Positions 1-64,000 of a stretch of 64,000 bases of DNA are shown piece by piece. A program made the position numbers and the translations under genes. The stretch comes from Streptomyces sp. cg36. Its GTDB lineage: Bacteria; Actinomycetota; Actinomycetes; Streptomycetales; Streptomycetaceae. The notes under the pieces were generated by a model. It was not told where the DNA came from and ran no database searches. It saw nothing but the letters and a program-made list of their open reading frames with translations. The stretch lies in contig NZ_CP163520.1 in the NCBI RefSeq assembly GCF_041080675.1, positions 1 to 64,000 on the forward strand, written 5' to 3'. How positions within the stretch are numbered: the first letter of the stretch is position 1; each line of letters starts with the position of its first letter.

Positions 1-9
1 CACGACGCG

Positions 10-144
10 CCGCCGCTACGCGGCGGAAATATGCTGCGCTCCGCGCAGCTAAATTCCGGCTCCGCCGGAATTCCTGCCAACTCCGTTGGCAGGGGCACGA
101 ATCGCTTCGCGATTCGGCCTGGCGGAATTCGCTCCGCGAATTCC
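10..144. repeat. Six tandem perfect hairpins, telomere-like
   Basis: Six perfect inverted repeats follow one another almost without spacers: 10-26 (7-bp stem), 33-49 (7), 52-72 (9), 73-93 (9), 98-116 (8) and 124-144 (9). Every loop is three bases. On the given strand the loops are tac, tcc, tcc, tcc, ttc and tcc, so on the bottom strand each is G-N-A, mostly within GCGNAGC. Streptomyces telomeres are known to consist of such palindromes, whose 3'-strand hairpins close with sheared G:A pairs. Here the G-N-A strand is the one that would end in a 3' overhang at a left end, so the polarity fits. The archetypal terminal CCCGCGGAGCGGG is not seen, so this may be a non-archetypal telomere, an internal copy, or a dispersed palindromic element. 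Confidence 0.75.
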
Positions 145-648
145 TCGGTCTGGCTACGGGGTTAGGGATGCTCTGCGCTTCGGCTTTCCGAAAGTTTTCT
201 TATACACCGTCATTTCTGTTTCTCTGGCACCGGGTTCACTTTACGGATTCCCGCACCCTGCATTGAAGAACATCGAACTCGCGCAAGAGAGCGAGTGAGG
301 CCAGGGTCTCCCGGTACTCCCTTCCGGGAGGTCTTGTGGGCCACGTGGAAGAAGACCAACTGAGTAACATCCCCGGCCACTCTTTTCCCCATCCGCTGCC
401 ATTCTCCCGGCCGCCGTCCACCGACACCCTCCCCCTGCGCCGCCCACCGGATGAGACCATCGCCAGTGGTGGGGGCTTGCCGCGCGGGCTCACCCTCCAC
501 GGCTCAGGTCTGAGGTCCCCGGCGGGTGCCGGTCATGGCACTTTCGTTCTGCTGCAAAGGCATGGCCGCCAGGGTGCCGAGGGGGCGATGGTGGAGTAAC
601 CGTCCGGGCGGCAGGGGGCCCGGAAGCCGACTACGGGAGGAATACATC
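145..648. other. Intergenic, no supported gene
   Basis: About 500 bases between the hairpins and the first small gene. Reading frames here are short and unlike known families; those that start inside the hairpins are a by-product of the palindromes. I see no convincing gene, tRNA or terminator. Confidence 0.4.
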
Positions 649-870
649 ATGCCTGAGATGACCGGCGGAGCCGTGAAGGCCATCGTCCTGGCAGCAGCCA
701 TATCCGTACTGCCCGGCGTCCACGCCCACGCCCAGAGCCCCCAACCGCCCACGGCTACCACCCAGGTCGGAGTCGTGACACCGGATGCCACGGCCATCGA
801 GTACGGGCTCACCGCTCTACCGCCGGCCCCGGCCACGCCCAACGCTGGCGGAAACTCCAACTGGCCCTAA
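649..870 (+). CDS. Small predicted secreted protein
   Basis: A 73-residue protein. I chose the ATG at 649 because a good ribosome-binding site (GGGAGG) lies about 8 bases upstream. Residues 1-29 look like a signal peptide: a short N-region with one Lys at 10, a hydrophobic core (AIVLAAAISVLPGV), and an Ala-X-Ala cleavage site ending AHA before Gln-Ser. The mature part is about 45 residues, rich in Pro, Thr and Ala, with no cysteine. No family is recognised. It could be a secreted or cell-surface peptide; the function is unknown. Confidence 0.6.
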   Translation: MPEMTGGAVKAIVLAAAISVLPGVHAHAQSPQPPTATTQVGVVTPDATAIEYGLTALPPAPATPNAGGNSNWP

Positions 871-1411
871 ACCGCCCCTCTTTCACGGGCCGATCTTGAT
901 CGGATACACCGGTCCGATGCGTGATCACTGACGTGCTAGCGGGACCGGACCGAGGCGCTGCAAGCGCCGATCCGGTCCGCGGGCGGCAGTGAGCCGGTCA
1001 CCGCCCCACCCGCGAGGCCATCGCATGGACCTACCGGCGCCAACTCGACGCGGCAAGACCCGCCCACCCGACGAAGGGGGGTCCGGGCGGCGTGCGCAGG
1101 AGTCCTGAACGGCGCGCGGCACATGGTTCTGGCCGACTTGGATGATCAGGGGCATCTCGCGGGCGACCGCTGGCGTCCTACCGGGCCAGGAGCGGGGGGC
1201 GGGGTGCCTGGCGGGGGTGGTGTAGGCACCGATGAGGGCGTCTTCGGTCTCGCGGACCGTGGGTTGCGTCAGCGGCGCACGGCCGGCTCGGTGCCCGGGA
1301 CGCGCCAGCCGCTTCCCTGATAGAGATCTTTGAATCTGGCTCTGGCCGCAGTTCCGGGAAGTAGAGGCCGGCCCCTGCCGCAGTCCGGTCGCTTGAGGAA
1401 GCGTGGCTGGG
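871..1411. other. Intergenic, no supported gene
   Basis: Several overlapping frames exist on both strands, but none has convincing codon use or a recognisable domain. Confidence 0.35.
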
Positions 1412-2092
1412 TTAGAACGCAACGGCCGACAGGTCGGTGGCGACCTCCACAGCCTGGTAGCCGTAGGTGTCCGCCGCGTCGACGCGCAGCATGAGACAGA
1501 ATCGGTCGAGGGACTGGATTTCCCTGACGAGGCGCTTGTAGTCGTGTTTGAGCAGGTGTACTGCCGCGCGGTTGGCGATCGCCGACTGTCCCATGATCAT
1601 GAGGACCGGCTGTGCGGACTGTCGTGGGGTGAACTTTGCGACCAGCGCATGGTCTGTTCGACCGTAGGTGTGGGGGAAGCACTCAGCACCGACGCTGAAG
1701 TCGCCACGTGGATTGACCTTCACACCGGGCAGGTGCCTGGCCAGGTACTCGACGTTGCGTCGGTTCGATCCCAGGCCACCGATGCTGAGTTCGGTGCGGT
1801 CCCCGTTCAGCTCCGGTGCGTCTGCGGCAACGAGAGAGAACGCGCACCCTGCCTCCTCCGCGAGCATGGCCAGTTCGATGATCGCGTAGACGTCACTGTG
1901 CTCGGTGACGGCGGGCATCTGCCAGTGGCTGTTCAGGATGATGACGCACGGTAGGCCGGGGCGCAGACCAAGCAGGGCCTGCTTCTGGTGCAGGGCGCGA
2001 GCGGTGCTGACACGCTTCCAGGCCCAGACGGATCCGCCGCTGACGACGCTCGTGATCAGCCCGATCACGACATTCAGCACTGCATCCGACAC
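1412..2092 (-). CDS. Hypothetical membrane-anchored protein
   Basis: A 226-residue protein from a GTG start. Residues about 5-25 form one hydrophobic segment, so it is probably anchored in the membrane with the rest soluble. The soluble part has alternating hydrophobic strands and helices suggesting an alpha/beta fold. Candidate conserved blocks are LSIGGLGSNRRN near residue 100, IMGQSAIANRAAVHLL near 165 and the C-terminal DTYGYQAVEVATDLSA. I believe similar proteins occur in Streptomyces, but I cannot attach a named family. It stands alone, followed by about 465 bases without a clear gene. Confidence 0.7.
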   Translation of the reverse strand: MSDAVLNVVIGLITSVVSGGSVWAWKRVSTARALHQKQALLGLRPGLPCVIILNSHWQMPAVTEHSDVYAIIELAMLAEEAGCAFSLVAADAPELNGDRTELSIGGLGSNRRNVEYLARHLPGVKVNPRGDFSVGAECFPHTYGRTDHALVAKFTPRQSAQPVLMIMGQSAIANRAAVHLLKHDYKRLVREIQSLDRFCLMLRVDAADTYGYQAVEVATDLSAVAF

Positions 2093-2557
2093 GGAGCCCC
2101 CGCCCTCGTCACCGCACCATGACCTGATGGCCGGTTGGCCAGCCTACTGATCGACGGTCTGTCACGCGTGATGATTCGGCGACTCACCACGCGTCGGCAA
2201 CTGCTTGTCCGGCGTCCACCGTCAGCTCCCGCGCCGAGAATCGGGCACCGGGATCCCCCGGACCGCCTCGACCGTCCCCTCGCGGAGCTCCGCCAGAGGC
2301 GGCGCACGACGCCATGACCGCATCGCAGATCCGGCACGCGTCCCGGTGAACTGGCCTTTCATGAAATCGCGGCCAGAACCAAAGCCCGGGTCCTCACCAC
2401 CCCGCCCGTCCGTTACTCAGGTCTCCCCCGGCCACCGGTCGGGAAGTCGAGTGGGAAGCGTCGGGTGAACCGTCCGCGGCTGGCTCCCTGTTGCCGTGGG
2501 TGAGCCGGGGCTTGTCCGGGAACGTGGTGGTGGGCGGGCCGATGACGGGGAGGGGTT
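2093..2557. other. Intergenic, no supported gene
   Basis: Space between two divergently transcribed membrane-protein genes. Promoters for both presumably lie here. I see no convincing small gene or RNA. Confidence 0.35.
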
Positions 2558-3148
2558 ATGGGGGCGGGCACGGTTGCGGTGCTGGTGGCCGGTATCGGGG
2601 TGCTGGGTACGCTGCTGGCGCCGTTGGCCACAGCGTGGGTGGGGGCGCGGTCGCGGTCGCAGGAGGCCGTATTGCGGCGGCTGGCCGATGACGACGTGCG
2701 GCGCCACGAGGCGGCGGCAGCCGACCTGGAGCGTCGGCGGGCGACCTACATCGCCCTCAACACCAGCGCCCGTCTGTGGCGGATACACCTGATGGAGGAC
2801 CTGAACCGCCACCCCCACCCAGGGGGGCCGTCCCCGCAGACGGAGGAGGCCCGGCTCTCCTTCCAGAACGACTTCGCGCAGGCACAGATGCTCGTCCCCG
2901 ACGGCGTCCTGGATGCCGCCAACCGCGTACGGGTCGCCCTGGCCGACGCCCACAAACAATTCAGGCAACTCGGCGACGCACCGGCCGCCGACGCCGCTGC
3001 CGCGGGTGAGGAGCTGCGGGCGTTCCTGCTGCACCTGTGGGACGACATCACCCAGATGCAGGCCATCATGCGCAAGGACCTCGGCGTCGGATCCGGCATC
3101 CCCGTCCCCTCGGAACGGCCGGAAGCGCACCCGCCCCCCAGAGCCTGA
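2558..3148 (+). CDS. Hypothetical protein, N-terminal TM plus coiled coil
   Basis: A 196-residue protein. The ATG at 2558 follows a purine-rich GGGGAGGGG site. Residues 2-28 are a single hydrophobic helix. Residues about 30-65 are rich in Arg, Glu and Ala in a heptad-like pattern (EAVLRRLADDDVRRHEAA), suggesting a coiled coil. The rest is helical and charged, ending in a Pro-rich tail. This layout (one TM anchor, cytoplasmic helical domain) is common among small uncharacterised actinobacterial membrane proteins. No enzymatic motif is visible. Confidence 0.65.
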   Translation: MGAGTVAVLVAGIGVLGTLLAPLATAWVGARSRSQEAVLRRLADDDVRRHEAAAADLERRRATYIALNTSARLWRIHLMEDLNRHPHPGGPSPQTEEARLSFQNDFAQAQMLVPDGVLDAANRVRVALADAHKQFRQLGDAPAADAAAAGEELRAFLLHLWDDITQMQAIMRKDLGVGSGIPVPSERPEAHPPPRA

Positions 3149-3384
3149 CGGGCAGCTGAACCCGACAGAGCCAGCGAGCGGCGGCCGAAGATCCGGTAGG
3201 CCCAGCCACCCGTACCGCTGCAACACCACGACCGCGCAAAGAGCCCCGGGACGCATGGAGCGCAGCCGGCCGGCCACATCGTCCACCTTCAGGCGCAGTC
3301 CCCGGACGTGGGTGATGACGGCACGCCAGGGCTCGCAACGACGACCTGCGCAGAGCGCGCGGGCGGGCGCCGCTGCCCGTGAGG

Positions 3385-3640
3385 CTATGTGGGGGCGACG
3401 GCTTCGTTGCCCTGCTCGACGGCGGACAGGACCCGGTCGTGGTAGTCCTCCAAGCCGCCCTCGGCAACCGCTCCCGGGCTGCCGGTCAGGACGTACCACT
3501 CCTCGGCCCCGGCGCACTGGACGATGACAGCGACCTGCTCCCCCGGGCTGGGGCACACCCCTCTGCTGCAGCGCCGCGCCGAGCCCGTCCCTCACATCGA
3601 GGGGGTGATCGCGAGCAATACGGAGCTGACGGTATGACAG
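3385..3640 (-). pseudogene. Degenerate small hypothetical gene
   Basis: The minus strand reads a plausible C-terminal stretch (QVAVIVQCAGAEEWYVLTG, then DYHDRVLSAVEQGNEA) ending at TAG at 3387-3385. The part before it continues only in another frame (VRDGLGAALQQRGVPQPG). An extra base in the G-run near 3545 would explain the break. A further piece, VSSVLLAITPSM, sits in a third frame. I infer a small gene broken by one or two frameshifts. The original function is unknown. Confidence 0.35.
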
Positions 3641-3739
3641 TTGGCACCGGACGGTGCCGGGCCGCGCCCGTCGCCCAGCGGGTCGGCGCACGACATGATC
3701 CAGTGCAGCGTTCAGCCCCCACCCGGCGGCTTCGCGGGT

Positions 3740-4093
3740 TCAGCCCGCAGGAGCCGTCCGGCTCGCGGCCCGCGCGATGCGACGGCCGACCAGCCGCTCG
3801 GCATCCGCGAGCGGATACCAGGCCGCACCAGTCACCTCCGCCTCCTGGATCTCGCCCACCTCCGCACACTCCGTCGTGAAAGCGAATCCGAAGTCGAGGT
3901 GGTAATGCGCCAGCTCTCCCTTGCGCGGGCGCGCCGGAACGCGGCCGTACTCGACGTACGCGGCATCCGGGCCGGCCGGGACCACGGCTGCGGCATCGAG
4001 GCCGGTTCCCTCGCAGAGCTCCCGCACCGCCGCAGCCATCAGCGTGGTGTCGGGCGGCTCAAGATGGCTGCCGTTAGGAACAGTTCGCGTGTC
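3740..4093 (-). pseudogene. Truncated Nudix hydrolase remnant
   Basis: The frame reads through a Nudix-box-like stretch, TVPNGSHLEPPDTT followed by AAAVRELCEGTGL, then about 90 residues typical of the Nudix C-terminal half. A TGA at 4096-4094 closes the frame upstream, so the N-terminal beta strands and start codon are missing. The box itself is damaged: compared with GX5EX7REUXEEXGU, the first Gly is Ser, the first Glu is Asp, and one of the paired catalytic Glu residues is Gly. An internal ATG at 4039 could start a 99-residue protein, but it would lack a working Nudix fold. Confidence 0.6.
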
Positions 4094-4173
4094 TCAGCTC
4101 GCTTCCTGTCTCACTGGCCCCCGGGTTACGGGTGGTGGTTTTCCCAGAAGGGACTGCGGCAGTGTCCTACTGT

Positions 4174-4254
4174 CCCGTGAAGCCGTGGCGAGCTGTCGGT
4201 GCTGGCGCTCTCGCGCTTGGCAGTCAGGATGGCTGGACTTGGTCGAAGAGGGCG
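4174..4254. repeat. 81-bp direct repeat, copy A
   Basis: This stretch matches 44050-44130 at 79 of 81 positions, in the same orientation (mismatches c/t near 4206 and t/c near 4218). On the minus strand both copies encode the same C-terminal peptide ALFDQVQPS followed by a stop and the same downstream bases. This suggests the 3' end of a duplicated gene or mobile element. Confidence 0.85.
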
Positions 4255-4433
4255 AGGGCTTCAGCGGGGTCCGGGCTCACAAGGCGTTCCAGACCAGCCG
4301 TCGTGATCTTCGACCACCTGTCGGCCCGTGCCCACATCTGTTCTTCGAAGGCGCGGGCTGCTGCAGGGTAGATGCCGAGTTTCAACTCGTACCAGTCACT
4401 CTCCTTCAGCCCTTCGTCGGAGTTGTCGAGCAC
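4224..4433 (-). pseudogene. C-terminal fragment of unknown protein
   Basis: The minus-strand frame reads coherently back to about 4497 (DVPAEVEAGGGWAEFRLVLD, then a helical stretch) before a TGA just after the stop of the neighbouring kinase-like gene. A GTG at 4433 could start a 69-residue protein, but the conserved-looking sequence continues upstream of it. I take it as the C-terminal part of a larger lost gene. Its last codons lie in the 81-bp repeat. No family recognised. Confidence 0.4.
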
Positions 4434-4512
4434 GAGGCGGAACTCCGCCCAGCCGCCGCCCGCCTCTACCTCTGCCGGGACGTCTTCGAACGACCGCTGA
4501 CGGCGGCGTCAG

Positions 4513-5034
4513 TCAGCGGGTGATCCAGGCGGCGACCGCGGTGGCGGTCTCCTCCGGGCTCCGGCCGCTCGTGGAGAACTCCAGGGGCAGCAGCGTCCGC
4601 AGTTCCGCAGCGTCAGCGTGAGCCTCCTCGATGTCCCGGAGTGCCCAGCCCCGAGCGGTGAGACGCGCGGTGCGGTCGGCATCGGCACAGTCCAACCGGG
4701 CCCAGACAGGCTCTGTGAGACCCTCAACACCGGCAGCGGCCTCGGCCCACTCCGCGGGCGTCAGAGGACACAGCAGGAGGACCGGGCTGCCTGCGCGCAG
4801 CAGCAAAGAGACCACTCGCGCCCACAGTCTGTTGTAGTGCGGCCACACCGCGCCCGCTGGCGAGGACGTGATGTCGATGCCCAGCAGGGTGCCGTCCTGG
4901 TCGGGCAGCTCGTCGAAATCGACCACGGCGAACGCGTGCCCCGCAGCTTGGGAGCGCAGGGTTGATTTACCCGCCCCGGGCGCACCCGTGATCACGTAGA
5001 GCTGCGGGCTGCGGGGTTGATCGGTGAGGGGCAT
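4513..5034 (-). CDS. P-loop NTPase, kinase-like
   Basis: A 173-residue protein. I chose the ATG at 5034 because GGAGGA lies 4-5 bases upstream; longer frames exist but lack such a site. A Walker A motif, GAPGAGKST, lies near residue 16, followed by the nucleoside-kinase-like pattern FAVVDFDELPDQDG. The small size and layout resemble adenylate-kinase/AAA-type single-domain P-loop kinases. The substrate is unknown. It is the last of three same-strand genes, after a second P-loop gene (5112-5693) and a maleylpyruvate-isomerase-type gene. Confidence 0.75.
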   Translation of the reverse strand: MPLTDQPRSPQLYVITGAPGAGKSTLRSQAAGHAFAVVDFDELPDQDGTLLGIDITSSPAGAVWPHYNRLWARVVSLLLRAGSPVLLLCPLTPAEWAEAAAGVEGLTEPVWARLDCADADRTARLTARGWALRDIEEAHADAAELRTLLPLEFSTSGRSPEETATAVAAWITR

Positions 5035-5111
5035 GCTCCTCCAAGGTGGTGGGGCAGGGGGGTGTGGGGAGAGGCGCGGGACTCGCCGGCTGTCTTGCTT
5101 CCGGCTGTCGT

Positions 5112-5693
5112 TCAACGGTGGTGGAGCCATCCGGTGGTCTCCGCGACGGTGGCGGCGACGGCCTCAGGGGTGAGCTGCGTGGTGTCGAGGGTGTCGTCCG
5201 CGAAGGCCGCCTGGTCGAGGACGAGGTCGAGTTGACCTGCGCGGTCCAGGTGCCAGGGAAGGGACGCGGGATCGTGGTCGCCTTCGTGGCGGTGCCGCAG
5301 TCGAGTGTGCACGGTGTCGAGGGCCGCCGTCAGCCTGCACACCCGCAGGGGCAGGCTCAGGGCTTCTTGGAGGGCGTTGCGTTCCCCGGCGTTTTCCGCG
5401 ACGCCTGCCAGCACGAGGTGTCGGGCGCCCGCTGCCCGGTGGTTGACCGCCACGGCTCGGAGGTTGGCCAGGAGCAGACGCTGCTGGAAGGGGTCGTCCT
5501 CGGGCGCGGGCCAGGCCCTGCACAGTCCGTCGAGATCGAGGACGGCGTGGGGGATGCCGGCGTCGGCCAGGAGGTCGCCGACGAGTTCGGCGGCCGTGGT
5601 CTTGCCGACGCCGACCGTGCCGGTGATCAGCAGGGCGCTGGGCTCGGGCGCGTAGGAGCGTGGGCGCGGATGGGGACGGTCGGTGGAGGGCAC
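5112..5693 (-). CDS. P-loop NTPase, kinase-like
   Basis: A 193-residue protein from a GTG start. The Walker A motif GTVGVGKTT lies near residue 25, followed by AVLDLDGLCRAW, a pattern of small P-loop kinases that phosphorylate a small molecule or nucleotide. The C-terminal half carries Arg-rich LRHRHEGDHD, possibly a lid region. It is a distant relative of the gene at 4513-5034, with 77 bases between them and 30 bases after the gene before it. The three probably form one transcript. Substrate unknown. Confidence 0.75.
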   Translation of the reverse strand: MPSTDRPHPRPRSYAPEPSALLITGTVGVGKTTAAELVGDLLADAGIPHAVLDLDGLCRAWPAPEDDPFQQRLLLANLRAVAVNHRAAGARHLVLAGVAENAGERNALQEALSLPLRVCRLTAALDTVHTRLRHRHEGDHDPASLPWHLDRAGQLDLVLDQAAFADDTLDTTQLTPEAVAATVAETTGWLHHR

Positions 5694-5723
5694 GGTGGTG
5701 TTTCTCCGGGTGTGGGGTGGTGG

Positions 5724-6437
5724 TTAGCGGATGACGGAGACGATGCGGCAGGTGGCTTCGGCGAGGTGGCGGTCGCCTTCGACGCGGGCGGAGGCGACCG
5801 CGGTCGCGGGCGTGATGCCCCTGGTGCACAGGCGCCAGGCGGTTTCGGGGTCGAGCTCTACCCTGGCGGCCGGGGAGGAGTCGGGTTTCGGGGCGAGGGA
5901 CCAGCCGGTGTTGGTCGCGGTGTCGGTCCAGGTTCCTCCGGCCGGCCCGGTGACGTGCACGTGGATCTGGGTCCCGGGGTCGGCGTCGATGCCCCGCAGG
6001 GTGTGGGGCAGGGCGCGCATGAAGGTGGTCAGGACCACGGACAGGGTTCGGGGGTCGGGGTCGGTGGTCAGGCCGACGGCGTGGCGGATCTGTTGACGGT
6101 GGGTCCAGAACTCAGTGAGGTCGCGTGCCGTGTCGAGCCATCGTGGCGCCGGATCGGCGCCGGCCCAAGACACTCCCAGTGAGGGCGTGGCGGGGTCCGT
6201 CGTCTCGTAGAAGCGGGCCGTCTGGGCACCGATCAGGTCGACCATGTCGGTGAGCGCGGCCGGGCTCACCCCGCGGTGGGCCTGGACCCATTCGTCGTTG
6301 ATGCGGTGGATGAACCTCTCCAGCGTCTCGCCCGGTGCGAACCGGGGGCCGCCAGCCTCCGCCCCGGCCACGCAGTCAGCGGCCAGTCCGACGGCGACCG
6401 TGACCGCCGAGCAGGCCCACGGAACGCGCAGTGTCAC
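5724..6437 (-). CDS. Maleylpyruvate isomerase family protein, N-terminus uncertain
   Basis: About 237 residues if the GTG at 6437 is used. The stretches ERFIHRINDEWVQAHRG and DLTEFWTHRQQIRHAVG are typical of the mycothiol-dependent maleylpyruvate isomerase / DinB-like family of actinobacteria. The usual N-terminal block (cell-wall proximal helix with the pattern CPGWTVRDVAAH) is absent. What stands in its place, VPWACSAVTVAVGLAADC, does not look like the family, so the 5' end may be rearranged or frameshifted. The first of three genes with the two P-loop proteins. Confidence 0.6.
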   Translation of the reverse strand: MTLRVPWACSAVTVAVGLAADCVAGAEAGGPRFAPGETLERFIHRINDEWVQAHRGVSPAALTDMVDLIGAQTARFYETTDPATPSLGVSWAGADPAPRWLDTARDLTEFWTHRQQIRHAVGLTTDPDPRTLSVVLTTFMRALPHTLRGIDADPGTQIHVHVTGPAGGTWTDTATNTGWSLAPKPDSSPAARVELDPETAWRLCTRGITPATAVASARVEGDRHLAEATCRIVSVIR

Positions 6438-6526
6438 GGCCTCGGGCCGCCTTTCGGCCGGCGCCACCTCGACGAGGGCCCGGGCGGGCCGTCCGGCTGT
6501 GGCCGGACACGGCTCGCCGGTCGCGG

Positions 6527-6793
6527 TCAGCGTGAGCGCTGCCCGGTGACGAGGCGGTAGATCAGGAGCACGATCACCGAGCCGACGATCGCGGCGATCC
6601 ACGTCGAGAGGTGGAAGAAGCCGTTGATGGAGTGCACACCGAAGATCACCTTGCCGAGCCAGCCGCCGAGCAGACCGCCGACGATGCCGATCAGCATCGT
6701 CACGAGGCAGCCGCCCGGGTCCTTGCCGGGCGTGAGTGCCTTGGCGATGGCGCCCGCGATGAGGCCGATGAGAATCCAGGCGATGATGCCCAC
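6527..6793 (-). CDS. GlsB/YeaQ/YmgE family membrane protein
   Basis: An 88-residue, highly hydrophobic protein with three predicted membrane helices and glycine-rich turns (GLIAGAIAKALTPGKDPGG, GIVGGLLGGWLG). This is the pattern of the transglycosylase-associated / GlsB family, small stress-linked membrane proteins of unknown biochemical role. The GTG at 6793 has AGAGGA upstream. It ends about 90 bases before the probable start of the maleylpyruvate-isomerase-type gene on the same strand. Confidence 0.85.
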   Translation of the reverse strand: MGIIAWILIGLIAGAIAKALTPGKDPGGCLVTMLIGIVGGLLGGWLGKVIFGVHSINGFFHLSTWIAAIVGSVIVLLIYRLVTGQRSR

Positions 6794-7257
6794 GGTATGC
6801 GTCCTCTGCTATAGGTGGTGCGGTGGAGGGCCTCACGGTGGTTCCGCGGGCTCTGCGCCGGAAGCTCCACGCGGACAACCGGCGACATACGGATATCCGC
6901 TCGGCAGCAGTCCACACGGGACTAAGGTCCCCTTTCCTTCGGCTGGCCCACACCTCCCCCAGCACCCTCCCGAGGCCCATCCATCCCATGGCGGGTTCGG
7001 CGACTGCCCCACCCTGGCTGACTATTGGTACAGGTTCGGAGAAGCCCCAAAGCCTTGGATGAGCCGGCATCGGCTCCCGCTCCCGCCCGCGGCGGACAGC
7101 ACGGTCATGGCCCGCCCGTCCGAACCCGCAGGTGCACTGGTCGCCGGGCGATCTGAGCCACGCGCGCAGAACTCCGCGCCAGAAGCGTTGAGGCGCTGGG
7201 CAGTGCGATCCTCGTGAAGTAGCCAGCGAGGGAGTTGAGGATCTCGCCGGAGGTCGT
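6794..7257. other. Intergenic, no supported gene
   Basis: Upstream region of the GlsB-type gene. It includes a short AT-richer spot near 7020-7030, but I see no gene, RNA or clear terminator. Confidence 0.35.
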
Positions 7258-7269
7258 CATCCAGGAGCC

Positions 7270-7489
7270 CCGGCGGCTCTTGGCCCGGCTGGGCGCAGTT
7301 CGACGGCGCGCTCACCTCGGTCGCCGTGGCCCGTAACGCGGACGGCCGGCTGGAGCTGTTCGGCACCGATCACACTGAGGGTGTAGGGGACCGCTGACAG
7401 ACAACTCCCAACAGCCGTTTTGACAACTGGGTGAAACTCGACGGCGAGCTGACCCAGGTCGCCGCTCAGACGAAGCAGGGGAGGTAACG
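7270..7489 (+). pseudogene. Remnant of tectonin-like (DUF346) beta-propeller protein
   Basis: In one frame the sequence reads GWAQFDGALTSVAVARNADG then RLELFGTD, and after an in-frame stop QTTPNSRFDNWVKLDGELTQ then VAAQTKQG. These are two blades of the W..LdG.ltsvava.N.DGRLElFg repeat of PLL/tectonin-like beta-propellers (Pfam DUF346), often surface lectins. The internal stop and missing ends make it a fragment. It abuts the transposase remnant at about 7490, so the insertion may have destroyed the gene. Confidence 0.6.
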
Positions 7490-7649
7490 CCCGCCATGCA
7501 CAGCCGGAAACAGTCCCTAGATGATCGCGGCGAACAGCGTCTCCTCCGGCGTGTCCGGTGTTCCGCCACCCTGCGGCCGCACCTTCGAGGGCGGGATCAG
7601 CGGCTTCGCGATCTCCCACAGCCCGTCCGGCACGATCCACCTCGACGGA
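7480..7649 (-). pseudogene. IS5-family transposase N-terminal remnant
   Basis: The minus strand reads WIVPDGLWEIAKPLIPPSKV, RPQGGGTPDTPEETLFAAII, then after a TAG and a frame change SGCAWRALPPL. This is the conserved N-terminus of the IS5-type transposase that continues with the DDE domain, which is absent here. The remnant lies between a beta-propeller fragment and a hypothetical-protein fragment. Confidence 0.7.
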
Positions 7650-7792
7650 ACAAATGGGAAGTGACCGTGCACGCGCACGGCCGTCAGACGGTACCCCATC
7701 CCCGGCAGCTCGGCCGCGGCGGCCAGGGCAGCGCCCTCACTCGGCAGGCTCAGCGTGTACTGGACTCCCCAAGCGGGAGGTACCGTAGTCAT
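7650..7792 (-). pseudogene. N-terminal fragment of hypothetical protein
   Basis: From an ATG at 7792 the minus strand reads about 48 residues (MTTVPPAWGVQYTLSLPSEG then ALAAAAELPGMGYRLTAVRV) that run directly into the IS5 transposase start. I infer the 5' end of a gene interrupted by the insertion. No function is assigned. Confidence 0.4.
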
Positions 7793-7801
7793 CAGCTGCA
7801 C

Positions 7802-8139
7802 CGCCAGGTGAACCTCGCCCGCTCAAAACGCGCCGCTCGGCCAGATCCTGTGTCATGCGCCCGATCGTCCACGGCGCCACTGACAGTGACCGCGGCGCCC
7901 CTCCCGCGACAGCGCGCGCCTCATGCCCCTGATCGCCGGGCGGACTCTCGGCCAGCCCGGAGTGGCGTCGTGTCCGTACGTTGTCGAACTCCGTGCCATC
8001 GTTCTCTCGTTTTACCGCGCCCCTGGGCAGCGCACGTCATCGAGCGGATCGGCTGCATGAAGACCATGATCTCCAGCAATCCCTCCGACGCTGGCGCATG
8101 TGTCTCACGTGTTGCCCCTGACGGGCTGCCGACGTGCAT
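7802..8139. other. Intergenic, no supported gene
   Basis: No frame on either strand resembles a known protein. The far end holds a strong hairpin described separately. Confidence 0.3.
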
Positions 8140-8173
8140 GGGCGCGCCCCCGGTCCTGACGGGGGGCGCGCCC
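8140..8173 (-). terminator. Strong GC hairpin after the lectin gene
   Basis: A 12-bp perfect stem (8140-8151 with 8162-8173) around a 10-base loop. It lies 22 bases past the stop of the minus-strand ricin-lectin gene. No T-run follows, which is usual for Streptomyces terminators. Confidence 0.6.
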
Positions 8174-8195
8174 AGGGCGCGTCGGGGGGTCGCTA

Positions 8196-9293
8196 TCAGG
8201 CTCCGGCGCAGTTGGTGAAGGTCGCCTTGGTGCGGGCGCTGTAGATGCTTGCTCCGCCGTTGGCGTCGTACTTGAGGGGTACCGTGATGGTGTCGTCGGC
8301 GGTCCACGGGAAGCCCTGGGTGTCGAAGGTCCAGGTGCCGGTGGCCTTCGTCGCCAGCTCCGACAGCGTGACCCAGCCGTACTGGCGCGGGGGCACGCTC
8401 ACGGTGAGCTTGTTGCCCATTTCCTGCTTGAGGTCCACGGTGGTTGCGCCGTTGACCTCGGCGGTGACATCGAGTTTGAGGCCGATGAGGTCGCTGCCGA
8501 CGGTCAGGCTTCCGCCCAGTTTGAAGCCGATGGTGTTGGTCCACCCTGTGGAGGTGTTCAGCGAGAACTCCCACGGGATCGTGGTCGAGGTGTCGTTGAA
8601 CCAGATCGGGGAGACACACGTCTCCGGCAGGGTGAACGGCGGTGTCTGGGTGGTCGTGGACCACGAGCAGTTCGAGGTGTCCTTGGCGCACCTGGCGGCC
8701 GCGTAGTCCACGGCGGTGTTCCATGCCGTCTGGTAGACCTCAGCGGGCACTGTCCACTGCTGGTAGGGCGTGCTGTCGCAGCGGTAGGTGTATGCGAAGT
8801 TGTCGGTGTTGGGGGGGATCTGGACGGTCAGGCAGGAGTTGTCGCCGACCTGACGGAGCCTGAACGCCTTTTTTGCCGACCCGGAAATGGGCTGGAAGTA
8901 CCATTTCTCGGTCGCGCGCCCGTCACAGGGCTGTTGCCTCAGTTGGTAGCCAGTGGTGGTCAGGTCCATGCACTTGCCGGTGGTGGTGTTGACGATGGCG
9001 AACCCCGAGCCGAGGCTGGTGCCCGTGTTGATGCGCCACCCAGTGGCAGATCCCGGTGCCGGGTTGACGGAGATCGCAGCGTTGTCGTCGTAGCTGCCGC
9101 CCTGGACGTCCAGCAGCTTTCCGTTGCTGACGTTGGTGAACGTCAGCTGGATGAGCGCCGTGGCCGACGGGCCGCCCTCCTCGCGTGCGGCAGCGGGGGA
9201 CGTCATGGCCCCTAATGCTGCGCCGAATACCGCCGCGATGACGGTTGCTCTCCTCCAGAAGGCCCGTCTGTGTCTCGATGGTTCAGTTGTCAC
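8196..9293 (-). CDS. Secreted ricin-B-lectin protein with beta-rich C-terminal domain
   Basis: A 365-residue protein. I chose the GTG at 9293 because AAAGGA lies 8 bases upstream and the signal peptide follows at once: Arg-rich N-region, hydrophobic core, and AMTSPAAA cleavage site near residue 33. Residues about 40-180 form a ricin-type beta-trefoil with QxW-like motifs (EKWYFQP, QQWTVP). The C-terminal about 170 residues are beta-rich, with amphipathic alternating Ser/Thr runs and the paired blocks LGGSLTVGSDLIGLKLDVTA and KLTVSVPPRQYGWV. This resembles aerolysin/ETX-MTX2-like pore-forming folds, but that part is inference. It lies just downstream of the Rhs immunity candidate, on the same strand. 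Confidence 0.8.
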   Translation of the reverse strand: MTTEPSRHRRAFWRRATVIAAVFGAALGAMTSPAAAREEGGPSATALIQLTFTNVSNGKLLDVQGGSYDDNAAISVNPAPGSATGWRINTGTSLGSGFAIVNTTTGKCMDLTTTGYQLRQQPCDGRATEKWYFQPISGSAKKAFRLRQVGDNSCLTVQIPPNTDNFAYTYRCDSTPYQQWTVPAEVYQTAWNTAVDYAAARCAKDTSNCSWSTTTQTPPFTLPETCVSPIWFNDTSTTIPWEFSLNTSTGWTNTIGFKLGGSLTVGSDLIGLKLDVTAEVNGATTVDLKQEMGNKLTVSVPPRQYGWVTLSELATKATGTWTFDTQGFPWTADDTITVPLKYDANGGASIYSARTKATFTNCAGA

Positions 9294-9348
9294 CAGTGAG
9301 ATCCTTTCGTAGTGCGCATGCCAGAGGAATGACTGTTCATTCCTTGGA

Positions 9349-9867
9349 TCAGTAATCCGACTCGAACACCACGAAGTGTTCCTCGTCCGCATACGGTCTG
9401 AGGTAGCGCCAGTGCTCGCGCCTGAATGACGTCACGGGGAGCACCTGCAGGTTCAGGCCGCCTGACATGGCCAGGCGGAACCCGCCGAAGGGATCGGCTT
9501 GCGCGTGCTCGACCACCGGGTTGTCCCGCTCGATCCGTGCGCGGACCTCCTCGATGCGGTGGTCGAGGAGGTTCGCGTCCTGGCGGTCCCAGTCGAAGGG
9601 GTCGTCGCTGGAACTGGGGCGGTCGGCCGGGTAGTAGACGTCCTGGGAGCCCATCAGCACCGCGGTGTTGTCGCTGAGGCGGAAGGGACATTGCAGGTGC
9701 AGTGCGTGTTCGTGGACGATGCGGGTCGACCCGTCGGGTCCTGCGACGTGGCGTGGCTCGCCGAAGGAGAACCACGCCAGGTCAGAGGCCCTTCCCACGT
9801 CGCGCAACGGCGATCCCACGAGCCGGTGCAGGGCAGTGAGGACAGCGTCCTGGGTCATCTCGCTCAT
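9349..9867 (-). CDS. Probable immunity protein for the Rhs toxin
   Basis: A 172-residue acidic protein. I chose the ATG at 9867 because GAGGACGGA precedes it. It starts 41 bases after the stop of the large Rhs gene, the normal place of an immunity gene in polymorphic toxin loci. The sequence shows an N-terminal helix with TQDAVLTALHRLVGSPLRD, a beta-rich middle (HALHLQCPFRLSD, TAVLMGSQDVYYPAD) and an acidic C-terminus (DEEHFVVFESDY). No catalytic motif or signal peptide is seen, consistent with a cytoplasmic inhibitor. No named immunity family is recognised; the role is inferred from position. Confidence 0.65.
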   Translation of the reverse strand: MSEMTQDAVLTALHRLVGSPLRDVGRASDLAWFSFGEPRHVAGPDGSTRIVHEHALHLQCPFRLSDNTAVLMGSQDVYYPADRPSSSDDPFDWDRQDANLLDHRIEEVRARIERDNPVVEHAQADPFGGFRLAMSGGLNLQVLPVTSFRREHWRYLRPYADEEHFVVFESDY

Positions 9868-9907
9868 TCCGTCCTCAATGACCGTTCGCCTCGGTGTCCG
9901 GGGATGG

Positions 9908-12900
9908 CTAGTGCTTGCCGAACATGGACTTCGTCTCGTCGACGATGTCGTGGTAGTCGTATCCCTGGCCGGTGATGGAGTCGTGAACCTGTCGGCGCTC
10001 GTCCTTCGACAGTGTCCTTCCGATCTCGCGCTCGGCCTGCCGGATCGCATCGTCGAATGACTTGTTCTGCCTCTGGTTTCCCCGGGGGGTATGGTATCCG
10101 TCGTCGTTGCCACTGGGGGCTCTGCGGGCGCAGTTGTGGACCAGGAGCGGGCTGGACCCGGCCGCCACGTAGTAGGTGTGGATCTGGCCGATGGTGAGGT
10201 TGTAGACGGTTTGGCCGTTGACCTCGCCGCGGTCGTGGACTTCGGTGACCCGCACGGCTGCCGAGCCGGGACCGCTGCGGACGAGGTCACCGGTCTTGAT
10301 GTCCCCGGCGTCCACCCAGCCGCGGCCCTGGATCCAGATGGGGTGTCCGGCGGTGGCGGTGAACGTCGTCGGTTGCGGACCTTCGAGGCCGATGTCGATC
10401 AGGTGCTTGGTCCCGTGACCGGTGATGACGTCCGCGACGGGTTCGGCCGCGCTGTGACCGGTGGCGGGGTCGGTGGCCCGAACCCGGTCGCCCTCGTGGA
10501 CCTCGCTGATCGGCTTGGTTGTGCCGTCTGCCATCACCACTTGGGTGTCGGGGGCGAAGGAGTTGGGGCCACAGGTCTTCTCGACTGCCTCGGCGGCCTT
10601 CTCGACGGTCGAGGCTTCCTTGCCGGCCGCCTTGGCCACGGTGCCGGCGAGCTTGCCGCCGGGGATCATGCCGAGTGCGTCCATGGCGGCGGCCTGTTTG
10701 TTGCCCTGTGCAAGCTGGCCTGCCACGGCCACCCCGGAGGCGACCGTGCCGACCGGCCCCGGCACGAAGGACACTACTTCGGCCGCGGTGGTGGCGACGC
10801 GCACTGCCGATTTCCAGCTGAAGGTCCCGGCGAGGTCAAGGCCGTTGATCGGGTCGGCGTTGACGTAGTCGTAGTCGTTGGCCGATCCGCCCGCAACCGG
10901 GTCGACTTGCAGGAATCGGCCCAGGGCCGGCAGGTAGACTCGGGCGCCCATCTCGATGGCCTGCTGTCCGGCCAGGTGCTCGACCGGGCGCTCGTGCTGG
11001 CCCAGCCAGCCGAAGTCCAGGCCGCCCACGGCGGTGGCGGGGATCGGGATGTCGGTGAACGCGCCGGTGGTGGGGTCGATGTTCTGGCCGAACGGGTCGT
11101 AGAGGTGGATGTCTCCGGTGCGGGCGGCGGTGCCGTCGGCGGTGAACAGCACGTCGCCGTGGATGTTGGGGTAGGCCCAGCTGGTGGTGGCAGCCTGGTT
11201 GTAGTTCTTCGTCAGCAGTACCCCGCCGGGCAGCGGCACGATCCGCTGCAGCAGGCCGCCGTCCTTGTCCAGGATGAGGTCGGCATCGTCGTGTTTGGAG
11301 CTGTAGGAGTAGCGGGTGCTGCCGTTCTTCGACGCGTCGCTGGCGCCGGTGACCGTGCGGGCGGTCAGCCGGTCGGCCGGGTCCCTGGTGTACGAGATTG
11401 CGGTTCCGGACGCGGTCTTGGTCTGGATGTGGCGCCGGGTGGAGTCGTAGCCCAGGGTGTCGCCCCCGAGCGTGACCGTGTCCCCGTGCGAGTCGTATGT
11501 GGCGGCCAGCGCGAGGCCGCCGCTGGTGGAGGTGAGCCGGTCGGCGCCGTCGTAGCAGTAGCTGGTGGTGACCGGCGGGGCGCCGTTGAGGCTGTCGGTG
11601 GACGTGGTGCGGTTGGTGTTCAGCCCGGCCGCCTTCGCTGTCCCGCAGCCGTCGGTCGGATCGAACCGGTAGGTGAGTTGGTGGTGCGGGACGGTCGCCG
11701 CGACGAGCCGGCCCACCGTGTCGTAGGTGTAGGAGTAGCTCGCGGCGGGCTTCCCGCCTTCGGTCACCGCGTCGTCGGTGACGCGGTTGTCGCGGGAGCG
11801 GGTCACTGTGTCGACCACGGTGGACGCCGCAGTCTTCCACGTCAACGCCGTGGGCTTGCCGGAATCGTTGCGTGCCAACGAGTCGAGGCGGGATCCATTG
11901 CCGTAGACGACACCGGCCAGCTCGGTGGCCGCGTCATAGGAGGGGGTGGCGACGGTCGCCCCGTCCACCTTGACGTTGGTCAACTGGTTGGCGTCGTTCC
12001 AGACATACGCCACGGTGCTGGTCACGCCCTTGACCGTGGTGGTGTCGTTGATCAGCCGCCCGACCTGATCGTAGGTGGCCGTGGAGGTGACGCCATTGGC
12101 GTCGGTGTAGCTGATCTCCTGGCCGAGCAGGTCGATCCTGGTGGTGATCGAACCGTTCTCGTCGGTCATCTTCGAGATCAGCGGATCACCGCCGACCGCC
12201 CAGTCCGCAACGACAGTGCGTCCGGGCTTGTCCCCGTATGCCGGAGCCGTCTTCTTGACCACCCGTCCGCGTACGTCGTAGCTGGTGCAGGCCCATGGCT
12301 CGTCGTTGACGCGCTGGGCCACGACCCGCCCGGCCTGGTCGTACACCGTCTCACCGGCGAGAGCCGGACCACTGCCCGGTTTGGCTGCAGTGGTGGTCTT
12401 GGCCATGCCGCCCTGGTTGGCGGCCGGAGCGTTCGGGCCGCAGGGGTTGGTCCGGGTCTCGGAGTCTCCGTAGTAGCTGGTGGCTGCACGCTTGTCGGGG
12501 TTGGTGATGTCCCCGGCAGGCATGGATGCGGCCAGCTTGCGCAGGTACCCTTCGCCCGGCCGCTCGTAGGTGGTACGGGCGGTCAGGCCCAGACCGCCGG
12601 GATCAGCCGTCGTGGACGTGGTGAGTCCGTACACCGGGTCGATGCCCGCGGCCGGGTCGGAGTAGTTGCTGGCGTTGCGCCTAGACGGCGCCCGCTCCCG
12701 GGAGCCGCCGGAGGTGTCATCGGTGGTGGAGCTGGTCGCCCAGCCGTACCGGGGCGCGAGGCTCGCCCCCGGCACGGACACCGGAACACCGGTGCCGGGC
12801 GGAGTCCAGGTGAAGGCGAGGGCACCGGTCGTGCCGGAGCGGTTGTAGTAGTCGACGCGTACGCGGTGCCGGCTGCCGGCCGTGGTGTTGGTGTACTTGC

Positions 12901-15700
12901 CGGTGACCGTGGTGGAGGGTTTGTCGCTCCAGCTGTCAACGGTCAGCACGTCGTCCACCCACAGGCGCACGCCGTCCACCGCGGTCAAGGCGAGGCCGTA
13001 GTCCCCGGTAGCAGGGAACTCGATCTCGCCGGTGAACCGGCCCGACCAGCCACCGGCGTTCGCCACCGGCGCATTCGCACCCCACGACCGTGACAGAGAC
13101 CCATCCGTGGCACCGACACCGGTGGCGAACACCTGGGGAACACCCGACAGTTCCGGGTTGTCGTAGAACGCGGCCGACAGCCCCACCAGACCCTCGTCAT
13201 AGCTGGTGTGGATGTGCGGCATCTTGGCCGCACACGCGGCCGTCGGGGTCAGGCCGCTGAAACAGGACTTCGGCGCCGGCCCATACTTGTCGACCGGTCG
13301 GTCGGCGTGGTCGTAGACCGTGGTGGAGCGTCGGCCCGCGCTGTCGACCGCAGCCGTGGCCTGGTCCTTGGCGTTCCACTCCGCACTGATGCTCGCGCCG
13401 GTGAAGTCGGTGGTAACCAGGGCACGCCCGGCGTCGTCGTAGGTGACCGTGCGCGAGCGGGTAGCGTCGTACACTCCGGCCAGGGCTACGGTGGCCTGCT
13501 TGCGCTCCAGGTAGTACTGGTAGAAGTGCTCGGCACGCTTGTCGCTGGAGCGGCCGTCCGGGGCAGGGGCCAGCACCTGGACCGCACGCAGGGACGGTGG
13601 TTCCTGGGGCTGTTCGATCACCGTGTCGTAGCCGATTACCGTGCAGGCGGCAGCAGTATCACCGGTATTGGTGCACCCGTTCTCCGCGGACGGGGCCTGC
13701 TGGGCCACCCAGTCATAGGCCAGGCTGCCGCGCAGCGTGGCCAGCGGCCCGATGCTGTCCAGCGCCTTCTGCTTCTCCTCCTCGTTGTCTCCCGCCTGGT
13801 CGTAGCGGTCCTTGGCTGAGGCCCGGCCGACGTAGTCGAAGTCCTGCATGGCCGCGCCGGGGTTCTCGATCCGGGCAAGCGTGCCCATCTGGTACCACAG
13901 CCGGGTCTCGGTGCCGTCCCAGTAGCGGATCCGGCACAGCATCTGCGCCGGGGCCGCATCCGACCCCGGCGGACGCGAGACTCCGCCGTAGCAGCTGTCG
14001 CTGCCATCGGTGTTGTAGAACAACTGGTGCGACCGGCCGGAGACCGGGTCCTTGATCTGGGTCAGCCGCGGCGGCGTCCCGCTGTAGAGGTACTGCAGAG
14101 CGGCGGGCTTCTTGCCGTCCAGGACCGATTCCACCGCAGCCAGCGTGCCGTCCGCGTTGAACACCGACACCGTCTCGCCCTCGGTGACCGTGATCCGGCC
14201 CTTGTTGTCGAAGGCGAGCACGCCGTCCTCACCCACCGGCGGTGTGTAGCCGCCCGCGGACGCCTTGGCCCAGGTGTGCTTGCCGCCGGCGGAATCGGTG
14301 AGCACCACCGAGCCGTCCAGCATCTCCGCCTGGCTGTAGCCGCTGGACTGGGCCGACAGCGTCCACCCGGCCGGCAACGACTGGGTGTCTCCGGCCATCA
14401 GCCATTCCGTCGGCACGATCCGGGGATCGAGGTTGTGGCTGCGCTGGTCATCGCTGCCGATGCTGCTCTTGGCCCACAGCACCATACGAGGACGCTGGTC
14501 GGAGTGGTGGTAAAGCTCGACACGGATCGGCACCAACTGGCCCGCCTTCAAAGCGACTTCGTTGTCCCGGTGCGGGCTGGGCAGCAGGAAGTCGTCCCCG
14601 GGATCGGCGGGGCCAGGGTTGTCGTAGACCAGCTTGTCGCCCACCCAGATCCGCGCGCCGTCGGTGTGGCCGCCGGCGAACCGGAAGTCCCCGGTGACCG
14701 CGGGCTTGAACTGGCCCTCCCAGCGCACCACGAACCAGTTCTTGTCCAGCGCGGGCGGCATCGGGTTGTCCCGCCACGGCCGGTTGTCCGGGTTACCGGT
14801 CCACGGGATGCCCCAGTCCAGGTTGACCTGCGGCTCACCGCGCACCATCACCGGGATCGCGTCCGGGCTGCCCGCATGCCGCGAGTCGTTGAAGTACGAG
14901 GCGCGCACCCCATGCGGGGCGCCCTGCCGGGAGTTGTAGGCCAGGCTCACCCCGGCCGAACCGCCCACCGCCTGGAACGCCGGCCCGGCAGCCTCCACAT
15001 GGGCGTTGCCGTTGAACAGGTTCACCGTCACCGGACCCAGGTGGTCGGTGGGTGCCGGTCCCGGATCGCCCACCCGCTGGTTGACCGTGAAGTGCCCGAC
15101 CCACTGCGGCGCCGTCGCCGTCGTCGCGCCCGACATCGCGGTCGCCGTCGTCCACGTATAACGGCCCCCGTCATGCAGCACATGCTTGGGCACCGTCCAC
15201 TGCGGCTGGTCAAGGCATCCGGAGTCCACCACGCTGCCCGAACGACCGTCGAACCCCGTCGAGATCTTGAAGCAGTACAGGACACCGTCCCCCACTGCGG
15301 CCACCTGCAGCAGCGGCGTCTCCGTGCCCACCACCGCGCCATCGACCGGACCGACCAGACTGGTCTGCGGCGCCGCAGGATCCGCGGCGCGCACGGATCT
15401 GCGCGCGTCGAACCGGGCGTGCTCACCGACAGCCAAGGGCGCAAAGTCAGCCTTCGGCCGCTTCGGCTCGGACCGCGGGTTCTGCTTGGCCGCTGTCGGA
15501 ACCGACAGGATCGGCAGGTTCCGCGGCACCTCCCTCGACTTGGCCGACGCCGTCGTCGACGGCAGGGCCGCTGCCTGTACCAGTGACACCACCAACACCA
15601 TCGCCAGCGCGGACACGATCACCCGCGCCCACGACCACGCGAATAACCGCGCTCTGCCGCCACCCCCGAACAAGCCCCCTCCAACGCCGCCGACGTCCAC
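9908..15700 (-). CDS. Rhs/YD-repeat polymorphic toxin with PA14 and Hint domains
   Basis: A 1,930-residue exported toxin. Order: an N-terminal hydrophobic segment (residues about 22-45, signal or membrane anchor); a PA14 domain about 262-417; a second PA14 about 837-967; YD repeats about 1100-1560; the Rhs-associated core about 1584-1620 ([20 protein letters not shown]); a Hint autoprocessing domain about 1711-1859 ([14 protein letters not shown] to [17 protein letters not shown]), where Ser stands at the usual Cys position; and a toxin tip of about 70 residues. The tip ([39 protein letters not shown]) is short and charged. I do not recognise a named toxin family. PA14 domains suggest carbohydrate binding at the target. 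The GTG at 15700 has only a weak ribosome-binding site. The immunity candidate follows. Confidence 0.92.
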
Positions 15701-16073
15701 CGGAGCCCGCGGCCTGACAAGCCGCGCGCCCCTCCCCGTTCCACGCCCGACGGACAGTCCGCGCAGGCAATGACTGAGATCTTGCGGTATCAGGGGGTCA
15801 TGAGGAACAGGCGCCCCACACCTTGGCCGGAACTGTCAAGTCCTCGGACTCCCTGCGGAACCCTCTCCTGCTCACCAGCGAGCCTCACCTGTCAGGGGCA
15901 TGCCCACGATTGCGCACTCTGGTGCCTGAAAGCGGAGCCGCACACCAACCGCCGCCCACATCCCCACTTGGCTGGAACCGCACAGCCGTTGCGCCACCTG
16001 CCATCGAGATTCAGCCCCCATCCTCAATGGGTGGAGACAGCCTGGTTCGCCGGTCATGCCCCCTGCAGTGGTG
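15701..16073. other. Intergenic upstream of Rhs gene
   Basis: This stretch should hold the Rhs promoter. No gene is supported on either strand before the IS256 remnant. Confidence 0.35.
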
Positions 16074-16289
16074 TAACGGTGTCGGATTGATCTTCTGGGT
16101 GAGGGAGATCGAGTCCATGCCGCCATTAGGGAGGTAGCTACGGGGGAAGGCGATCCATTCGTCGTGCAACTCAATGAGGACGGCGGTGGCGAGGCCTTCG
16201 AGGGTGGGCGAGCGAAGGAAGCTCCGGACGACATCGACGCGGCGCTTGATCTCGCGGTTGACCCTCTTCAGCGGGTTGGTGCACTGGAA
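16074..16289 (-). pseudogene. IS256-family transposase C-terminal remnant
   Basis: The minus strand reads QCTNPLKRVNREIKRRVDVV, RSFLRSPTLEGLATAVLIEL, HDEWIAFPRSYLPNGGM. This matches the C-terminus of Mutator/IS256-type transposases (conserved NREIKRRTDVV block followed by the HDEW region). The DDE catalytic part is missing; the break is at about 16290 where an IS3-type fragment begins. Confidence 0.75.
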
Positions 16290-16307
16290 TCTTCTTCCGA
16301 TGTCTGG

Positions 16308-16790
16308 TGACAGTTGCGGATTTCATCGCCTCCACGGGCCAACGACCCGTCTCTCATACGGTCTCGTGCCGAGCTCTTGAGGTCTCCGAGTCCTGGTTCT
16401 ACAAGTGGCTCGACCGAGGGCCACCGCACACGGTGGGCGTCGTGCCGATCCGGTGCTGGCCATCCAGGATTCTTCGGCGCCTCGGGGGCTCTACGGCTTC
16501 CTGCGCGTCCATACCGAGCGGAGGAGAAGGCGAAGGGCGGACGGGTGTCGAAGAACATGATCGCCAAGATGATGGCCGAACTCGGCCTGGCCGACCGCGC
16601 CGGGAAGCGCCGGTGTTCGCTGTCGCGGCAAGGCATACCGCCCGTCGCCCCGGACCTGGTGCAGAGGAAGTTCACCGCCCCGGCTCCCAATGTCGCATGG
16701 TGCGGCGAAATGACAGAGATCGTCACCGACGAGAGCAAGCTCCCCCCTCGCCACCGTCTTCGACCTGCACTCCCGCCGACTGGGCCGATG
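16308..16790 (+). pseudogene. IS3-family transposase OrfB remnant
   Basis: Plus-strand pieces in two frames read MTVADFIASTGQRPVSHTVS and SESWFYKWLDRG, then GGRVSKNMIAKMMAELGLAD, RAGKRRCSLSRQG, APNVAWCGEMTEIVTDESKL. This is the N-terminal half of IS3-type OrfB, including the first catalytic Asp region (W.GDMTEI in the family; here WCGEMTEI). Frameshifts and loss of the C-terminal DE part make it non-functional. Confidence 0.7.
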
Positions 16791-17100
16791 CTGAGTCCAC
16801 CGACGGCTCCGAAGGGGCCCACCGCATCCGGCCCTTCCGCCTGGACAACCACACTGTGCCCACCGACCGCGTTGTCACCGGCCGCCCACTGGTGGGCCTG
16901 GCCCAGGGCGCCAAGTACGCCAAGTACGCCACCAGCAACGAGGACTCGCGTACCGCACAGCACGCCATCGACCTCATCTGCTGGATCGGTTCCACCATTG
17001 GAGACTGCGGCAACGAGCGCGCCCGTGCCAGCCACCGTGCCGGACGAGACCGCGCAGATCCTGGACCGCGTCAGGGGCCTCTGCGCCAGCCTGGCCCACC
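16791..17100. other. Scrambled DNA between IS remnants
   Basis: The plus strand contains a readable stretch (LAQGAKYAKYATSNED) without a recognised family. It is bounded by IS3 and IS5 remnants and is probably a leftover of another element or gene. Confidence 0.3.
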
Positions 17101-17569
17101 GGGCTGCGGCCGGACATGGCGTTGGCGGCGGTCGTGATGACATACGGCGGCATACCCTTGCCGTCACAGATGAGGTGATAATTGCTGCCTGTCTGCCGCC
17201 GGTCGACCGGTGACGGAACGGTCGCGGCTTCCTCCTTTTTCGCGCGCACATGGAAGCCGTCCTCGCACGCGCAGGGCCAGTCGATCTCGCCGGCCGCATC
17301 GAGCTCGGCGAGCAGGGTGCGGTGCAATCGCTCGAAGACTCCGGCCCGCTGCCAGCAGTTCAGGCGCCCCAGCAGGTCTGCCCGGATCCGAATCCCAGCT
17401 CCGGCGGGAGGAGTTGCCGGGCCATGCCCTGGTGCAGGACATACCGGATGCCCTGCAGACAAAGCCGATCATCGACTGGTTTCGGCCCCGGCGACCGCGT
17501 CGGCCAGGGTGGCAGCAGCGGTTCGATCAGCGCCCTTAAGTGATCGCTCACGATCCACGGCCGAGTCAT
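17101..17569 (-). pseudogene. IS5-family transposase remnant, frameshifted
   Basis: From an ATG at 17569 the minus strand reads MTRPWIVSDHLRALIEPLLP and PVDDRLCLQGIRYVLHQGM. After a frameshift near 17385 it reads LNCWQRAGVFERLHRTLLAE, DGFHVRAKKEEAATVPSPVD and QTGSNYHLICDGKGMPPYVI. This is the N-terminus and first DDE-Asp region of an IS5-type transposase. The sequence stops matching after about residue 150. It sits inside a second transposase fragment (17590-17726), so it may be the younger insertion. Confidence 0.75.
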
Positions 17570-17589
17570 CACATGCGCCGAACGGTCCC

Positions 17590-17726
17590 AGTAGTCTGGT
17601 CGGAGACTCACGAAACCCGCGCCGCTGGGCCAGCGAACCCCACAGATCATCCAACCGGGCCGCATACGCCTCCAACGCGCCCGGCGCCGACGGACACGGA
17701 CACCGCGCCGTCACCATCACGGCCAT
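17590..17726 (-). pseudogene. IS701-family transposase N-terminal fragment
   Basis: The minus strand reads ARCPCPSAPGALEAYAARLD then DLWGSLAQRRGFRES. This resembles the N-terminus of IS701-type transposases, where the family usually reads LDDLFGSLAQRRGFRDYL. It breaks off at the IS5 remnant. Confidence 0.6.
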
Positions 17727-17991
17727 CCCCCGAACAGCCCCAACTGCTCCTGCCTATCGGGCCACCGCGTGCCCAGCCCCATGCCAACAAACCACCGGCA
17801 ACGCAGGCGGCCCCGCATGCGAGAGCTTGCAGAGGTTGCCTTCCCGATCGGGACGGCTCCGCGATCGGAATCGCGGTACTCCATTACGCTCTGTCACGGT
17901 GTCAGTTTGCCGCCCGGGGGTACTCGGGGCAAGCGTCCGGCGCGGTGCGCGGGCCGCACCGGTGCCAGGTAGGGCGGAAAGGCGGCAGACC

Positions 17992-18666
17992 ATGACGCGC
18001 GCGGCGGTATTCGACATCGACGGCACTCTGGTGGACACCAACCATCTGCACGTCGTGTGCTGGTGGGAGGCGTTCCGGCAGGCCGGTCACCAGGTGGGCA
18101 TGCACGCCGTCCACCGGGCGATCGGGCTGCCCTCGGACGACTTGGTGGCGCGCCTGCTCGGGGACGGCCGGGACGCCGAGCGGGACTCGGCACTGAGCGA
18201 CGCGCACAGCACGCTCTACGCGGCCTATTTCGAGCGTCTGGCGCCGGTAGAAGGTGCCGGGGAGCTGCTGCGGATGCTGGATGCCCACGGCTGGCGTGTG
18301 GTGCTCGCCACCTCGGCCGGTGGTGACGAACTGGGCGCTCTGCGCGGAGCCATCGGCGCTGACGACGTGATCGCAGGCGTGGCCAGTGCCGACGACGTCG
18401 AATCCGGCAAACCGGCGCCCGACCCCGTACACCGTGCGCTGGACCTGGTGGGGGCGGAGTCCGCGGCGTCGGTGTTCGTCGGCGACTCCGTCTGGGACAT
18501 GAAGGCGGGGGCCGCCGCCAAGGTGTGTCCCGTGGGGGTGCTGGCGGGCGGCATCCCGCGCCGCGACCTGGAGTCGGCGGGCGCGGTGGCCGTGTACGAC
18601 ACCCCGGCAGACCTGCTGGCCCACCTCGGCGACAGCCCGTTCGCCAAGGTGGAGCGGTATGCCTGA
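17992..18666 (+). CDS. HAD-family phosphatase (phosphoglycolate phosphatase/beta-PGM type)
   Basis: A 224-residue protein; the ATG at 17992 follows GGAAAGG. All four HAD motifs are visible: DIDGTLVDT with nucleophile Asp8 and acid/base Asp10; LATSAGG near residue 102; the Lys motif SGKPAPD near 140; and GDSVWD near 164-169. A four-helix cap (residues about 18-85) makes it a subclass IA enzyme, so it likely hydrolyses a small phosphomonoester in the cytoplasm. Substrate unknown. A frameshifted relative lies at 37319-38017. The region just upstream is transposase debris, so the gene probably has its own promoter between 17727 and 17991. Confidence 0.88.
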   Translation: MTRAAVFDIDGTLVDTNHLHVVCWWEAFRQAGHQVGMHAVHRAIGLPSDDLVARLLGDGRDAERDSALSDAHSTLYAAYFERLAPVEGAGELLRMLDAHGWRVVLATSAGGDELGALRGAIGADDVIAGVASADDVESGKPAPDPVHRALDLVGAESAASVFVGDSVWDMKAGAAAKVCPVGVLAGGIPRRDLESAGAVAVYDTPADLLAHLGDSPFAKVERYA

Positions 18667-18700
18667 TCCCCCGCCTTCGTACCGTTCCGTACGGTCACGG

Positions 18701-19657
18701 TCAGTCCCGCAGCTCCGGCAGGACCTTGGTGCGGTAGAAGTCGAAGAAACCCTGCTGGTCCTCGCCGATCTGCCCGACGTACACGGTGTCGAAGCCCGCC
18801 TCGACGAACGCGGAGACGGCCGCGATGTGCTGGTCGGGATCGTCGCCGCAGGGCAGGGCGTCCGCCACCCGCTCCTGGGTGACCAGTTCATTGGCCTGCT
18901 CGAAGTGCCGGGGCGTCGGCAGTATCTGGGCGAGTTCACCGGGCAGTTGCTCGTTGGCCCACAGGCGGTGCGCCGTGCGTTCCGCCTCCTGGCGGTCGGT
19001 TCCCCAGCACACCTTGAGCCCGCCGTACACGGGCTTCTGGCCGCCGCCCGCCCGCCGGAACCGCTGGACCAGGGAGGTGTCGGGCATCATCGTGATCAGC
19101 CCGTCCCCGGTGCGTGCGGCGAGCTGGGCGGCCTCGGGGCCGAAGGCCGACACGTCGATGGGCACCGGCTCGTCGGGCACGGTGTAGAGGCGGGCGTTCT
19201 CCACGGTGTAGTGCTTGCCGCGATGGCTGATCTGCTCGCCGGTGAAGAGCTTCCGGATGATCTGGAGGGCTTCCTCCAGCATCTCCAGCCGTACCGACGC
19301 CTCCGGCCAGCCGCTGCCCAGGATGTGCTCGTTGAGGGCCTCTCCGCTGCCGACGCCGAGCCGGAACCGGCCGCCCAGTTGCACCGCGCTGGTGGCGGCG
19401 GCCTGGGCGATCACTGCCGGGTGCGTACGCACCAGAGGGCAGGTGACGGCCGTTTCCACGGGCAGTGAGACGGCCTGCGACAGGGCGCCGACCACCGACC
19501 ACACGAAGGGGCTCTGCCCCTGCTCATCGTTCCACGGGTGGTAGTGGTCGGAGATCCACAGACAGTCGAAGCCCGCCTGCTCGGCCATCCTGGCCTGCTC
19601 GACGAGTTCCGCCGGGCCGTGTTCCTCGCACGACAGGAAGTATCCGAAGCCAGTCAT
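18701..19657 (-). CDS. LLM-class F420-dependent oxidoreductase
   Basis: A 318-residue protein; the ATG at 19657 has GGGAGG about 5 bases upstream. It follows the TIM-barrel luciferase-like layout: MTGFGYFLSCEEHGPAELVE, then GFDCLWISDHYHPWNDEQGQ (active-site His region), the FMN/F420-binding GRFRLGVGSGEALNEHILG, and a C-terminal VEAGFDTVYVGQIG. It resembles the F420-dependent glucose-6-phosphate dehydrogenase-related subfamily (TIGR03557 type). The hydride acceptor is probably cofactor F420; the substrate is not predictable. The gene converges with the HAD gene, with 34 bases between the stops. Confidence 0.88.
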   Translation of the reverse strand: MTGFGYFLSCEEHGPAELVEQARMAEQAGFDCLWISDHYHPWNDEQGQSPFVWSVVGALSQAVSLPVETAVTCPLVRTHPAVIAQAAATSAVQLGGRFRLGVGSGEALNEHILGSGWPEASVRLEMLEEALQIIRKLFTGEQISHRGKHYTVENARLYTVPDEPVPIDVSAFGPEAAQLAARTGDGLITMMPDTSLVQRFRRAGGGQKPVYGGLKVCWGTDRQEAERTAHRLWANEQLPGELAQILPTPRHFEQANELVTQERVADALPCGDDPDQHIAAVSAFVEAGFDTVYVGQIGEDQQGFFDFYRTKVLPELRD

Positions 19658-20150
19658 CGTGCCTCCCGGGAAGAGGATCCTGCAGGGTGCTTTGACGCAC
19701 TGCCGAGTACCCGGCAGGCGGGGGCCGTAACGGGGGGGGGGAAGGTCCGCGTGACCTCCACTTCTCGGCCACTTCTCGGCCTGGGGCGTCTCCGTCCGTG
19801 GAGAACCGGCGCGGGTTCCCGTGCGGGCTCCGCTCAGTCCTCGCCCCGGACGATGTTGCAGTTCGTAGTGGTCTCCGCGGCAGGCGGTGCATCGCTCTCC
19901 CGGACAGGGGAGACACAGGTGCGTATGCCCTTGCCATGGATGTCCCGGGCCTTCGTCCAGCCGGTCCTCGCCACGTGCAGGACATCGGACGCATTGCTTT
20001 CGGAGGTGCGCGCGATCACGGCGCTCAACTTCTCTCTGGCTATGGGATGGCCGACGCCGGACGCAAGCGAAGGGCACTGCGCCGGAGGGCGCTGGCATGG
20101 TGATGCTATGAGGAGCGGTTTCCCTTGGATTCCATCGTCAAACGTTTGCC
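19658..20150. other. Intergenic, no supported gene
   Basis: Contains a poly-G run near 19730-19741 and a tandem acttctcggcc repeat near 19760-19780. No gene is supported. Likely the promoter region of the LLM oxidoreductase plus decayed sequence. Confidence 0.35.
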
Positions 20151-20159
20151 TGCCAGAGA

Positions 20160-20640
20160 GGGGGAGGATGACCGACAGCAGTGGCAGAACCGCATCCTCG
20201 GCGGGCCCCCGAGTAGCTGGTTCACCGGTACGCACCCTCTCCCCCAAGCGGTCCGGGGCCGCGCCGATGGTGCGGCCCTCCTCGAAGAGCTCGACGGCCC
20301 GGTGGTTGATGGAGGAGGCACGGCACACGGCAGGGGTGTTGCTCGGATAGCCGGCCACTTCCCGTACCGCGCGGGTGACGGTACGGGTACGGGCCGCCCC
20401 GGGAGCGCGCCGCGAAGCCGAGGTCGAGCAGGCGCGCCGCGCAGGCCAGCTCCCGCGGGCGCCCAGGTCTTTGGTGATGCGCTCGCGCAGCGCGGGCAGT
20501 GCGGGGCCGCTTCCAGGACCTGCTCGGGCTTGGCGTCCTCGCGCTGCTGCCGGGACCGGGGGTGGCAGGGATACTGACGGCGTCCCGCGTCGTCAGTGCC
20601 GGTCGCCTGGATGTGCCGGTGTGGCGCGGGGCAGCTGTGG
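20160..20640 (-). pseudogene. Topoisomerase IB pseudogene
   Basis: Pieces in different minus-strand frames match the poxvirus-type topoisomerase IB of Streptomyces. In order: HRHIQATGTDDAGRRQY, then QREDAKPEQVLEA, ALRERITKDLGAR, ELACAARLLDLGF, and after a gap TRTVTRAVREVAGYPSNTPA, VCRASSINHRAVELFEEGRT. The whole catalytic middle and part of the active-site Tyr region are deleted or altered, with several frameshifts. It lies directly downstream of the CDGSH gene, so it may once have belonged to the same group of genes. Confidence 0.7.
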
Positions 20641-20648
20641 GGTGGGAC

Positions 20649-20852
20649 TCAGCCCCGGCTCCGGCTCCGGTGGCTCGTGTCGCACCACGGGTACCGGCGG
20701 CTGCGCCGGCAGGTGCACAGGGCGACAAGGCAGCGGTCGGAGAACGCCGTGGTGCCGTCTTCGAGGACGACGTCGACAGGGCCCTCGACGAGAAGGGGGC
20801 CGTCGCGGCGCAGTTGAACGCGCCTGGCTCGGTCAGACCGGTCGTTCGGCAC
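20649..20852 (-). CDS. CDGSH iron-sulfur domain protein
   Basis: A 67-residue protein. Residues 46-61 read CTCRRSRRYPWCDTSH, giving the 3Cys-1His ligand set of CDGSH (mitoNEET-like) [2Fe-2S] proteins: Cys46, Cys48, Cys57 and His61. The domain is single and there is no membrane anchor, so it is a small cytoplasmic redox or Fe-S transfer protein. The start overlaps the end of the methyltransferase gene by 20 bases, which implies translational coupling. The group continues upstream with a haem-oxygenase-fold gene. Confidence 0.85.
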   Translation of the reverse strand: MPNDRSDRARRVQLRRDGPLLVEGPVDVVLEDGTTAFSDRCLVALCTCRRSRRYPWCDTSHRSRSRG

Positions 20853-21486
20853 GGATCACCACCAGCTCCTCCATCGTTTGGTCGGCCGTGATCAGGCCCT
20901 GCCCCGCCAGCGAGGCGCGCCGCGAGCGCAGGACCGGCCCGAAGGGGACGTACCGGCGCGCCACGACCGCCGCCTTGAGACCTTCGCGCCGCAGTTGGGC
21001 GAGGGTGGAATCGGAGTCGCTGAGACCGGAGTGGACCAGCAGGAGCACACCGCCGGGCCGCAGCCGCCAGGGTGCCTGGCGGCAGATGCGGCGCAGCAGC
21101 AGCCGACCGTCGCGCCCGGCGTCCCAGGCCCGGGCGGCGCCCCGCCTGGGGGCCACGGGCGAACTCACCGGGACATAGGGCGGGTTGCTCAGGATCAGGT
21201 CGTAGGTGCGTCCGCCCGTCGGGGCGAGCAGGTTGCCGCGCAGGACATGGACGGGCAGCCCGGCGAGCCGGGCGTTGAGGCGCGTGCAGAGGACCGCCCG
21301 CCAGGAGACGTCGACCGCGGTGACCCGGGCGCCCCGGCGCGCCGCCGCGAAGGCGAGTGCGCCGGTGCCGGTGCCGAGGTCGAGGACGGTGGCGCCCCGG
21401 GGCACCGGTTCGTCACGGAGCGCCTCGGCCAGCAGGGCGGTGTCCGCCTGTGGGCCGTACACGCCGGGAAGGGTGAAGGGAGTCAC
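20833..21486 (-). CDS. HemK2/MTQ2-type protein methyltransferase
   Basis: A 217-residue class I methyltransferase. The SAM-binding motif VLDLGTGTGALAFAAARRG lies near residue 35-53, acidic loop AVDVS near 58-62, and the catalytic NPPYVPVS near 99. The NPPY motif marks enzymes that methylate a planar nitrogen, typically a glutamine of release factors (HemK/PrmC, MTQ2). It lacks the long N-terminal helical domain of PrmC and so resembles the HemK2 branch. The GTG/ATG region at 21486 is preceded by the haem-oxygenase-fold gene, about 50 bases away. It overlaps the CDGSH gene. Confidence 0.85.
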   Translation of the reverse strand: MTPFTLPGVYGPQADTALLAEALRDEPVPRGATVLDLGTGTGALAFAAARRGARVTAVDVSWRAVLCTRLNARLAGLPVHVLRGNLLAPTGGRTYDLILSNPPYVPVSSPVAPRRGAARAWDAGRDGRLLLRRICRQAPWRLRPGGVLLLVHSGLSDSDSTLAQLRREGLKAAVVARRYVPFGPVLRSRRASLAGQGLITADQTMEELVVIRAERPV

Positions 21487-21534
21487 CCCGCGCGAGTGCC
21501 CCGCAATAGGGGATAGACCCTTTCAAATCCATGT

Positions 21535-22548
21535 TTATTGTCTGATGGGATGCGGTTCTGGGAGCGGAGACCTCAGTGAGGTGTCCCCGGCGCGCCAGCA
21601 GGCGAGCAGATGCTCGCCGAGCCGGTCCTCCAGGAACGCGGTGGCGTCGACGCCGAACACCACGTCCGACGCCAGCTCCGGCTCCACCTCCAGCAGGCCG
21701 CCGACCACTTCGTGCCGTACGACCTGCTCATGGACGGCGTCGGCCTCCACGTGCTCGGTGTAGAAGAACTCCGCCGCCGGGCCGGCGCCCGCCCGTCGCA
21801 TCGCGGACGCCAGGCGGCGGGACCCCGGTGAGGAGGTCACCTCCACGGTGGCGAAGTGCCCCACCAGCGCGCCGCGCAGCGCCCGGCGCAGCCCGAACAG
21901 CGACATCAGGTTCACGACGGCCAGCATGGGCGCGCAACCGGCGTCCAGATAGCGGCCGTAGGCCGGGTCCAGCCCGAGGTCGCGCATCAGGTCGGCGAAG
22001 AGACGGGCGTGCACCCGCTCGGGCCTGCCGCCACCGTACTCGTCGAACTCCACCGCGGCCATGCCCGCCTTGGCCCGCCCCCACAGCCGGGGCAGTACCC
22101 AGGCGTGCGGATCGGCTTCCTTGAGGTGGTACAGCGACCGCTGCGCCGCGTACTCGCGCAGCTGCCACAGCATGCCCTCGCGCTGGAGGAAGTGCGACAC
22201 CCCGGTGCCGTGGACCGGCTCCACCAGCAGCTCGTCGAAGGCTTCCGCCACGTCGTGCTCGCGTGTCGCGTCCCGGCGAAGCGCGGCCAGGAACCGGTCT
22301 TCAAGACCCCGGCGCACCCCGAGGAGCGCCGGATCCCACTCATACGCGTCGTCGACGCCCGCGAAACCGCGGTAGTGCAACTCGTAGCAGACGTACAGGG
22401 CGAGCTGCAGATCGTCGCCGTACGGCTCCGCACCGGCGGTGGCCTCGCCGTCAGGGAGACCGCGACCGTCACGCAGATGACCGATCAGCCTCGCGGAGAG
22501 CTCGCCGCGGGGCTCCGGCAGGGCAGGGCCTCGTTCTTGGGTGACCAT
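21535..22548 (-). CDS. Iron-containing redox enzyme, haem-oxygenase-like fold
   Basis: A 337-residue, mainly helical protein resembling the iron-containing redox enzyme family (Pfam Haem_oxygenas_2). Suggestive features are the ALYVCYELHYRGFAG block with Glu and His near residues 55-60, a middle EYAAQRSLYHLKEADPHAW, and EFFYTEHVEADAVHE, which supplies further Glu/His ligands near residues 265-280. Family members use a di-iron or mono-iron centre in oxidative reactions. It is the first gene of a set with the HemK2-type methyltransferase and CDGSH protein, a grouping I recall from other Streptomyces. The substrate is unknown. Confidence 0.8.
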   Translation of the reverse strand: MVTQERGPALPEPRGELSARLIGHLRDGRGLPDGEATAGAEPYGDDLQLALYVCYELHYRGFAGVDDAYEWDPALLGVRRGLEDRFLAALRRDATREHDVAEAFDELLVEPVHGTGVSHFLQREGMLWQLREYAAQRSLYHLKEADPHAWVLPRLWGRAKAGMAAVEFDEYGGGRPERVHARLFADLMRDLGLDPAYGRYLDAGCAPMLAVVNLMSLFGLRRALRGALVGHFATVEVTSSPGSRRLASAMRRAGAGPAAEFFYTEHVEADAVHEQVVRHEVVGGLLEVEPELASDVVFGVDATAFLEDRLGEHLLACWRAGDTSLRSPLPEPHPIRQ

Positions 22549-22724
22549 GCCTACGACTACCCGGTACGGGGCGGACGCAACGGCCGGCCCTGTCCGATCA
22601 GCCCGAGGACATGGCCGGCAGCCAGGTCACCGACCGTCGGTTTCGGCAGGGCTCGGGCGCCCCCGAGCGTGCCGGTCCACGACGAGAGGAGGCGCCAGCC
22701 GGACCAGGGGCTCGGCGGGCGGGC

Positions 22725-25010
22725 TCAGCCGGCGGCGGGGAAGCGTTCCCAGACCCGGTGTCCGCACAGCAGCGTGGTCACCTCCGCCACCACCTCGCCC
22801 GGGTCGTCGCCGAGGACGAGGCCGGGCGCGGTGTCCGTCAGGCCGAGGGCCTCGAAGAGCCGGTCGGCGCCGTCCCAGCCGCCGAGGGGTTTGCCGTGCC
22901 GGTACGCCTCCAGGAGCAGGGCCCGCACCCGGGGATCGACGGAGCCGGGCCCGGCCAGCCCCGCCTTTGCGTCACGGGCGCCATGTGCGTCCGCGCCCGG
23001 CGCCGGCACTCCCGCGCACACCAGCGCGTCGAACTCCACGGACCGCGCCCCGGCGAACGTCCGCTGAACGGTGACCGTGGCCTTCCCGTCGCCCAGGACA
23101 CCGGCGACCGGAGCGACGACGAGAGGCACCATGTCCGCGTCCAGAACGGCCTGGCGCACCCGCGCCACGCCCGCCAGATCGCCGTCGAGGTCGGTGACGA
23201 TGCCCACGGTGCGGCCCTCCACCGGCCAGGAGCCGCCCATCTGGGAGAGCGCGGGGCTGGGAGCGGGCTGGGCGAGGGGCCGCGTGGCGGACGGCGCGGG
23301 CAGACCGAGCCCGGCGGCGACCTCCGCGCACAGTTCGGTGTCCACGTCGGCGAGGACGGTCAGCATCCGCTCGCGCACGGGCTGCTCGTAACAGCGGGAG
23401 AGCTCGAAGGTGTAGGCCGCGATGATGTGTTCGCGTTCGATCGCACTCATGCTGAGCCAGAACAGCCGGGCCTGGCTGAAGTGGTCGGCGAAGGAGGCGG
23501 GCGCCTCCCGGACCTTGCGCGCGGCCGGCAGGTCGCGGGGCACCTCGACGAACGCGCCGGTGTCGGCGCCCGCGAAGAACGGGCAGCCGCCGTCCAGGCT
23601 GTTGGGGTGGTACGGGGCGACGCCCCGGTGCACCGCGCTCTGGTGCATCCCGTCCCGGAGCATGTCGTTGACGGGCGCGTGGGAGCGGTTGATGGGCAGC
23701 TGGGGGAAGTTGGGGCCGCCGAGGCGGGTGATCTGGGTGTCGAGATAGGAGAACATCCGCCCGGCCAGCAGCGGGTCGTCGGTGATGTCGATGCCCGGCA
23801 CGAGATGGCCGACGTGGAAGGCGACCTGCTCGGTCTCGGCGAAGAAGTTGGAAGGGTTGGCGTTGAGCGTGAGCAGGCCGATCGGCTGGACGGGGGCCAG
23901 TTCCTCCGGGACCAGCTTGGTGGGATCGAGCAGGTCGATCCCCTCGTACAGCTGCTCCTCGGTGTCGGGGAAGGTCTGCACGCCCAGCTCCCACTGGGGG
24001 AAGGCGCCCGCCTCGATGGCGTCCGCCAGGTCGCGGCGGTGGAAGTCCGGATCGATCCCGTTGAGCAGCTGCGCCTCCTCCCAGACCAGGGAGTGCACAC
24101 CGAGCTTGGGCTTCCAGTGGAACTTCACCAATGTCGTGGCGCCCTCGGCGTTGACCAGCCGGAAGGTGTGGACGCCGAAGCCCTCCATCATGCGGTAGGA
24201 GCGCGGAATGCCTCGGTCGGACATGTTCCACAGTGTGTGGTGGGTTGCCTCGGTGTGCAGGGAGACGAAGTCCCAGAAGGTGTCGTGGGCGCTCTGCGCC
24301 TGCGGGATCTCCCGGTCCGGGTGCGGTTTGCCCGCGTGGATGATGTCGGGGAACTTGACGGCGTCCTGGATGAAGAAGACCGGCATGTTGTTGCCGACCA
24401 GGTCGAAGACGCCCTCGTCGGTGTAGAACTTGGTGGCGAAGCCGCGGGTGTCGCGCACGGTGTCGGCGGACCCGCGCGAGCCGAGGACCGTGGAGAACCG
24501 TACGAAGACCGGGGTCTCCACACCCGGCGCGAGGAAGGCGGCCTTGGTCACCCCGGTGGCGCCCCCGTACGCCTGGAAGACGCCGTGTGCGGCGGCGCCG
24601 CGGGCGTGGACCACCCGCTCGGGGATCCGCTCGTGGTCGAAGTGCATGACCTTCTCGCGCAGATGGTGGTCCTGCAGCAGCACCGGCCCGCGCGGACCGG
24701 CCTTCAGCGAGTGGTCCGTGTCGTACAGGCGGGTGCCCTGCGCGTTGGTCAGATACGCGCCGCTCTGCGCGGCCCGGGTGGGTTCCGCGCCGGTGGGCTG
24801 GCCCGTCGCGCTGACCGCTTCGGGGCCCGTCTGGTCCGCCTTGGGCGGCAGCGGCCCGGTGGGGCCGGTCCGCTCGGGCACCTCGGGGGAGACGGGTCCG
24901 GGCTTGCCCGGCACACCGTCCTGCGGTCCCGCGCCCTCCCGCCTGCCGTCCCGCGGGAGGTCGGCGCTCTGGTGCGCGGCAGCTTGGAGGGGACGCTGCT
25001 TGTCGGTCAT
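22725..25010 (-). CDS. katE: Large-subunit catalase (HPII/KatE type)
   Basis: A 761-residue catalase. I chose the ATG at 25010 because GGGAGAA lies just upstream. After a Pro/Gly-rich N-terminal extension of about 75 residues comes the catalase core. The distal His lies in RVVHARGAAAHGVFQAYGG, the catalytic Asn in GNNMPVFFIQDAVKFPD, and the haem-ligand Tyr in GRMFSYLDTQITRLG. The C-terminal about 150 residues (TVGIVTDLDGDLAG onward) form the DJ-1/PfpI-like domain found only in large-subunit catalases. It decomposes H2O2 in the cytoplasm. It lies 71 bases downstream of the YbdK-type ligase on the same strand, so both may be co-transcribed under oxidative or stationary-phase stress. Confidence 0.95.
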   Translation of the reverse strand: MTDKQRPLQAAAHQSADLPRDGRREGAGPQDGVPGKPGPVSPEVPERTGPTGPLPPKADQTGPEAVSATGQPTGAEPTRAAQSGAYLTNAQGTRLYDTDHSLKAGPRGPVLLQDHHLREKVMHFDHERIPERVVHARGAAAHGVFQAYGGATGVTKAAFLAPGVETPVFVRFSTVLGSRGSADTVRDTRGFATKFYTDEGVFDLVGNNMPVFFIQDAVKFPDIIHAGKPHPDREIPQAQSAHDTFWDFVSLHTEATHHTLWNMSDRGIPRSYRMMEGFGVHTFRLVNAEGATTLVKFHWKPKLGVHSLVWEEAQLLNGIDPDFHRRDLADAIEAGAFPQWELGVQTFPDTEEQLYEGIDLLDPTKLVPEELAPVQPIGLLTLNANPSNFFAETEQVAFHVGHLVPGIDITDDPLLAGRMFSYLDTQITRLGGPNFPQLPINRSHAPVNDMLRDGMHQSAVHRGVAPYHPNSLDGGCPFFAGADTGAFVEVPRDLPAARKVREAPASFADHFSQARLFWLSMSAIEREHIIAAYTFELSRCYEQPVRERMLTVLADVDTELCAEVAAGLGLPAPSATRPLAQPAPSPALSQMGGSWPVEGRTVGIVTDLDGDLAGVARVRQAVLDADMVPLVVAPVAGVLGDGKATVTVQRTFAGARSVEFDALVCAGVPAPGADAHGARDAKAGLAGPGSVDPRVRALLLEAYRHGKPLGGWDGADRLFEALGLTDTAPGLVLGDDPGEVVAEVTTLLCGHRVWERFPAAG

Positions 25011-25081
25011 TGCTTCTCCCTGCTTCGATGCTCGATCGGGCATGCCGGTGAAGGGGCGGGCCCCGGGGGGTGGGCTCCTGG

Positions 25082-26260
25082 TCATACGGTTCGCTCCGCC
25101 CGGTCGTGGGTGTCGTCACCCGGTAGGGGTGTCTTCGCCTGGCCGCTGGTGTTCTCGCCATCGGTGGTCAGCTCCGCGCACGGCGTCACCATGCGGGCCG
25201 GGCCGCCCTCGTCGCGCAGCAGACGGCGCCGGGTGGAGGCCCCGTTCGCGTGCCGCTCCAGGGAGGCGATGCCCTCCCGGACCGGATCGTCGGCGCCGTG
25301 ATCGACGCGTGCTTCGCGTACGTGCCGGTGGAGGGCGCCCACCGCCTGCCGGGGAGAGGTCTCCCGCATGGTCCGGGGATGCGGCGGCGGGCCGTCCAGG
25401 CCAGAGCGGCCGGCGCGCCAGGAGGCGGGCCGCAGCAGACTGGTGCCGACCCGGTCCGGTGGCCGGCCGTCGCGCCAGGCACGTGCGGCCGTCTCGACGA
25501 GGCCAGGGGTGAGTGCGGCCGGCAGGACCGGCGCGGTGGAGTCCGGGCAGGGGTCGGTGACCCTGATCTCGACCGTGGGGTGGACGGCCGCCGGCCGGGC
25601 ATCGAAGTAGATCATGCCCCGGTCGCGCAGCACGCCGGGGCCGACCATCGCCGCGACCTGCTCGTGGCAGTGGTCGGCCGAGCCGAACACGTCCACGGGC
25701 CCGGCGCAGGGCCACCCGTTCCACACCCGGCTGCGGTAGCTCGCGTATCCGCGGTTCTCGCCCTGCCAGTAGGGCGAGTTGGCGCTGATGGCGGTGGGCA
25801 CGGACAGCCAGGGGCGGATCCGGCCCAGGAACGCCACGGCCTCCTCGTCCGACTCCACGGCCACATGGACGTGGCAGCCGCGGGTGAGCTGCTCCTGCGC
25901 GGTCAGCCCGAACTGTTCGCCCATCCACGCATACCGTCGGCCGGCGTTCAGCAGCGGCCGTACGGGCAGGGGCGCGGCCGCGATGGCCGCCACCATGGCA
26001 CCGGCGGTCTCCGCGTGCCGGGCGGCCTCACGGCACCAGTGCCTGATCGCCTCCTGGAGCTCGCCCGTCCGGGTCACCGGCCGGGTTGCGCACTCCAGTT
26101 TCTCCCTCTGGAGTTCCTTCTCCATCCGATGGCCGCGCTCGTGCCTGCCGGGCTGCCAGTCGTGGCGGTCGGCCGCGGCAAGGACCGCCCCGGCTACCGC
26201 CCGCGGCAGGCCGCTGCGGGCATCGACCAGCAGCTCCTCCTCCATGCCGAAGCTCCGCAT
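25082..26260 (-). CDS. YbdK-type carboxylate-amine ligase (GCS2 family)
   Basis: A 392-residue protein; the ATG at 26260 has GGAGGCGGT directly upstream. It opens with MRSFGMEEELLVDARSG, the typical start of glutamate-cysteine-ligase-like family 2 enzymes. Further family blocks are ATP/metal-binding EKELQREKLECATRPV, GCHVHVAVESDEEAVAF, ANSPYWQGENRGYASYRSRV and YFDARPAAVHPTVEIRVTD. The family ligates amino acids or other carboxylates to amines using ATP. Weak gamma-glutamylcysteine synthase activity has been reported for YbdK, but actinobacteria use mycothiol, so the true substrate is uncertain. It precedes katE. Confidence 0.85.
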   Translation of the reverse strand: MRSFGMEEELLVDARSGLPRAVAGAVLAAADRHDWQPGRHERGHRMEKELQREKLECATRPVTRTGELQEAIRHWCREAARHAETAGAMVAAIAAAPLPVRPLLNAGRRYAWMGEQFGLTAQEQLTRGCHVHVAVESDEEAVAFLGRIRPWLSVPTAISANSPYWQGENRGYASYRSRVWNGWPCAGPVDVFGSADHCHEQVAAMVGPGVLRDRGMIYFDARPAAVHPTVEIRVTDPCPDSTAPVLPAALTPGLVETAARAWRDGRPPDRVGTSLLRPASWRAGRSGLDGPPPHPRTMRETSPRQAVGALHRHVREARVDHGADDPVREGIASLERHANGASTRRRLLRDEGGPARMVTPCAELTTDGENTSGQAKTPLPGDDTHDRAERTV

Positions 26261-26559
26261 ACCGCCTCCGTCCGCCGGCCCGTGGGTCCCCCGGGTGCCC
26301 GTCCCCGGGGTGATCCATGTCGGCGGCCACCATGTTTCGGCGGACCGGCGGGAGCGGGCGCGCCGAATGGCTACGCCCCGAGATCCCGCGCCCACGGTCG
26401 GCCTGGCGGGCAAGTGCCGGGAGATGCCTGACTGAACAGCAACAACTTATTCGGAGCATATGGGGCGAGGGGCGGGTAGCCGGACAGCACGACCATCACC
26501 GATTCGCCCCCGCCGCACGCTGTCGCTCTGGTGCGCCCCCTCTCGCCCCCCCGCCCAGT
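26261..26559. other. Intergenic upstream of YbdK/katE
   Basis: About 300 bases before the flavodoxin remnant; the YbdK-katE promoter probably lies here. No gene is supported. Confidence 0.35.
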
Positions 26560-26945
26560 CCAGCTCACAGCCGCTCGCCGCACAGTCAAGGGCCGCCCCC
26601 GCGGAGCACGACATCACCGGCAACACCAGTCTGACCGCCAACCACGACGTGAAGCCCGGCGTGCAGACGGACCCGGGGGACGGCGACGCCCGGCCCAGGA
26701 TCCGGGCCGAGGTGCTCGGGGCGGACATCCTGGTGCGCGCCACCCCGATCTGGCTCGGCCATCCCTCCAGCCTCGCGCAGCGGATCCTGGAGCGCCTGGA
26801 CGCGCAGCCTTCCGAGACCGGCGGCGAGCGGACGATCAACGCGTTGAAGAACTCCCGGGCGGTGGCCACGAGGTTCGACAAGTGGGCCTGCAACTTTCAC
26901 GGCACCGTGACCGTCGCGGCAGTCCACCGGTGGCTTGCCTCTTCA
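26560..26945 (+). pseudogene. Flavodoxin/FMN-reductase fragment fused to transposase tail
   Basis: One open frame holds two unrelated remnants. DARPRIRAEVLGADILVRAT then PIWLGHPSSLAQRILERLDA matches the flavodoxin-fold NADPH-dependent FMN reductase family, where the motif is usually ATPIWLG. About 10 codons later the frame reads ERTINALKNSRAVATRFDKW then FHGTVTVAAVHRWL, the C-terminus of IS5-type transposases (VERTINRLKNARAVATRYDK). I infer an insertion followed by deletion, leaving an in-frame chimera. A working protein is unlikely. Confidence 0.65.
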
Positions 26946-26975
26946 ACGCGCCCAAGAGCCGGTGCGCACCCGGCG

Positions 26976-27386
26976 TCACCGGACGAGTCCGATGGCCTCG
27001 ATCTCGATCATCCAGGCAGGATCGGCCAGTGAGGAGACCTCGACGAACGACTCCGCGAGGTGCGGCTTGTCCGGGAAGTGTTCCGTGCGCAACTTGGCAT
27101 AGATGTCCTGCTGCCTGACGTCCGTGACGAACACGGTCGCTTTGACTACGTCGGCGAGGCTAGAGCCTGCGTTGGTGAGGACCGTCGAAAGATTCGAGAG
27201 CGCCTGACGGGCTTGCGTCTCGAAGTCCCCGGCGCCGACCGTGGCGCCCTGGGCATCGATGGGAGCCTGCCCCGAGGTGAAGACCAGGTTTCCGACCCGG
27301 ACGCCGAGCGAGATACCGGCCGACTCGTACCAGTCGGGTTCCGCGGAGACGCGGACGCGCTCGGCGGCAGGCTGTGTAACGGACAT
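26976..27386 (-). CDS. RidA-like protein lacking the catalytic Arg
   Basis: A 136-residue YjgF/YER057c/UK114 family protein; the start at 27386 follows GAGGGAG. The family pattern is clear: GNLVFTSGQAPIDAQG near residues 32-47, QALSNLSTVLTNAGSSLADV near 61-80, and VEVSSL...MIEIEAIGLV at the end. In enamine/imine deaminases of the RidA branch an Arg stands in P-x-R-S-x-VEV. Here the corresponding stretch is HLAESFVEV, with Glu at residue 112. Other Rid subfamilies that lack the Arg have no such deaminase activity, so a different role is likely. Confidence 0.85.
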   Translation of the reverse strand: MSVTQPAAERVRVSAEPDWYESAGISLGVRVGNLVFTSGQAPIDAQGATVGAGDFETQARQALSNLSTVLTNAGSSLADVVKATVFVTDVRQQDIYAKLRTEHFPDKPHLAESFVEVSSLADPAWMIEIEAIGLVR

Positions 27387-27874
27387 AGTGCTGACACTCC
27401 CTCAAAACTGCACAGGCGGAGCCGGACAGCTGTGATCGCCCCCGGCTTGACCGACAGCTGCAAGATCCTGAGATTCATTCCCGAGGGCCTGCAAGTCCGC
27501 CTCGGCACAGTTCAGGTGACAGCCGCCCGCCTACGCGAGCATGGCCGCATCCCCTGCATGATCCGCAGGACAGGCCGCAGGGGAAGCGGGGCTGGCGGCG
27601 AAGGTCTCCATCGGGGTGCAGGACAACAGGCGGGTGAAGCTGAACACCGACAAGCTCGACGCCCTCGACGGAACGAAGACAGGTCTGCCGGCTCCTGGTC
27701 GAAGGGGCTCGTCGGCGCGACACGACGCCGGTCGAACACCTGCAGGTGTACCGGGTCATAGGGGTCTCGCCCTGCGGCGCGTCCTAAAATGGGGTCCCGA
27801 GGGAAGAGGCCAGAGCCCAGGTCGCGCCATGATCTTTTTGCCCTGTTCGGCGCCGGATTGTTGGAGGGCAGCGC
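27387..27874. other. Intergenic between RidA and phosphatase genes
   Basis: The plus strand contains a short readable stretch (VQDNRRVKLNTDKLDALDG) of unknown origin. The two divergent promoters probably lie here. No gene is supported. Confidence 0.35.
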
Positions 27875-29578
27875 GTGAATCGGTTCGCCCGGCTCGCCAC
27901 CCGTGTCGTCGGCGCCCCGCTCGGGCTCCTGTGGCTGGAGGCCGCCGGTGAAGCAGCAGGGGCGCTTTCCGAGTGCTGGCCGCCCGAGACGGAGCCCTCC
28001 CGGGACGTGCTGGAGTGCTGCAGGCGGGTCGCACAGAGCGGACGCCCCCAGTTTCTCGCACGTACCGGGGACGGTGCCGCGGCCTTCGCTTTCGCCGGCG
28101 TGCCTCTCATCGGAGGTTCCGGCGAGGTCCTGGGCGTCCTTGCCGTCATCGACCCCGCGCCCCGGAAGTGGAGTGAGGGCGACGTCACGGACCTGTCGGA
28201 CCTGGCGGCGGCCTGCAGCGCGCAGATGCGGATGCGCACGCGCTCCGAGAACCGGCGTCAGGCCCGCGTAGCCGCTGAGGATGCGGCGCAGGCGGCCCAG
28301 GGGGTGGCCCACCGTGCGCAGGAGCGGCTGATCCGTTCCGAGCTGCTGCTGCGGGCCTCGGAGGACCTGGCCGACACCAGCGGGCTGGAAGAGGTGCGTC
28401 AGCGTGTCGGGGACCTGGTCAGCGGGGACCTCAAGCCGGTCTGTATCGACCTGGCCCTCCTGCACCACGGCGCCCTCCACCACGTCCGCGCTCCCCTCGC
28501 CGGTGAAGGGCCCGCTGTTCCCGAGTCGTTCGACGTCGGGTCCCCGTGGCCGGCCGCACAGGCGGTGCGTGAGAACCGGATGATCGTGGTCGACGCACCG
28601 CCCAAGGCCGCCGATCCGGGCGTTGGCCTGGCAAGCCCGGCCTTCGCCGACCAGGACCTGGCGACCGCCGTCTGCCTGCCGCTGCGCGGAACACACCGCA
28701 TCCTGGGGACCCTGGTGCTGGGGTGGGACACCCTCTACCCGATCGGGGTGGAGGAGCGTGCGGTGCTGACCACGATCGCCGGCTACACCGCTCAGGCGGT
28801 GGAACGCGCCCTGCACCTGGACGAACGGGTCACGGCCGCCCGCCAGCTCCAGCGGGCCATGCTCACCGAGCTCCCCGACACCCCCGGCCTGGAGCTGGCC
28901 GCCCTGTACCGGCCGGCCCTGCGCGACGACATGGTCGGCGGAGACTGGTACGACGCCTACCCCCTGCCCACGGGCGCGCACGACGGCGCACCGGGAGGAC
29001 TGGCCCTGACCGTCGGCGACATCACCGGACACGACATGCAAGCCGCCGCCCTGATGGGGCAGGTCCGCAGCATGCTCCGCCAGGCCGACCACGACCACCC
29101 CGGCAAAGGCCCCGACCAGGCCCTCACCGCACTCGAACACGCCTGCCGCCGACTCGACCTGCCCGCCAGCGGCACCGCCGTCCACGCCCACCTCCATCCG
29201 GCATCCGACGGCTACTGGCACCTGAAGTGGAGCAACGCCGGACACCCCGCCCCGCTGCTGGCCACCGCAGGCGGCACCGTGGAAAGCCTGACGCAGCACG
29301 ACATCCTCCTGCACCACGCCCTGCCGCCCAGAGCCCGCACCTGCGCCGTCCGCTCCCTGGCTCCGGGCAGCACCCTGCTGCTCTACACCGACGGACTCGT
29401 CGAGGAACCCGGCCAGGACATCGAAGCGAGCATCGACCGGCTCGCCCACCTGCTCGCCACCGCCTCGCCCGGGGTGCGGCTGCCCGCGCTGCTCCAGTCT
29501 CTTCTGGACACCGTCGGCCCGCGGGAGGCCCAGGACGACACCGTCCTCTTCGCCGTCCGCATCCCCACGGACAACTGA
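27875..29578 (+). CDS. GAF-type PP2C/SpoIIE serine phosphatase
   Basis: A 567-residue protein; the GTG at 27875 follows GGAGGG. A degenerate GAF-like region (residues about 10-125), a short linker coiled coil (EDAAQAAQGVAHRAQERLIR) and a second GAF domain (about 150-320) precede the SpoIIE/PP2C domain. Its metal and catalytic motifs are DDMVGGDWYDAYPL, TVGDITGHDMQAAALMGQVR, KWSNAGHPAPLL, TLLLYTDGLVE and QDDTVLFAVR. No HATPase or anti-sigma-antagonist domain is attached. It probably dephosphorylates an anti-anti-sigma factor in response to a ligand sensed by GAF. It has no obvious partner switch gene next to it. Confidence 0.9.
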   Translation: MNRFARLATRVVGAPLGLLWLEAAGEAAGALSECWPPETEPSRDVLECCRRVAQSGRPQFLARTGDGAAAFAFAGVPLIGGSGEVLGVLAVIDPAPRKWSEGDVTDLSDLAAACSAQMRMRTRSENRRQARVAAEDAAQAAQGVAHRAQERLIRSELLLRASEDLADTSGLEEVRQRVGDLVSGDLKPVCIDLALLHHGALHHVRAPLAGEGPAVPESFDVGSPWPAAQAVRENRMIVVDAPPKAADPGVGLASPAFADQDLATAVCLPLRGTHRILGTLVLGWDTLYPIGVEERAVLTTIAGYTAQAVERALHLDERVTAARQLQRAMLTELPDTPGLELAALYRPALRDDMVGGDWYDAYPLPTGAHDGAPGGLALTVGDITGHDMQAAALMGQVRSMLRQADHDHPGKGPDQALTALEHACRRLDLPASGTAVHAHLHPASDGYWHLKWSNAGHPAPLLATAGGTVESLTQHDILLHHALPPRARTCAVRSLAPGSTLLLYTDGLVEEPGQDIEASIDRLAHLLATASPGVRLPALLQSLLDTVGPREAQDDTVLFAVRIPTDN

Positions 29579-29906
29579 TCGCCTCGCAGGACGCGACGGG
29601 GGCGACTCGGTGACGCGGAGCTGGCGGGGACGAACACAGTGGCCGTCCGACGCGTGGGCCTTCGCGCAGGCCGACGGCCTGGCTGTCGGCCTTCTCGGGA
29701 ATGTGAGTTCCTGGCTGCCGTACCCGCCCGGGGTACTCCCAGCAGAGGGCCCGGCACGGCTCCGCGCCGTCAGCCCGTCGCGACCCGATAGCGCCGGCAG
29801 CGCCGGCCGGTACCCGGAAGCGTTTCATTGCGGCCTCAGCGGTTAGCCGAAGACGCGGGTTCACCCGTGCCCGACAGCCCCATCGGCGGTGTGAAGGAGT
29901 TCGGTG
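29579..29906. other. Intergenic, promoter of metabolic operon
   Basis: No gene is supported. A strong ribosome-binding site (AAGGAG at about 29894-29899) closes the interval ahead of the ThDP enzyme. Confidence 0.4.
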
Positions 29907-31694
29907 ATGAAGGTTTCCGACTACGTGCTGGAGCGGCTGCGCGAGTGGGAGGTGGAACATGTGTTCGCCTTCCCCGGGGGCGGGATCAACGGCCTGCTGG
30001 CCGCGTGGGGCCGGGCCGAGAACAAGCCGCAGTTCGTGCAGGCGCGGCACGAGGAGATGGCCGCCTTCGAGGCGGTCGGCTATGCGAAGTTCTCCGGGCG
30101 CACCGGGGTGTGCGCGGCGACCTCCGGGCCGGGCGCGATCCACCTGCTGAACGGGTTGTACGACGCGAAACTCGACCACGTGCCGGTGGTGGCGATCGTC
30201 GGCCAGACCGACCGCAGCGCGATGGGCGGCTCCTACCAGCAGGAGGTCGACCTCCTCTCCCTCTTCAAAGACGTGGCCTCGGAGTTCTGCGAGATGGTCA
30301 CCGTCCCCGCCCAGCTGCCGAATGTGCTGGACCGCGCCCTGCGCATCGCCGCCGGCCGGCGCACCGTCACCACGGTGATCATCCCGGCCGACGTGCAGGA
30401 GCTCGACTACGAGCCGCCGGCGCACGCGTTCAAGCAGGTGCCCTCCAGCCTCGGTGTCCCCCGCTACGCCCCCGTCCCCGCTGACGACGATCTGGCGCGG
30501 GCGGCCGAGGTCCTCAACGCGGGCGAGAAGGTGGCGATGCTGATCGGGCAGGGCGCCCGGCACGCCAGGCCCGAGGTCGAGCAGGTCGCCAATGTGCTGG
30601 GCGCAGGCGTGGCGAAGGCGCTGCTGGGCAAGGACGCCCTCCCGGACACGCTGCCGTACGTGACCGGCTCGATCGGGCTGCTCGGCACCCGTCCGTCCTA
30701 CGAGATGATGCGGGACTGCGACACCCTCCTCGTGGTCGGCTCCAGCTTCCCCTACACGCAGTTCCTGCCCGAGTTCGACCAGGCCCGTGCCGTGCAGATC
30801 GACCTCGACCCGTCGATGGTGGGCCTGCGCTACCCCTTCGAAGTCAACCTGGTCGGCGACGCCGGCCAGACGCTGCGTCGGCTGCTCCCGTTGCTGGAGC
30901 GCAAGGCGCACGGAGCGTGGCGCAAGACCATCGAGGGCAACGCGGCGCGCTGGTGGGAGGTGATGCAGCGGCGCGCGGAGGTGGCGGCGGACCCGGTCAA
31001 CCCCGAGTACGTCGTCCATGCCCTCGACGCGCTGCTGCCCGACGACGCGATGCTCGCCGCCGACTCCGGGTCGTCCGCGAACTGGTACGCCCGGCACCTG
31101 CGGATGCGCGGTGACATGCGCGGCTCGCTGTCGGGCACGCTGGCGACGATGGGGCCGGGGGTGCCGTACGTGATCGGTGCGAAGTTCGCCCACCCGGACC
31201 GGCCCGCGATCGCGGTCGTCGGTGACGGCGCGATGCAGATGAACGGCTTGGCGGAGCTGATCACCGCCGCGAAGTACTACCGGGAGTGGTCGGACCCGCG
31301 CCTGGTCGTGGCCGTGCTGAACAACCACGACCTCAACCAGGTGACCTGGGAGATGCGGGCGATGCAGGGCGCCCCCCAGTTCGAGCCGTCGCAGAGCCTG
31401 CCGGACGTGCGGTACGCCGACATCGCGCAGTCGTTCGGGCTGGGCGGGGTGCGGGTGGAGCGGGCGGAGGACGTGGAGGCGGCCTGGCGTCAGGCGCTGG
31501 CGGCTGACCAGCCGTTCGTCATCGACTTCCGCACCGATCCGGCGGTGCCGCCGATCCCGCCGCATGCCAGCTGGGACCAGATCAAGTCCGCTGCGCTGTC
31601 GGTGCTGAAGGGCGACAGCGACCGGGGCTCGGTGGTGCGGCAGGGGCTGAAGGCCAAGGTCCAGGAGTTCCTGCCCGGCAGCAAAGGGAACTGA
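29907..31694 (+). CDS. ThDP-dependent enzyme, acetolactate synthase/pyruvate oxidase-like
   Basis: A 595-residue protein. I chose the ATG at 29907, 7 bases after AAGGAG. Three domains are expected: PYR with the catalytic Glu in RHEEMAAFEA (residue 49/50), a central domain about 190-330, and PP with the ThDP motif starting GDGAMQMNG at about 439 and ending in NN about 30 residues later. GQTDRSAMGGSYQQEVDL is typical of the pyruvate oxidase/POXB-like branch. It cleaves or transfers a 2-keto acid carbon, but the substrate is unknown. It is the first gene of an operon with the GlcD-GlcF fusion, starting 2 bases after this stop. Confidence 0.88.
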   Translation: MKVSDYVLERLREWEVEHVFAFPGGGINGLLAAWGRAENKPQFVQARHEEMAAFEAVGYAKFSGRTGVCAATSGPGAIHLLNGLYDAKLDHVPVVAIVGQTDRSAMGGSYQQEVDLLSLFKDVASEFCEMVTVPAQLPNVLDRALRIAAGRRTVTTVIIPADVQELDYEPPAHAFKQVPSSLGVPRYAPVPADDDLARAAEVLNAGEKVAMLIGQGARHARPEVEQVANVLGAGVAKALLGKDALPDTLPYVTGSIGLLGTRPSYEMMRDCDTLLVVGSSFPYTQFLPEFDQARAVQIDLDPSMVGLRYPFEVNLVGDAGQTLRRLLPLLERKAHGAWRKTIEGNAARWWEVMQRRAEVAADPVNPEYVVHALDALLPDDAMLAADSGSSANWYARHLRMRGDMRGSLSGTLATMGPGVPYVIGAKFAHPDRPAIAVVGDGAMQMNGLAELITAAKYYREWSDPRLVVAVLNNHDLNQVTWEMRAMQGAPQFEPSQSLPDVRYADIAQSFGLGGVRVERAEDVEAAWRQALAADQPFVIDFRTDPAVPPIPPHASWDQIKSAALSVLKGDSDRGSVVRQGLKAKVQEFLPGSKGN

Positions 31695-31696
31695 CG

Positions 31697-34600
31697 ATGC
31701 CCGTCGGCCAAGGAACGGAGCACGAGGGACTCGAGGAAGCGCTGCGGGCGGAGGTGGACGGTGAGGTCCGCTTCGACGCCGGCAGCCGCAGCGCGTACGC
31801 GACCGACGGCTCGAACTACCGGCAAGTACCGATCGGCGTGGTGGTGCCCCGCACGGTGGAGGCGGGTGCGGCGGCGGTCGCGGTGTGTGCCCGGTTCGAC
31901 GCGCCGGTGCTGTCCCGCGGCGGCGGCACCAGCCTCGGCGGGCAGTGCACCAACGAGGCGGTGGTCATCGACTGGACCAAGCACTGCCACCGCCTCCTCT
32001 CGGTGGATCCCCAGGCGCGGACCTGTGTGGTGGAGCCGGGCATCGTCCTGGACGAACTCAACCGTCAGCTCGCCCCGCACAGGCTGAAGTTCGGTCCGCA
32101 GCCGTCCACGCACAGCCACTGCGCGCTGGGCGGGATGATCGGCAACAACAGCTGCGGTGCGTCCGCCCAGGCATACGGCAAGACCGTCGACAACGTCCGC
32201 CGCCTGGAGGTCCTCACCTACGGCGGCATCCGGTTCTGGGCCGGCCCGACCGAGCAGGCGCAATTCGAGCAGATCATGGCCAAGGGCGGCGGCCGGGCCC
32301 GGCTGTACCAGGAACTGAGGGACGTCGTCGGCCGGTACCTGGCGGAGATCCGCACGGGCTATCCGACGATCCCGCGCCGGGTGTCGGGCTACAACCTGGA
32401 TTCCCTGCTGCCGGAGAACGGCTTCGACGTCGCCCGGGCGCTGGTGGGCAGCGAGGGCACACTGGTGACCGTCCTGCGCGCCGAACTGGAACTGGTCGCG
32501 GTACCGGCGGCCGAGGCGCTCCTGGTCCTTGGATTCGACGACATCTACGCCGCCGCCGACGCCGTCCCCGAACTGCTCCAGCACAGCCGCCCCACCCAGT
32601 TGGAGGCGATCGACGGGCGCATGGCGCAGCTGATGCGCGAGGAGCACGCCTACTTGGACTCACTGGACTCCCTGCCCGAGGGCGACAGCTGGCTGCTCAT
32701 GCAGTTCACCGGTGACACGAAGGAGCAGGCGGACGCGCAGGCACTGGAACTGCTGCGGTCACTGGGCCGCGGTGCAGACGACCCGCAGGTGGCGCTCTCG
32801 GATGATCCGCCCCGGGAGAAGGAGATGCTCAAGGCCCGCGAGGCGGGTCTGGGTGTGACGGCCCGCCCGCCCGATGACTCCGAGACGTGGGAGGGCTGGG
32901 AGGATTCTGCGGTGGCGCCGGAGAAACTGGGCGCCTACCTGCGGGACTTGGAGAGGCTGTTCGACCGGTACGGCTACCAGCAGGCATCGCTGTACGGGCA
33001 CTTCGGGCAGGGCTGTGTGCACACCCGGATCCCGTTCGAGCTGCGCGAGGGCAAGGGCATCGGGGCGTTCCGGGCGTTCCTGTCCGACGCTGCCGACCTG
33101 GTGGCCTCCTACGGCGGATCCCTCTCGGGCGAGCACGGTGACGGGCAGGCACGTGGCGAACTGCTGCCGCGGATGTTCAGCCCCGCGCTGATGGCGGCGA
33201 TGGAACAGGTCAAGGCGCTGTTCGACCCGGGTAACCGGATGAACCCGGGCAAGGTCATCCATCCCCACCGCGTGGACGCCAACCTGCGCCTGGGCGCCAC
33301 CTGGCGACCGGAGCCGCAGCAGACGCACTTCGCCTTCGCGGACGACGGAGGCGACTTCGGCCAAGCGGTGCTGCGCTGCGTGGGGATCGGCAACTGCCGG
33401 ACCCACCAGGGCGGCGTGATGTGCCCGTCCTACCGGGCCACCCTGGAGGAGGAGCACTCCACCCGGGGCCGGGCGCGGCTGCTGTTCGAGATGCTCGGCG
33501 GCCACGGCGACTCGCCGGTCACCGCAGGGTGGCGCTCCACCGAGGTCCGCGACGCGCTCGACCTGTGCCTGGCGTGCAAGGGCTGCACGTCCGACTGCCC
33601 GGTCGGCGTCGACATGGCCACCTACAAGGCCGAGTTCCTCGCCCACCACTACCAGGGCCGGCTGCGCCCGGCCGCGCACTACTCGATGGGCTGGCTCCCG
33701 CTGTGGACGCAGATGGCCCGCGTCGCACCGGGCCTGGCCAATGCCGCCCTGCACGCCCCCGGCCTGGCACGGCTGGGAAAGCGGCTGGCCGGCATCGACC
33801 CGCGCCGCGCGGCGCCACTGTTCGCCGCCGAGTCGTTCCAAAAATCCTGGCGCCGCAGGGAGCGTCCCCAGCCTGACCCGGCCGATCCGCGCACCGTGGT
33901 GCTGTGGCCGGACACCTTCACCAACCACTTCCACCCGCGCATCGCCGACGCGGCCGTGCGTGTGCTGGAGAGCGCCGGGTTCCAGGTGGCCGTGCCGGAC
34001 GGGCCGGTGTGCTGCGGCCTCACCTGGATCTCCACCGGGCAGCTCGCCACCGCCCGCCGCGTCCTGAAGCGCACCACGACGGTGCTGCGGCCGTGGCTGG
34101 AGGCCGGCACACCGGTCATCGGCCTCGAACCCTCCTGCACCGCGGTGTTCCGCGCCGACGCGCCCGATCTGCTGGCCGGGGACCAGGACATCGTCCGTCT
34201 CGCCTCGCAGACGCGGACGTTCGCCGAGCAGCTCGTCAACCACTCCCCCGACGGCTGGCGACCCCCACGGATCAGCCGGGCAGCGACGGTGCAGACGCAC
34301 TGCCACCAGCACGCCGTGCTCGGTGCCGATCCCGACCGGGAGCTGATGCGCCGCGCCGGCCTCCAGGCGCAGGTGCTGGACGAGGGCTGCTGCGGCCTGG
34401 CCGGGAACTTCGGCTTCGAGCAGGGGCACTACGACCTGTCGATGACCATCGCCGAGCGGGGCGTGCTGCCCGCCGTGCGCGACGCGGCGCCCAGCACCTT
34501 CGTGCTGGCCGACGGGTTCAGCTGCCGCACTCAGATCAGTCAGGCCGGCACCGGCCGCCGGGCCCTGCACCTGGCCGAAGTCCTCGCGATGGCCCTGGAC

Positions 34601-34765
34601 GGGCCGGCGCCCGCTGACCACCCCAAGAAGGCGGCCGCGAGGCCGCAGCTGGCTCCGGCGCCGACCCGCCTGCGGAGCGCCGCTCTGGCCGGCACCGCAG
34701 CAAGCATGGTGGCGGGCGCTGTGCTCGCCGTCCGAGACCAGACCCGGAAGGATCGGGCACGATGA
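31697..34765 (+). CDS. FAD- and Fe-S-binding oxidoreductase, GlcD-GlcF fusion
   Basis: A 1,022-residue fusion. Residues about 35-250 are the FAD-binding PCMH-type domain (RGGGTSLGGQCTNEAVVIDW), about 260-525 the FAD-oxidase C-terminal domain (SLSGEHGDGQARGELLPRM). Then come two 4Fe-4S clusters (Cys near 560-575 and CLACKGCTSDCPVGVD near 622-637) and two CCG domains (near 772 and 898). A hydrophobic C-terminus (about 995-1012) may dock it to the membrane. This architecture belongs to D-2-hydroxyacid dehydrogenases such as D-lactate or glycolate dehydrogenase passing electrons to quinone. It starts 2 bases after the ThDP gene. Confidence 0.92.
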   Translation: MPVGQGTEHEGLEEALRAEVDGEVRFDAGSRSAYATDGSNYRQVPIGVVVPRTVEAGAAAVAVCARFDAPVLSRGGGTSLGGQCTNEAVVIDWTKHCHRLLSVDPQARTCVVEPGIVLDELNRQLAPHRLKFGPQPSTHSHCALGGMIGNNSCGASAQAYGKTVDNVRRLEVLTYGGIRFWAGPTEQAQFEQIMAKGGGRARLYQELRDVVGRYLAEIRTGYPTIPRRVSGYNLDSLLPENGFDVARALVGSEGTLVTVLRAELELVAVPAAEALLVLGFDDIYAAADAVPELLQHSRPTQLEAIDGRMAQLMREEHAYLDSLDSLPEGDSWLLMQFTGDTKEQADAQALELLRSLGRGADDPQVALSDDPPREKEMLKAREAGLGVTARPPDDSETWEGWEDSAVAPEKLGAYLRDLERLFDRYGYQQASLYGHFGQGCVHTRIPFELREGKGIGAFRAFLSDAADLVASYGGSLSGEHGDGQARGELLPRMFSPALMAAMEQVKALFDPGNRMNPGKVIHPHRVDANLRLGATWRPEPQQTHFAFADDGGDFGQAVLRCVGIGNCRTHQGGVMCPSYRATLEEEHSTRGRARLLFEMLGGHGDSPVTAGWRSTEVRDALDLCLACKGCTSDCPVGVDMATYKAEFLAHHYQGRLRPAAHYSMGWLPLWTQMARVAPGLANAALHAPGLARLGKRLAGIDPRRAAPLFAAESFQKSWRRRERPQPDPADPRTVVLWPDTFTNHFHPRIADAAVRVLESAGFQVAVPDGPVCCGLTWISTGQLATARRVLKRTTTVLRPWLEAGTPVIGLEPSCTAVFRADAPDLLAGDQDIVRLASQTRTFAEQLVNHSPDGWRPPRISRAATVQTHCHQHAVLGADPDRELMRRAGLQAQVLDEGCCGLAGNFGFEQGHYDLSMTIAERGVLPAVRDAAPSTFVLADGFSCRTQISQAGTGRRALHLAEVLAMALDGPAPADHPKKAAARPQLAPAPTRLRSAALAGTAASMVAGAVLAVRDQTRKDRAR

Positions 34766-35100
34766 TGCCCCTGTGCCGACAGCCGCACCGCGAGGCCCGT
34801 GCCGTCAAGGGCGACACCGACCAGCCGCTGTCCGCCTGCACCGGCCTCATGACCCCCTGCACCGACACGGTGGGCGGCATCACCGCAGCCGCCGACGCGC
34901 CGCGCCGCGAACTCCCCCGCCCGGGCCCAGGGGGCGTCCTTGCCGCGCCGACAGCCCACCGGCTGTCCCGCCTGCGTCGCAAGGGCCCGGCCACTGGCCC
35001 GCCGCGTGCGCCGTTCACCCGCGCTGAGGGCACCTGGGGCCCGGCCGACCTGCCATCCGTCGGTGCAGCAGCCCCCCGCGCTGTTGGAGAGGCGCCGTGA
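34762..35100 (+). CDS. Possible small hypothetical protein between operon genes
   Basis: A 112-residue frame that overlaps the stop of the GlcD-GlcF gene by ATGA and overlaps the GTG start of the enolase-type gene by GTGA. Overlaps at both ends suggest translational coupling, but the sequence is Pro/Arg/Ala-rich with Cys near residues 5, 26 and 33 and no recognised domain. It could simply be an open frame in high-GC DNA. Kept as a low-confidence gene. Confidence 0.3.
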   Translation: MMPLCRQPHREARAVKGDTDQPLSACTGLMTPCTDTVGGITAAADAPRRELPRPGPGGVLAAPTAHRLSRLRRKGPATGPPRAPFTRAEGTWGPADLPSVGAAAPRAVGEAP

Positions 35101-36206
35101 ACACCACCGGTGCACCGGCCCTCGAGCGCCTGGACGTGCAGGTCCTGCAGTTCCCGACCGACGCGCCGGAGGCGGACGGAACCCTCGCCTGGGACCGCAC
35201 CACCATGGTCCTGGTCCAAGCCTGCGGCGGTGGCGCCACCGGTCTCGGCTACACCTACGGCGACCCGGCAGCCGCCCAGGTGGTCACCGGCCTGCTCCAC
35301 GATGTGGTCGTCGGCCGTTCGGTGTTCGACGTGCCGGCCGCGAACGAGGCAATGAGCCGTGCGGTGCGCAACGCCGGCCGGCCCGGCTTGGTCTCCGGCG
35401 CGGTCTCCGCCGTCGACATCGCCCTGTGGGACCTGAAGGCCCGCGTCCTGGGGCTGCCGCTGACGGACCTGCTCGGCCGGGCCCGCGCCGACGTGCCCCT
35501 CTACGGCAGTGGCGGCTTCACCACCTATGAGCACCGGCGGCTCGCCGAGCAGGTCGAGGGATGGGCCGGGCAGGGCTTCACCCGCTTCAAGATCAAGATC
35601 GGGGAGAGGTGGGGCGCCTGCGAGCGCCGTGACCTGGAACGCGCCGAGCAAGCCCGCGCCCTGATCGGCGATGACGCGGAGCTGTACGTGGACGCGAACG
35701 GCGCCTACACCCGCAAACAGGCTGTGCGAGTGGGCCGGACGCTGGCCGGGCTGGGCGTGTCGTGGTTCGAGGAGCCGGTCTCCTCCGACGACCTCACCGG
35801 CCTCGCCCACATCCGTGACACCCTCACCGCCGACATCGCCGCCGGCGAGTACGGCTACGACCTGCCGTACTTCGCCCGCATGATCCAGGCCGTCGACTGC
35901 CTGCAGGCGGATGCCACCCGCTGCGGCGGCATCACGGTGTGGCTGCGCGCGGCGGCCCTCGCCCACGGCCACGGCCTGCAGCTGTCGGGGCACTGCGCCC
36001 CGCACGCCCACGCCCACGCCGCGGCCACCGTGCCGAACCTGCGCCACCTGGAGTGGTTCCACGACCACGTCCGCATCGAGAACCTCCTCTTCGACGGCAC
36101 CCTCGACCCCGCCGACGGCACCCTGCGCCCGGGGCAGGGCGGTGAGCCCGGGCTCGGCCTGACGATCCGGCCCGAGGTGGCGGAGCAGCACCACGTCCGC
36201 CCCTGA
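35097..36206 (+). CDS. Enolase-superfamily enzyme, mandelate racemase/muconate-lactonizing type
   Basis: A 369-residue protein from a GTG start. The C-terminal barrel shows the superfamily residues: KxK base motif in FTRFKIKIGERWG (near residue 165), metal ligands Asp in ELYVDANGAYT, Glu in VSWFEEPVSSDD, Glu in AGEYGYDLPY, and a His-rich SGHCAPHAHAHAAATVPN in place of the usual His-Asp dyad region. Such enzymes abstract a proton alpha to a carboxylate, as in acid-sugar dehydratases. In the operon it could make the 2-keto acid used by the ThDP enzyme or the hydroxyacid dehydrogenase; that is inference. Confidence 0.88.
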   Translation: MNTTGAPALERLDVQVLQFPTDAPEADGTLAWDRTTMVLVQACGGGATGLGYTYGDPAAAQVVTGLLHDVVVGRSVFDVPAANEAMSRAVRNAGRPGLVSGAVSAVDIALWDLKARVLGLPLTDLLGRARADVPLYGSGGFTTYEHRRLAEQVEGWAGQGFTRFKIKIGERWGACERRDLERAEQARALIGDDAELYVDANGAYTRKQAVRVGRTLAGLGVSWFEEPVSSDDLTGLAHIRDTLTADIAAGEYGYDLPYFARMIQAVDCLQADATRCGGITVWLRAAALAHGHGLQLSGHCAPHAHAHAAATVPNLRHLEWFHDHVRIENLLFDGTLDPADGTLRPGQGGEPGLGLTIRPEVAEQHHVRP

Positions 36207-36593
36207 AGCCGCCCCGCCCAGGGCAGGCAACCCAGCACCCGGGCCCCGCGGGGTGGGCGGCGCAAGGAGCCGACCGGGGCGCCCAGCGGGGGCCACCGCC
36301 CGCACCCGCCCCGCAGGACTCCTGCGCGGTGCTCGCCGAGGACGAGCGCGACGCGCCAGGCGAGCCGCGCGGCGACACCCTACGCACCCGGCACGCCCAC
36401 AAGGACACCGCCGGCACCGACACTGCCGCGCACGCGGGGGGAATTCCTGAGCAGACAGCGATCGGGCCTGGGCCCGGCTGACCGTTCGCCCGGCGATCAC
36501 CAGGAGGCGCCCTCGATGCCGTGGCGCACTGCGAGCGGCGGGCGCGGCCACGCTGTGTGCGGCTCGGGGCTGCACGGGCAGCGGTGTCCGGCG
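36207..36593. other. Intergenic, no supported gene
   Basis: Very GC-rich convergent gap between the enolase-type gene and the methyltransferase gene. No frame is convincing. Confidence 0.35.
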
Positions 36594-37331
36594 CTAGCAG
36601 GCAGGCCGGTACGCGGCCATGAGGTCGGAGCGGGGAGCCTGGACGGTATGCAGGCCGACGGACCGGAGCTCCCGGGACAGGAGCGCGGCCGGGGCAGGCC
36701 ACAGATCGAACGTCTCCAACTCTTCACGCACCACCTCCCCGTCCCGTTCCACGCGGTAGGCGAAGACGGCCCGCAGGGCTCCCTGGTGGGGCCGGCGGGT
36801 CACGTGCGCGCTGTACTGGTCGGGGCCGACCCGGACCGGCCCGAGCCGGATCGCCGGCCCGGGCCCGTCGGGCAGGTGATCGGGCGGAGGATCGAAGAGC
36901 AGCAGACCGCCGGGCACCAGGGCTGCCGCGACCGCCTTCCAGACGGCACGGCGGGCGGCGGGGTCCAGGCAGGCGATCACGTTGGAGGCCACCGCCAGGT
37001 CCGCGACCTCACTCAGGCCCGCGGCTTCGAGGGGTTCGGGGTGCAGGGCAACGCGGGCACGCCGGTCGGCGCCCAGACGGGCCAGGCGCGAGGCCAGTGC
37101 GGCACGCATGGCCGGGGCCGGCTCGACCGTGTGCACGGGCACGCCGGAGGCCTCCAGCAGGACCTCGGTGACGATGCCGGTACCCGCGCCGACGTCCAGG
37201 ATCGCCCGGCGGGCGCGCACAGCGGCCTCGGCGAAGCGCCGCTCGGCCACACGGCGGTCCGTCTCCGCCTGCAGGAGGTCGTAGAACTCCGCCGAGACCG
37301 CGTAGCCGCCGGTGTCGCTCACCGCGTGCAC
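36594..37331 (-). CDS. Class I SAM-dependent methyltransferase
   Basis: A 245-residue protein from a GTG start that overlaps the end of the upstream HAD gene by 13 bases. Motif I is ILDVGAGTGIVTEVLLEA near residues 44-61, the acidic motif II is VHTVEPAPAMRAAL, and the post-motif is ADLAVASNVIACLDP. The C-terminal half (RVERDGEVVREELETFDLW) resembles small-molecule methyltransferases of the Methyltransf_25/11 type. It probably methylates a metabolite; no substrate can be named. Confidence 0.82.
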   Translation of the reverse strand: MHAVSDTGGYAVSAEFYDLLQAETDRRVAERRFAEAAVRARRAILDVGAGTGIVTEVLLEASGVPVHTVEPAPAMRAALASRLARLGADRRARVALHPEPLEAAGLSEVADLAVASNVIACLDPAARRAVWKAVAAALVPGGLLLFDPPPDHLPDGPGPAIRLGPVRVGPDQYSAHVTRRPHQGALRAVFAYRVERDGEVVREELETFDLWPAPAALLSRELRSVGLHTVQAPRSDLMAAYRPAC

Positions 37332-38017
37332 CAGCCGGACCGGCCGGTGCGGCGGACCGGGTCCGCGAAGGCGCTGTCCTCGATGTGCGCGAGGAGCTCA
37401 CCGACGCCGGCATGGCCCTCGAGGACACCTGCCGCGCGCAGGGCCCGCTCGCCGAACCCGCCCGTCAGCACCGCCACGCACGCCACCTTGGCCTGGGCGG
37501 CCTGCACATCCCAGAGGGCGTCGCCGATGAGCAGGGCCTGCGCCGGTGCGGCGCCGGATTCGGTGAGGGCGGCGTGGACCGGGTCAGGGGCGGCGGATAC
37601 GCCGGCGTCCACGGCCTCGGCGCGGGTGAGAGTGGTCGAGCGCGTCGTCCGCGTCCAGCACGCGGCGCACAGCCGCCAGGACCCGAGAAGAGGCGGAGGA
37701 GGCGAGAGTGACCGTCCAGCCGCGCCGATGCAGCTCCCGCAGCAGGCCGGCGGCGCCGCCGAAGGCCCGCCGACGCGGCCAGAGCCGGGCAAACAGGGCC
37801 TCGCGGGCCGCGCTGACCGCCGCGTCCTCGCCGTGGTCGCCTTCCCCGCCGAGCCGGTGGTCCAGGAGCGGGTGGCCGCCCTTGCCATCGCCCCGTGGAT
37901 GCGGGCCATCGCCGCAATGGGGCCGAACTGCGCGCGTGCCCCGGACCCTGCGGTCGTGTGCCAGTAGCTGGTGCCCAGCAGGGTGCCATCGATGTCGAAC
38001 AGCGCGGCGGCCTGCAT
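37319..38017 (-). pseudogene. HAD-family hydrolase with two compensating frameshifts
   Basis: From the ATG at 38017 (GGAGGGAG upstream) the frame starts normally with FDIDGTLLGTSYWHTTA and ends normally with LIGDALWDVQAAQAKVACVA. The middle is readable only in a second frame: GGHPLLDHRLGGEGDHGEDA, then LLRELHRRGWTVTLASSASS. A missing base near 37878 and an extra base near 37635 restore one HAD protein. Even restored, the usual SKPAPD motif reads VSAAPD, so the catalytic Lys is absent. It is either a pseudogene or a gene with two sequencing errors. Related to the intact HAD gene at 17992-18666. Confidence 0.7.
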
Positions 38018-38126
38018 CCGGGGCTCCCTCCTTCGGGATCGGCCCGTTCGACGCTACGGGCCGGCGGCGCGACACGCGCGGCCGCCGCGCCGTTTGCCGT
38101 GCCGGATCGGGGAAAGCCGGTGCAGC

Positions 38127-39197
38127 ATGGACGATGAGGAACCTCGTACCGTGGTGATCACCGGGGCCAGTGCCGGCATCGGACGCGCCTGCGCCGTGGC
38201 ATTCGCCGCCTGCGGGGACCGGCTCGCGCTGATCGCCCGTGGCCGGGCCGGCCTCGATGCAGCGGTGCGTGAGGCCCAAGAGGCGGGTGCCGCCCAGGTC
38301 ATCGCCATCGCGGCGGATGTCTCCGACGCCGGCGCGGTTGAGGCCGCGGCCGCCCGGGCCGAGGCGGAACTCGGGCCGATCGACGTGTGGGTCAACGACG
38401 CGTTCGCCTCCGTGTTCGCCCCGTTCACCGAGATCACCCCGCAGGAGTTCCGGCGGGTCACCGAGGTCACCTACCTCGGCTATGTGTACGCCACCCGGGC
38501 GGCTCTGGACCGGATGCTGCCCCGCAACGCCGGGGTGATCGTGCAGGTCGGCTCCGCGATCGCCTACCGCGGGATCCCGCTGCAGAGCGCCTACAGCGGC
38601 GCCAAGCATGCCATCCAGGGCTTCAACGAGGCGCTGCGCTGCGAACTCCTGGCCTCGGGGACGCGGGTGTGCACGACGATGGTACAGATGCCGGCCGTGA
38701 ACACCCCGCAGTTCGACTGGGTGCGCTCCCGCCTGCCCAACCAGGCTCAGCCCGTCGCACCGATCTACCAGCCCCAGGTGGCAGCCCGCGCCGTCCTGTT
38801 CGCCGCCGCCCACCCCCGGCGGCGCGAGTACTGGGTCGGCGCCAGCACCGCGGCCACGCTGCTGGCCAACGCGGTCGCCCCCGGCCTGCTGGACCGCTAC
38901 CTGGCCCGAACGGGCTACGGCTCCCAGCAGGAGAACCGCCGACGGCGCGCCGGGGACCCGGACAACCTGTTCGAACCGGTCGACAGCACACGGGACTTCG
39001 GGGCACACGGCCGCTTCGACGAACGGGCCCGCCGGCACAGCCGCCAGCAGCGGGCCGCGCACATGCTCGGCGCGCTCGCCGCCGGGGCGCAGCGAGCGGC
39101 CGGACGGGTAGGGGCGGGTTTGCCCGGTGCCGAAAGCGGGTTCCTCTCACGGATGCGGAGAACACACGCCCCGCGGCCGTCGGACAGGAAGGTGTGA
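38127..39197 (+). CDS. SDR-family oxidoreductase with basic C-terminal extension
   Basis: A 356-residue protein; the ATG at 38127 gives the canonical N-terminus. The cofactor motif TGASAGIG lies at residues 12-19, the active-site Ser region is QVGSAIAYRG and the catalytic Tyr-Lys are in SAYSGAKHA near residues 152-160. The usual NNAG reads VNDAFA. After about residue 260 an Arg-rich tail follows (QQENRRRRAGDPDNLF, RARRHSRQQRAAHM). This is the layout of glucose-dehydrogenase-like SDRs of Streptomyces with C-terminal extension; substrate unknown. It is followed 2 bases later by a small basic protein gene. Confidence 0.85.
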   Translation: MDDEEPRTVVITGASAGIGRACAVAFAACGDRLALIARGRAGLDAAVREAQEAGAAQVIAIAADVSDAGAVEAAAARAEAELGPIDVWVNDAFASVFAPFTEITPQEFRRVTEVTYLGYVYATRAALDRMLPRNAGVIVQVGSAIAYRGIPLQSAYSGAKHAIQGFNEALRCELLASGTRVCTTMVQMPAVNTPQFDWVRSRLPNQAQPVAPIYQPQVAARAVLFAAAHPRRREYWVGASTAATLLANAVAPGLLDRYLARTGYGSQQENRRRRAGDPDNLFEPVDSTRDFGAHGRFDERARRHSRQQRAAHMLGALAAGAQRAAGRVGAGLPGAESGFLSRMRRTHAPRPSDRKV

Positions 39198-39199
39198 CC

Positions 39200-39523
39200 A
39201 TGCCTCGCGGATCGAGCCCCAAGCGAGAGCGGCAGTACGAGCACATCAAGGACAGCGAACGGGAGCGGGGGACGAGCCAGAAGCGGGCCGAGGAGATCGC
39301 CGCCCGCACCGTGAACAAGGAGCGCGCCCAGCACGGGGAGTCGAAGACGGCCAGCCGCAGCTCGGTCAAGGACACGTCCCCGTCCAAGCGGGGCGGGCAG
39401 CACTCCCACAGCGGCACCAAGGGCCCGACCAAGGAACAGCTGTACAACGAGGCGAAGAAGCGCCACATCCGCGGCCGTTCGAGGATGACCAAAAAGGAAC
39501 TCGAACACGCCCTCGGCCGATAG
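39200..39523 (+). CDS. Small basic protein with Rho-N-like C-terminus
   Basis: A 107-residue, Lys/Arg-rich protein; the ATG at 39200 lies 2 bases after the SDR stop. The N-terminal half is charged and probably disordered (SSPKRERQYEHIKDSERERG). The C-terminal TKEQLYNEAKKRHIRGRSRM then TKKELEHALGR is a SAP/Rho-N-type helix-extended motif that can bind nucleic acid. Such proteins are often named plasmid stabilization proteins, but nothing here shows such a role. The pattern of basic residues suggests a small DNA- or RNA-binding protein. Confidence 0.75.
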   Translation: MPRGSSPKRERQYEHIKDSERERGTSQKRAEEIAARTVNKERAQHGESKTASRSSVKDTSPSKRGGQHSHSGTKGPTKEQLYNEAKKRHIRGRSRMTKKELEHALGR

Positions 39524-39805
39524 GAGTTCCACGATCATGGGCACCGTCCCCGTGCCGCCCAGCCCCCCACACCACCCCCCTGCCACCCCACGGGCCCCCG
39601 CGGCCTCCGGGCCCGCTGCGGCCCGTCGAACCACCGGACCCGCCGGAGCCGGTCGAGCCGGAGACCGGCCGGCCCCGCCGTGCACTACCCCCGCACTGAA
39701 CCGGGCGCCCGCCGGGCGCCGGGCCGGGCGGGTGGCCCCTGCGCGTGCCGTCCGCCGCGCCCGGCCCGGCAGCACGGACCATGCTCAAGAGGACGGGAGG
39801 TCGGG
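39524..39805. other. Gap with a possible Pro-rich frame
   Basis: A frame starting with ATG at 39537 (AGGAG about 11 bases upstream) codes for a Pro-rich peptide that shifts into Arg-rich sequence. A second frame carries the alternative PPEPVEPETGRPRR. I do not call a gene. The antiporter-operon promoter probably lies here. Confidence 0.3.
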
Positions 39806-40258
39806 GTGCGCGTGCTAGTGGAGGTACTGGTGTGGTGGGCGGTGCTGACGGGCCTGACGGTGGTGCTCATCAGCTCCGTGTCGCCGGTAGAACTGCTGGT
39901 GGCCGTCGCCTCCGCGCTGGGCGGCGCGTTCACGGCCCACCGGATGCGCCGGGCCGCGGGCGGTCACCTGCGCGGGGGCCGGGGGGCGCCGGGGGCGCTT
40001 CGTGCGCTGCCGGGATCGGTGCTGCGCGGTCTGGTCGCGCTGGGCCCCGCCCTGGGCGCCGGCCCGGCGGGCGCGACCGTGCGCCAGGTGCGGCTGCGGC
40101 CCGGGGCCGGGGCAGGGTGGGCCGGCACGCTGCTCGCCGTCTCCCCGGACACCTGCGTGATCGACGTTCCCGCCGATGACGAGGTCGTCGTGCACGCACT
40201 GCGTCCAAAGGCCGGAGCGGTGGAAATGGCCGTGGCGGACAAGGACGGTGAACGGTGA
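39806..40258 (+). CDS. mnhE: Antiporter subunit MnhE/MrpE-like
   Basis: A 150-residue protein; the GTG at 39806 follows GGACGGGAGG. Two N-terminal membrane helices (VRVLVEVLVWWAVLTGLTVV, SPVELLVAVASALGGAF) are followed by a soluble part with SPDTCVIDVPADDEVVVHAL, the conserved MrpE block. First gene of a seven-gene operon. It ends with an overlap (GTGA) with mnhF. Confidence 0.85.
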   Translation: MRVLVEVLVWWAVLTGLTVVLISSVSPVELLVAVASALGGAFTAHRMRRAAGGHLRGGRGAPGALRALPGSVLRGLVALGPALGAGPAGATVRQVRLRPGAGAGWAGTLLAVSPDTCVIDVPADDEVVVHALRPKAGAVEMAVADKDGER

Positions 40259-40524
40259 ACGCGTGGACGGCCGCGGCCCTGGTCCTGCTCGCCTTTCCGG
40301 CGCCGGCGTGCCTGTGGGTGGCTGCCCGCGGCACCGCGGTGGGCCGCCTCGTCGGAGCGTCGCTGTTGTCCAGCGTGGCCGGTGCGGTCTTCCTGCTGCT
40401 GCCCCGTGCCTACGACCGGTCCTCCTATCAGGACCTCGCGCTGATGCTCGGCGTGCTGGCTCCGGCCGGAACCCTCGTCTTCACCCGCCTGGTCACCACC
40501 CGCCACGACGGGAGGACGCGTTGA
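40255..40524 (+). CDS. mnhF: Antiporter subunit MnhF/MrpF-like
   Basis: An 89-residue, three-helix membrane protein. The GTG start overlaps the mnhE stop by 4 bases. The middle helix RLVGASLLSSVAGAVFLLL and DLALMLGVLAPAGTLVFTR match the MrpF/MnhF pattern. Usual length for the family (about 90). Its stop overlaps the next TTG start. Confidence 0.85.
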   Translation: MNAWTAAALVLLAFPAPACLWVAARGTAVGRLVGASLLSSVAGAVFLLLPRAYDRSSYQDLALMLGVLAPAGTLVFTRLVTTRHDGRTR

Positions 40525-40823
40525 CGCCGCATCACGTGGTCGTGATGGTGCTGCTGTGGGCCGGTGTGGGGTGCATGCTCCTGTCCGCGGCCGCCCTTCT
40601 GCGGCTGCAGGGCACCCTGATGCGGCTGCACGCCCTGGCCCCCGCGTCGGTGGCGGGAGTGCCGCTGATCGCCGCGGCCGTGGCGGTCGGCCAGGGCCTG
40701 GGCCGGGCGGCCGTCAAAACCCTGTTCATCGGGCTGCTCTTCGCTCTCGGCGGCACCGTCACCGCGATCGCCGTCGGGCGCGCCGCCCGCCAAGGCGAGG
40801 CAGAAGGGAGGGACGAGGGGTGA
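40521..40823 (+). CDS. mnhG: Antiporter subunit MnhG/MrpG-like
   Basis: A 100-residue, three-helix protein. The TTG at 40521 overlaps the mnhF stop (TTGA) and has GGGAGGA upstream, which decides the start. The conserved GTLMRLHALAPASVAGVPLI is the MrpG signature. Its stop overlaps the following GTG start. Confidence 0.85.
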   Translation: MTPHHVVVMVLLWAGVGCMLLSAAALLRLQGTLMRLHALAPASVAGVPLIAAAVAVGQGLGRAAVKTLFIGLLFALGGTVTAIAVGRAARQGEAEGRDEG

Positions 40824-41110
40824 ACGCCTGGCTGATCGGTGCCGCGGTCGTCTTCGTCGTCCTGGCCGCCACAACCGCGGTCCTCACCCGGGACCCGGCC
40901 CGCCAGGCCGTCGTCCTGGCCGTGTTGGGCCTGGGCCTTGCGGTGATGTTCGCGGTGCTGCAGGCCCCCGACGTGGCGCTGTCCCAGCTGGCCGTGGGCA
41001 CCGCGCTGACCCCGCTGCTGATCCTGCTCACCGTCCGCAAGGTCACCCACCGCCCCACCCGCGAGAGCGGCGGCGAACACGACCGGTCACGCAAGCGGGA
41101 CCAGCGGTGA
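40820..41110 (+). CDS. DUF4040 subunit (MrpA C-terminal / MbhD-like)
   Basis: A 96-residue, three-helix membrane protein. LAVMFAVLQAPDVALSQLAV then GTALTPLLILLTVRKV is the DUF4040 block. In Mrp antiporters this block is part of MrpA; in the Mbh hydrogenase it is the separate subunit MbhD. Here it is a separate gene, overlapping both neighbours by GTGA. Confidence 0.85.
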   Translation: MNAWLIGAAVVFVVLAATTAVLTRDPARQAVVLAVLGLGLAVMFAVLQAPDVALSQLAVGTALTPLLILLTVRKVTHRPTRESGGEHDRSRKRDQR

Positions 41111-41862
41111 GTACGCGCGCCAGGCTCGTCATGTTCCTGCTCGCGGCCGCAGTGGTCGCCGCGTTCTTCAGCGCCGCGTGCGCCCATCTGCCGCCGTTCG
41201 CAACCCCGGACCATCCGTACGGGGAGCGGGCCGTGGCGGCTGCCCTGGAACGGCGTACCGCGAACGTCGTGTCCGCCGTCAACTTCGACATCCGCGCCTT
41301 CGACACCCTGGGCGAGGAGTCCATCCTCTTCGGCACCGTCCTCGGCGCGACCCTGCTGCTGCGCCGGGCCCGCGACGAGCGCCACCGCCGCCCCGTGGCC
41401 GAGCGCGTGATGCCCACCACCCGGCTGTTCGCCACGCTGCTGCTGCCGGTCACCCTGGCCGTGGGCGTGTACACCGTCGCGCACGGCCAGCTCTCGCCCG
41501 GCGGCGGCTTCCAGGGCGGCGTCGTGCTGGCCACCGCCCTGCATCTGGCCTACGTCGCCGCCGACTACCGGGCCCTGCAGAAGGTGCGGCCGCTGGTGGT
41601 CCTGGACGTCGCGGACTCGCTCGCTGCCGCGTCCTACACCCTGGTGGGACTCGCCGGTCTGATCACCGGCGGAGCATTCCTGCAGAACGTGCTGCCGCTG
41701 GGGACGTTCAACACCATCACCTCCGGGGGGACGGTGCCGGTACTGAACGCCACGGTCGGCGTCGAGGTCGCCTGCGGCCTCATCTGCCTGCTCGCGCACT
41801 TTCTCGACCAGGCCGTCGAATTCACCGGCCCCGACCAGTACGAGAAGACAGGAGACAGGTGA
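41107..41862 (+). CDS. mnhB: MbhE-MnhB-like antiporter subunit
   Basis: A 251-residue fusion. Residues about 1-95 contain one helix, a linker (NVVSAVNFDIRAFDTLGEES) and another helix as in MbhE. Residues about 100-250 match MrpB (MnhB): PTTRLFATLLLPVTLAVGVY, GQLSPGGGFQGGVVLATALH and a final LICLLAHFLDQ. The stop overlaps the ATG of mnhC. Confidence 0.85.
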   Translation: MSTRARLVMFLLAAAVVAAFFSAACAHLPPFATPDHPYGERAVAAALERRTANVVSAVNFDIRAFDTLGEESILFGTVLGATLLLRRARDERHRRPVAERVMPTTRLFATLLLPVTLAVGVYTVAHGQLSPGGGFQGGVVLATALHLAYVAADYRALQKVRPLVVLDVADSLAAASYTLVGLAGLITGGAFLQNVLPLGTFNTITSGGTVPVLNATVGVEVACGLICLLAHFLDQAVEFTGPDQYEKTGDR

Positions 41863-42209
41863 TGGGGACGTGGGTCTTCCTGGCCGCCGGATGGGTGCTG
41901 CTGACCGCTCTGTTCGGCCTGGTCACCAGCCGCAACCTCATCCACGCCATCGGCTGCCTGACCGTCGCCCAGTCCTCCACCTACCTCCTGCTCCTCGCCG
42001 TCGGCTACCGGCGCGGCGCCACCGCACCGGTCTACTCCGACCTCACCCCCGGTACCCGCCCGGTCGTCGACCCCGTCGTGCAAGCCCTGGCCCTGACCGA
42101 CGTGGTGGTCGGCGCGACCGTCACCGCGCTGCTGCTCGCCCTGACCATCCAGCTGCACAAGCGCCACCACACCGTCGACCCGCAGTCCCTCACCGGCCTC
42201 AAGGGCTGA
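41862..42209 (+). CDS. mnhC: Antiporter subunit MnhC/MrpC-like (NuoK-like)
   Basis: A 115-residue, three-helix protein; the ATG overlaps the previous TGA by one base. SRNLIHAIGCLTVAQSSTYL and DPVVQALALTDVVVGATVTA then LLLALTIQLHKRHH match the MrpC/NuoK pattern, including the conserved PxxQALxLTxxVIG block. The following gene starts 4 bases later. Confidence 0.88.
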   Translation: MGTWVFLAAGWVLLTALFGLVTSRNLIHAIGCLTVAQSSTYLLLLAVGYRRGATAPVYSDLTPGTRPVVDPVVQALALTDVVVGATVTALLLALTIQLHKRHHTVDPQSLTGLKG

Positions 42210-42213
42210 CACC

Positions 42214-44037
42214 GTGACCGAAGCCACGCTGCTGCCGCTCGCGGTGGCCCTGCCCCTGCTCGGCGCGGCCCTGCTCGCCGTCGCCGGCCGGGCCTTGCCG
42301 CGGCTGGGCTGCGACATCCTGGCCACCACCTGCGCCAGCGCCGAAACGGCCTGCCTCGCCCTGCTCTGGACCCGCACCGACGGCCACCTCGCCACCGCCG
42401 ACCTGGGCGGATGGCCCGCCCGCCTGGGCATCGTGCTCGCCGCCGACCCGATCGGCGCGGGCCTCGCGCTCCTCGTCGCGGTCCTGATCCTCGCCGTGAT
42501 CGTGTATTCCTGGCGCTACTTCGACGAACCGACCGGTGAGCACGCCGGTGCCTTCCCCGCGCTGATCCTGCTCTTCGAGGCCGGGATGGCCGGCTTCGCG
42601 CTCACCGGCGACCTGTTCAACGCCTTCGTCTTCTTCGAACTCATGGGCGCCGCCGCCTACGCCCTGACCGGCTACCACATCGAGGACCCCCGCCCCCTGC
42701 ACGGCGCCCTCACCTTCGGCATCGTCACCTCCTTCGCCGCCTACTGCTCCCTGCTCGGCATCGGCTTCCTCTACGCCCGCACCGGCGAACTCAACCTCGC
42801 CCGCCTGGGCCAGCAGCTCGCCGGCCACCACACCGACATGCTCACCGTGGTCGCCTTCGTCCTCATCTGCACGGCGCTGCTGGTCAAGGCCGCCGCCGTG
42901 CCGTTCCACTTCTGGCTGCCCGACGCCCACGCCGTCGCCCCCACCCCGGTGTGCATGCTGATGTCCGGCGTCATGGTCGAACTCGGCGTCTACGGAATCG
43001 CCCGCGTCTACTGGACCGTTTTCTCCGGCCCCGGCGGCATCCCCCACGCGGCGTTCCGCACCACCTTCACCGCCCTCGGCGTGCTGACCGCACTCCTGGG
43101 CGCGCTGATGTGCTGGCAGCAGCGCCATCTCAAGCGCCTGCTCGCGTTCTCCACCGTCAGCCACGTCGGGCTGTTCCTGATCGGTGTCGCCCTGCTCACC
43201 CCCGACGGCGTGGCCGGCACGGCCCTTTACGTCGCCGCGCACGGCCTGGTGAAGGCCGCCCTGTTCGCCCTCGCCGGGGTGCTCCTGGACCGCTACGGCT
43301 CCGTCGACGAACACGGTCTGCACGGCAGAGCCCGCAACCTGCGCCTGGTGGGCGTGCTGTTCGTGGCCGGCGCGCTGGCGCTGGCCGGGCTGCCTCCGCT
43401 CGGCACCGGCCTCGGCAAGGCCCTGGCCGAGGAGGACGCCGCCCGCTGGCAGCCCTGGCTGCCCGCCGTGTTCGTCACCGCCTCCGCCCTCACCGGCGCC
43501 GCCGTACTGCGCGCGGGACTGCGCATCTTCTTCGGCGCCGGCCCCGCCCCGCGCAGGCGGCCCGACCAGGAGGAGACCACCGGGCAGGGCGAGGAACCGG
43601 AGATCCGCTCACCCCAGCGCACCGCGCCGCCCACCATGACCGTCGTCCCGGCCGTCCTGCTCGCGCTGGCCGCCTGCATCGGCGTCCTGCCCGCCGCCGC
43701 GACCGCCCTCGCGAAAGGAGCAGCCGTCTTCACCGACCCCGCCCGCTACACCGCCACCGTCCTCGCCCTCCCCCAGCCGGCCGGTGAGGGCAACCCGCCG
43801 CCGGCAGCCGACTGGACCATGCCCGGCGTACTCCTCGGCCTGCTGTCCACCGCCCTCGCAGTCGCCCTGGCCACTGCCGCCGTCCACCAGCGGACACCCG
43901 AGCTGTCCGCGCACCACCCGGCGGCCCGGGCCGTGCGGACCCTGCGCCGCCTGCACTCCGGGCACCTGGGCGACTACCTCGCCTGGCTCACCGTCGGCGT
44001 CGCCGCCCTGTGTATCGCTCTCGCCGCCCAGACCTGA
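42214..44037 (+). CDS. mnhD: Antiporter subunit MnhD/MrpD-like (NuoN-type)
   Basis: A 607-residue membrane protein with about 14 helices, the only large proton-pumping-type subunit of the operon. VKAAAVPFHFWLPDAHAVAP then TPVCMLMSGVMVELGVYGIA is the conserved family core with the channel Lys and Glu. A charged insert (RRRPDQEETTGQGEEPEIRS) near residues 448-467 makes it longer than most MrpD proteins (about 500). No MrpA-type NuoL domain exists in the operon. It likely exchanges Na+ or K+ for H+, or couples to another redox protein encoded elsewhere. Confidence 0.88.
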   Translation: MTEATLLPLAVALPLLGAALLAVAGRALPRLGCDILATTCASAETACLALLWTRTDGHLATADLGGWPARLGIVLAADPIGAGLALLVAVLILAVIVYSWRYFDEPTGEHAGAFPALILLFEAGMAGFALTGDLFNAFVFFELMGAAAYALTGYHIEDPRPLHGALTFGIVTSFAAYCSLLGIGFLYARTGELNLARLGQQLAGHHTDMLTVVAFVLICTALLVKAAAVPFHFWLPDAHAVAPTPVCMLMSGVMVELGVYGIARVYWTVFSGPGGIPHAAFRTTFTALGVLTALLGALMCWQQRHLKRLLAFSTVSHVGLFLIGVALLTPDGVAGTALYVAAHGLVKAALFALAGVLLDRYGSVDEHGLHGRARNLRLVGVLFVAGALALAGLPPLGTGLGKALAEEDAARWQPWLPAVFVTASALTGAAVLRAGLRIFFGAGPAPRRRPDQEETTGQGEEPEIRSPQRTAPPTMTVVPAVLLALAACIGVLPAAATALAKGAAVFTDPARYTATVLALPQPAGEGNPPPAADWTMPGVLLGLLSTALAVALATAAVHQRTPELSAHHPAARAVRTLRRLHSGHLGDYLAWLTVGVAALCIALAAQT

Positions 44038-44049
44038 ACCTCAGCCCTC

Positions 44050-44130
44050 CCCGTGAAGCCGTGGCGAGCTGTCGGTGCTGGTGCTCTCGCGCTCGGCAGT
44101 CAGGATGGCTGGACTTGGTCGAAGAGGGCG
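44050..44130. repeat. 81-bp direct repeat, copy B
   Basis: Second copy of the repeat at 4174-4254 (79 of 81 identical, same orientation), 12 bases after the mnhD stop. On the minus strand a frame beginning ATG at about 44167 reads MRKFRVWHAGITGALFDQVQ then PS and stop, so the shared codons end a different, very short frame here. Confidence 0.85.
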
Positions 44131-44625
44131 CCCGTGATCCCGGCGTGCCACACTCTGAACTTACGCATGACTCTCCCAAAGGGTGTGAGCGGATCAGAGA
44201 GATGACCCCTACGGCCCGACGGGGGAAGTGGCCGAAGATCGGTTACGGTGCAACCCAGCAAAGGCACACGGCAGTTGGCCTGGGGTGCGCCAGAGTCTTC
44301 ACAGGACGAACGGCGGCTGATTCAGTGCCCCCTCTCCGCCCATTCCCTTGTGCCTCTGACCGGTCGGAACGGTGCAGCGCCGGGACCCTGGCTACGGACC
44401 GTGCGCGTCATGCCAGGAGCGCGAGCCCTCGATACTTCACCAATGGGTCTTACATAAAAAGCCTTATTTTATCGTCCGTTTTGAAGCTGCTCTCTGCTTC
44501 CCCGCGCCCCGCCGAATCCAACAGTGCGCCCGTGCTGTCCCGCCCGCGTGCGGGAGGCAGCGGGAAGTCTGGCAACGACGGCGTGGACGTCAGTGCCACC
44601 TGGCTGACTGCGAAGCGGAGTTGCT
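44131..44625. other. Long leader region of the DUF4239 gene
   Basis: No gene is supported. Near 44452-44472 there is an unusually AT-rich patch for this genome (acataaaaagccttatttta), which contains a small inverted repeat and could be a promoter or an old insertion scar. Confidence 0.4.
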
Positions 44626-45402
44626 ATGCCTGTGCTCGGATTCGTGCTGCTGATCGGCCTCACTGCGGCAGCCACCGCTTCCGTATTTCTTACTGCCCGA
44701 TTCATCCCCGTCTCATCGCGCAAACGACACAACGACGTCCTCGGGTTCGTGTACGCGGAGATCGGCGTCATCTATGCCGTCGTTCTGGCGATGATCGTAG
44801 TAGGCGTCTGGGACACACACTCCCGCGAGCACGCAAACACCTATACCGAGACCAACGCCCTGCTTCAGATTTCCTGGTACGCCCGCTCCCTGCCGCAGCC
44901 GGACCGCGCGACGTTGACCCGGCTCACCGAGTCCTACACTTCCACCGTCATCGGTCAGGAGTGGCCGCTGCTGGGCCAGGGGAAGGACAGCGCGGCTGCG
45001 TGGACCCTCTTCACCGCCCTGCGCGACTTCGTCAACACCCGCCAGCCTCAGAGCGGAGCTGATCAAGCCCGTTACCAGGGCGCTCTGGAGGCGGTCGGGC
45101 AGCTCGGTGACGCGCGGCGCGAGCGCGTGAACGAGGCCGCCACCGCCGGGGTCCCACCTCTGCTGTGGGCCGCACTGCTGGTGGGCGCGCTGATGACCGT
45201 GGGGTTCGTGTATCTCTTCGAGGTCGGCAGCCTCCGCGTCCAGGCCGGCGCGGTCTGCGCGCTGACCCTGACCGTGGGGGTCATGTTGCTTATCGTCTAT
45301 GAGTTCAACTACCCGTTCAGCGGCCCGCTGAGTATCAAGCCCACCGCGTTCGAGCTCGCCCTGCAACGCATGCGGGCAGTAGGCACATTGGGATTTGCGT
45401 AA
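44626..45402 (+). CDS. DUF4239 (bestrophin-like) membrane protein
   Basis: A 258-residue protein with four predicted membrane helices: residues about 2-24, 42-60, 183-203 and 208-230. The soluble loop between the first and second pairs holds a conserved-looking SREHANTYTETNALLQISWY, typical of the DUF4239 family. Members resemble bestrophin-type channels, but the transported ion is unproven. The ATG at 44626 follows GCGGAG. The gene is alone on this strand, followed by a broken regulator. Confidence 0.8.
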   Translation: MPVLGFVLLIGLTAAATASVFLTARFIPVSSRKRHNDVLGFVYAEIGVIYAVVLAMIVVGVWDTHSREHANTYTETNALLQISWYARSLPQPDRATLTRLTESYTSTVIGQEWPLLGQGKDSAAAWTLFTALRDFVNTRQPQSGADQARYQGALEAVGQLGDARRERVNEAATAGVPPLLWAALLVGALMTVGFVYLFEVGSLRVQAGAVCALTLTVGVMLLIVYEFNYPFSGPLSIKPTAFELALQRMRAVGTLGFA

Positions 45403-45529
45403 CACCACCGTCCTGGCCGTCGTCCGGCCACAGGAAAGCGCCGGCAACCAGGAGGGGAAGCTCGCGACCACGGCCCACGACTCAATGGCCGGGGAACAGG
45501 CATCCCCTGCGGCAAGCACGCGCGGCCAC

Positions 45530-46246
45530 ATGCGGCGATCCGTGGTCGCTGAGCTGGGCCACCAGCCGGCCGGTCACACGCTCACTGCCAGCATCGCCGC
45601 CCTGGACAGCGGCGAGGAGACCGCCACCCGCGCACTGCACGAGCTCACCGGACTTCCCGCGCCGGCCGAAGACCGCTTCGGCCGGCTGATTTCCGGGTCA
45701 GGCCCCGGCCGACCCGACCCCTACCCGGAACCGGACCCCGTACGCCAGAACGACAGTCTGCACACCGTCGCCCGCGCGGCGGGTCGCGTACGGATGAAGG
45801 ACCGGCTGACCGCTCTGGTACGCCCGCATGGCGAGATCCTGGGGTGCTGGCAGTGGCCGATGCCTTGGACGAGGCCGACGAACACACCGTGTTCGCGCTC
45901 GAACACGCCGCCACGTCGCTCGCCCTGGAGCTGGCGCACCTGCGCGGCGTGGCCGAAGTGGAGCTGCGGCTGCGCCGCGAGCTGGTCGACGACCTCCTGA
46001 CAGCGACGGACCCCGCGAACGCCTACGCCCGGTCCGAGGCAGTGGGACACGACCTCCACCGCAGCCATCACGTCGTCGTCTGGAGTGGTCGAACCGGCCC
46101 GCGGACGACTCGTTCGCCCAGACCGTGGGCCGGGCGGCCTCCGCCACCGGCATGCGTTCGCTGCTGACCCGACGCTCCGAGCACGTAGTCCTGGTCGCTG
46201 ACGACAGGCCGCGTGCTCGCGCGCTGCACGAGGCGAACGTCGAATA
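45530..46246 (+). pseudogene. GAF/PucR-type regulator, frameshifted and truncated
   Basis: Three frames together read a typical actinobacterial PucR-type regulator. Frame 1: EDRFGRLISGSGPGRPDPYP to RPHGEILG. Frame 2: VLAVADALDEADEHTVFALE, HAATSLALELAHLRGVAEVE, LRRELVDDLLTATDPANAYA. Frame 3: EWSNRPADDSFAQTVGRAAS, LLTRRSEHVVLVADDRP. Single-base losses near 45853 and 46080 explain the shifts. A TAG near 46246 then ends it before the GGDEF-like and HTH parts, so it is dead even if corrected. Confidence 0.75.
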
Positions 46247-46358
46247 GAGGCTCAACCTCCAGGTGGTCACCCGAGTGTGGAAGATCATGCTGGGCGGATC
46301 CGGCCGACGCGCCTGCCGTCAGCTGTGCCGGCGGGCCGGTGCAGGTGTCGTACGCCAA

Positions 46359-46390
46359 CTCCGTCATCGAGGCCGGCCTCGATGACGGAG
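46359..46390. repeat. 32-bp perfect palindrome
   Basis: The 32 bases read identically on both strands with no loop, centred on ggccggcc at 46371-46378. It could extrude as a cruciform or act as a bidirectional terminator or recombination site. Confidence 0.85.
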
Positions 46391-46410
46391 CCGTCGGCGA
46401 AGTGGAGTTG

Positions 46411-46447
46411 ACGGTGCTCCGTCGTGGGCTCGCCGACGGAGCACCGT
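46411..46447. repeat. 14-bp-stem hairpin
   Basis: Inverted repeat with a perfect 14-base stem (46411-46424 and 46434-46447) and a 9-base loop, 20 bases after the 32-bp palindrome. Both share the gacggag core. It may be a terminator or part of an element end. Confidence 0.75.
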
Positions 46448-46743
46448 ATGTGGCCCCAGCTCAAGGTGCCGGCGTCGAGCGACTTCAGAGGGACGTCGCG
46501 CAGTACGCGGTCGATCTTCGTTTGAAGCATCCGTCTTCTTCCGGGACGTGGTGGAAGACGGTTCAGGAAGGCACTGCCCTCCGCTGCCATCTCGGCGCGA
46601 GATGCGGTGGAAGTCGTCCAGTAGTCCCGCTTCCCGCGGGCGGTCCGGCGGTTGTCCGCGTGCTGGTCGAAAACGTGGGACGGGGTGGAGCTCAATGGCG
46701 GTGCCTTGTTCGTGTTGCCTGTGCTGTGTTGGCGTATGGCGTG

Positions 46744-48291
46744 TCAGTTGGCGGCGGGGGCGGGGGCGGGGGTGGTCTGGGCCCGGTCGGCCGAGGGTGC
46801 GGGCGGGCCGGCCTTCTTCAGAGGGACTTCGATGACGAAGGACGCGGCGAAGAAGCCGAGGAGGCAGAGGATTGCGGCGGTCAGGAAGATGTGGCTGGTG
46901 CCGGTGGTGACCGCCTGGAGGTAGGCGTCGTTGGCGCCGGCGGGCAAGTGGTGCAGGGCGGCCGGGTCTGTTGCGGCGCCGGCGGGCAGCGAGGGCTGGA
47001 CTGCGCGGGTGAACAGCGAACCGAAGACCGCGACGCCGAGGGAGCCGCCCAGGGTCCGGAAGAGGTTGACGGAGCTCATCGCGGCGCCCATGTCGCGCAG
47101 GGGCACGCTGTTCTGCGCGATGGTGCCCGACATCTGCATGGTAAATCCCAGGCCGATGCCGACGAGGGCCATGTACAGGCCGGTCAGCAGCTGTGAGGTG
47201 TCGGTGCTCATGGTGGCCAGGAGCCCGAGGCCGGCCGCGAGGAACAGGGTGCCGAGGACGGGGAAGATCTTGTACTTGCCGGTGGCTGACATGACCTTGC
47301 CCGCGACGGTCGAGGCGATCACGACGGGGATCATCATGGGCAGCATCAGCAGTCCCGAGTTGGTGGCAGAGGCGCCCTGCACGGACTGCTGGAACAGCGG
47401 AAGGTACAGGCCGACGCCGAACATGACCACACCGGCGGCGAGGATCATCACCATCGCGAGCGGGTAGTTGCGGTGGTTGGTGAACACGCTCAGCGGCAGC
47501 AATGGCTCACTGGCCCGGTTCTCCACGGCGAGGAACGCGGCCAGTGCGATCACGGCAGCCGCACCGAGGGCGAGGATCTGCCAGGAGTCCCAGGCGTAAG
47601 TGGTGCCCGCCCAGGTCGCGGCCAGCACGATCGCGGTGATCGAGCCGGTCAGCAGGCCGATGCCCGCCCAGTCGATCTTCGCCTTGATGCGCTGGGCCGG
47701 CATGTGCAGCTTCAGCCACAGCCACACCAGGGCGATCAGGCCGAGGGGCAGGTTGACGAAGAAGGCCCAGCGCCAGTCGAAGCGGCCGGTGACGAATCCG
47801 CCGAGGAGCGGGCCGCCGATGGTACCGATCGCCATCACCGAGGCGGTCATGCCCTGGTACTTGCCCCTCTCGCGCGGTGGTACGAGCGCACCGATCAGAG
47901 CGAAGGCGCCCGCGCCGATCCCGCCGGCGCCGATGCCCTGTACGACGCGGAAGGCGATCAGCCCGGTCATTGAGTGGGCGGCTCCGCAGAGCGCGGATCC
48001 GACGATGAACACGGCGATCGACGCCAGAAACACGGGCTTGCGGCCGAACAGGTCGCCGAACTTTCCCCAGATCGGCGTCGTGGCGGCGGTCACCAGCGTG
48101 TACGCGGTGACCACCCAGGAGATGCGCTCCAGCCCGCCCAGGTCGGCGACGATCGTCGGCATCGCGGTGCTCACCACCATGTTGTCGAGCATGGACAGGA
48201 GCATCGCGAGCATGACGCCGAGCAGCACCCAGCGCACGTTCTTGGGGACGGCCGAGGGGCCGGAAACGGGGAGGGAATCGGACGTGGACAT
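46744..48291 (-). CDS. MFS drug exporter, DHA2 (EmrB/QacA) type, 14 TM
   Basis: A 515-residue membrane protein. The cytoplasmic loop motif A GKFGDLFGRKPVF lies near residues 76-88, and antiporter motif C is GTIGGPLLGGFVTG near 155-168. Motif D1-like LLSMLDNMVVSTAMPTIVAD is at helix 1. The Pro/Ala-rich C-terminus is cytoplasmic. Such proteins exchange drugs or metabolites for protons. Divergent to a TetR regulator 150 bases away, the usual arrangement for ligand-induced efflux. Confidence 0.92.
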   Translation of the reverse strand: MSTSDSLPVSGPSAVPKNVRWVLLGVMLAMLLSMLDNMVVSTAMPTIVADLGGLERISWVVTAYTLVTAATTPIWGKFGDLFGRKPVFLASIAVFIVGSALCGAAHSMTGLIAFRVVQGIGAGGIGAGAFALIGALVPPRERGKYQGMTASVMAIGTIGGPLLGGFVTGRFDWRWAFFVNLPLGLIALVWLWLKLHMPAQRIKAKIDWAGIGLLTGSITAIVLAATWAGTTYAWDSWQILALGAAAVIALAAFLAVENRASEPLLPLSVFTNHRNYPLAMVMILAAGVVMFGVGLYLPLFQQSVQGASATNSGLLMLPMMIPVVIASTVAGKVMSATGKYKIFPVLGTLFLAAGLGLLATMSTDTSQLLTGLYMALVGIGLGFTMQMSGTIAQNSVPLRDMGAAMSSVNLFRTLGGSLGVAVFGSLFTRAVQPSLPAGAATDPAALHHLPAGANDAYLQAVTTGTSHIFLTAAILCLLGFFAASFVIEVPLKKAGPPAPSADRAQTTPAPAPAAN

Positions 48292-48369
48292 GCCTGATCA
48301 CTCCTTTCGGAGACGAGGAATGCAAGGGAGAGGCCCGCGGGCTGAGGCCCCACGGCGACCACTCCAGAA

Positions 48370-48441
48370 GAGCACAACGGTTCAATAAGTGCAACGGCTC
48401 AACTTTTGCATCCGGTCAACCCGACGAGGTAGAGTCTGGGC
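48370..48441. promoter_or_regulatory. Divergent promoter/operator between MFS and TetR genes
   Basis: The tetR side has a -35-like TTGCAT (48406-48411) and -10-like TAGAGT (48430-48435) with an 18-base spacer. The ATG at 48442 lies 6 bases after the -10, so the tetR mRNA may be leaderless. Three related pieces, cggttcaa, cggctcaa and cggtcaa, recur within 48378-48420 and are candidate operator half-sites. Confidence 0.5.
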
Positions 48442-49047
48442 ATGAGCGACACCGACAGCGGCTCCGCACCGGTGGGGCGCCGCGAGCGCAAGAAGGCCGC
48501 CACCCGCCAGGCCATCGCCGACGCCGCGCTACGGCTGTTCCTGGAGCGCGGCTACGACGACGTCGGCATCCGCGAGATCGCCGAAGCCGCCGATGTCTCC
48601 ACCACCACGCTGTTCAAACACTTCCCGGTCAAGGAAGCTCTCGTCTTCGACGAGGACGCGGACCGGGAGGCGCACCTGCTCGCCACCGTGCGTGAACGCC
48701 CCAAAGGCCAGTCGATCCCCGCGGCACTGCGCGAGCACGCGCTGCGCTCTCGCATGGCCACAACAGGCAGCGACGCCCCGTTCACCGCCTACCTCGACCT
48801 CGTGAACAGCACACCGGCCCTGCGCGACTACTCACAGGCCATGTGGCTGCGCCACACCGCCGCCCTGGCCCAGGCCATCGCCGAGGAAAGCGGCCGACCT
48901 GCCGACGACCCCCGGTGCACCGCCCTGGCCCACTTCGCCCTCGAAGCACCCCGCGCGGCCCGCGGACACGAGGACCCCCGCCAAGCGATCACCCTCGCCT
49001 TCGATCTCCTTGAGAACGGCTGGCAGGCCCTCGCCCCCGCCGGATGA
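48442..49047 (+). CDS. TetR-family regulator
   Basis: A 201-residue protein. The N-terminal HTH is ALRLFLERGYDDVGIREIAE then AADVSTTTLFKHFPVKEALV (residues about 28-68), typical of TetR. The C-terminal ligand domain is helical and unrelated to a named subfamily. Given the divergent MFS exporter, it probably represses it and itself until a ligand binds. The ATG at 48442 has almost no leader. Confidence 0.9.
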   Translation: MSDTDSGSAPVGRRERKKAATRQAIADAALRLFLERGYDDVGIREIAEAADVSTTTLFKHFPVKEALVFDEDADREAHLLATVRERPKGQSIPAALREHALRSRMATTGSDAPFTAYLDLVNSTPALRDYSQAMWLRHTAALAQAIAEESGRPADDPRCTALAHFALEAPRAARGHEDPRQAITLAFDLLENGWQALAPAG

Positions 49048-49049
49048 CC

Positions 49050-49575
49050 TCCCGCCGCCGCATGTCGCAGGCTTTTCCGCCACGGCGACCATCCGTGCCA
49101 TCGGATAGCCCGTGGGGCTGCGCCGAGAACCGCATTTGCCGAAAACCTCCCGGTTGCCCTCCGAGTCGGACGCCGCCAACAGAATTCCGTCAACGGCCAG
49201 GACGCGCAGGCCGTAGAAGGATTCCGGGGCCCTGTCCCAGAGGGCGCGTCATCGCGTGGAACAGGTCTCGCATCACCGTCCAGCCGCTTCTCTGCCCGGC
49301 CCTCGTCAGGGAGGATTTATTCACTCCCGACCACGGCCGCAAGCCCAGTTCGCCGCCTTCAACAGCCGCAGAACTTAAGGATAGTCGACCCGCGGGAACA
49401 GACACAGCCCCAGGACGAAGTACACCGTAAAGCGAGCCGACAGCAAGCGCCGGCGCTTCTCCCCGGATCCCGCCTCACCTACGACCCGGTCCACCAGATC
49501 AGGCGGACACGAACGGGTCAAGATCCCCAACCCCAGCCGCTCCAGACGCGACACCAACACGAACGACCCATTGCC
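49050..49575 (-). pseudogene. IS4-family transposase remnant
   Basis: The minus strand reads SRLERLGLGILTRSCPPDLV, DRVVGEAGSGEKRRRLLSAR, FTVYFVLGLCLFPRVDYP (the IS4 N-terminal domain), then after stops and shifts LRVLAVDGILLAASDSEGNR, EVFGKCGSRRSPTGYPMARM, VAVAE. This is the region up to the first catalytic Asp (VDG) of an IS4-type transposase. The rest is missing and several stops lie within. Confidence 0.75.
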
Positions 49576-49951
49576 CTGGCGCCCCAAAAGCAACGCCATT
49601 GTCATGATCAACAGGGAGAGCAGACGTGCCGTCCCGGAGGCCGGGGGCCCCATTACGGGGCTGATCAAGAAGGTAAGGGGGCGAGCACGTGCACGACGAA
49701 CAGAGGGAAACACCACCCGGCGCTGACAGAGCTGCACGGGAGACTGAATGGTGGACGCGCCGAGCCCGTCAACCACGCGGTTGACAGCGGCGTCCTCTGC
49801 GGGGCCGCCCCCTCGGAATGGACCAGTTCGCCGGTCAGTTCCCTCTTCTGTCCTGCGTCGCAGACGGTACGAACGGGGCTCATCGACGAGGCATCGCTCC
49901 GTTTTCCAAGTCGTGCTGGTGCGCCGTCACCATCTGTGGTTACCTGAGCCC
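49576..49951. other. Intergenic, no supported gene
   Basis: No frame is convincing. The right end contains the promoter of the leader peptide; TACCTG at about 49941-49946 could be its -10 element. Confidence 0.35.
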
Positions 49952-50026
49952 ATGACCGTGCTCGTGACCCGCCGCCACGTTGACTACGTGCGTGTCACCA
50001 CCACGGGTTGTTCCGCCGTGAGCTGA
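49952..50026 (+). CDS. Cysteine-type leader peptide ahead of metY
   Basis: A 24-residue frame, ATG at 49952. It reads MTVLVTRRHVDYVRVTTTGC followed by SAVS. The TRRHVDL-x-RV pattern with a Cys near the end is the hallmark of the small leader peptides found upstream of sulfur-metabolism genes in Actinobacteria. Cysteine-containing leader ORFs in mycobacteria act as cysteine-responsive attenuators. Here the Cys codon is residue 20, and metY follows 170 bases later, with a stem-loop between. A -10-like TACCTG just upstream suggests a leaderless mRNA. Confidence 0.75.
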   Translation: MTVLVTRRHVDYVRVTTTGCSAVS

Positions 50027-50115
50027 CGCCGCGCGCTCCGGCATCTGATCCCCCTTTTCTTCACCTCGCGCCTCTCCACCTCGCGCGCTCTCTGCACCAT
50101 CGTGCCGCACCTTCC

Positions 50116-50142
50116 TCCGGGCCTGCCCTCTTCAGGCCCGGA
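50116..50142 (+). promoter_or_regulatory. Stem-loop between leader peptide and metY
   Basis: A perfect 10-bp stem (50116-50125 with 50133-50142) around a 7-base loop lies between the leader peptide stop and the metY start. It is a candidate attenuator terminator. No T-run follows. Confidence 0.5.
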
Positions 50143-50196
50143 CGGCAGCCGCACGGTCTCTTCAGGCACCCCGCACGCATCGCACAAGGGAGAACC

Positions 50197-51558
50197 ATGA
50201 GCCAGCCGATCGACTCCGTCACCGCCGGCCACATCCCCAAGGACGAACCAGCCGGCCCCGACGCCTCGGCCTGGTCGTTCGAGACCAAGCAGATCCACGC
50301 CGGCGCCGCGCCGGATCCCACGACTGGGGCGCGGGCGGTGCCGATCTACCAGACCAGCTCGTTTGTCTTCCGCGACACCCAGCACGCCGCCGACCTGTTC
50401 TCACTCGCCGAGCCGGGCAACATCTACACCCGTATCCACAACCCCACCCAGGACGTCTTCGAACAGCGGATCGCCGCCCTCGAAGGCGGGGTTGCCGCGG
50501 TGGCACTGGCCTCCGGGCAGGCCGCGGAGACCCTCGCCATCCTGACACTGGCGAGCGCGGGCGACCACATCGTCTCCAGCACGTCCCTGTACGGCGGCAC
50601 CTACAACCTGTTCCGCCACACCCTGCCCAGGTTCGGCATCGAGGTGTCCTTCGTCGACGACCCGGACGACCTCGAAGCCTGGCGAGCGGCGATCCGGCCG
50701 GACACGAAGGCCCTGTTCGCCGAGACACTCGGCAATCCGCGCGGCAATGTGCTCGACGTACAGGCGGTGGCCGACGTCGCGCACGCGGCGGGCGTCCCGC
50801 TGATCGTGGACAACACCGTGCCCACCCCGTACCTGCTTCGGCCCGTCGAGCACGGCGCCGACATCGTCGTGCACTCCGCGACCAAGTTCCTCGGCGGCCA
50901 CGGCACCACCATCGCCGGCATCGTCGTCGACGGCGGGACCTTCGACTTCGGCGCCCACACCGACCGGTTCCCCGGCTTCAGCGAACCTGACCCCAGCTAC
51001 CACGGCCTGCGGTACTGGCCCGCGCTCGGCCCGGGTGCCTTCGCCGTCAAACTGCGCGTGCAGCTGCTCCGCGACATCGGGCCGGCCCTCTCTCCGCACT
51101 CGGCCTTCCTGCTGCTGCAGGGCGTGGAGACGCTCAGTCTGCGCCTCGAACGGCACTCCGCGAACGCCCAGGCTCTGGCCGAATGGCTGGAACAGCGTGA
51201 CGAGGTCGCCGCCGTCCACTACCCCGGCCTGGAATCCAACCGGTGGTACGAGGCAGGGCAGCGCTACCTGCCGCGCGGCGCCGGCGCGGTCCTGGCCTTC
51301 GAGCTGAGGGACGGCGCCGAAGCGGGCAAGCGGTTCGTCGACGCTGTCGAGTTGTTCAGCCACCTTGCCAACATCGGCGACGTGCGCAGTCTCATCATCC
51401 ATCCGGCGTCCACCACCCACAGCCAGCTTGACGCGGCCCAGCTGGCGGCGACCGGCGCCTCACCCGGCCTGGTCCGCCTGTCGGTCGGCATCGAAAACCT
51501 CGCCGACCTCAAGGCGGACCTGGAGGCAGGCTTCCGCGCGGCGAAGAGCGCGTCCTGA
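50197..51558 (+). CDS. metY: O-acetylhomoserine sulfhydrylase (MetY)
   Basis: A 453-residue PLP enzyme of the Cys/Met-metabolism family; the ATG at 50197 has AAGGGAG upstream. Characteristic blocks are [60 protein letters not shown] and the PLP-Lys region [20 protein letters not shown] (Lys about 230). It makes homocysteine (or cysteine) from O-acetylhomoserine (or O-acetylserine) and sulfide. It is co-transcribed with metX, which overlaps its stop, and probably controlled by the leader peptide. Confidence 0.93.
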
Positions 51559-52706
51559 ACACCGTACTGGCGACCTCCGAGGCCCCCCTCCCCCCGGCCT
51601 CCGGGGCCTGGCGGGAGGGGGACCCCCCGGGGCGCCGCCAATGGCACGTACAGGAGAAACCGCTGCCACTGGAGGCCGGCGGTGAACTGCCCGGTGTGCG
51701 GCTCGCGTTCGAGACCTGGGGGCGACTGGCTCCGGACCGCTCCAATGCCGTCCTGGTGCTCCACGCGCTCACCGGTGACAGCCATGTCGCGGGACCGGCC
51801 GAACCCGGACACCCCACCCCCGGCTGGTGGGACGGGCTCATCGGGGCCGGTCTGGCACTGGATACCGACCGCTGGTTCGTCGTCGCTCCCAATGTGCTGG
51901 GCGGCTGCCAGGGCAGCACTGGACCGGCGTCCTTCACACCGGACGGACGCCACTGGGGTGGCGGCTTTCCTTTCCTGACACAGCGTGACCAGGTGGCGGC
52001 AGAGGCTAACCTGACCGACACGCTGGGCATCGACCGCTGGGCACTGGTCGTCGGCGGGTCGATGGGCGGAATGCGGGCGCTGGAATGGGCCGTGTCGCAT
52101 CCGGAACGGACGCGGGCGCTGCTGCTGCTTGCCACAACGGCCGCGGCGAGCGCGGAGCAGATCGCCTGGGCGCACATCCAGCTCCATGCCATCCGCAGCG
52201 ACCCTCACTGGCGCGGCGGCGACTACCACGACGCCGGCCCCGGGCTCGGCCCGCACGCGGGGCTCGGCCTGGCCCGTCGCCTCGCCCACGTCACCTACCG
52301 CAGCGAACCGGAACTCCAGGTGCGTTTCGGCCGCGCGCCGCAGGGGGCGGAGGACCCGTGGACGAGCGGCCGGTACCAGGTGGAGTCCTATCTCGACCAC
52401 CACGCCGCCAAGCTCGTGCGCCGCTTCGACGCGGGCAGCTACGTCACGCTCGCAGAGGCCATGAACAGTCACGACATCGGTCGCGGCCGAGGCGGTACGC
52501 GCGCCGCCCTGAGCCGTGTGACAGCCAGAACCCTCGTCGCGGGCGTCGACTCGGACCGCCTCTATCCACTGTCCCAGCAAGCGGAGTTGGCAGCCGGAAT
52601 CCCTGCAGCGGATCGCGTCCGGGTGGTCGAATCCCCGTACGGTCACGACGGCTTCCTCATCGAGGTGGAACAAGTCGCCGCACTCGTGAGCGAACTCGTC
52701 GGCTAG
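51555..52706 (+). CDS. metX: Homoserine O-acetyltransferase (MetX)
   Basis: An alpha/beta-hydrolase-fold enzyme. The nucleophile elbow GGSMGGMRALEWA holds the catalytic Ser (about residue 169); the Asp lies in VAGVDSDRLYPLSQQAELAA and the His in SPYGHDGFLIE. It forms O-acetylhomoserine for metY. The conserved N-terminus (SGAWREGDPPGRRQWHVQEK, then LPLEAGGELPGVRLAFETWG) is read in frame, but no ATG, GTG or TTG precedes it. The first in-frame candidate is a CTG at 51555 whose last bases overlap the metY TGA as CTGA. A GTG at 51696 would cut off 47 conserved residues. I infer the CTG start; the alternative is a mutated GTG. Confidence 0.85.
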   Translation: MNTVLATSEAPLPPASGAWREGDPPGRRQWHVQEKPLPLEAGGELPGVRLAFETWGRLAPDRSNAVLVLHALTGDSHVAGPAEPGHPTPGWWDGLIGAGLALDTDRWFVVAPNVLGGCQGSTGPASFTPDGRHWGGGFPFLTQRDQVAAEANLTDTLGIDRWALVVGGSMGGMRALEWAVSHPERTRALLLLATTAAASAEQIAWAHIQLHAIRSDPHWRGGDYHDAGPGLGPHAGLGLARRLAHVTYRSEPELQVRFGRAPQGAEDPWTSGRYQVESYLDHHAAKLVRRFDAGSYVTLAEAMNSHDIGRGRGGTRAALSRVTARTLVAGVDSDRLYPLSQQAELAAGIPAADRVRVVESPYGHDGFLIEVEQVAALVSELVG

Positions 52707-52719
52707 GCCGTTCGGAAGG

Positions 52720-53190
52720 ACCTGCCTGAGCGCTACGGGCCCGCGCAGACCGTCTACGAGGGGCATCGCCGCTGGTCGGCGGAGACAACCTGGCAATGGA
52801 TCCGGTCCGGGCTCCAGGTCGAGGCCGACGCAATCGACCCGGACGGGGCCCGAGCCCGGTCCGGGGACCAGCAGGCGGAGTGGGCGGTGAACACCGACTC
52901 CACTGCGTGTCGGGGGCATCAGCACGCGCCCGGAGCCCGGCACCGGCCACCTCGCGATTTCCCGCGAGAAGGGGCGGGACGCGTGTGGATGCCGATGGGC
53001 GGGAGGCGTTGGGCCGCTCACGGGGTGAACTGACTTGCAAAGTCGATCTGCTGGCGGACGATCGGGCCCGCCCGCTGGTCTGGCTCACCTCGCCCGGCCA
53101 GCGGGGTGACAACCCCATGCTCCGCCGGGTGCTGGAGAGACTGCGGATCGGGCGGCGCGGACCAGGACGTCCGCTGACGCTGCCGTAGCT
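52720..53190 (+). pseudogene. IS5-family transposase remnant
   Basis: The plus strand reads LPERYGPAQTVYEGHRRWSA, TTWQWIRSGLQVEADA, ... TACRGHQHAPGAR, then in another frame DADGREALGRSRGELTCKVD, RARPLVWLTSPGQRGDNPML and RRVLERLRIGRRGPGRPLTLP. This is an IS5-type transposase (family blocks: VD.T..RAHQHAAGA, ALGRSRGG.STKVHL, LTAGQRHE). Several frameshifts and missing ends. Confidence 0.75.
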
Positions 53191-53389
53191 GCGGCGCGGA
53201 GCAGGAAAGCGCTGGAAAGCTGAGGTAAGGGACGAGCGAGGAGAGGGTGAGCGCCACCAGCGCGCCGGCACTCCAGTGAGGTCCCCCCGCCACGCCATGC
53301 GGCGACCAGCCGCGACGGCGCGGAGAGAGGCGGACCGGGCGCCAGCGCGCCGGTCTGGTCAGTTAGCGGACGGCTGATCAACGACGGTC

Positions 53390-53749
53390 GTGTGCGGCAT
53401 GGCCTCATGGTTGTGGGCCGTCCGCAGCCTTGAGGAAGCGCCTGTGGGTGGAGGTTTCGACGCGATGGTGCCGCGGGTCCTGCCAGGATCAGCGCGCGCC
53501 TGGACCTACGTCAGCGGCGCGATGGAACCCGCCCTCGCCGCCGGCATCGCATTGCCGCGCACACGGGCGCGTACAGCCTCTGCGGCCGCCGCGTTCTTCG
53601 TCGCGGTCGTACCCGCCAACGCGCAGATGGCCCTCGACTGGCGCGACAAGCCCACGCCGTTCAGGCGTGCCGCCCAGGCCAGGGTGCCGCTCCAGATTCC
53701 CCTGGTGCTCCGGGCACGCCAGGTATCCCGTAACACCGCCACCCGCTGA
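53390..53749 (+). pseudogene. DoxX-like membrane protein, N-terminally damaged
   Basis: The stretch FDAMVPRVLPGSARAWTYVS then GAMEPALAAGIALPRTRART and FFVAVVPANAQMALDWRDKP then ARVPLQIPLVLRARQVSRNT matches the DoxX/DoxD-like membrane protein family. The N-terminal helix with the conserved N-H-F pattern is missing; the first about 22 codons (MCGMASWLWAVRSLEEAPVG) do not fit. A truncated gene of about 119 codons remains, probably non-functional. Confidence 0.6.
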
Positions 53750-54166
53750 GGAGATCTGGCGCGGGCGCAATCCGCATGCGCGCGGGGCCCGGTTCCTGCT
53801 GAGCGATCCAGCCATCCCGGCACACGGCGAGCCCCGGCGGTCGCCACAATCTCCCGAACAGCGAGCCGCCGGGGCCGCACCGCCTCCGCCCGCAAGGCAG
53901 CGGCGCACGGGCTTGTCGACCGCCCTTTCAGGGCCAACCGGGGCGTGGAGCCGCTCCCCCACCGGTCGATCACCAGACAATGACGGACACGCCGCACGGT
54001 CCGCGTCCGTACGCCAGGGCGGGCCGGGCGCCGCATCCGCAGCTGCCCGGCCAGGGCGCCCTCCTCCCCCAGCGCGGGAGTCCGCCAGTCCTCAACTCCT
54101 GCGCCCCGGTCAGCCACGCCACGCGGGAGGAGGCACCGTGTCTGCCCCGGGCGTCCGTTGCGCCGT
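53750..54166. other. Intergenic, no supported gene
   Basis: Overlapping Arg-rich frames on both strands, none recognised. Presumably decayed sequence next to the IS5 and DoxX remnants. Confidence 0.3.
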
Positions 54167-54610
54167 CTATGCGGCGGGGGTGAGTTCGGCCTGGCCGAAG
54201 AGCAGCGCCCAGCCGGCGGGGAGCTGGTGGAGGATGCGGGTGATGAGGTGGCGGCCGGCGTGGGCGTTGACGGCGGCGAGGACGGAGCCGGTGTCCCAGC
54301 GGGTGGTGGCCAGGGAGGCGCCGGAGCGTGCGGCGAGGTCCTTGACGAAGTCCCAGCCCCCCAGGGGCTTGGGGTCGGGGATCTGGGCGGTCAGGCAGCG
54401 TGCGGCCTCCAGGGGCAGGCAGGCGGCCAGGTCGACGCGTTCGTCGCCGGTCAGCTGGCGTCCCAGTCCTGCCAGGACCAGGCGGACGGCTTCGTCTGCC
54501 CGCTCGCGGTCGGGGTAGGCGCCTTCGTAGCGGACCTTCTCCAGCATCTGCTCGTACCTCGTGGAGTACGGCTGCGGGTGCTGAAGGGGTACGCGCACGT
54601 CGGTGATCAC
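54167..54610 (-). CDS. DUF2267 family protein
   Basis: A 147-residue, helical protein (MLEKVRYEGAYPDRERADEA, VRLVLAGLGRQLTGDERVDL, AACLPLEAARCLTAQIPDPK). It belongs to DUF2267, proteins of unknown function often found near heat-shock or gas-vesicle genes. A second member lies 55 bases upstream (54666-55058), and hsp18 follows in the same direction, so the three may be co-transcribed and heat-inducible. The homologous second copy differs mainly in the C-terminal helices. Confidence 0.85.
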   Translation of the reverse strand: MITDVRVPLQHPQPYSTRYEQMLEKVRYEGAYPDRERADEAVRLVLAGLGRQLTGDERVDLAACLPLEAARCLTAQIPDPKPLGGWDFVKDLAARSGASLATTRWDTGSVLAAVNAHAGRHLITRILHQLPAGWALLFGQAELTPAA

Positions 54611-54665
54611 TGCGGTGCATGCCTTTCGCGAAGTCGTGGGGCCGTGTGGGGCACCCGGGGGTTGG

Positions 54666-55058
54666 TCAGGTGGGCTGGGGGCGGCCGAAGAGGAGGTCGT
54701 AGCCGGCGGGGAGCTGGAGCAGGATGTCCCCCAGGAGGTCGTCGGCGGTGTCGGCGACGGTGGACAGTACGGCGCTGACGTCCCAGGTCGCGGTCTGCTC
54801 GGTGGCGCCCTCGATCCAGGCTGCGGCCGCCCTCACGAACCGCTCGGGTGGCAGCGGTTCGGCACTCTGCAGCGGGTTGAGCAGGATCAGGGCGAATGCC
54901 TCCGGCAGGCGTGCCGCCAGCTGGGCGCGGACGTCGCCGACCAGGTGCGCGCCGAGCAGGGCCAGGACCACGCGGGCCGCGCGCTCGGCCTCCTGCGCGG
55001 TGCCGTATTCTCCGCGTTCCTTGACGTGGTCGAGGAACGCTTCGCGTCGAAGTGTCAT
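54666..55058 (-). CDS. DUF2267 family protein
   Basis: A 130-residue member of the same family (FLDHVKERGEYGTAQEAERA, ARVVLALLGAHLVGDVRAQL, AARLPEAFALILLNPLQSA). I chose the ATG at 55058; GGCGGCCGAG lies upstream as a weak ribosome-binding site. It is 105 bases downstream of hsp18 on the same strand. Confidence 0.82.
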   Translation of the reverse strand: MTLRREAFLDHVKERGEYGTAQEAERAARVVLALLGAHLVGDVRAQLAARLPEAFALILLNPLQSAEPLPPERFVRAAAAWIEGATEQTATWDVSAVLSTVADTADDLLGDILLQLPAGYDLLFGRPQPT

Positions 55059-55163
55059 CTCGGCCGCCACCCCTTTGCATCGTCGGGCTGCCTGCGGTGG
55101 TGCGGAGGGCGGAGTGGAGGGGGGAGGCCCGGTGTCCGTCCCCCGCACCGGTCCACACGGGTG

Positions 55164-55595
55164 TCAGCCGGAGATCTCCTTGCGGCCGGAGCCGTCACGG
55201 ATGGAGATCTTGCGGGGCTTGGCGCGCTCGGCGATCGGGATGCGCAGGGTGAGAACGCCCCCGTCGTAGTCGGCCTTGATGTGCTCGGTGTCGAGGGTGT
55301 CGGCGAGGACGATCTGGCGGGAGAAGACGCCCAGCGGCCGCTCGGACAGTTCCATCTGCACGTCGTCGGCCTTCGCCACCGGCCGCCGCTCGGCCCTGAC
55401 GGTGAGCATGTTCCGTTCGACATCGATGTCGATGGCGTCGGCGGTGACGCCGGGAAGGTCGAAGGCCACCACGTAGTCGTCGCCCTCGCGGTAGGCATCC
55501 ATCGGCATAGCCGACGGCTTCGACCAGGTCCCCGGGCCCATCAGCTGCTGTGCCAGCCGGTCCAGCTCACGGAAGGGATCAGTGCGCATCAACAT
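55164..55595 (-). CDS. hsp18: Hsp18, Hsp20/alpha-crystallin small heat-shock protein
   Basis: A 143-residue protein. After a short N-terminal arm ([20 protein letters not shown]) the alpha-crystallin domain runs from about residue 33 to 130 ([60 protein letters not shown]). The C-terminal I-X-I-like ISIRDG can dock oligomers. It prevents aggregation of heat-unfolded proteins. GGAGGTG lies about 10 bases before the ATG. The promoter at 55652-55680 carries a RheA operator. Confidence 0.93.
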
Positions 55596-55651
55596 GTGGG
55601 AAACACCTCCAGCGGTTCAGGCAGTTGCTGCCAATGCGCTTCACTGACACC

Positions 55652-55680
55652 GTTGTAACATGTCATCCAATGGATGACAA
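55652..55680 (-). promoter_or_regulatory. hsp18 promoter with overlapping RheA operator
   Basis: Read on the minus strand, a -35 TTGTCA (55680-55675), a 17-base spacer and a -10 TACAAC (55657-55652) form a near-consensus vegetative promoter for hsp18. The inverted repeat TGTCATC-N5-GATGACA at 55661-55679 overlaps the -35 and spacer. This is the operator described for the RheA heat-shock repressor of Streptomyces albus. A repressor gene sits divergently 43 bases away. Confidence 0.8.
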
Positions 55681-55722
55681 ACATGATGTCGTCGACGCGA
55701 TGACGATTCGAGGGAGGTTCCC

Positions 55723-56364
55723 GTGACTGCAGCCGACCGGCCGTCCACGGCCGACGCCCACAGCCCCGCGTCCTTTCTCGCCGCCACAGCGGCCCTGGGC
55801 GCCATCGACGACGCCCTGCGCGATGCCCAGCACGAGAGCCCCGACGCCGCTGGTCCCGGTCCCGAGCAGGCACTGGCCTCCCTGATGCTGCTGCGGCAGG
55901 TCCGCGAGCAGCTCGCCGGATGGGAGACCGGCCTGATCGAGACCGCCCGCGACGCGGGCGCCAGCTGGGCCGACCTCGCCCACCCCCTCGGCGTCGCCAG
56001 CCGCCAGGCAGCCGAACGCCGCTACCTGCGCGGCCGCCCCGGCGCTTCGGGCACCACCGGCGAGCAGCGCGTGACGGCCACCCGCCAGGCCCGGGCCGCC
56101 GAACGCGCCACCGCCAGCTGGGCCCGCGCCAACGCCGCCGACCTGCGCCGCCTCGCCGCACAGATGACCGCACTCGCCCACCTCGCGCCCGAAGCACGCT
56201 CAGCCCAGGCGGCCCTGCATGCCGCTCTCGGCGCCGCCGACGCCGCCGAGCTCATCGCGCCCCTGACCGGCATGCGTTCCTACCTCGATGCCCGCCACAC
56301 CGGCCTCGTCCAGTCCCTGGAGGCCCTCGAAGACCGGCACACGCCGACAGCCGACGATGGCTGA
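55723..56364 (+). CDS. rheA: RheA-like thermosensing repressor of hsp18
   Basis: A 213-residue protein; the GTG at 55723 follows GGGAGG. A helical N-terminal part (FLAATAALGAIDDALRDAQH, LLRQVREQLAGWETGLIETA) contains a HTH-like segment RDAGASWADLAHPLGVASRQ then AAERRYLRGRP (residues about 75-110). The rest is Ala/Arg-rich helical. It is divergent to hsp18 with the RheA-type operator between them. RheA is a temperature-sensing repressor that regulates itself and hsp18. I name it by synteny and operator; identity needs alignment with RheA (about 230 residues). Confidence 0.75.
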   Translation: MTAADRPSTADAHSPASFLAATAALGAIDDALRDAQHESPDAAGPGPEQALASLMLLRQVREQLAGWETGLIETARDAGASWADLAHPLGVASRQAAERRYLRGRPGASGTTGEQRVTATRQARAAERATASWARANAADLRRLAAQMTALAHLAPEARSAQAALHAALGAADAAELIAPLTGMRSYLDARHTGLVQSLEALEDRHTPTADDG

Positions 56365-56481
56365 CTCCCCTCCCGCAGGGGTCACACTCCACGGGTGCGC
56401 TCCGGCACACCCCGCCGACGGGCAGCGGTTCGTCCCCGGCCCGAATACAGATCCGTTCCCTATCCACAGAAAGAGATCCAC

Positions 56482-58401
56482 ATGAGCAGCAGTGTCGAGA
56501 CGCTGGAGTTCCAGGCCGAGACCCGCCAGTTGCTCCGCCTGGTGATTCACTCGATCTACTCGAACAAGGACATCTTCCTGCGCGAGCTGATCTCGAACGC
56601 CTCCGACGCACTGGACAAGCTGCGGCTGGAATCACTCACCGACTCCAGCATCGGCGAGACCGACACCAGCGACCTCCACATCTGGCTGGAAGCCGACAAG
56701 GAAGCCCGCACCCTGACCGTCCGTGACAACGGGATCGGCATGAGCCGGGACGACGTCGTGCAGCTGATCGGCACCATCGCCAAGTCCGGTACTGCCGAGC
56801 TGCTGCAGAAGATCAAGGAGTCCAGGGACACCGCCACCGCCGAGAGCCTGATCGGGCAGTTCGGCGTCGGCTTCTACTCGGCGTTCATGGTCGCCGACAA
56901 GGTCACCCTGCGCACCCGGCGGGCCGGAACCTCCTCCGGCACGCAGTGGGAGTCCGACGGCGAGGGCGCCTACACCATCAAGGAAATCGACGGCCTGCCC
57001 GTGGGCACCTCGGTCATCCTGCATCTCAAGCCCGCCGACAGCGAGGACGGCCTCGCCGACTACCTGTCCGAGTCGAAGATCCGCCAGATCGTCAAGCAGT
57101 ACTCCGACTTCGTCCGCTGGCCGATCCGGATGGCCACCGAACGCACCAGCACTGACGGCGAGACCACGCGCCACACCGACACCCTCAACTCGATGAAGGC
57201 ACTGTGGGCCCGGCCACGCAGCGAGGTGACCGAGGACGAATACCACGAGTTCTACCAGCAGATCAGCCACGACTGGATGCCCCCGGCCCAGACGATCCAC
57301 ATGCGCGCCGAAGGCACCTTCGAGTACGAGGCGCTGCTGTTCATCCCCTCACAGGCACCCTTCGACCTGTTCTCCCGCGAGACCAAGCCCGGCGTGCAGC
57401 TGTACGTCAAGCGAGTGTTCATCATGGACGACTGCGAAGCGCTCATGCCCAACTACCTGCGCTTCGTCAAGGGCGTCGTCGACGCCCACGACCTGTCACT
57501 GAACGTCTCCCGCGAGATCCTCCAGCACGACCGCCAGATCCGCGGCGTGCGCCGGCGCCTGGTGAAGAAGGTCCTCGGCGCCCTCAAGGACATGCAGTCC
57601 AACGACGTCGAGCACTACGAGAAGGTGTGGGCGCAGTTCGGCCGCGCGCTGAAGGAGGGCCTGATCGAGGACGCGGACAACACCCAGGCCCTGCTGGAGC
57701 TGGTATCGGCCGCCTCCACCCACGACCCGGACAAGACCACCACGCTGCGCGAGTACGTCGAGCGCATGAAGGACGGCCAGGAGAGCATCTACTACCTGAC
57801 CGGCGAAACCCGCGCGATGGTGGAGAACTCCCCTCACATGGAAGCCTTCGCCGCCAAGGGATACGAGGTCCTGATCCTCACCGACCCCGTCGACGAGGTA
57901 TGGGTGGACCAGGTCCCCGCCTTCGACGGGCACCCTCTGCAGTCCATCGCCAAGGGCCAGGTCGACCTCGAAACGTCCGCCGACGGCGAGCAGGAAACCG
58001 ACGCCGACAAGGCCCAGCGCGAGCAGGACTTCGCCGCCCTGCTCCCCTGGCTGGCCACTGCCCTGTCCGAGCAGGTCAAGCAGGTCCGCCTGTCGTCCCG
58101 GCTGACGACCTCAGCGGCGTGCATCGTCGGCGACGCCCACGACGTGACACCGACCCTGGAGAAGATGTACCGGGCGATGGGACAGCAGCTGCCCACCGTC
58201 AAAAGGATCCTGGAACTCAACCCCAAGCACCCGCTGATCACCGCACTGCGCACGGCACACGCCACCAACGCCGACGACCCCGCCCTGGCGGAGATCGCCG
58301 AGCTGGTATACGGCAGCGCACTGCTCGCCGAAGGAGGCGACCTGCCCGACCCGGCCCGCTTCACCCGCCTGCTCACCGACCGCCTCACCCGAGCCCTGTA
58401 A
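56482..58401 (+). CDS. htpG: HtpG, Hsp90-family chaperone
   Basis: A 639-residue protein, near the usual 620-640. The N-terminal Bergerat ATPase motifs are present: RELISNASDALDKLRLESL (residues about 34-52), DNGIGMSRDDVVQLIGTIAK and GQFGVGFYSAFMVADKVT (near 131). The middle domain follows (FDLFSRETKPGVQLYVKRVF, LSLNVSREILQHDRQIRGVR) and a C-terminal dimerisation domain (ELNPKHPLITALRTAH). It is an ATP-dependent cytoplasmic chaperone. It lies 117 bases after rheA on the same strand, possibly with its own promoter, completing a heat-shock cluster. Confidence 0.95.
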   Translation: MSSSVETLEFQAETRQLLRLVIHSIYSNKDIFLRELISNASDALDKLRLESLTDSSIGETDTSDLHIWLEADKEARTLTVRDNGIGMSRDDVVQLIGTIAKSGTAELLQKIKESRDTATAESLIGQFGVGFYSAFMVADKVTLRTRRAGTSSGTQWESDGEGAYTIKEIDGLPVGTSVILHLKPADSEDGLADYLSESKIRQIVKQYSDFVRWPIRMATERTSTDGETTRHTDTLNSMKALWARPRSEVTEDEYHEFYQQISHDWMPPAQTIHMRAEGTFEYEALLFIPSQAPFDLFSRETKPGVQLYVKRVFIMDDCEALMPNYLRFVKGVVDAHDLSLNVSREILQHDRQIRGVRRRLVKKVLGALKDMQSNDVEHYEKVWAQFGRALKEGLIEDADNTQALLELVSAASTHDPDKTTTLREYVERMKDGQESIYYLTGETRAMVENSPHMEAFAAKGYEVLILTDPVDEVWVDQVPAFDGHPLQSIAKGQVDLETSADGEQETDADKAQREQDFAALLPWLATALSEQVKQVRLSSRLTTSAACIVGDAHDVTPTLEKMYRAMGQQLPTVKRILELNPKHPLITALRTAHATNADDPALAEIAELVYGSALLAEGGDLPDPARFTRLLTDRLTRAL

Positions 58402-58737
58402 CCAACGGCGGGTACGGCCCGCCACAGCCGAAGAGCCCGGCCGTAACCCCCTGACGCACTCCTCATCGACCGGCCGTCTCCGGTACCCCGTGCGGGGCGC
58501 AGGAGCCGGCCGGCGCATTCGCGTGGCCTGCCCGGCCTTGAGCAGGTCAAAGACCAGATGCCCTCCTCCCGCGAGCTGCCGACGAACGCATCGCGACCGC
58601 CTCAAAGGCGCAGCCTTCCACGGTGTCTCCTTCAGCGCAGTACGCTGCGAACTCCCCGGCGCAGGTGATCGCCACAGCGGGCCGACGGGCCTGATCATCC
58701 GCCCGCATGCCCGGTGACGGGGGTTGGCCGGCAACGG
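58402..58737. other. Intergenic, weak hairpin after htpG
   Basis: A small hairpin (6-bp stem, ggcggg with cccgcc) lies about 7 bases after the htpG stop and may act as its terminator. The rest shows no gene. Confidence 0.35.
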
Positions 58738-59577
58738 TTAACGGGCATGCGGCACCTCACCGCCTGCCGTCGCCCCGGGCGCCCTCCAACGGGGCAGCAG
58801 ATCGAGCATTTCCCCGGCTCTGTCGAAGCCGACGGCCGGCGCGGACTTCGCTGGATCGCTCTGTGCCCCGCCCCCGCAGGCATCACCGGCTTTCTCAGCG
58901 GTGTCGAGGCCACCGGCGCTGGCGGCGTTCGCGTGGAAGCGGCACAGGACGGTACGCGGAAAGAGGAGCCGCATCCGTTCGGCGGCCGGACCGCGCTGCG
59001 CCGATGCCTGCACACGAGCCCCGGGACTGTTTCCGTCCTTCCCGCTGCGAACCCAGGCATGGGCCGCGCCGTGGACCACGGTGAAGGAGGCACTTTCACA
59101 CGGGGAGGGCCCGCGCGTGAGCCCGAGAGCGAGCCGGAACGTGAACCCCACGTACCTGCTGCCCAACGCAACGAACGCGCCCGCGCGGCAGAGGTACGAC
59201 TCAGGAGGCGGGCGGCCCGATCTCCCCGCGAAGACGATGACCTGGTCGATGAGGCTCCGCCGCAGATGGACGACGTCCGTTCCCGCCAGACGGGGGCCTC
59301 TACCCGGCGTCGTGAAGACCCACTGGTAGCGGGCCCACTCATCAGGCATGTCCACCACTGAGCAGCGCACCATCGTGCCCGTCCCCGCCGGGTGGCGCCG
59401 GATGTCCAGGACGAACCGCTCGACCGCCTCGATGCCTTCACTGCGACCCAACGGCCCCCAGAACACCACATCTGAGGTCAGGGCCTGGGACAGCAGGGCA
59501 GTCACAGAGCTGTCGTCCGAGGCGTTGAACGCGGAGATGAACGTGTCGATCGCGGAGCGTGCCGTCTCTTCCTGCAT
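58738..59577 (-). CDS. SnoaL/NTF2-like protein with unusual C-terminal tail
   Basis: From the ATG at 59577 the first about 120 residues (ARSAIDTFISAFNASDDSSV, DVVFWGPLGRSEGIEAVERF, WARYQWVFTTPGRGPRLAGT, LRRSLIDQVIVFAG) match the NTF2-like SnoaL cone fold of small cyclases and isomerases or binding proteins. The normal family length is about 120-140. Here the frame runs on another 155 residues with no recognisable domain, rich in Arg, Ala and Gly. A lost stop or a frameshift after the domain is likely; the tail may not be stable protein. Confidence 0.55.
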   Translation of the reverse strand: MQEETARSAIDTFISAFNASDDSSVTALLSQALTSDVVFWGPLGRSEGIEAVERFVLDIRRHPAGTGTMVRCSVVDMPDEWARYQWVFTTPGRGPRLAGTDVVHLRRSLIDQVIVFAGRSGRPPPESYLCRAGAFVALGSRYVGFTFRLALGLTRGPSPCESASFTVVHGAAHAWVRSGKDGNSPGARVQASAQRGPAAERMRLLFPRTVLCRFHANAASAGGLDTAEKAGDACGGGAQSDPAKSAPAVGFDRAGEMLDLLPRWRAPGATAGGEVPHAR

Positions 59578-59813
59578 ACCCCAGTAGCACCAGCCGCTGC
59601 GCGTACGCTCGTCCCACCCGCCGCCTCCCGCCCCGGTCGGCCATCCCGGCCACAGCACTACACGGCCCGTCGCGGATACGGACCGGTCGTGATCCCGGTC
59701 CGGGACCGCGCCGTCGGCGCCTCGTCGAGGAACTGCTTCGGTACTCGCCGTGCGTGCAGGCCATCATCGACGCCGAAGCCCGCCTCGTGGCGGCGACATG
59801 TCGCAACCGCCGC

Positions 59814-60152
59814 TCAGAGGTGGCTGTCCAGGAACTCCCGTGCCTCGGCGGTGGTCACGGGCCCCGCGGCCTGCGCCACCACCTCGCCCTCCTTCAGCAG
59901 GACGTAGGACGGGGCTCCGGTGATTCCGTAGCGCTCGGTCGCGGCCGGACAACGGGTGATGTCGGCGCGGACGACCGTCAGGCGACCCATGTACTCCTCG
60001 GCGATGCCGCCCACGACGAGGTCCATCAACCGGCAGGGCTCGATCGCCTTGGGCCATGTCCCGGTGAAGTAGGCGAGGACGGGTACTGTGCTCATCCCGA
60101 GGATGAAACTGAACTCGGCGTCCTCACGGGGTCGGTGAACCCGCTTCGTCAT
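59814..60152 (-). CDS. Thioredoxin-fold protein with a single active-site Cys
   Basis: A 112-residue protein; the ATG at 60152 has AGGAG 6 bases upstream. The thioredoxin fold is visible: VPVLAYFTGTWPKAIEPCRL, LTVVRADITRCPAATERYGI, the cis-Pro loop TGAPSYVLLKEGEVV, and the C-terminal helix TTAEAREFLDSHL. The WCGPC motif is replaced by TWPKAIEPC, so only the second Cys (Cys40) remains. It cannot do a normal dithiol-disulfide cycle. It may be a monothiol reductase, a mycothiol-linked protein or a binding subunit. Confidence 0.8.
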   Translation of the reverse strand: MTKRVHRPREDAEFSFILGMSTVPVLAYFTGTWPKAIEPCRLMDLVVGGIAEEYMGRLTVVRADITRCPAATERYGITGAPSYVLLKEGEVVAQAAGPVTTAEAREFLDSHL

Positions 60153-60560
60153 CGACACTCCTGGCCTCACGTCTTGTCGTTCCCTCCCCATCATCCCTCG
60201 CGCGGTGGGCCAGGCCGACCCGGGCGGCCGTCCGGTCGATTTGCCGCAAGGAAGCACGGCGCCGTCGCAGAACCACAGTGATCCCCGGCGCGAGGCCCGA
60301 CCGCCCCCCTGGTGACTCGGCCCGAACACCCCGCCGGTCACCCGGCTGCGAGCCCACCCGCCCGCCTGCCGTCAGCTCCTGCCAGGACGGCGCCCTCCAC
60401 GACGGCGTGAAAGCCGTTCTCCAGGGCACGGCGGCCCAAGCTCACCGACCAGGTGCTCGAAGGCTCCTCCCCGGGTTGTACGAGCCATCTGGCGGCACCG
60501 GGAACGGGGCACGATTCCTGGACTGCTCGCGGACGCGGTCGTGGACGGGTGAAGTACGTG
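60153..60560. other. Intergenic, no supported gene
   Basis: Gap of about 400 bases upstream of the thioredoxin-fold gene and downstream of the regulator gene, both on the minus strand. No gene or clear terminator is visible. Confidence 0.35.
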
Positions 60561-61700
60561 TCAACCGGCCCGAAGGCCGACCGCCAGCGTCAGTTCGAGG
60601 ATCCGCTGTGGAGAGGCGAGATCCGGAAACAGCTCCCGCAGTTGCGACATCCGGTACCGGACCGTCTGGGGATGGACGAACAGCGCCGCCGCCACCTCGT
60701 CCCGCCTGCCCTGGTGCAGCAGCCACTCCCGCAACGTCTCCTCCAGCCGCCGTGCGGTCGCGGCAGGCAAAGTCCGCAACGGTGCGAGGGCTCGGGCACG
60801 AAGGTTGGCGAACGCGTCCGCGTCGGCGCTCAGGACCAGCTCGGGCAGGTGGTCCTCGGTGTCGCGAATGTCGCGGGATAGGGAGCGCGCGCGTACGGCT
60901 CGGGCGTACGAGGCGGACGCACGAGCCCACGGTCGGGCCGGGCCGACCACGGCGGCGCGGTCGGCCAGCTGCCGCAAGAGATGTGACCGGTCGGCGTCGG
61001 GGACGAGCAGCACACCGGTGGCGTCCGGGAGATCGTCGAGTACGAGGGTGCTCGGGTCGAGCTCGCGGTAGGCGGGCCGGGCCTGGGCGGCGGGCAGCAG
61101 GACTGCGGTCAGTGAACGCGGAGGCTGCCATGCGGCCCGTTGAGCGGAGGCCAGCAGCACATCCGGGCTGGCGCCCGCGAGGAGGTCACGGGCCAGGTGT
61201 TCGAGGTGGCGCTCGTGGGCCCTGCCCCGGGCGGCCAGTTCGTCGGCGTGGCCGGCGGCGCTCGCGGCGGAGAGCTCGTCGATGTAGGCGAAGGTCAGCT
61301 CGGCGAACTTGGCGACCTCGGCGGCGGGCAGACCTGCGGGCACGGCACCCGCTGCCAGGCATCGCCAGGCCACGCGGGCGCCGACGCGGTAGGCGCTGAG
61401 CAGGGCGTCCATCGAACGGCCGTCGCGCACCTCGCCGCGCCCCAGCTCGTAGGCTGCGTCACTGGCGTCGCCGCCGGTGGCGTTCCCGCTCGCGAGGTCC
61501 AGGTAGTGCCCCAAGGCGGTGCGGACGGCCCGGCGGATGGTGGCGCCCATGCGGCCCGACAGGGCGTTGGCGTAGGGAGGGACCTCGTCGATGATCGCCT
61601 GGACGACCTCGTCGGCGGTGGACGTCAGCGCACCACGCAGCGCGGTGACCGTCCTCTCATCCAGGGCCAGTTCGCTGACCCTCCGCATTGCATGGCTCAC
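60561..61700 (-). CDS. PucR/CdaR-type transcriptional regulator
   Basis: A 379-residue protein from a GTG. The N-terminal RsbRD-like sensory part (ALSGRMGATIRRAVRTALGH near residues 46-65), a GGDEF-like middle, and the C-terminal PucR HTH (LEETLREWLLHQGRRDEVAA then ALFVHPQTVRYRMSQLRELF, residues about 320-360) are the family layout. It faces the ferredoxin reductase-desaturase operon with 86 bases between the starts. In other actinobacteria a PucR-type regulator often sits at this position, so it probably controls the desaturase. Confidence 0.88.
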   Translation of the reverse strand: MSHAMRRVSELALDERTVTALRGALTSTADEVVQAIIDEVPPYANALSGRMGATIRRAVRTALGHYLDLASGNATGGDASDAAYELGRGEVRDGRSMDALLSAYRVGARVAWRCLAAGAVPAGLPAAEVAKFAELTFAYIDELSAASAAGHADELAARGRAHERHLEHLARDLLAGASPDVLLASAQRAAWQPPRSLTAVLLPAAQARPAYRELDPSTLVLDDLPDATGVLLVPDADRSHLLRQLADRAAVVGPARPWARASASYARAVRARSLSRDIRDTEDHLPELVLSADADAFANLRARALAPLRTLPAATARRLEETLREWLLHQGRRDEVAAALFVHPQTVRYRMSQLRELFPDLASPQRILELTLAVGLRAG

Positions 61701-61786
61701 GCTTTATTCCCTGCGAACAATTCTGCTGCCCAGATTCACGTCCTACGGTCAGGACTTTACGCCTCAAGGCGCAGCAAGCTGAAGCC
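61701..61786. promoter_or_regulatory. Divergent promoter region, regulator/desaturase
   Basis: The 86 bases between the two divergent starts must hold both promoters. TTTATT at about 61704 and TACGCC at about 61759 are AT-richer than surroundings. No clear operator is visible. Confidence 0.4.
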
Positions 61787-62842
61787 ATGACGAGTGCAGC
61801 CCTCCGCAGCAGGGCGTGGAAACTGCTGGAGATGGTCACGACGCCGCTGCTGCCGTCGGACTACCTCGACCTGGTCAGCCCGCTGCGGGCGGGTGCTGAC
61901 CTGCGGGGGCGCATCGAGGCCGTCCACCCTGAGACGGGTGACGCCGCGACCATCGTGATCAGGCCGGGACGGGGCTGGCGCGGCCACACGGCCGGTCAGT
62001 ACGTGCGGATCGGGGTCGACGTCGACGGGGTGCGCCTGTGGCGTGCGTACTCGCTCACTTCGCCGGCAAAGCGCCAGGACGGCCGCGTCACGATCACCGT
62101 GAAGGCGATCCCGGACGGCAAAGTCAGCAACCACCTCGTTCGCCGGGTAAAGCCCGGCACACTGATCCAGCTCGACCAGGCGACCGGTGACTTCGTGCTG
62201 CCGCAGGCCAAGCCCGCCAAGGTGCTCTACCTGACGGCCGGCAGCGGCATCACGCCCGTGATGGGCATGCTGCGCGACACCGAATTCGACGACGCCGTCA
62301 TGGTCCACTCCGCACCGCAGCCGCACGACGTGATCTTCCGCAACGAACTGCACGACCTGGTCGCGGGCAAGAAGCTGCGCCTGACCGAGCTGCACACCGA
62401 CACGGACGGCATGCTCGACCTCGCACGCCTCGACGAACTCGTGCCCGACTGGACCGAGCGCGAGACCTGGGCGTGCGGGCCCGCGGGCCTGCTCGACGCC
62501 GCGGAGAAGCACTGGAGCGAGCACGGTGTCCCAGAGCGCCTGCACACCGAACGCTTCCGCCCCAGCATCGTCGTCGCCGGCGACGGCGGCGAGGTCACGT
62601 TCAGCACCACCGGCAAGACCGTCGACGCGGACGGCGCCACGCCATTGCTGGACATCGGCGAGGAGGCCGGCGTGCTCATGCCCTCCGGGTGCCGCATGGG
62701 CATCTGCTTCGGCTGCGTCTCGCCGCTCAAGGCGGGCGCCGTCCGCGATCTGCGCACCGGAGAGATCACCGAGGCCGAGCCGGGCGTCCTCATCCAGACC
62801 TGCGTGTCCGCCGCGGCGGGCCCCTGCGACATCGAACGGTAG
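61787..62842 (+). CDS. Ferredoxin reductase with C-terminal 2Fe-2S domain (desaturase partner)
   Basis: A 351-residue protein; the ATG at 61787 starts a frame without upstream homology. FAD-binding residues lie in RLWRAYSLTSPAKRQD (near 85-100), the NAD(P)H-binding part in YLTAGSGITPVMGMLRD, and a plant-type [2Fe-2S] cluster in PSGCRMGICFGCVSPLKAGA (C-X4-C-X2-C near 302-310) with the last Cys in LIQTCVSAAAG. This matches the partner oxidoreductase of DesA3-type acyl desaturases (Rv3230c type). It delivers electrons from NADPH to the desaturase, whose TTG starts 8 bases after this stop. Confidence 0.9.
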   Translation: MTSAALRSRAWKLLEMVTTPLLPSDYLDLVSPLRAGADLRGRIEAVHPETGDAATIVIRPGRGWRGHTAGQYVRIGVDVDGVRLWRAYSLTSPAKRQDGRVTITVKAIPDGKVSNHLVRRVKPGTLIQLDQATGDFVLPQAKPAKVLYLTAGSGITPVMGMLRDTEFDDAVMVHSAPQPHDVIFRNELHDLVAGKKLRLTELHTDTDGMLDLARLDELVPDWTERETWACGPAGLLDAAEKHWSEHGVPERLHTERFRPSIVVAGDGGEVTFSTTGKTVDADGATPLLDIGEEAGVLMPSGCRMGICFGCVSPLKAGAVRDLRTGEITEAEPGVLIQTCVSAAAGPCDIER

Positions 62843-62849
62843 GAGCACC

Positions 62850-63968
62850 TTGACCGCCATCGACCCCACCGCCCACCTGACCGCGGAGCAGATCGAGGAG
62901 CTCGGCCGCGAACTGGACGCGATCCGCGACGAGGTGATCGCCGCACGCGGCGAGAAGGACGCCGCCTACATCCGTAAGGTCATCTCGGGGCAGCGCAAGC
63001 TGGAGCTGGTCAGCCGGGGCGTGCTGCTGTTCTCGATCTTCCCACCCGCGTGGCTGCTCGGCACCGCGGGACTGTCCGTGGCGAAGATCATGGACAACAT
63101 GGAGATCGGACACAACGTCCTGCACGGCCAGTGGGACTGGATGCGGGACCCGAAGATCCACTCCACGACGTGGGAGTGGGATCACGTCTCCCCCTCCGAC
63201 CAGTGGAAGCACTCGCACAACGAGCTGCACCACACGTACACCAACGTGATCGGCAAGGACAACGACCTCGGCTACGGCATCATGCGCGTCGACGAGGACC
63301 AGAAGTGGCACCCGATCCACCTCGGCCAGCCCCTGTGGAACTTCATCAACGCCTGCTTCTTCGAGTACGGCATCGCGGCGTACGACCTCGAACTCGGCAA
63401 GAACCTGGACAGGCACGGCCGCAAGAACCCCGAGTTCCGCGCGCGAGCCAAGGCCGTGGGCCGCAAGATCCGCAAGCAGGTGCTGAAGGACTACGTGATC
63501 CACCCGCTGCTGTCGGGCCCGTCGTTCCTCCACACGCTCGCCGCCACGTTCACCGCCAACCTGGTCCGCAACATCTGGTCCCACTCGGTGATCATGTGCG
63601 GGCACTTCCCCGAGGGTGTGCAGGTCTTCGAGCGCCGGTCGATCAAGGGCGAGACACGCGGCCAGTGGTACCTGCGCCAGATGATGGGCTCGGCGAACAT
63701 CAGCGGCGGCAAGGCCATGCACTTCATGACCGGCAATCTCTCGCACCAGATCGAGCACCACCTGTTCCCGGATCTGCCGAGCAACCGCTACGCCGAGGTC
63801 GCGGTGAAGGTGCGCGCCCTGTTCGAAAAGTACGAGCTGGAGTACGTCACCGGGCCGCTGCCCAAGCAGGTGTTCTCGGCGTGGCACAAGGTCTTCCGGC
63901 TCTCGCTGCCGAACAAGAAGCCCATGGTCAAGACGCCGGACCGCGAGCGGGAGCTCGTCGCCGCCTGA
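62850..63968 (+). CDS. Membrane acyl-CoA/acyl-lipid desaturase, DesA3-like
   Basis: A 372-residue membrane protein from a TTG that has AGGAG 5 bases upstream. Three His boxes typical of membrane desaturases are present: GHNVLH near residues 87-92, WKHSHNELHHTY near 119-130 and SHQIEHH near 297-303. Hydrophobic segments around residues 48-70 and 165-190 are membrane spans. It probably introduces a cis double bond (delta-9 type) in fatty acyl chains, tuning membrane fluidity. It is co-transcribed with the ferredoxin reductase. The window ends shortly after the gene. Confidence 0.9.
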   Translation: MTAIDPTAHLTAEQIEELGRELDAIRDEVIAARGEKDAAYIRKVISGQRKLELVSRGVLLFSIFPPAWLLGTAGLSVAKIMDNMEIGHNVLHGQWDWMRDPKIHSTTWEWDHVSPSDQWKHSHNELHHTYTNVIGKDNDLGYGIMRVDEDQKWHPIHLGQPLWNFINACFFEYGIAAYDLELGKNLDRHGRKNPEFRARAKAVGRKIRKQVLKDYVIHPLLSGPSFLHTLAATFTANLVRNIWSHSVIMCGHFPEGVQVFERRSIKGETRGQWYLRQMMGSANISGGKAMHFMTGNLSHQIEHHLFPDLPSNRYAEVAVKVRALFEKYELEYVTGPLPKQVFSAWHKVFRLSLPNKKPMVKTPDRERELVAA

Positions 63969-64000
63969 TTCGCGGTACGGGTTCGGATCCTTCGGCCGTA

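Follow-up and report, generated by a model that had tools for sequence, protein, structure and literature searches.

The first 167 or so bases of the window, by which we mean the whole analyzed stretch of 64,000 nucleotides from Streptomyces sp. cg36, are very probably the telomere at the left end of a linear Streptomyces chromosome. This telomere is of the published Sg2247 class, with a protein pair encoded on contig C2 as its likely partners. We judge it to be a telomere by its position and its sequence. Judging by co-occurrence, the two-gene operon at C2:82981-85150 probably encodes the proteins that patch this end, and no other pair is as likely. What is new here is the association of the C2-type operon with this telomere class.

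Six hairpins at the left end of the chromosome

A first-pass annotation, made from the letters of the window alone, had described six perfect hairpins with three-base loops standing end to end at bases 10-144, with all loops reading GNA on the strand that ends 3′ at the left. The coordinates were exact, and the wording is nearly literal, as the spacers between hairpins measure 0 to 7 nt. The stems are 7, 7, 9, 9, 8 and 9 bp long, and the loops of the bottom strand, whose 3′ end lies at the left, read GTA, GGA, GGA, GGA, GAA and GGA from left to right. Such hairpins numbered 0.09 on average and three at most when bases 1-170 were shuffled 5000 times with dinucleotides preserved. Across the window (1277 tiles of 170 nt, step 50) more than two were found in the first two tiles only, which held six and four. 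Folded with DNA parameters, the bottom strand formed each of the six at -58.8 kcal/mol (z -7.3), and 0 of 200 shuffles folded as low. Rfam returned two matches for bases 1-3000, at chance level only, and nothing in the phage collection matched the same bases. The features of this end are as follows.

1..167, no strand: probable left telomere of contig C1, Sg2247 class (position, genome-wide and plasmid matches; genome G128 begins with the same bases)
1..9, no strand: conserved core CACGACGCG, 5′ of the GTA-loop hairpin in relatives (alignment and end comparison)
10..26, minus strand: hairpin, 7-bp stem, loop GTA on the 3′-ending strand (1 of 7 pairs changed on both sides; 100% of cells paired, 13 telomeres)
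33..49, minus strand: hairpin, 7-bp stem, loop GGA (4 of 7 pairs changed on both sides)
52..72, minus strand: hairpin, 9-bp stem, loop GGA (out of register among relatives in the alignment; outside the pair count)
73..93, minus strand: hairpin, 9-bp stem, loop GGA (6 of 9 pairs changed on both sides)
98..116, minus strand: hairpin, 8-bp stem, loop GAA (3 of 8 pairs changed on both sides)
124..144, minus strand: hairpin, 9-bp stem, loop GGA (0 of 9 pairs changed on both sides; 90.6% of cells paired)

Thirteen ends were aligned, the internal C2 copy described below among them. Both sides had changed in 14 of the 40 pairs of five hairpins, a count reached by 0 of 500 shuffles; the hairpin at 52-72 was left out because the alignment is out of register there. 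Paired cells made up 94.2% of the total, whereas slid versions gave 27 to 40%. Of five measures, four were reached by 0 of 500 shuffles and the fifth by 3 of 500. The thirteen aligned ends show compensatory changes. Further into the window, the minus strand of bases 8199-9392 holds a 398-aa frame with ricin-type beta-trefoil lectin domains, a carbohydrate-binding fold.

Copies in the genome and the outermost bases

Base 1 of the window is the first base of contig C1 (8,595,631 bp). When the whole genome (9,022,416 bases in three contigs) was searched with bases 1-400, five matches were obtained. Four of them lie at contig termini, one being the start of the window. An inverted copy stands at the right end of C1 (90% over 1-154), a copy of 79% over 2-160 at the left end of C2 (366 kb), and an inverted match to the 26-nt core only at the right end of C2. 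The sole non-terminal match, at C2:3099-3257, lies 3.1 kb inside the left end of C2 in the same orientation (82%); we speculate that it may be a former end that has since received a newer one. The inverted copy on C1 spans only about 154 bp, so the terminal inverted repeat, as detected here, hardly extends beyond the telomere itself. The assembly end at position 1 and the inverted copy at the other end of the replicon, both raised in the first-pass annotation, were thus found, and the similarity to the plasmid pSCAT described below joins them in favoring its reading of a streptomycete-type telomere.

Several ends reach further out than the window, those at the right of C1 and of C2 by 7 nt and those of pSCAT and G051 by 21 nt. 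The ends of G051, G128 and pSCAT begin GCGCGCGGTCTGCTCCGCAGACACGACGCG, and all three have a terminal stem-loop at the 3′ extremity that the window misses by 21 nt. Because the ends of its relatives start further out, the assembly lacks about 21 outermost nucleotides, which are predicted to hold one more hairpin, GTCTGC-TCC-GCAGAC. Three records have extra DNA outside the telomere start (NZ_CP108296, 1-108; NZ_MZ502219, 1-26; NZ_CP061282, 1-61), which we take to resemble nanopore adapter. The plasmid record NZ_MZ502219 is labelled circular.

The telomere matches a published class

Bases 1-170 were compared by blastn with 72,556 plasmid records. Twenty-six matched, nine with a query coverage of 80% or more, and the best place was within 231 bases of a record end in 25 of the 26 and 2.5 kb inside in the remaining one. 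The end of pSCAT was matched at 75% identity over 85% of the query (E 2e-17). In the passages concerned, Algora-Gallardo et al. (2021, PMC8743542) name six telomere classes and keep Sg13350 separate from Sg2247. The latter comprises S. griseus 2247, S. rimosus ATCC 10970, S. albidoflavus J1074, pSCAT (number 5 on the list) and pSGZL, and its commonest loops are GGA, GAA and GTA. According to the same passages, genomes with Sg2247 ends yielded no Tap, Tpg, Tac or Tpc, and tap and tpg are reported in S. hygroscopicus strains with hybrid plasmids.

The window shares with the Sg2247 class its place at a replicon end, several hairpins within 150 nt, the GGA, GAA and GTA loops and the similarity to pSCAT; it differs in that the outermost hairpin is absent from its assembly. 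The genome also differs from the Sg2247 genomes as described in those passages of PMC8743542, in that it has Tap and Tpg, on another replicon. By its sequence, the window end appears to be a further member of this class. The first-pass annotation had offered two possibilities, that the replicon ends here or that it carries a new telomere type: the end at base 1 of C1 agrees with the former, and novelty of type was given up because the end matches pSCAT, a named Sg2247 member.

The absence of the classic terminal sequence, also remarked on in that annotation, was confirmed, as the archetypal telomere had 0 matches in this genome at E 1e-6; the query was 112 nt long, and it matched 71 other genomes. 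The archetypal Streptomyces telomere and the window have in common a hairpin array with 3-nt loops, and the candidate partner described below resembles the archetypal Tap-Tpg system in its Tap-like helix-turn-helix. The two systems differ in that their telomeres show no sequence match and that the candidate terminal protein has no detectable relation to the Tpg of contig C3.

A different telomere with Tap and Tpg on C3

Both ends of C3 (60,993 bp) carry a different telomere, with four-base CTTG loops, which was unmatched by window bases 1-400; 85 plasmid records match the C3 end. C3:5666-8335 encodes a full archetypal-type pair, in which Tap scores 1118 bits and Tpg 267.6 bits, each above its cut-off. 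In these ends and this pair, C3 resembles the CTTG-loop telomere with type I Tap-Tpg treated in the passages concerned of Tidjani et al. (2020, PMC7205883), a type that differs from the window in its four-base loops. The ends of G052 and G284 (1-260) are of another telomere type, whose arrays have four-base loops, GCCA and GTCA.

A candidate protein pair on C2

The operon on C2, the sole copy in the genome, encodes a Tap-like protein of 533 aa (82981-84582) and then a protein of 189 aa (84584-85150), the two genes lying one base apart. The annotations of three small plasmids with the window-type telomere each include a small "transcriptional regulator" of 189-190 aa (75-91% identical). In two of these plasmids it is preceded by a helix-turn-helix protein of 512-519 aa. 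The third, from NBC_00005, has the class ends and the small gene and no full-length Tap-like gene; just upstream of the small gene lies a short stand-alone relative of the Tap-like helix-turn-helix (L019 16361-16639).

The 533-aa protein matched the NCBIfam model telomere_Tap (NF047542) in its N-terminal part only (1.4e-20, 75.2 bits), which does not reach the cut-off of 600, and hhalign aligned it with the C3 Tap in the helix-turn-helix alone (96.8%). The rest of the protein matched nothing in Pfam or among PDB sequences, nor phi29 DNA polymerase. The 189-aa gene was not among the five places in the genome found with the Tpg model (NF047541, cut-off 90 bits) at E 1. Eight of 48 relatives of the small protein matched that model, all below the cut-off (best E 0.0015), and profile comparison of the 189-aa protein with the C3 Tpg gave a probability of 0.5%. 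Genes of the tap/tpg type, which the first-pass annotation had brought up, are present as the archetypal-type pair on C3, while the C2 pair, an alternative candidate, falls below the Tap and Tpg cut-offs.

The gene order was compared at 98 loci, 80 of which are the best 80 of 171 in named genomes. At 70 loci the small gene is preceded, at a distance of -8 to +151 nt, by the end of a Tap-like frame. Two of the other 28 have a match further away. At the remaining 26 the flank examined, shorter than 1 kb in three cases, contains no Tap-like frame; for these 26 the partner, if any, would lie elsewhere. A 545-aa neighbor of the small gene in NBC_00005 was considered as an alternative partner and rejected, as relatives of it were found at 0 of 23 loci without a Tap-like neighbor (the three loci with less than 1 kb of flank were left out). 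The Tap-like proteins have kept the motifs LD-x-N-G/A-AYLSAL, K-A/S-MYSKF and GTDELH. By eye, we take these to resemble motifs A, B and C of family-B polymerases. Polymerase identity found no support in Pfam, in PDB sequences or in the profile comparison with phi29 DNA polymerase, and so it is not claimed.

Association of protein and telomere in 392 genomes

A single set of 392 genomes from the genus was searched for the small protein, the telomere core, the archetypal Tpg and the archetypal telomere. The small protein was found in 151 genomes at E 1e-20, the 26-mer core (at most two mismatches) in 25, against 0 of 392 for a control pattern, Tpg in 293 at E 1e-15 and the archetypal telomere DNA in 71 at E 1e-6. 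All 25 genomes with the core carried the small protein, compared with 126 of the 367 others (Fisher p 1e-11, with kinship ignored), and at the stricter threshold of E 1e-60 the counts were 22 of 25 and 66 of 367. The archetypal Tpg was present in 8 of the 25 core genomes versus 285 of the other 367. It was missing at E 1e-15 from the remaining 17, all of which carry the C2-type protein. Tpg was detected in 74 of the 151 genomes with the small protein versus 219 of the 241 without it, and the small protein in 77 of the 99 genomes that lack the archetypal Tpg. Every one of the 71 genomes with the archetypal telomere had Tpg; eight had the small protein (two at the strict threshold). No genome among the 392 had both telomere types.

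In 126 genomes the small protein occurs with no detected core; draft assemblies and trimmed ends may account for some of these. G259 is an exception, with an exact core 1.8 kb inside a contig and a protein only 43% identical. G065 was considered as a candidate genome of S. griseus 13350 and rejected, its match standing 606 bp from the end. In G037, G293 and G088 a variant first hairpin occurs with a small protein of only 48-59% identity. Other hairpin variants, in G128 and G207, go with proteins of 70-72%, so the match between hairpin variant and protein is not strict.

Association in plasmids and parallel divergence

When plasmids were searched by tblastn with the small protein's relative from S. 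melanogenes, 154 records matched, of which 60 were listed. These 60 include 25 of the 26 records with the window telomere. The 26th, NZ_CP108493, has two partial matches to the small protein, and a full copy is found on NZ_CP108492 of the same strain. Among named members of the class the small protein is carried by pSCAT (71%) and pSGZL (46%); no copy of it was found in pSHJG1, a named hybrid member, or in the S. rimosus plasmid pPZG101, which has the class telomere. The divergent telomere of the pSGZL type was found in 35 plasmid records, 25 of which also encode the pSGZL-type protein (at least 60% identity); in the other ten it is not on the same replicon, and for NBC_00464 a sister plasmid has it. 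No record with the first telomere subtype stood among the matches of at least 60% to the second protein subtype, and none with the second (pSGZL-type) telomere among the 60 listed for the first protein. Plasmids with the archetypal telomere (60 listed of 99) gave no entry on the first protein list and two on the second, NZ_CP101398 and NZ_CP108532. At E 1e-5 Tpg was found in 0 of 8 plasmids with the window telomere, in a search in which no control matched, although the same model matched 293 of the 392 genomes.

Protein distance followed telomere distance over 16 replicons or genomes (Mantel r 0.639; 2 of 20,000 permutations as high). This set was hand-picked from ends showing the class; in our own genome and in G088 the protein lies on another replicon, and the NBC_01178 end, which lacks the anchor, was placed by its loop.

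Discussion

Tidjani et al. (2020, PMC7205883) already put forward the idea that a change of telomere type goes together with a change of protein system. The passages concerned describe GtpB-GtpA of S. griseus 13350, an atypical two-gene system whose GtpA is 18% identical to Tpg; they place homologues (about 50%) in 11 of 11 strains, including strains with CTTG ends, and make it the only system in the GGA-loop sub-clade III. For J1074, the passages concerned of the genome paper (PMC3937824) report no tpg; near the right end they describe a DNA-binding pseudogene that has a Tap-domain gene upstream of it, and they assume an unidentified Tpg-Tap pair. That gene and pseudogene resemble the C2 operon, and for S. 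albidoflavus a relative of 192 aa is listed (P0312). A 2024 study of 1034 actinomycete genomes (PMC11260486) treats terminal repeats, with no telomere classes in the passages concerned. In the open-licence PMC literature we found no paper naming the proteins of Sg2247 ends.

Before the proteins are considered, the array might be a dispersed palindromic repeat at a chance assembly break, as the first-pass annotation had allowed. Position 1 is indeed also an assembly edge, and one copy lies 3 kb inside C2. This reading can be practically dismissed: the genome of 9.02 Mb holds five matches rather than many scattered copies, four of them terminal on two contigs and inverted at the two ends of each, the internal one being the only such copy, and 25 of the 26 best plasmid matches lie at most 231 bases from a record end. 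Granted a telomere, the archetypal-type Tap and Tpg of C3 could patch it, with the C2 pair doing something else. Both C3 proteins exceed their NCBIfam cut-offs, and Tpg occurs in eight of the 25 core genomes; we nevertheless regard this as improbable, since C3 has its own CTTG-loop telomere, a kind tied to type I Tap-Tpg in the passages concerned of PMC7205883, the 17 core genomes without Tpg all have the C2-type protein, and none of the eight window-telomere plasmids yielded Tpg in the search that lacked a matching control.

It is likewise unlikely that the C2-type pair merely travels with the telomere on plasmids and does not act on it. Many carriers of the pair are plasmids, and the association figures come without an unrelated plasmid gene as control; against this, the pair is found in single-contig genomes too, Tpg is less frequent in genomes with the small protein than in those without it, and divergence of the protein follows that of the telomere. 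A different question is whether the C2 pair is itself the GtpB-GtpA system, a known system that would then be more widely distributed. We find this somewhat more likely than not, and it is compatible with the explanation we prefer. Both are two-gene systems with the large protein first (the S. griseus order being taken from the name in the passages of PMC7205883), GtpB-GtpA is the sole system in some strains with GGA-loop ends, and relatives of the small protein include proteins labelled S. griseus (P0325, P0350). The presence of GtpB-GtpA in strains with CTTG ends speaks against the identity, as does the naming of its host telomere class, Sg13350, apart from Sg2247 in the passages concerned of PMC8743542. 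Taken together, co-occurrence, the scarcity of archetypal Tpg and the parallel divergence make the C2 operon the leading candidate, and we infer that it serves the window telomere.

According to the general scheme in the literature, replication from the center would leave a 3′ overhang, which would fold into GNA-capped hairpins; a terminal protein and its associated Tap-type protein would then prime synthesis, with the terminal protein staying on the 5′ end. The putative players here would be the 533-aa Tap-like and the 189-aa terminal-protein-like proteins, borne on a plasmid and serving the chromosome.

More broadly, we lean towards the view that telomeres of the Sg2247 class are maintained by a terminal-protein operon of their own, which is predicted to hold for S. 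rimosus and S. albidoflavus as well. This operon would encode a terminal protein of 190 aa that shows no detectable kinship with Tpg, and a partner of 480-530 aa in which a Tap-type helix-turn-helix is joined to a domain that Pfam and PDB sequence searches do not recognize. Telomere and protein subtypes would diverge together, the archetypal Tpg would be largely replaced, and the chromosome studied here would rely on the copy on the 366-kb plasmid. The telomere alone is one more example of a published class, and the value of the finding lies in the protein pair. S. albidoflavus J1074 is a common laboratory expression host. In the passages concerned of the 2021 paper (PMC8743542) the end-patching proteins of Sg2247 ends were unknown, and the operon makes the question testable in J1074. 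Since the sole copy of the pair is on C2, the chromosome may depend on the plasmid. Loss of chromosome linearity on loss of pSCL4 is reported for S. clavuligerus, by the title of the paper (PMC8743545); if the chromosome here truly depends on the plasmid-borne pair, loss of the plasmid should cost it its linearity.
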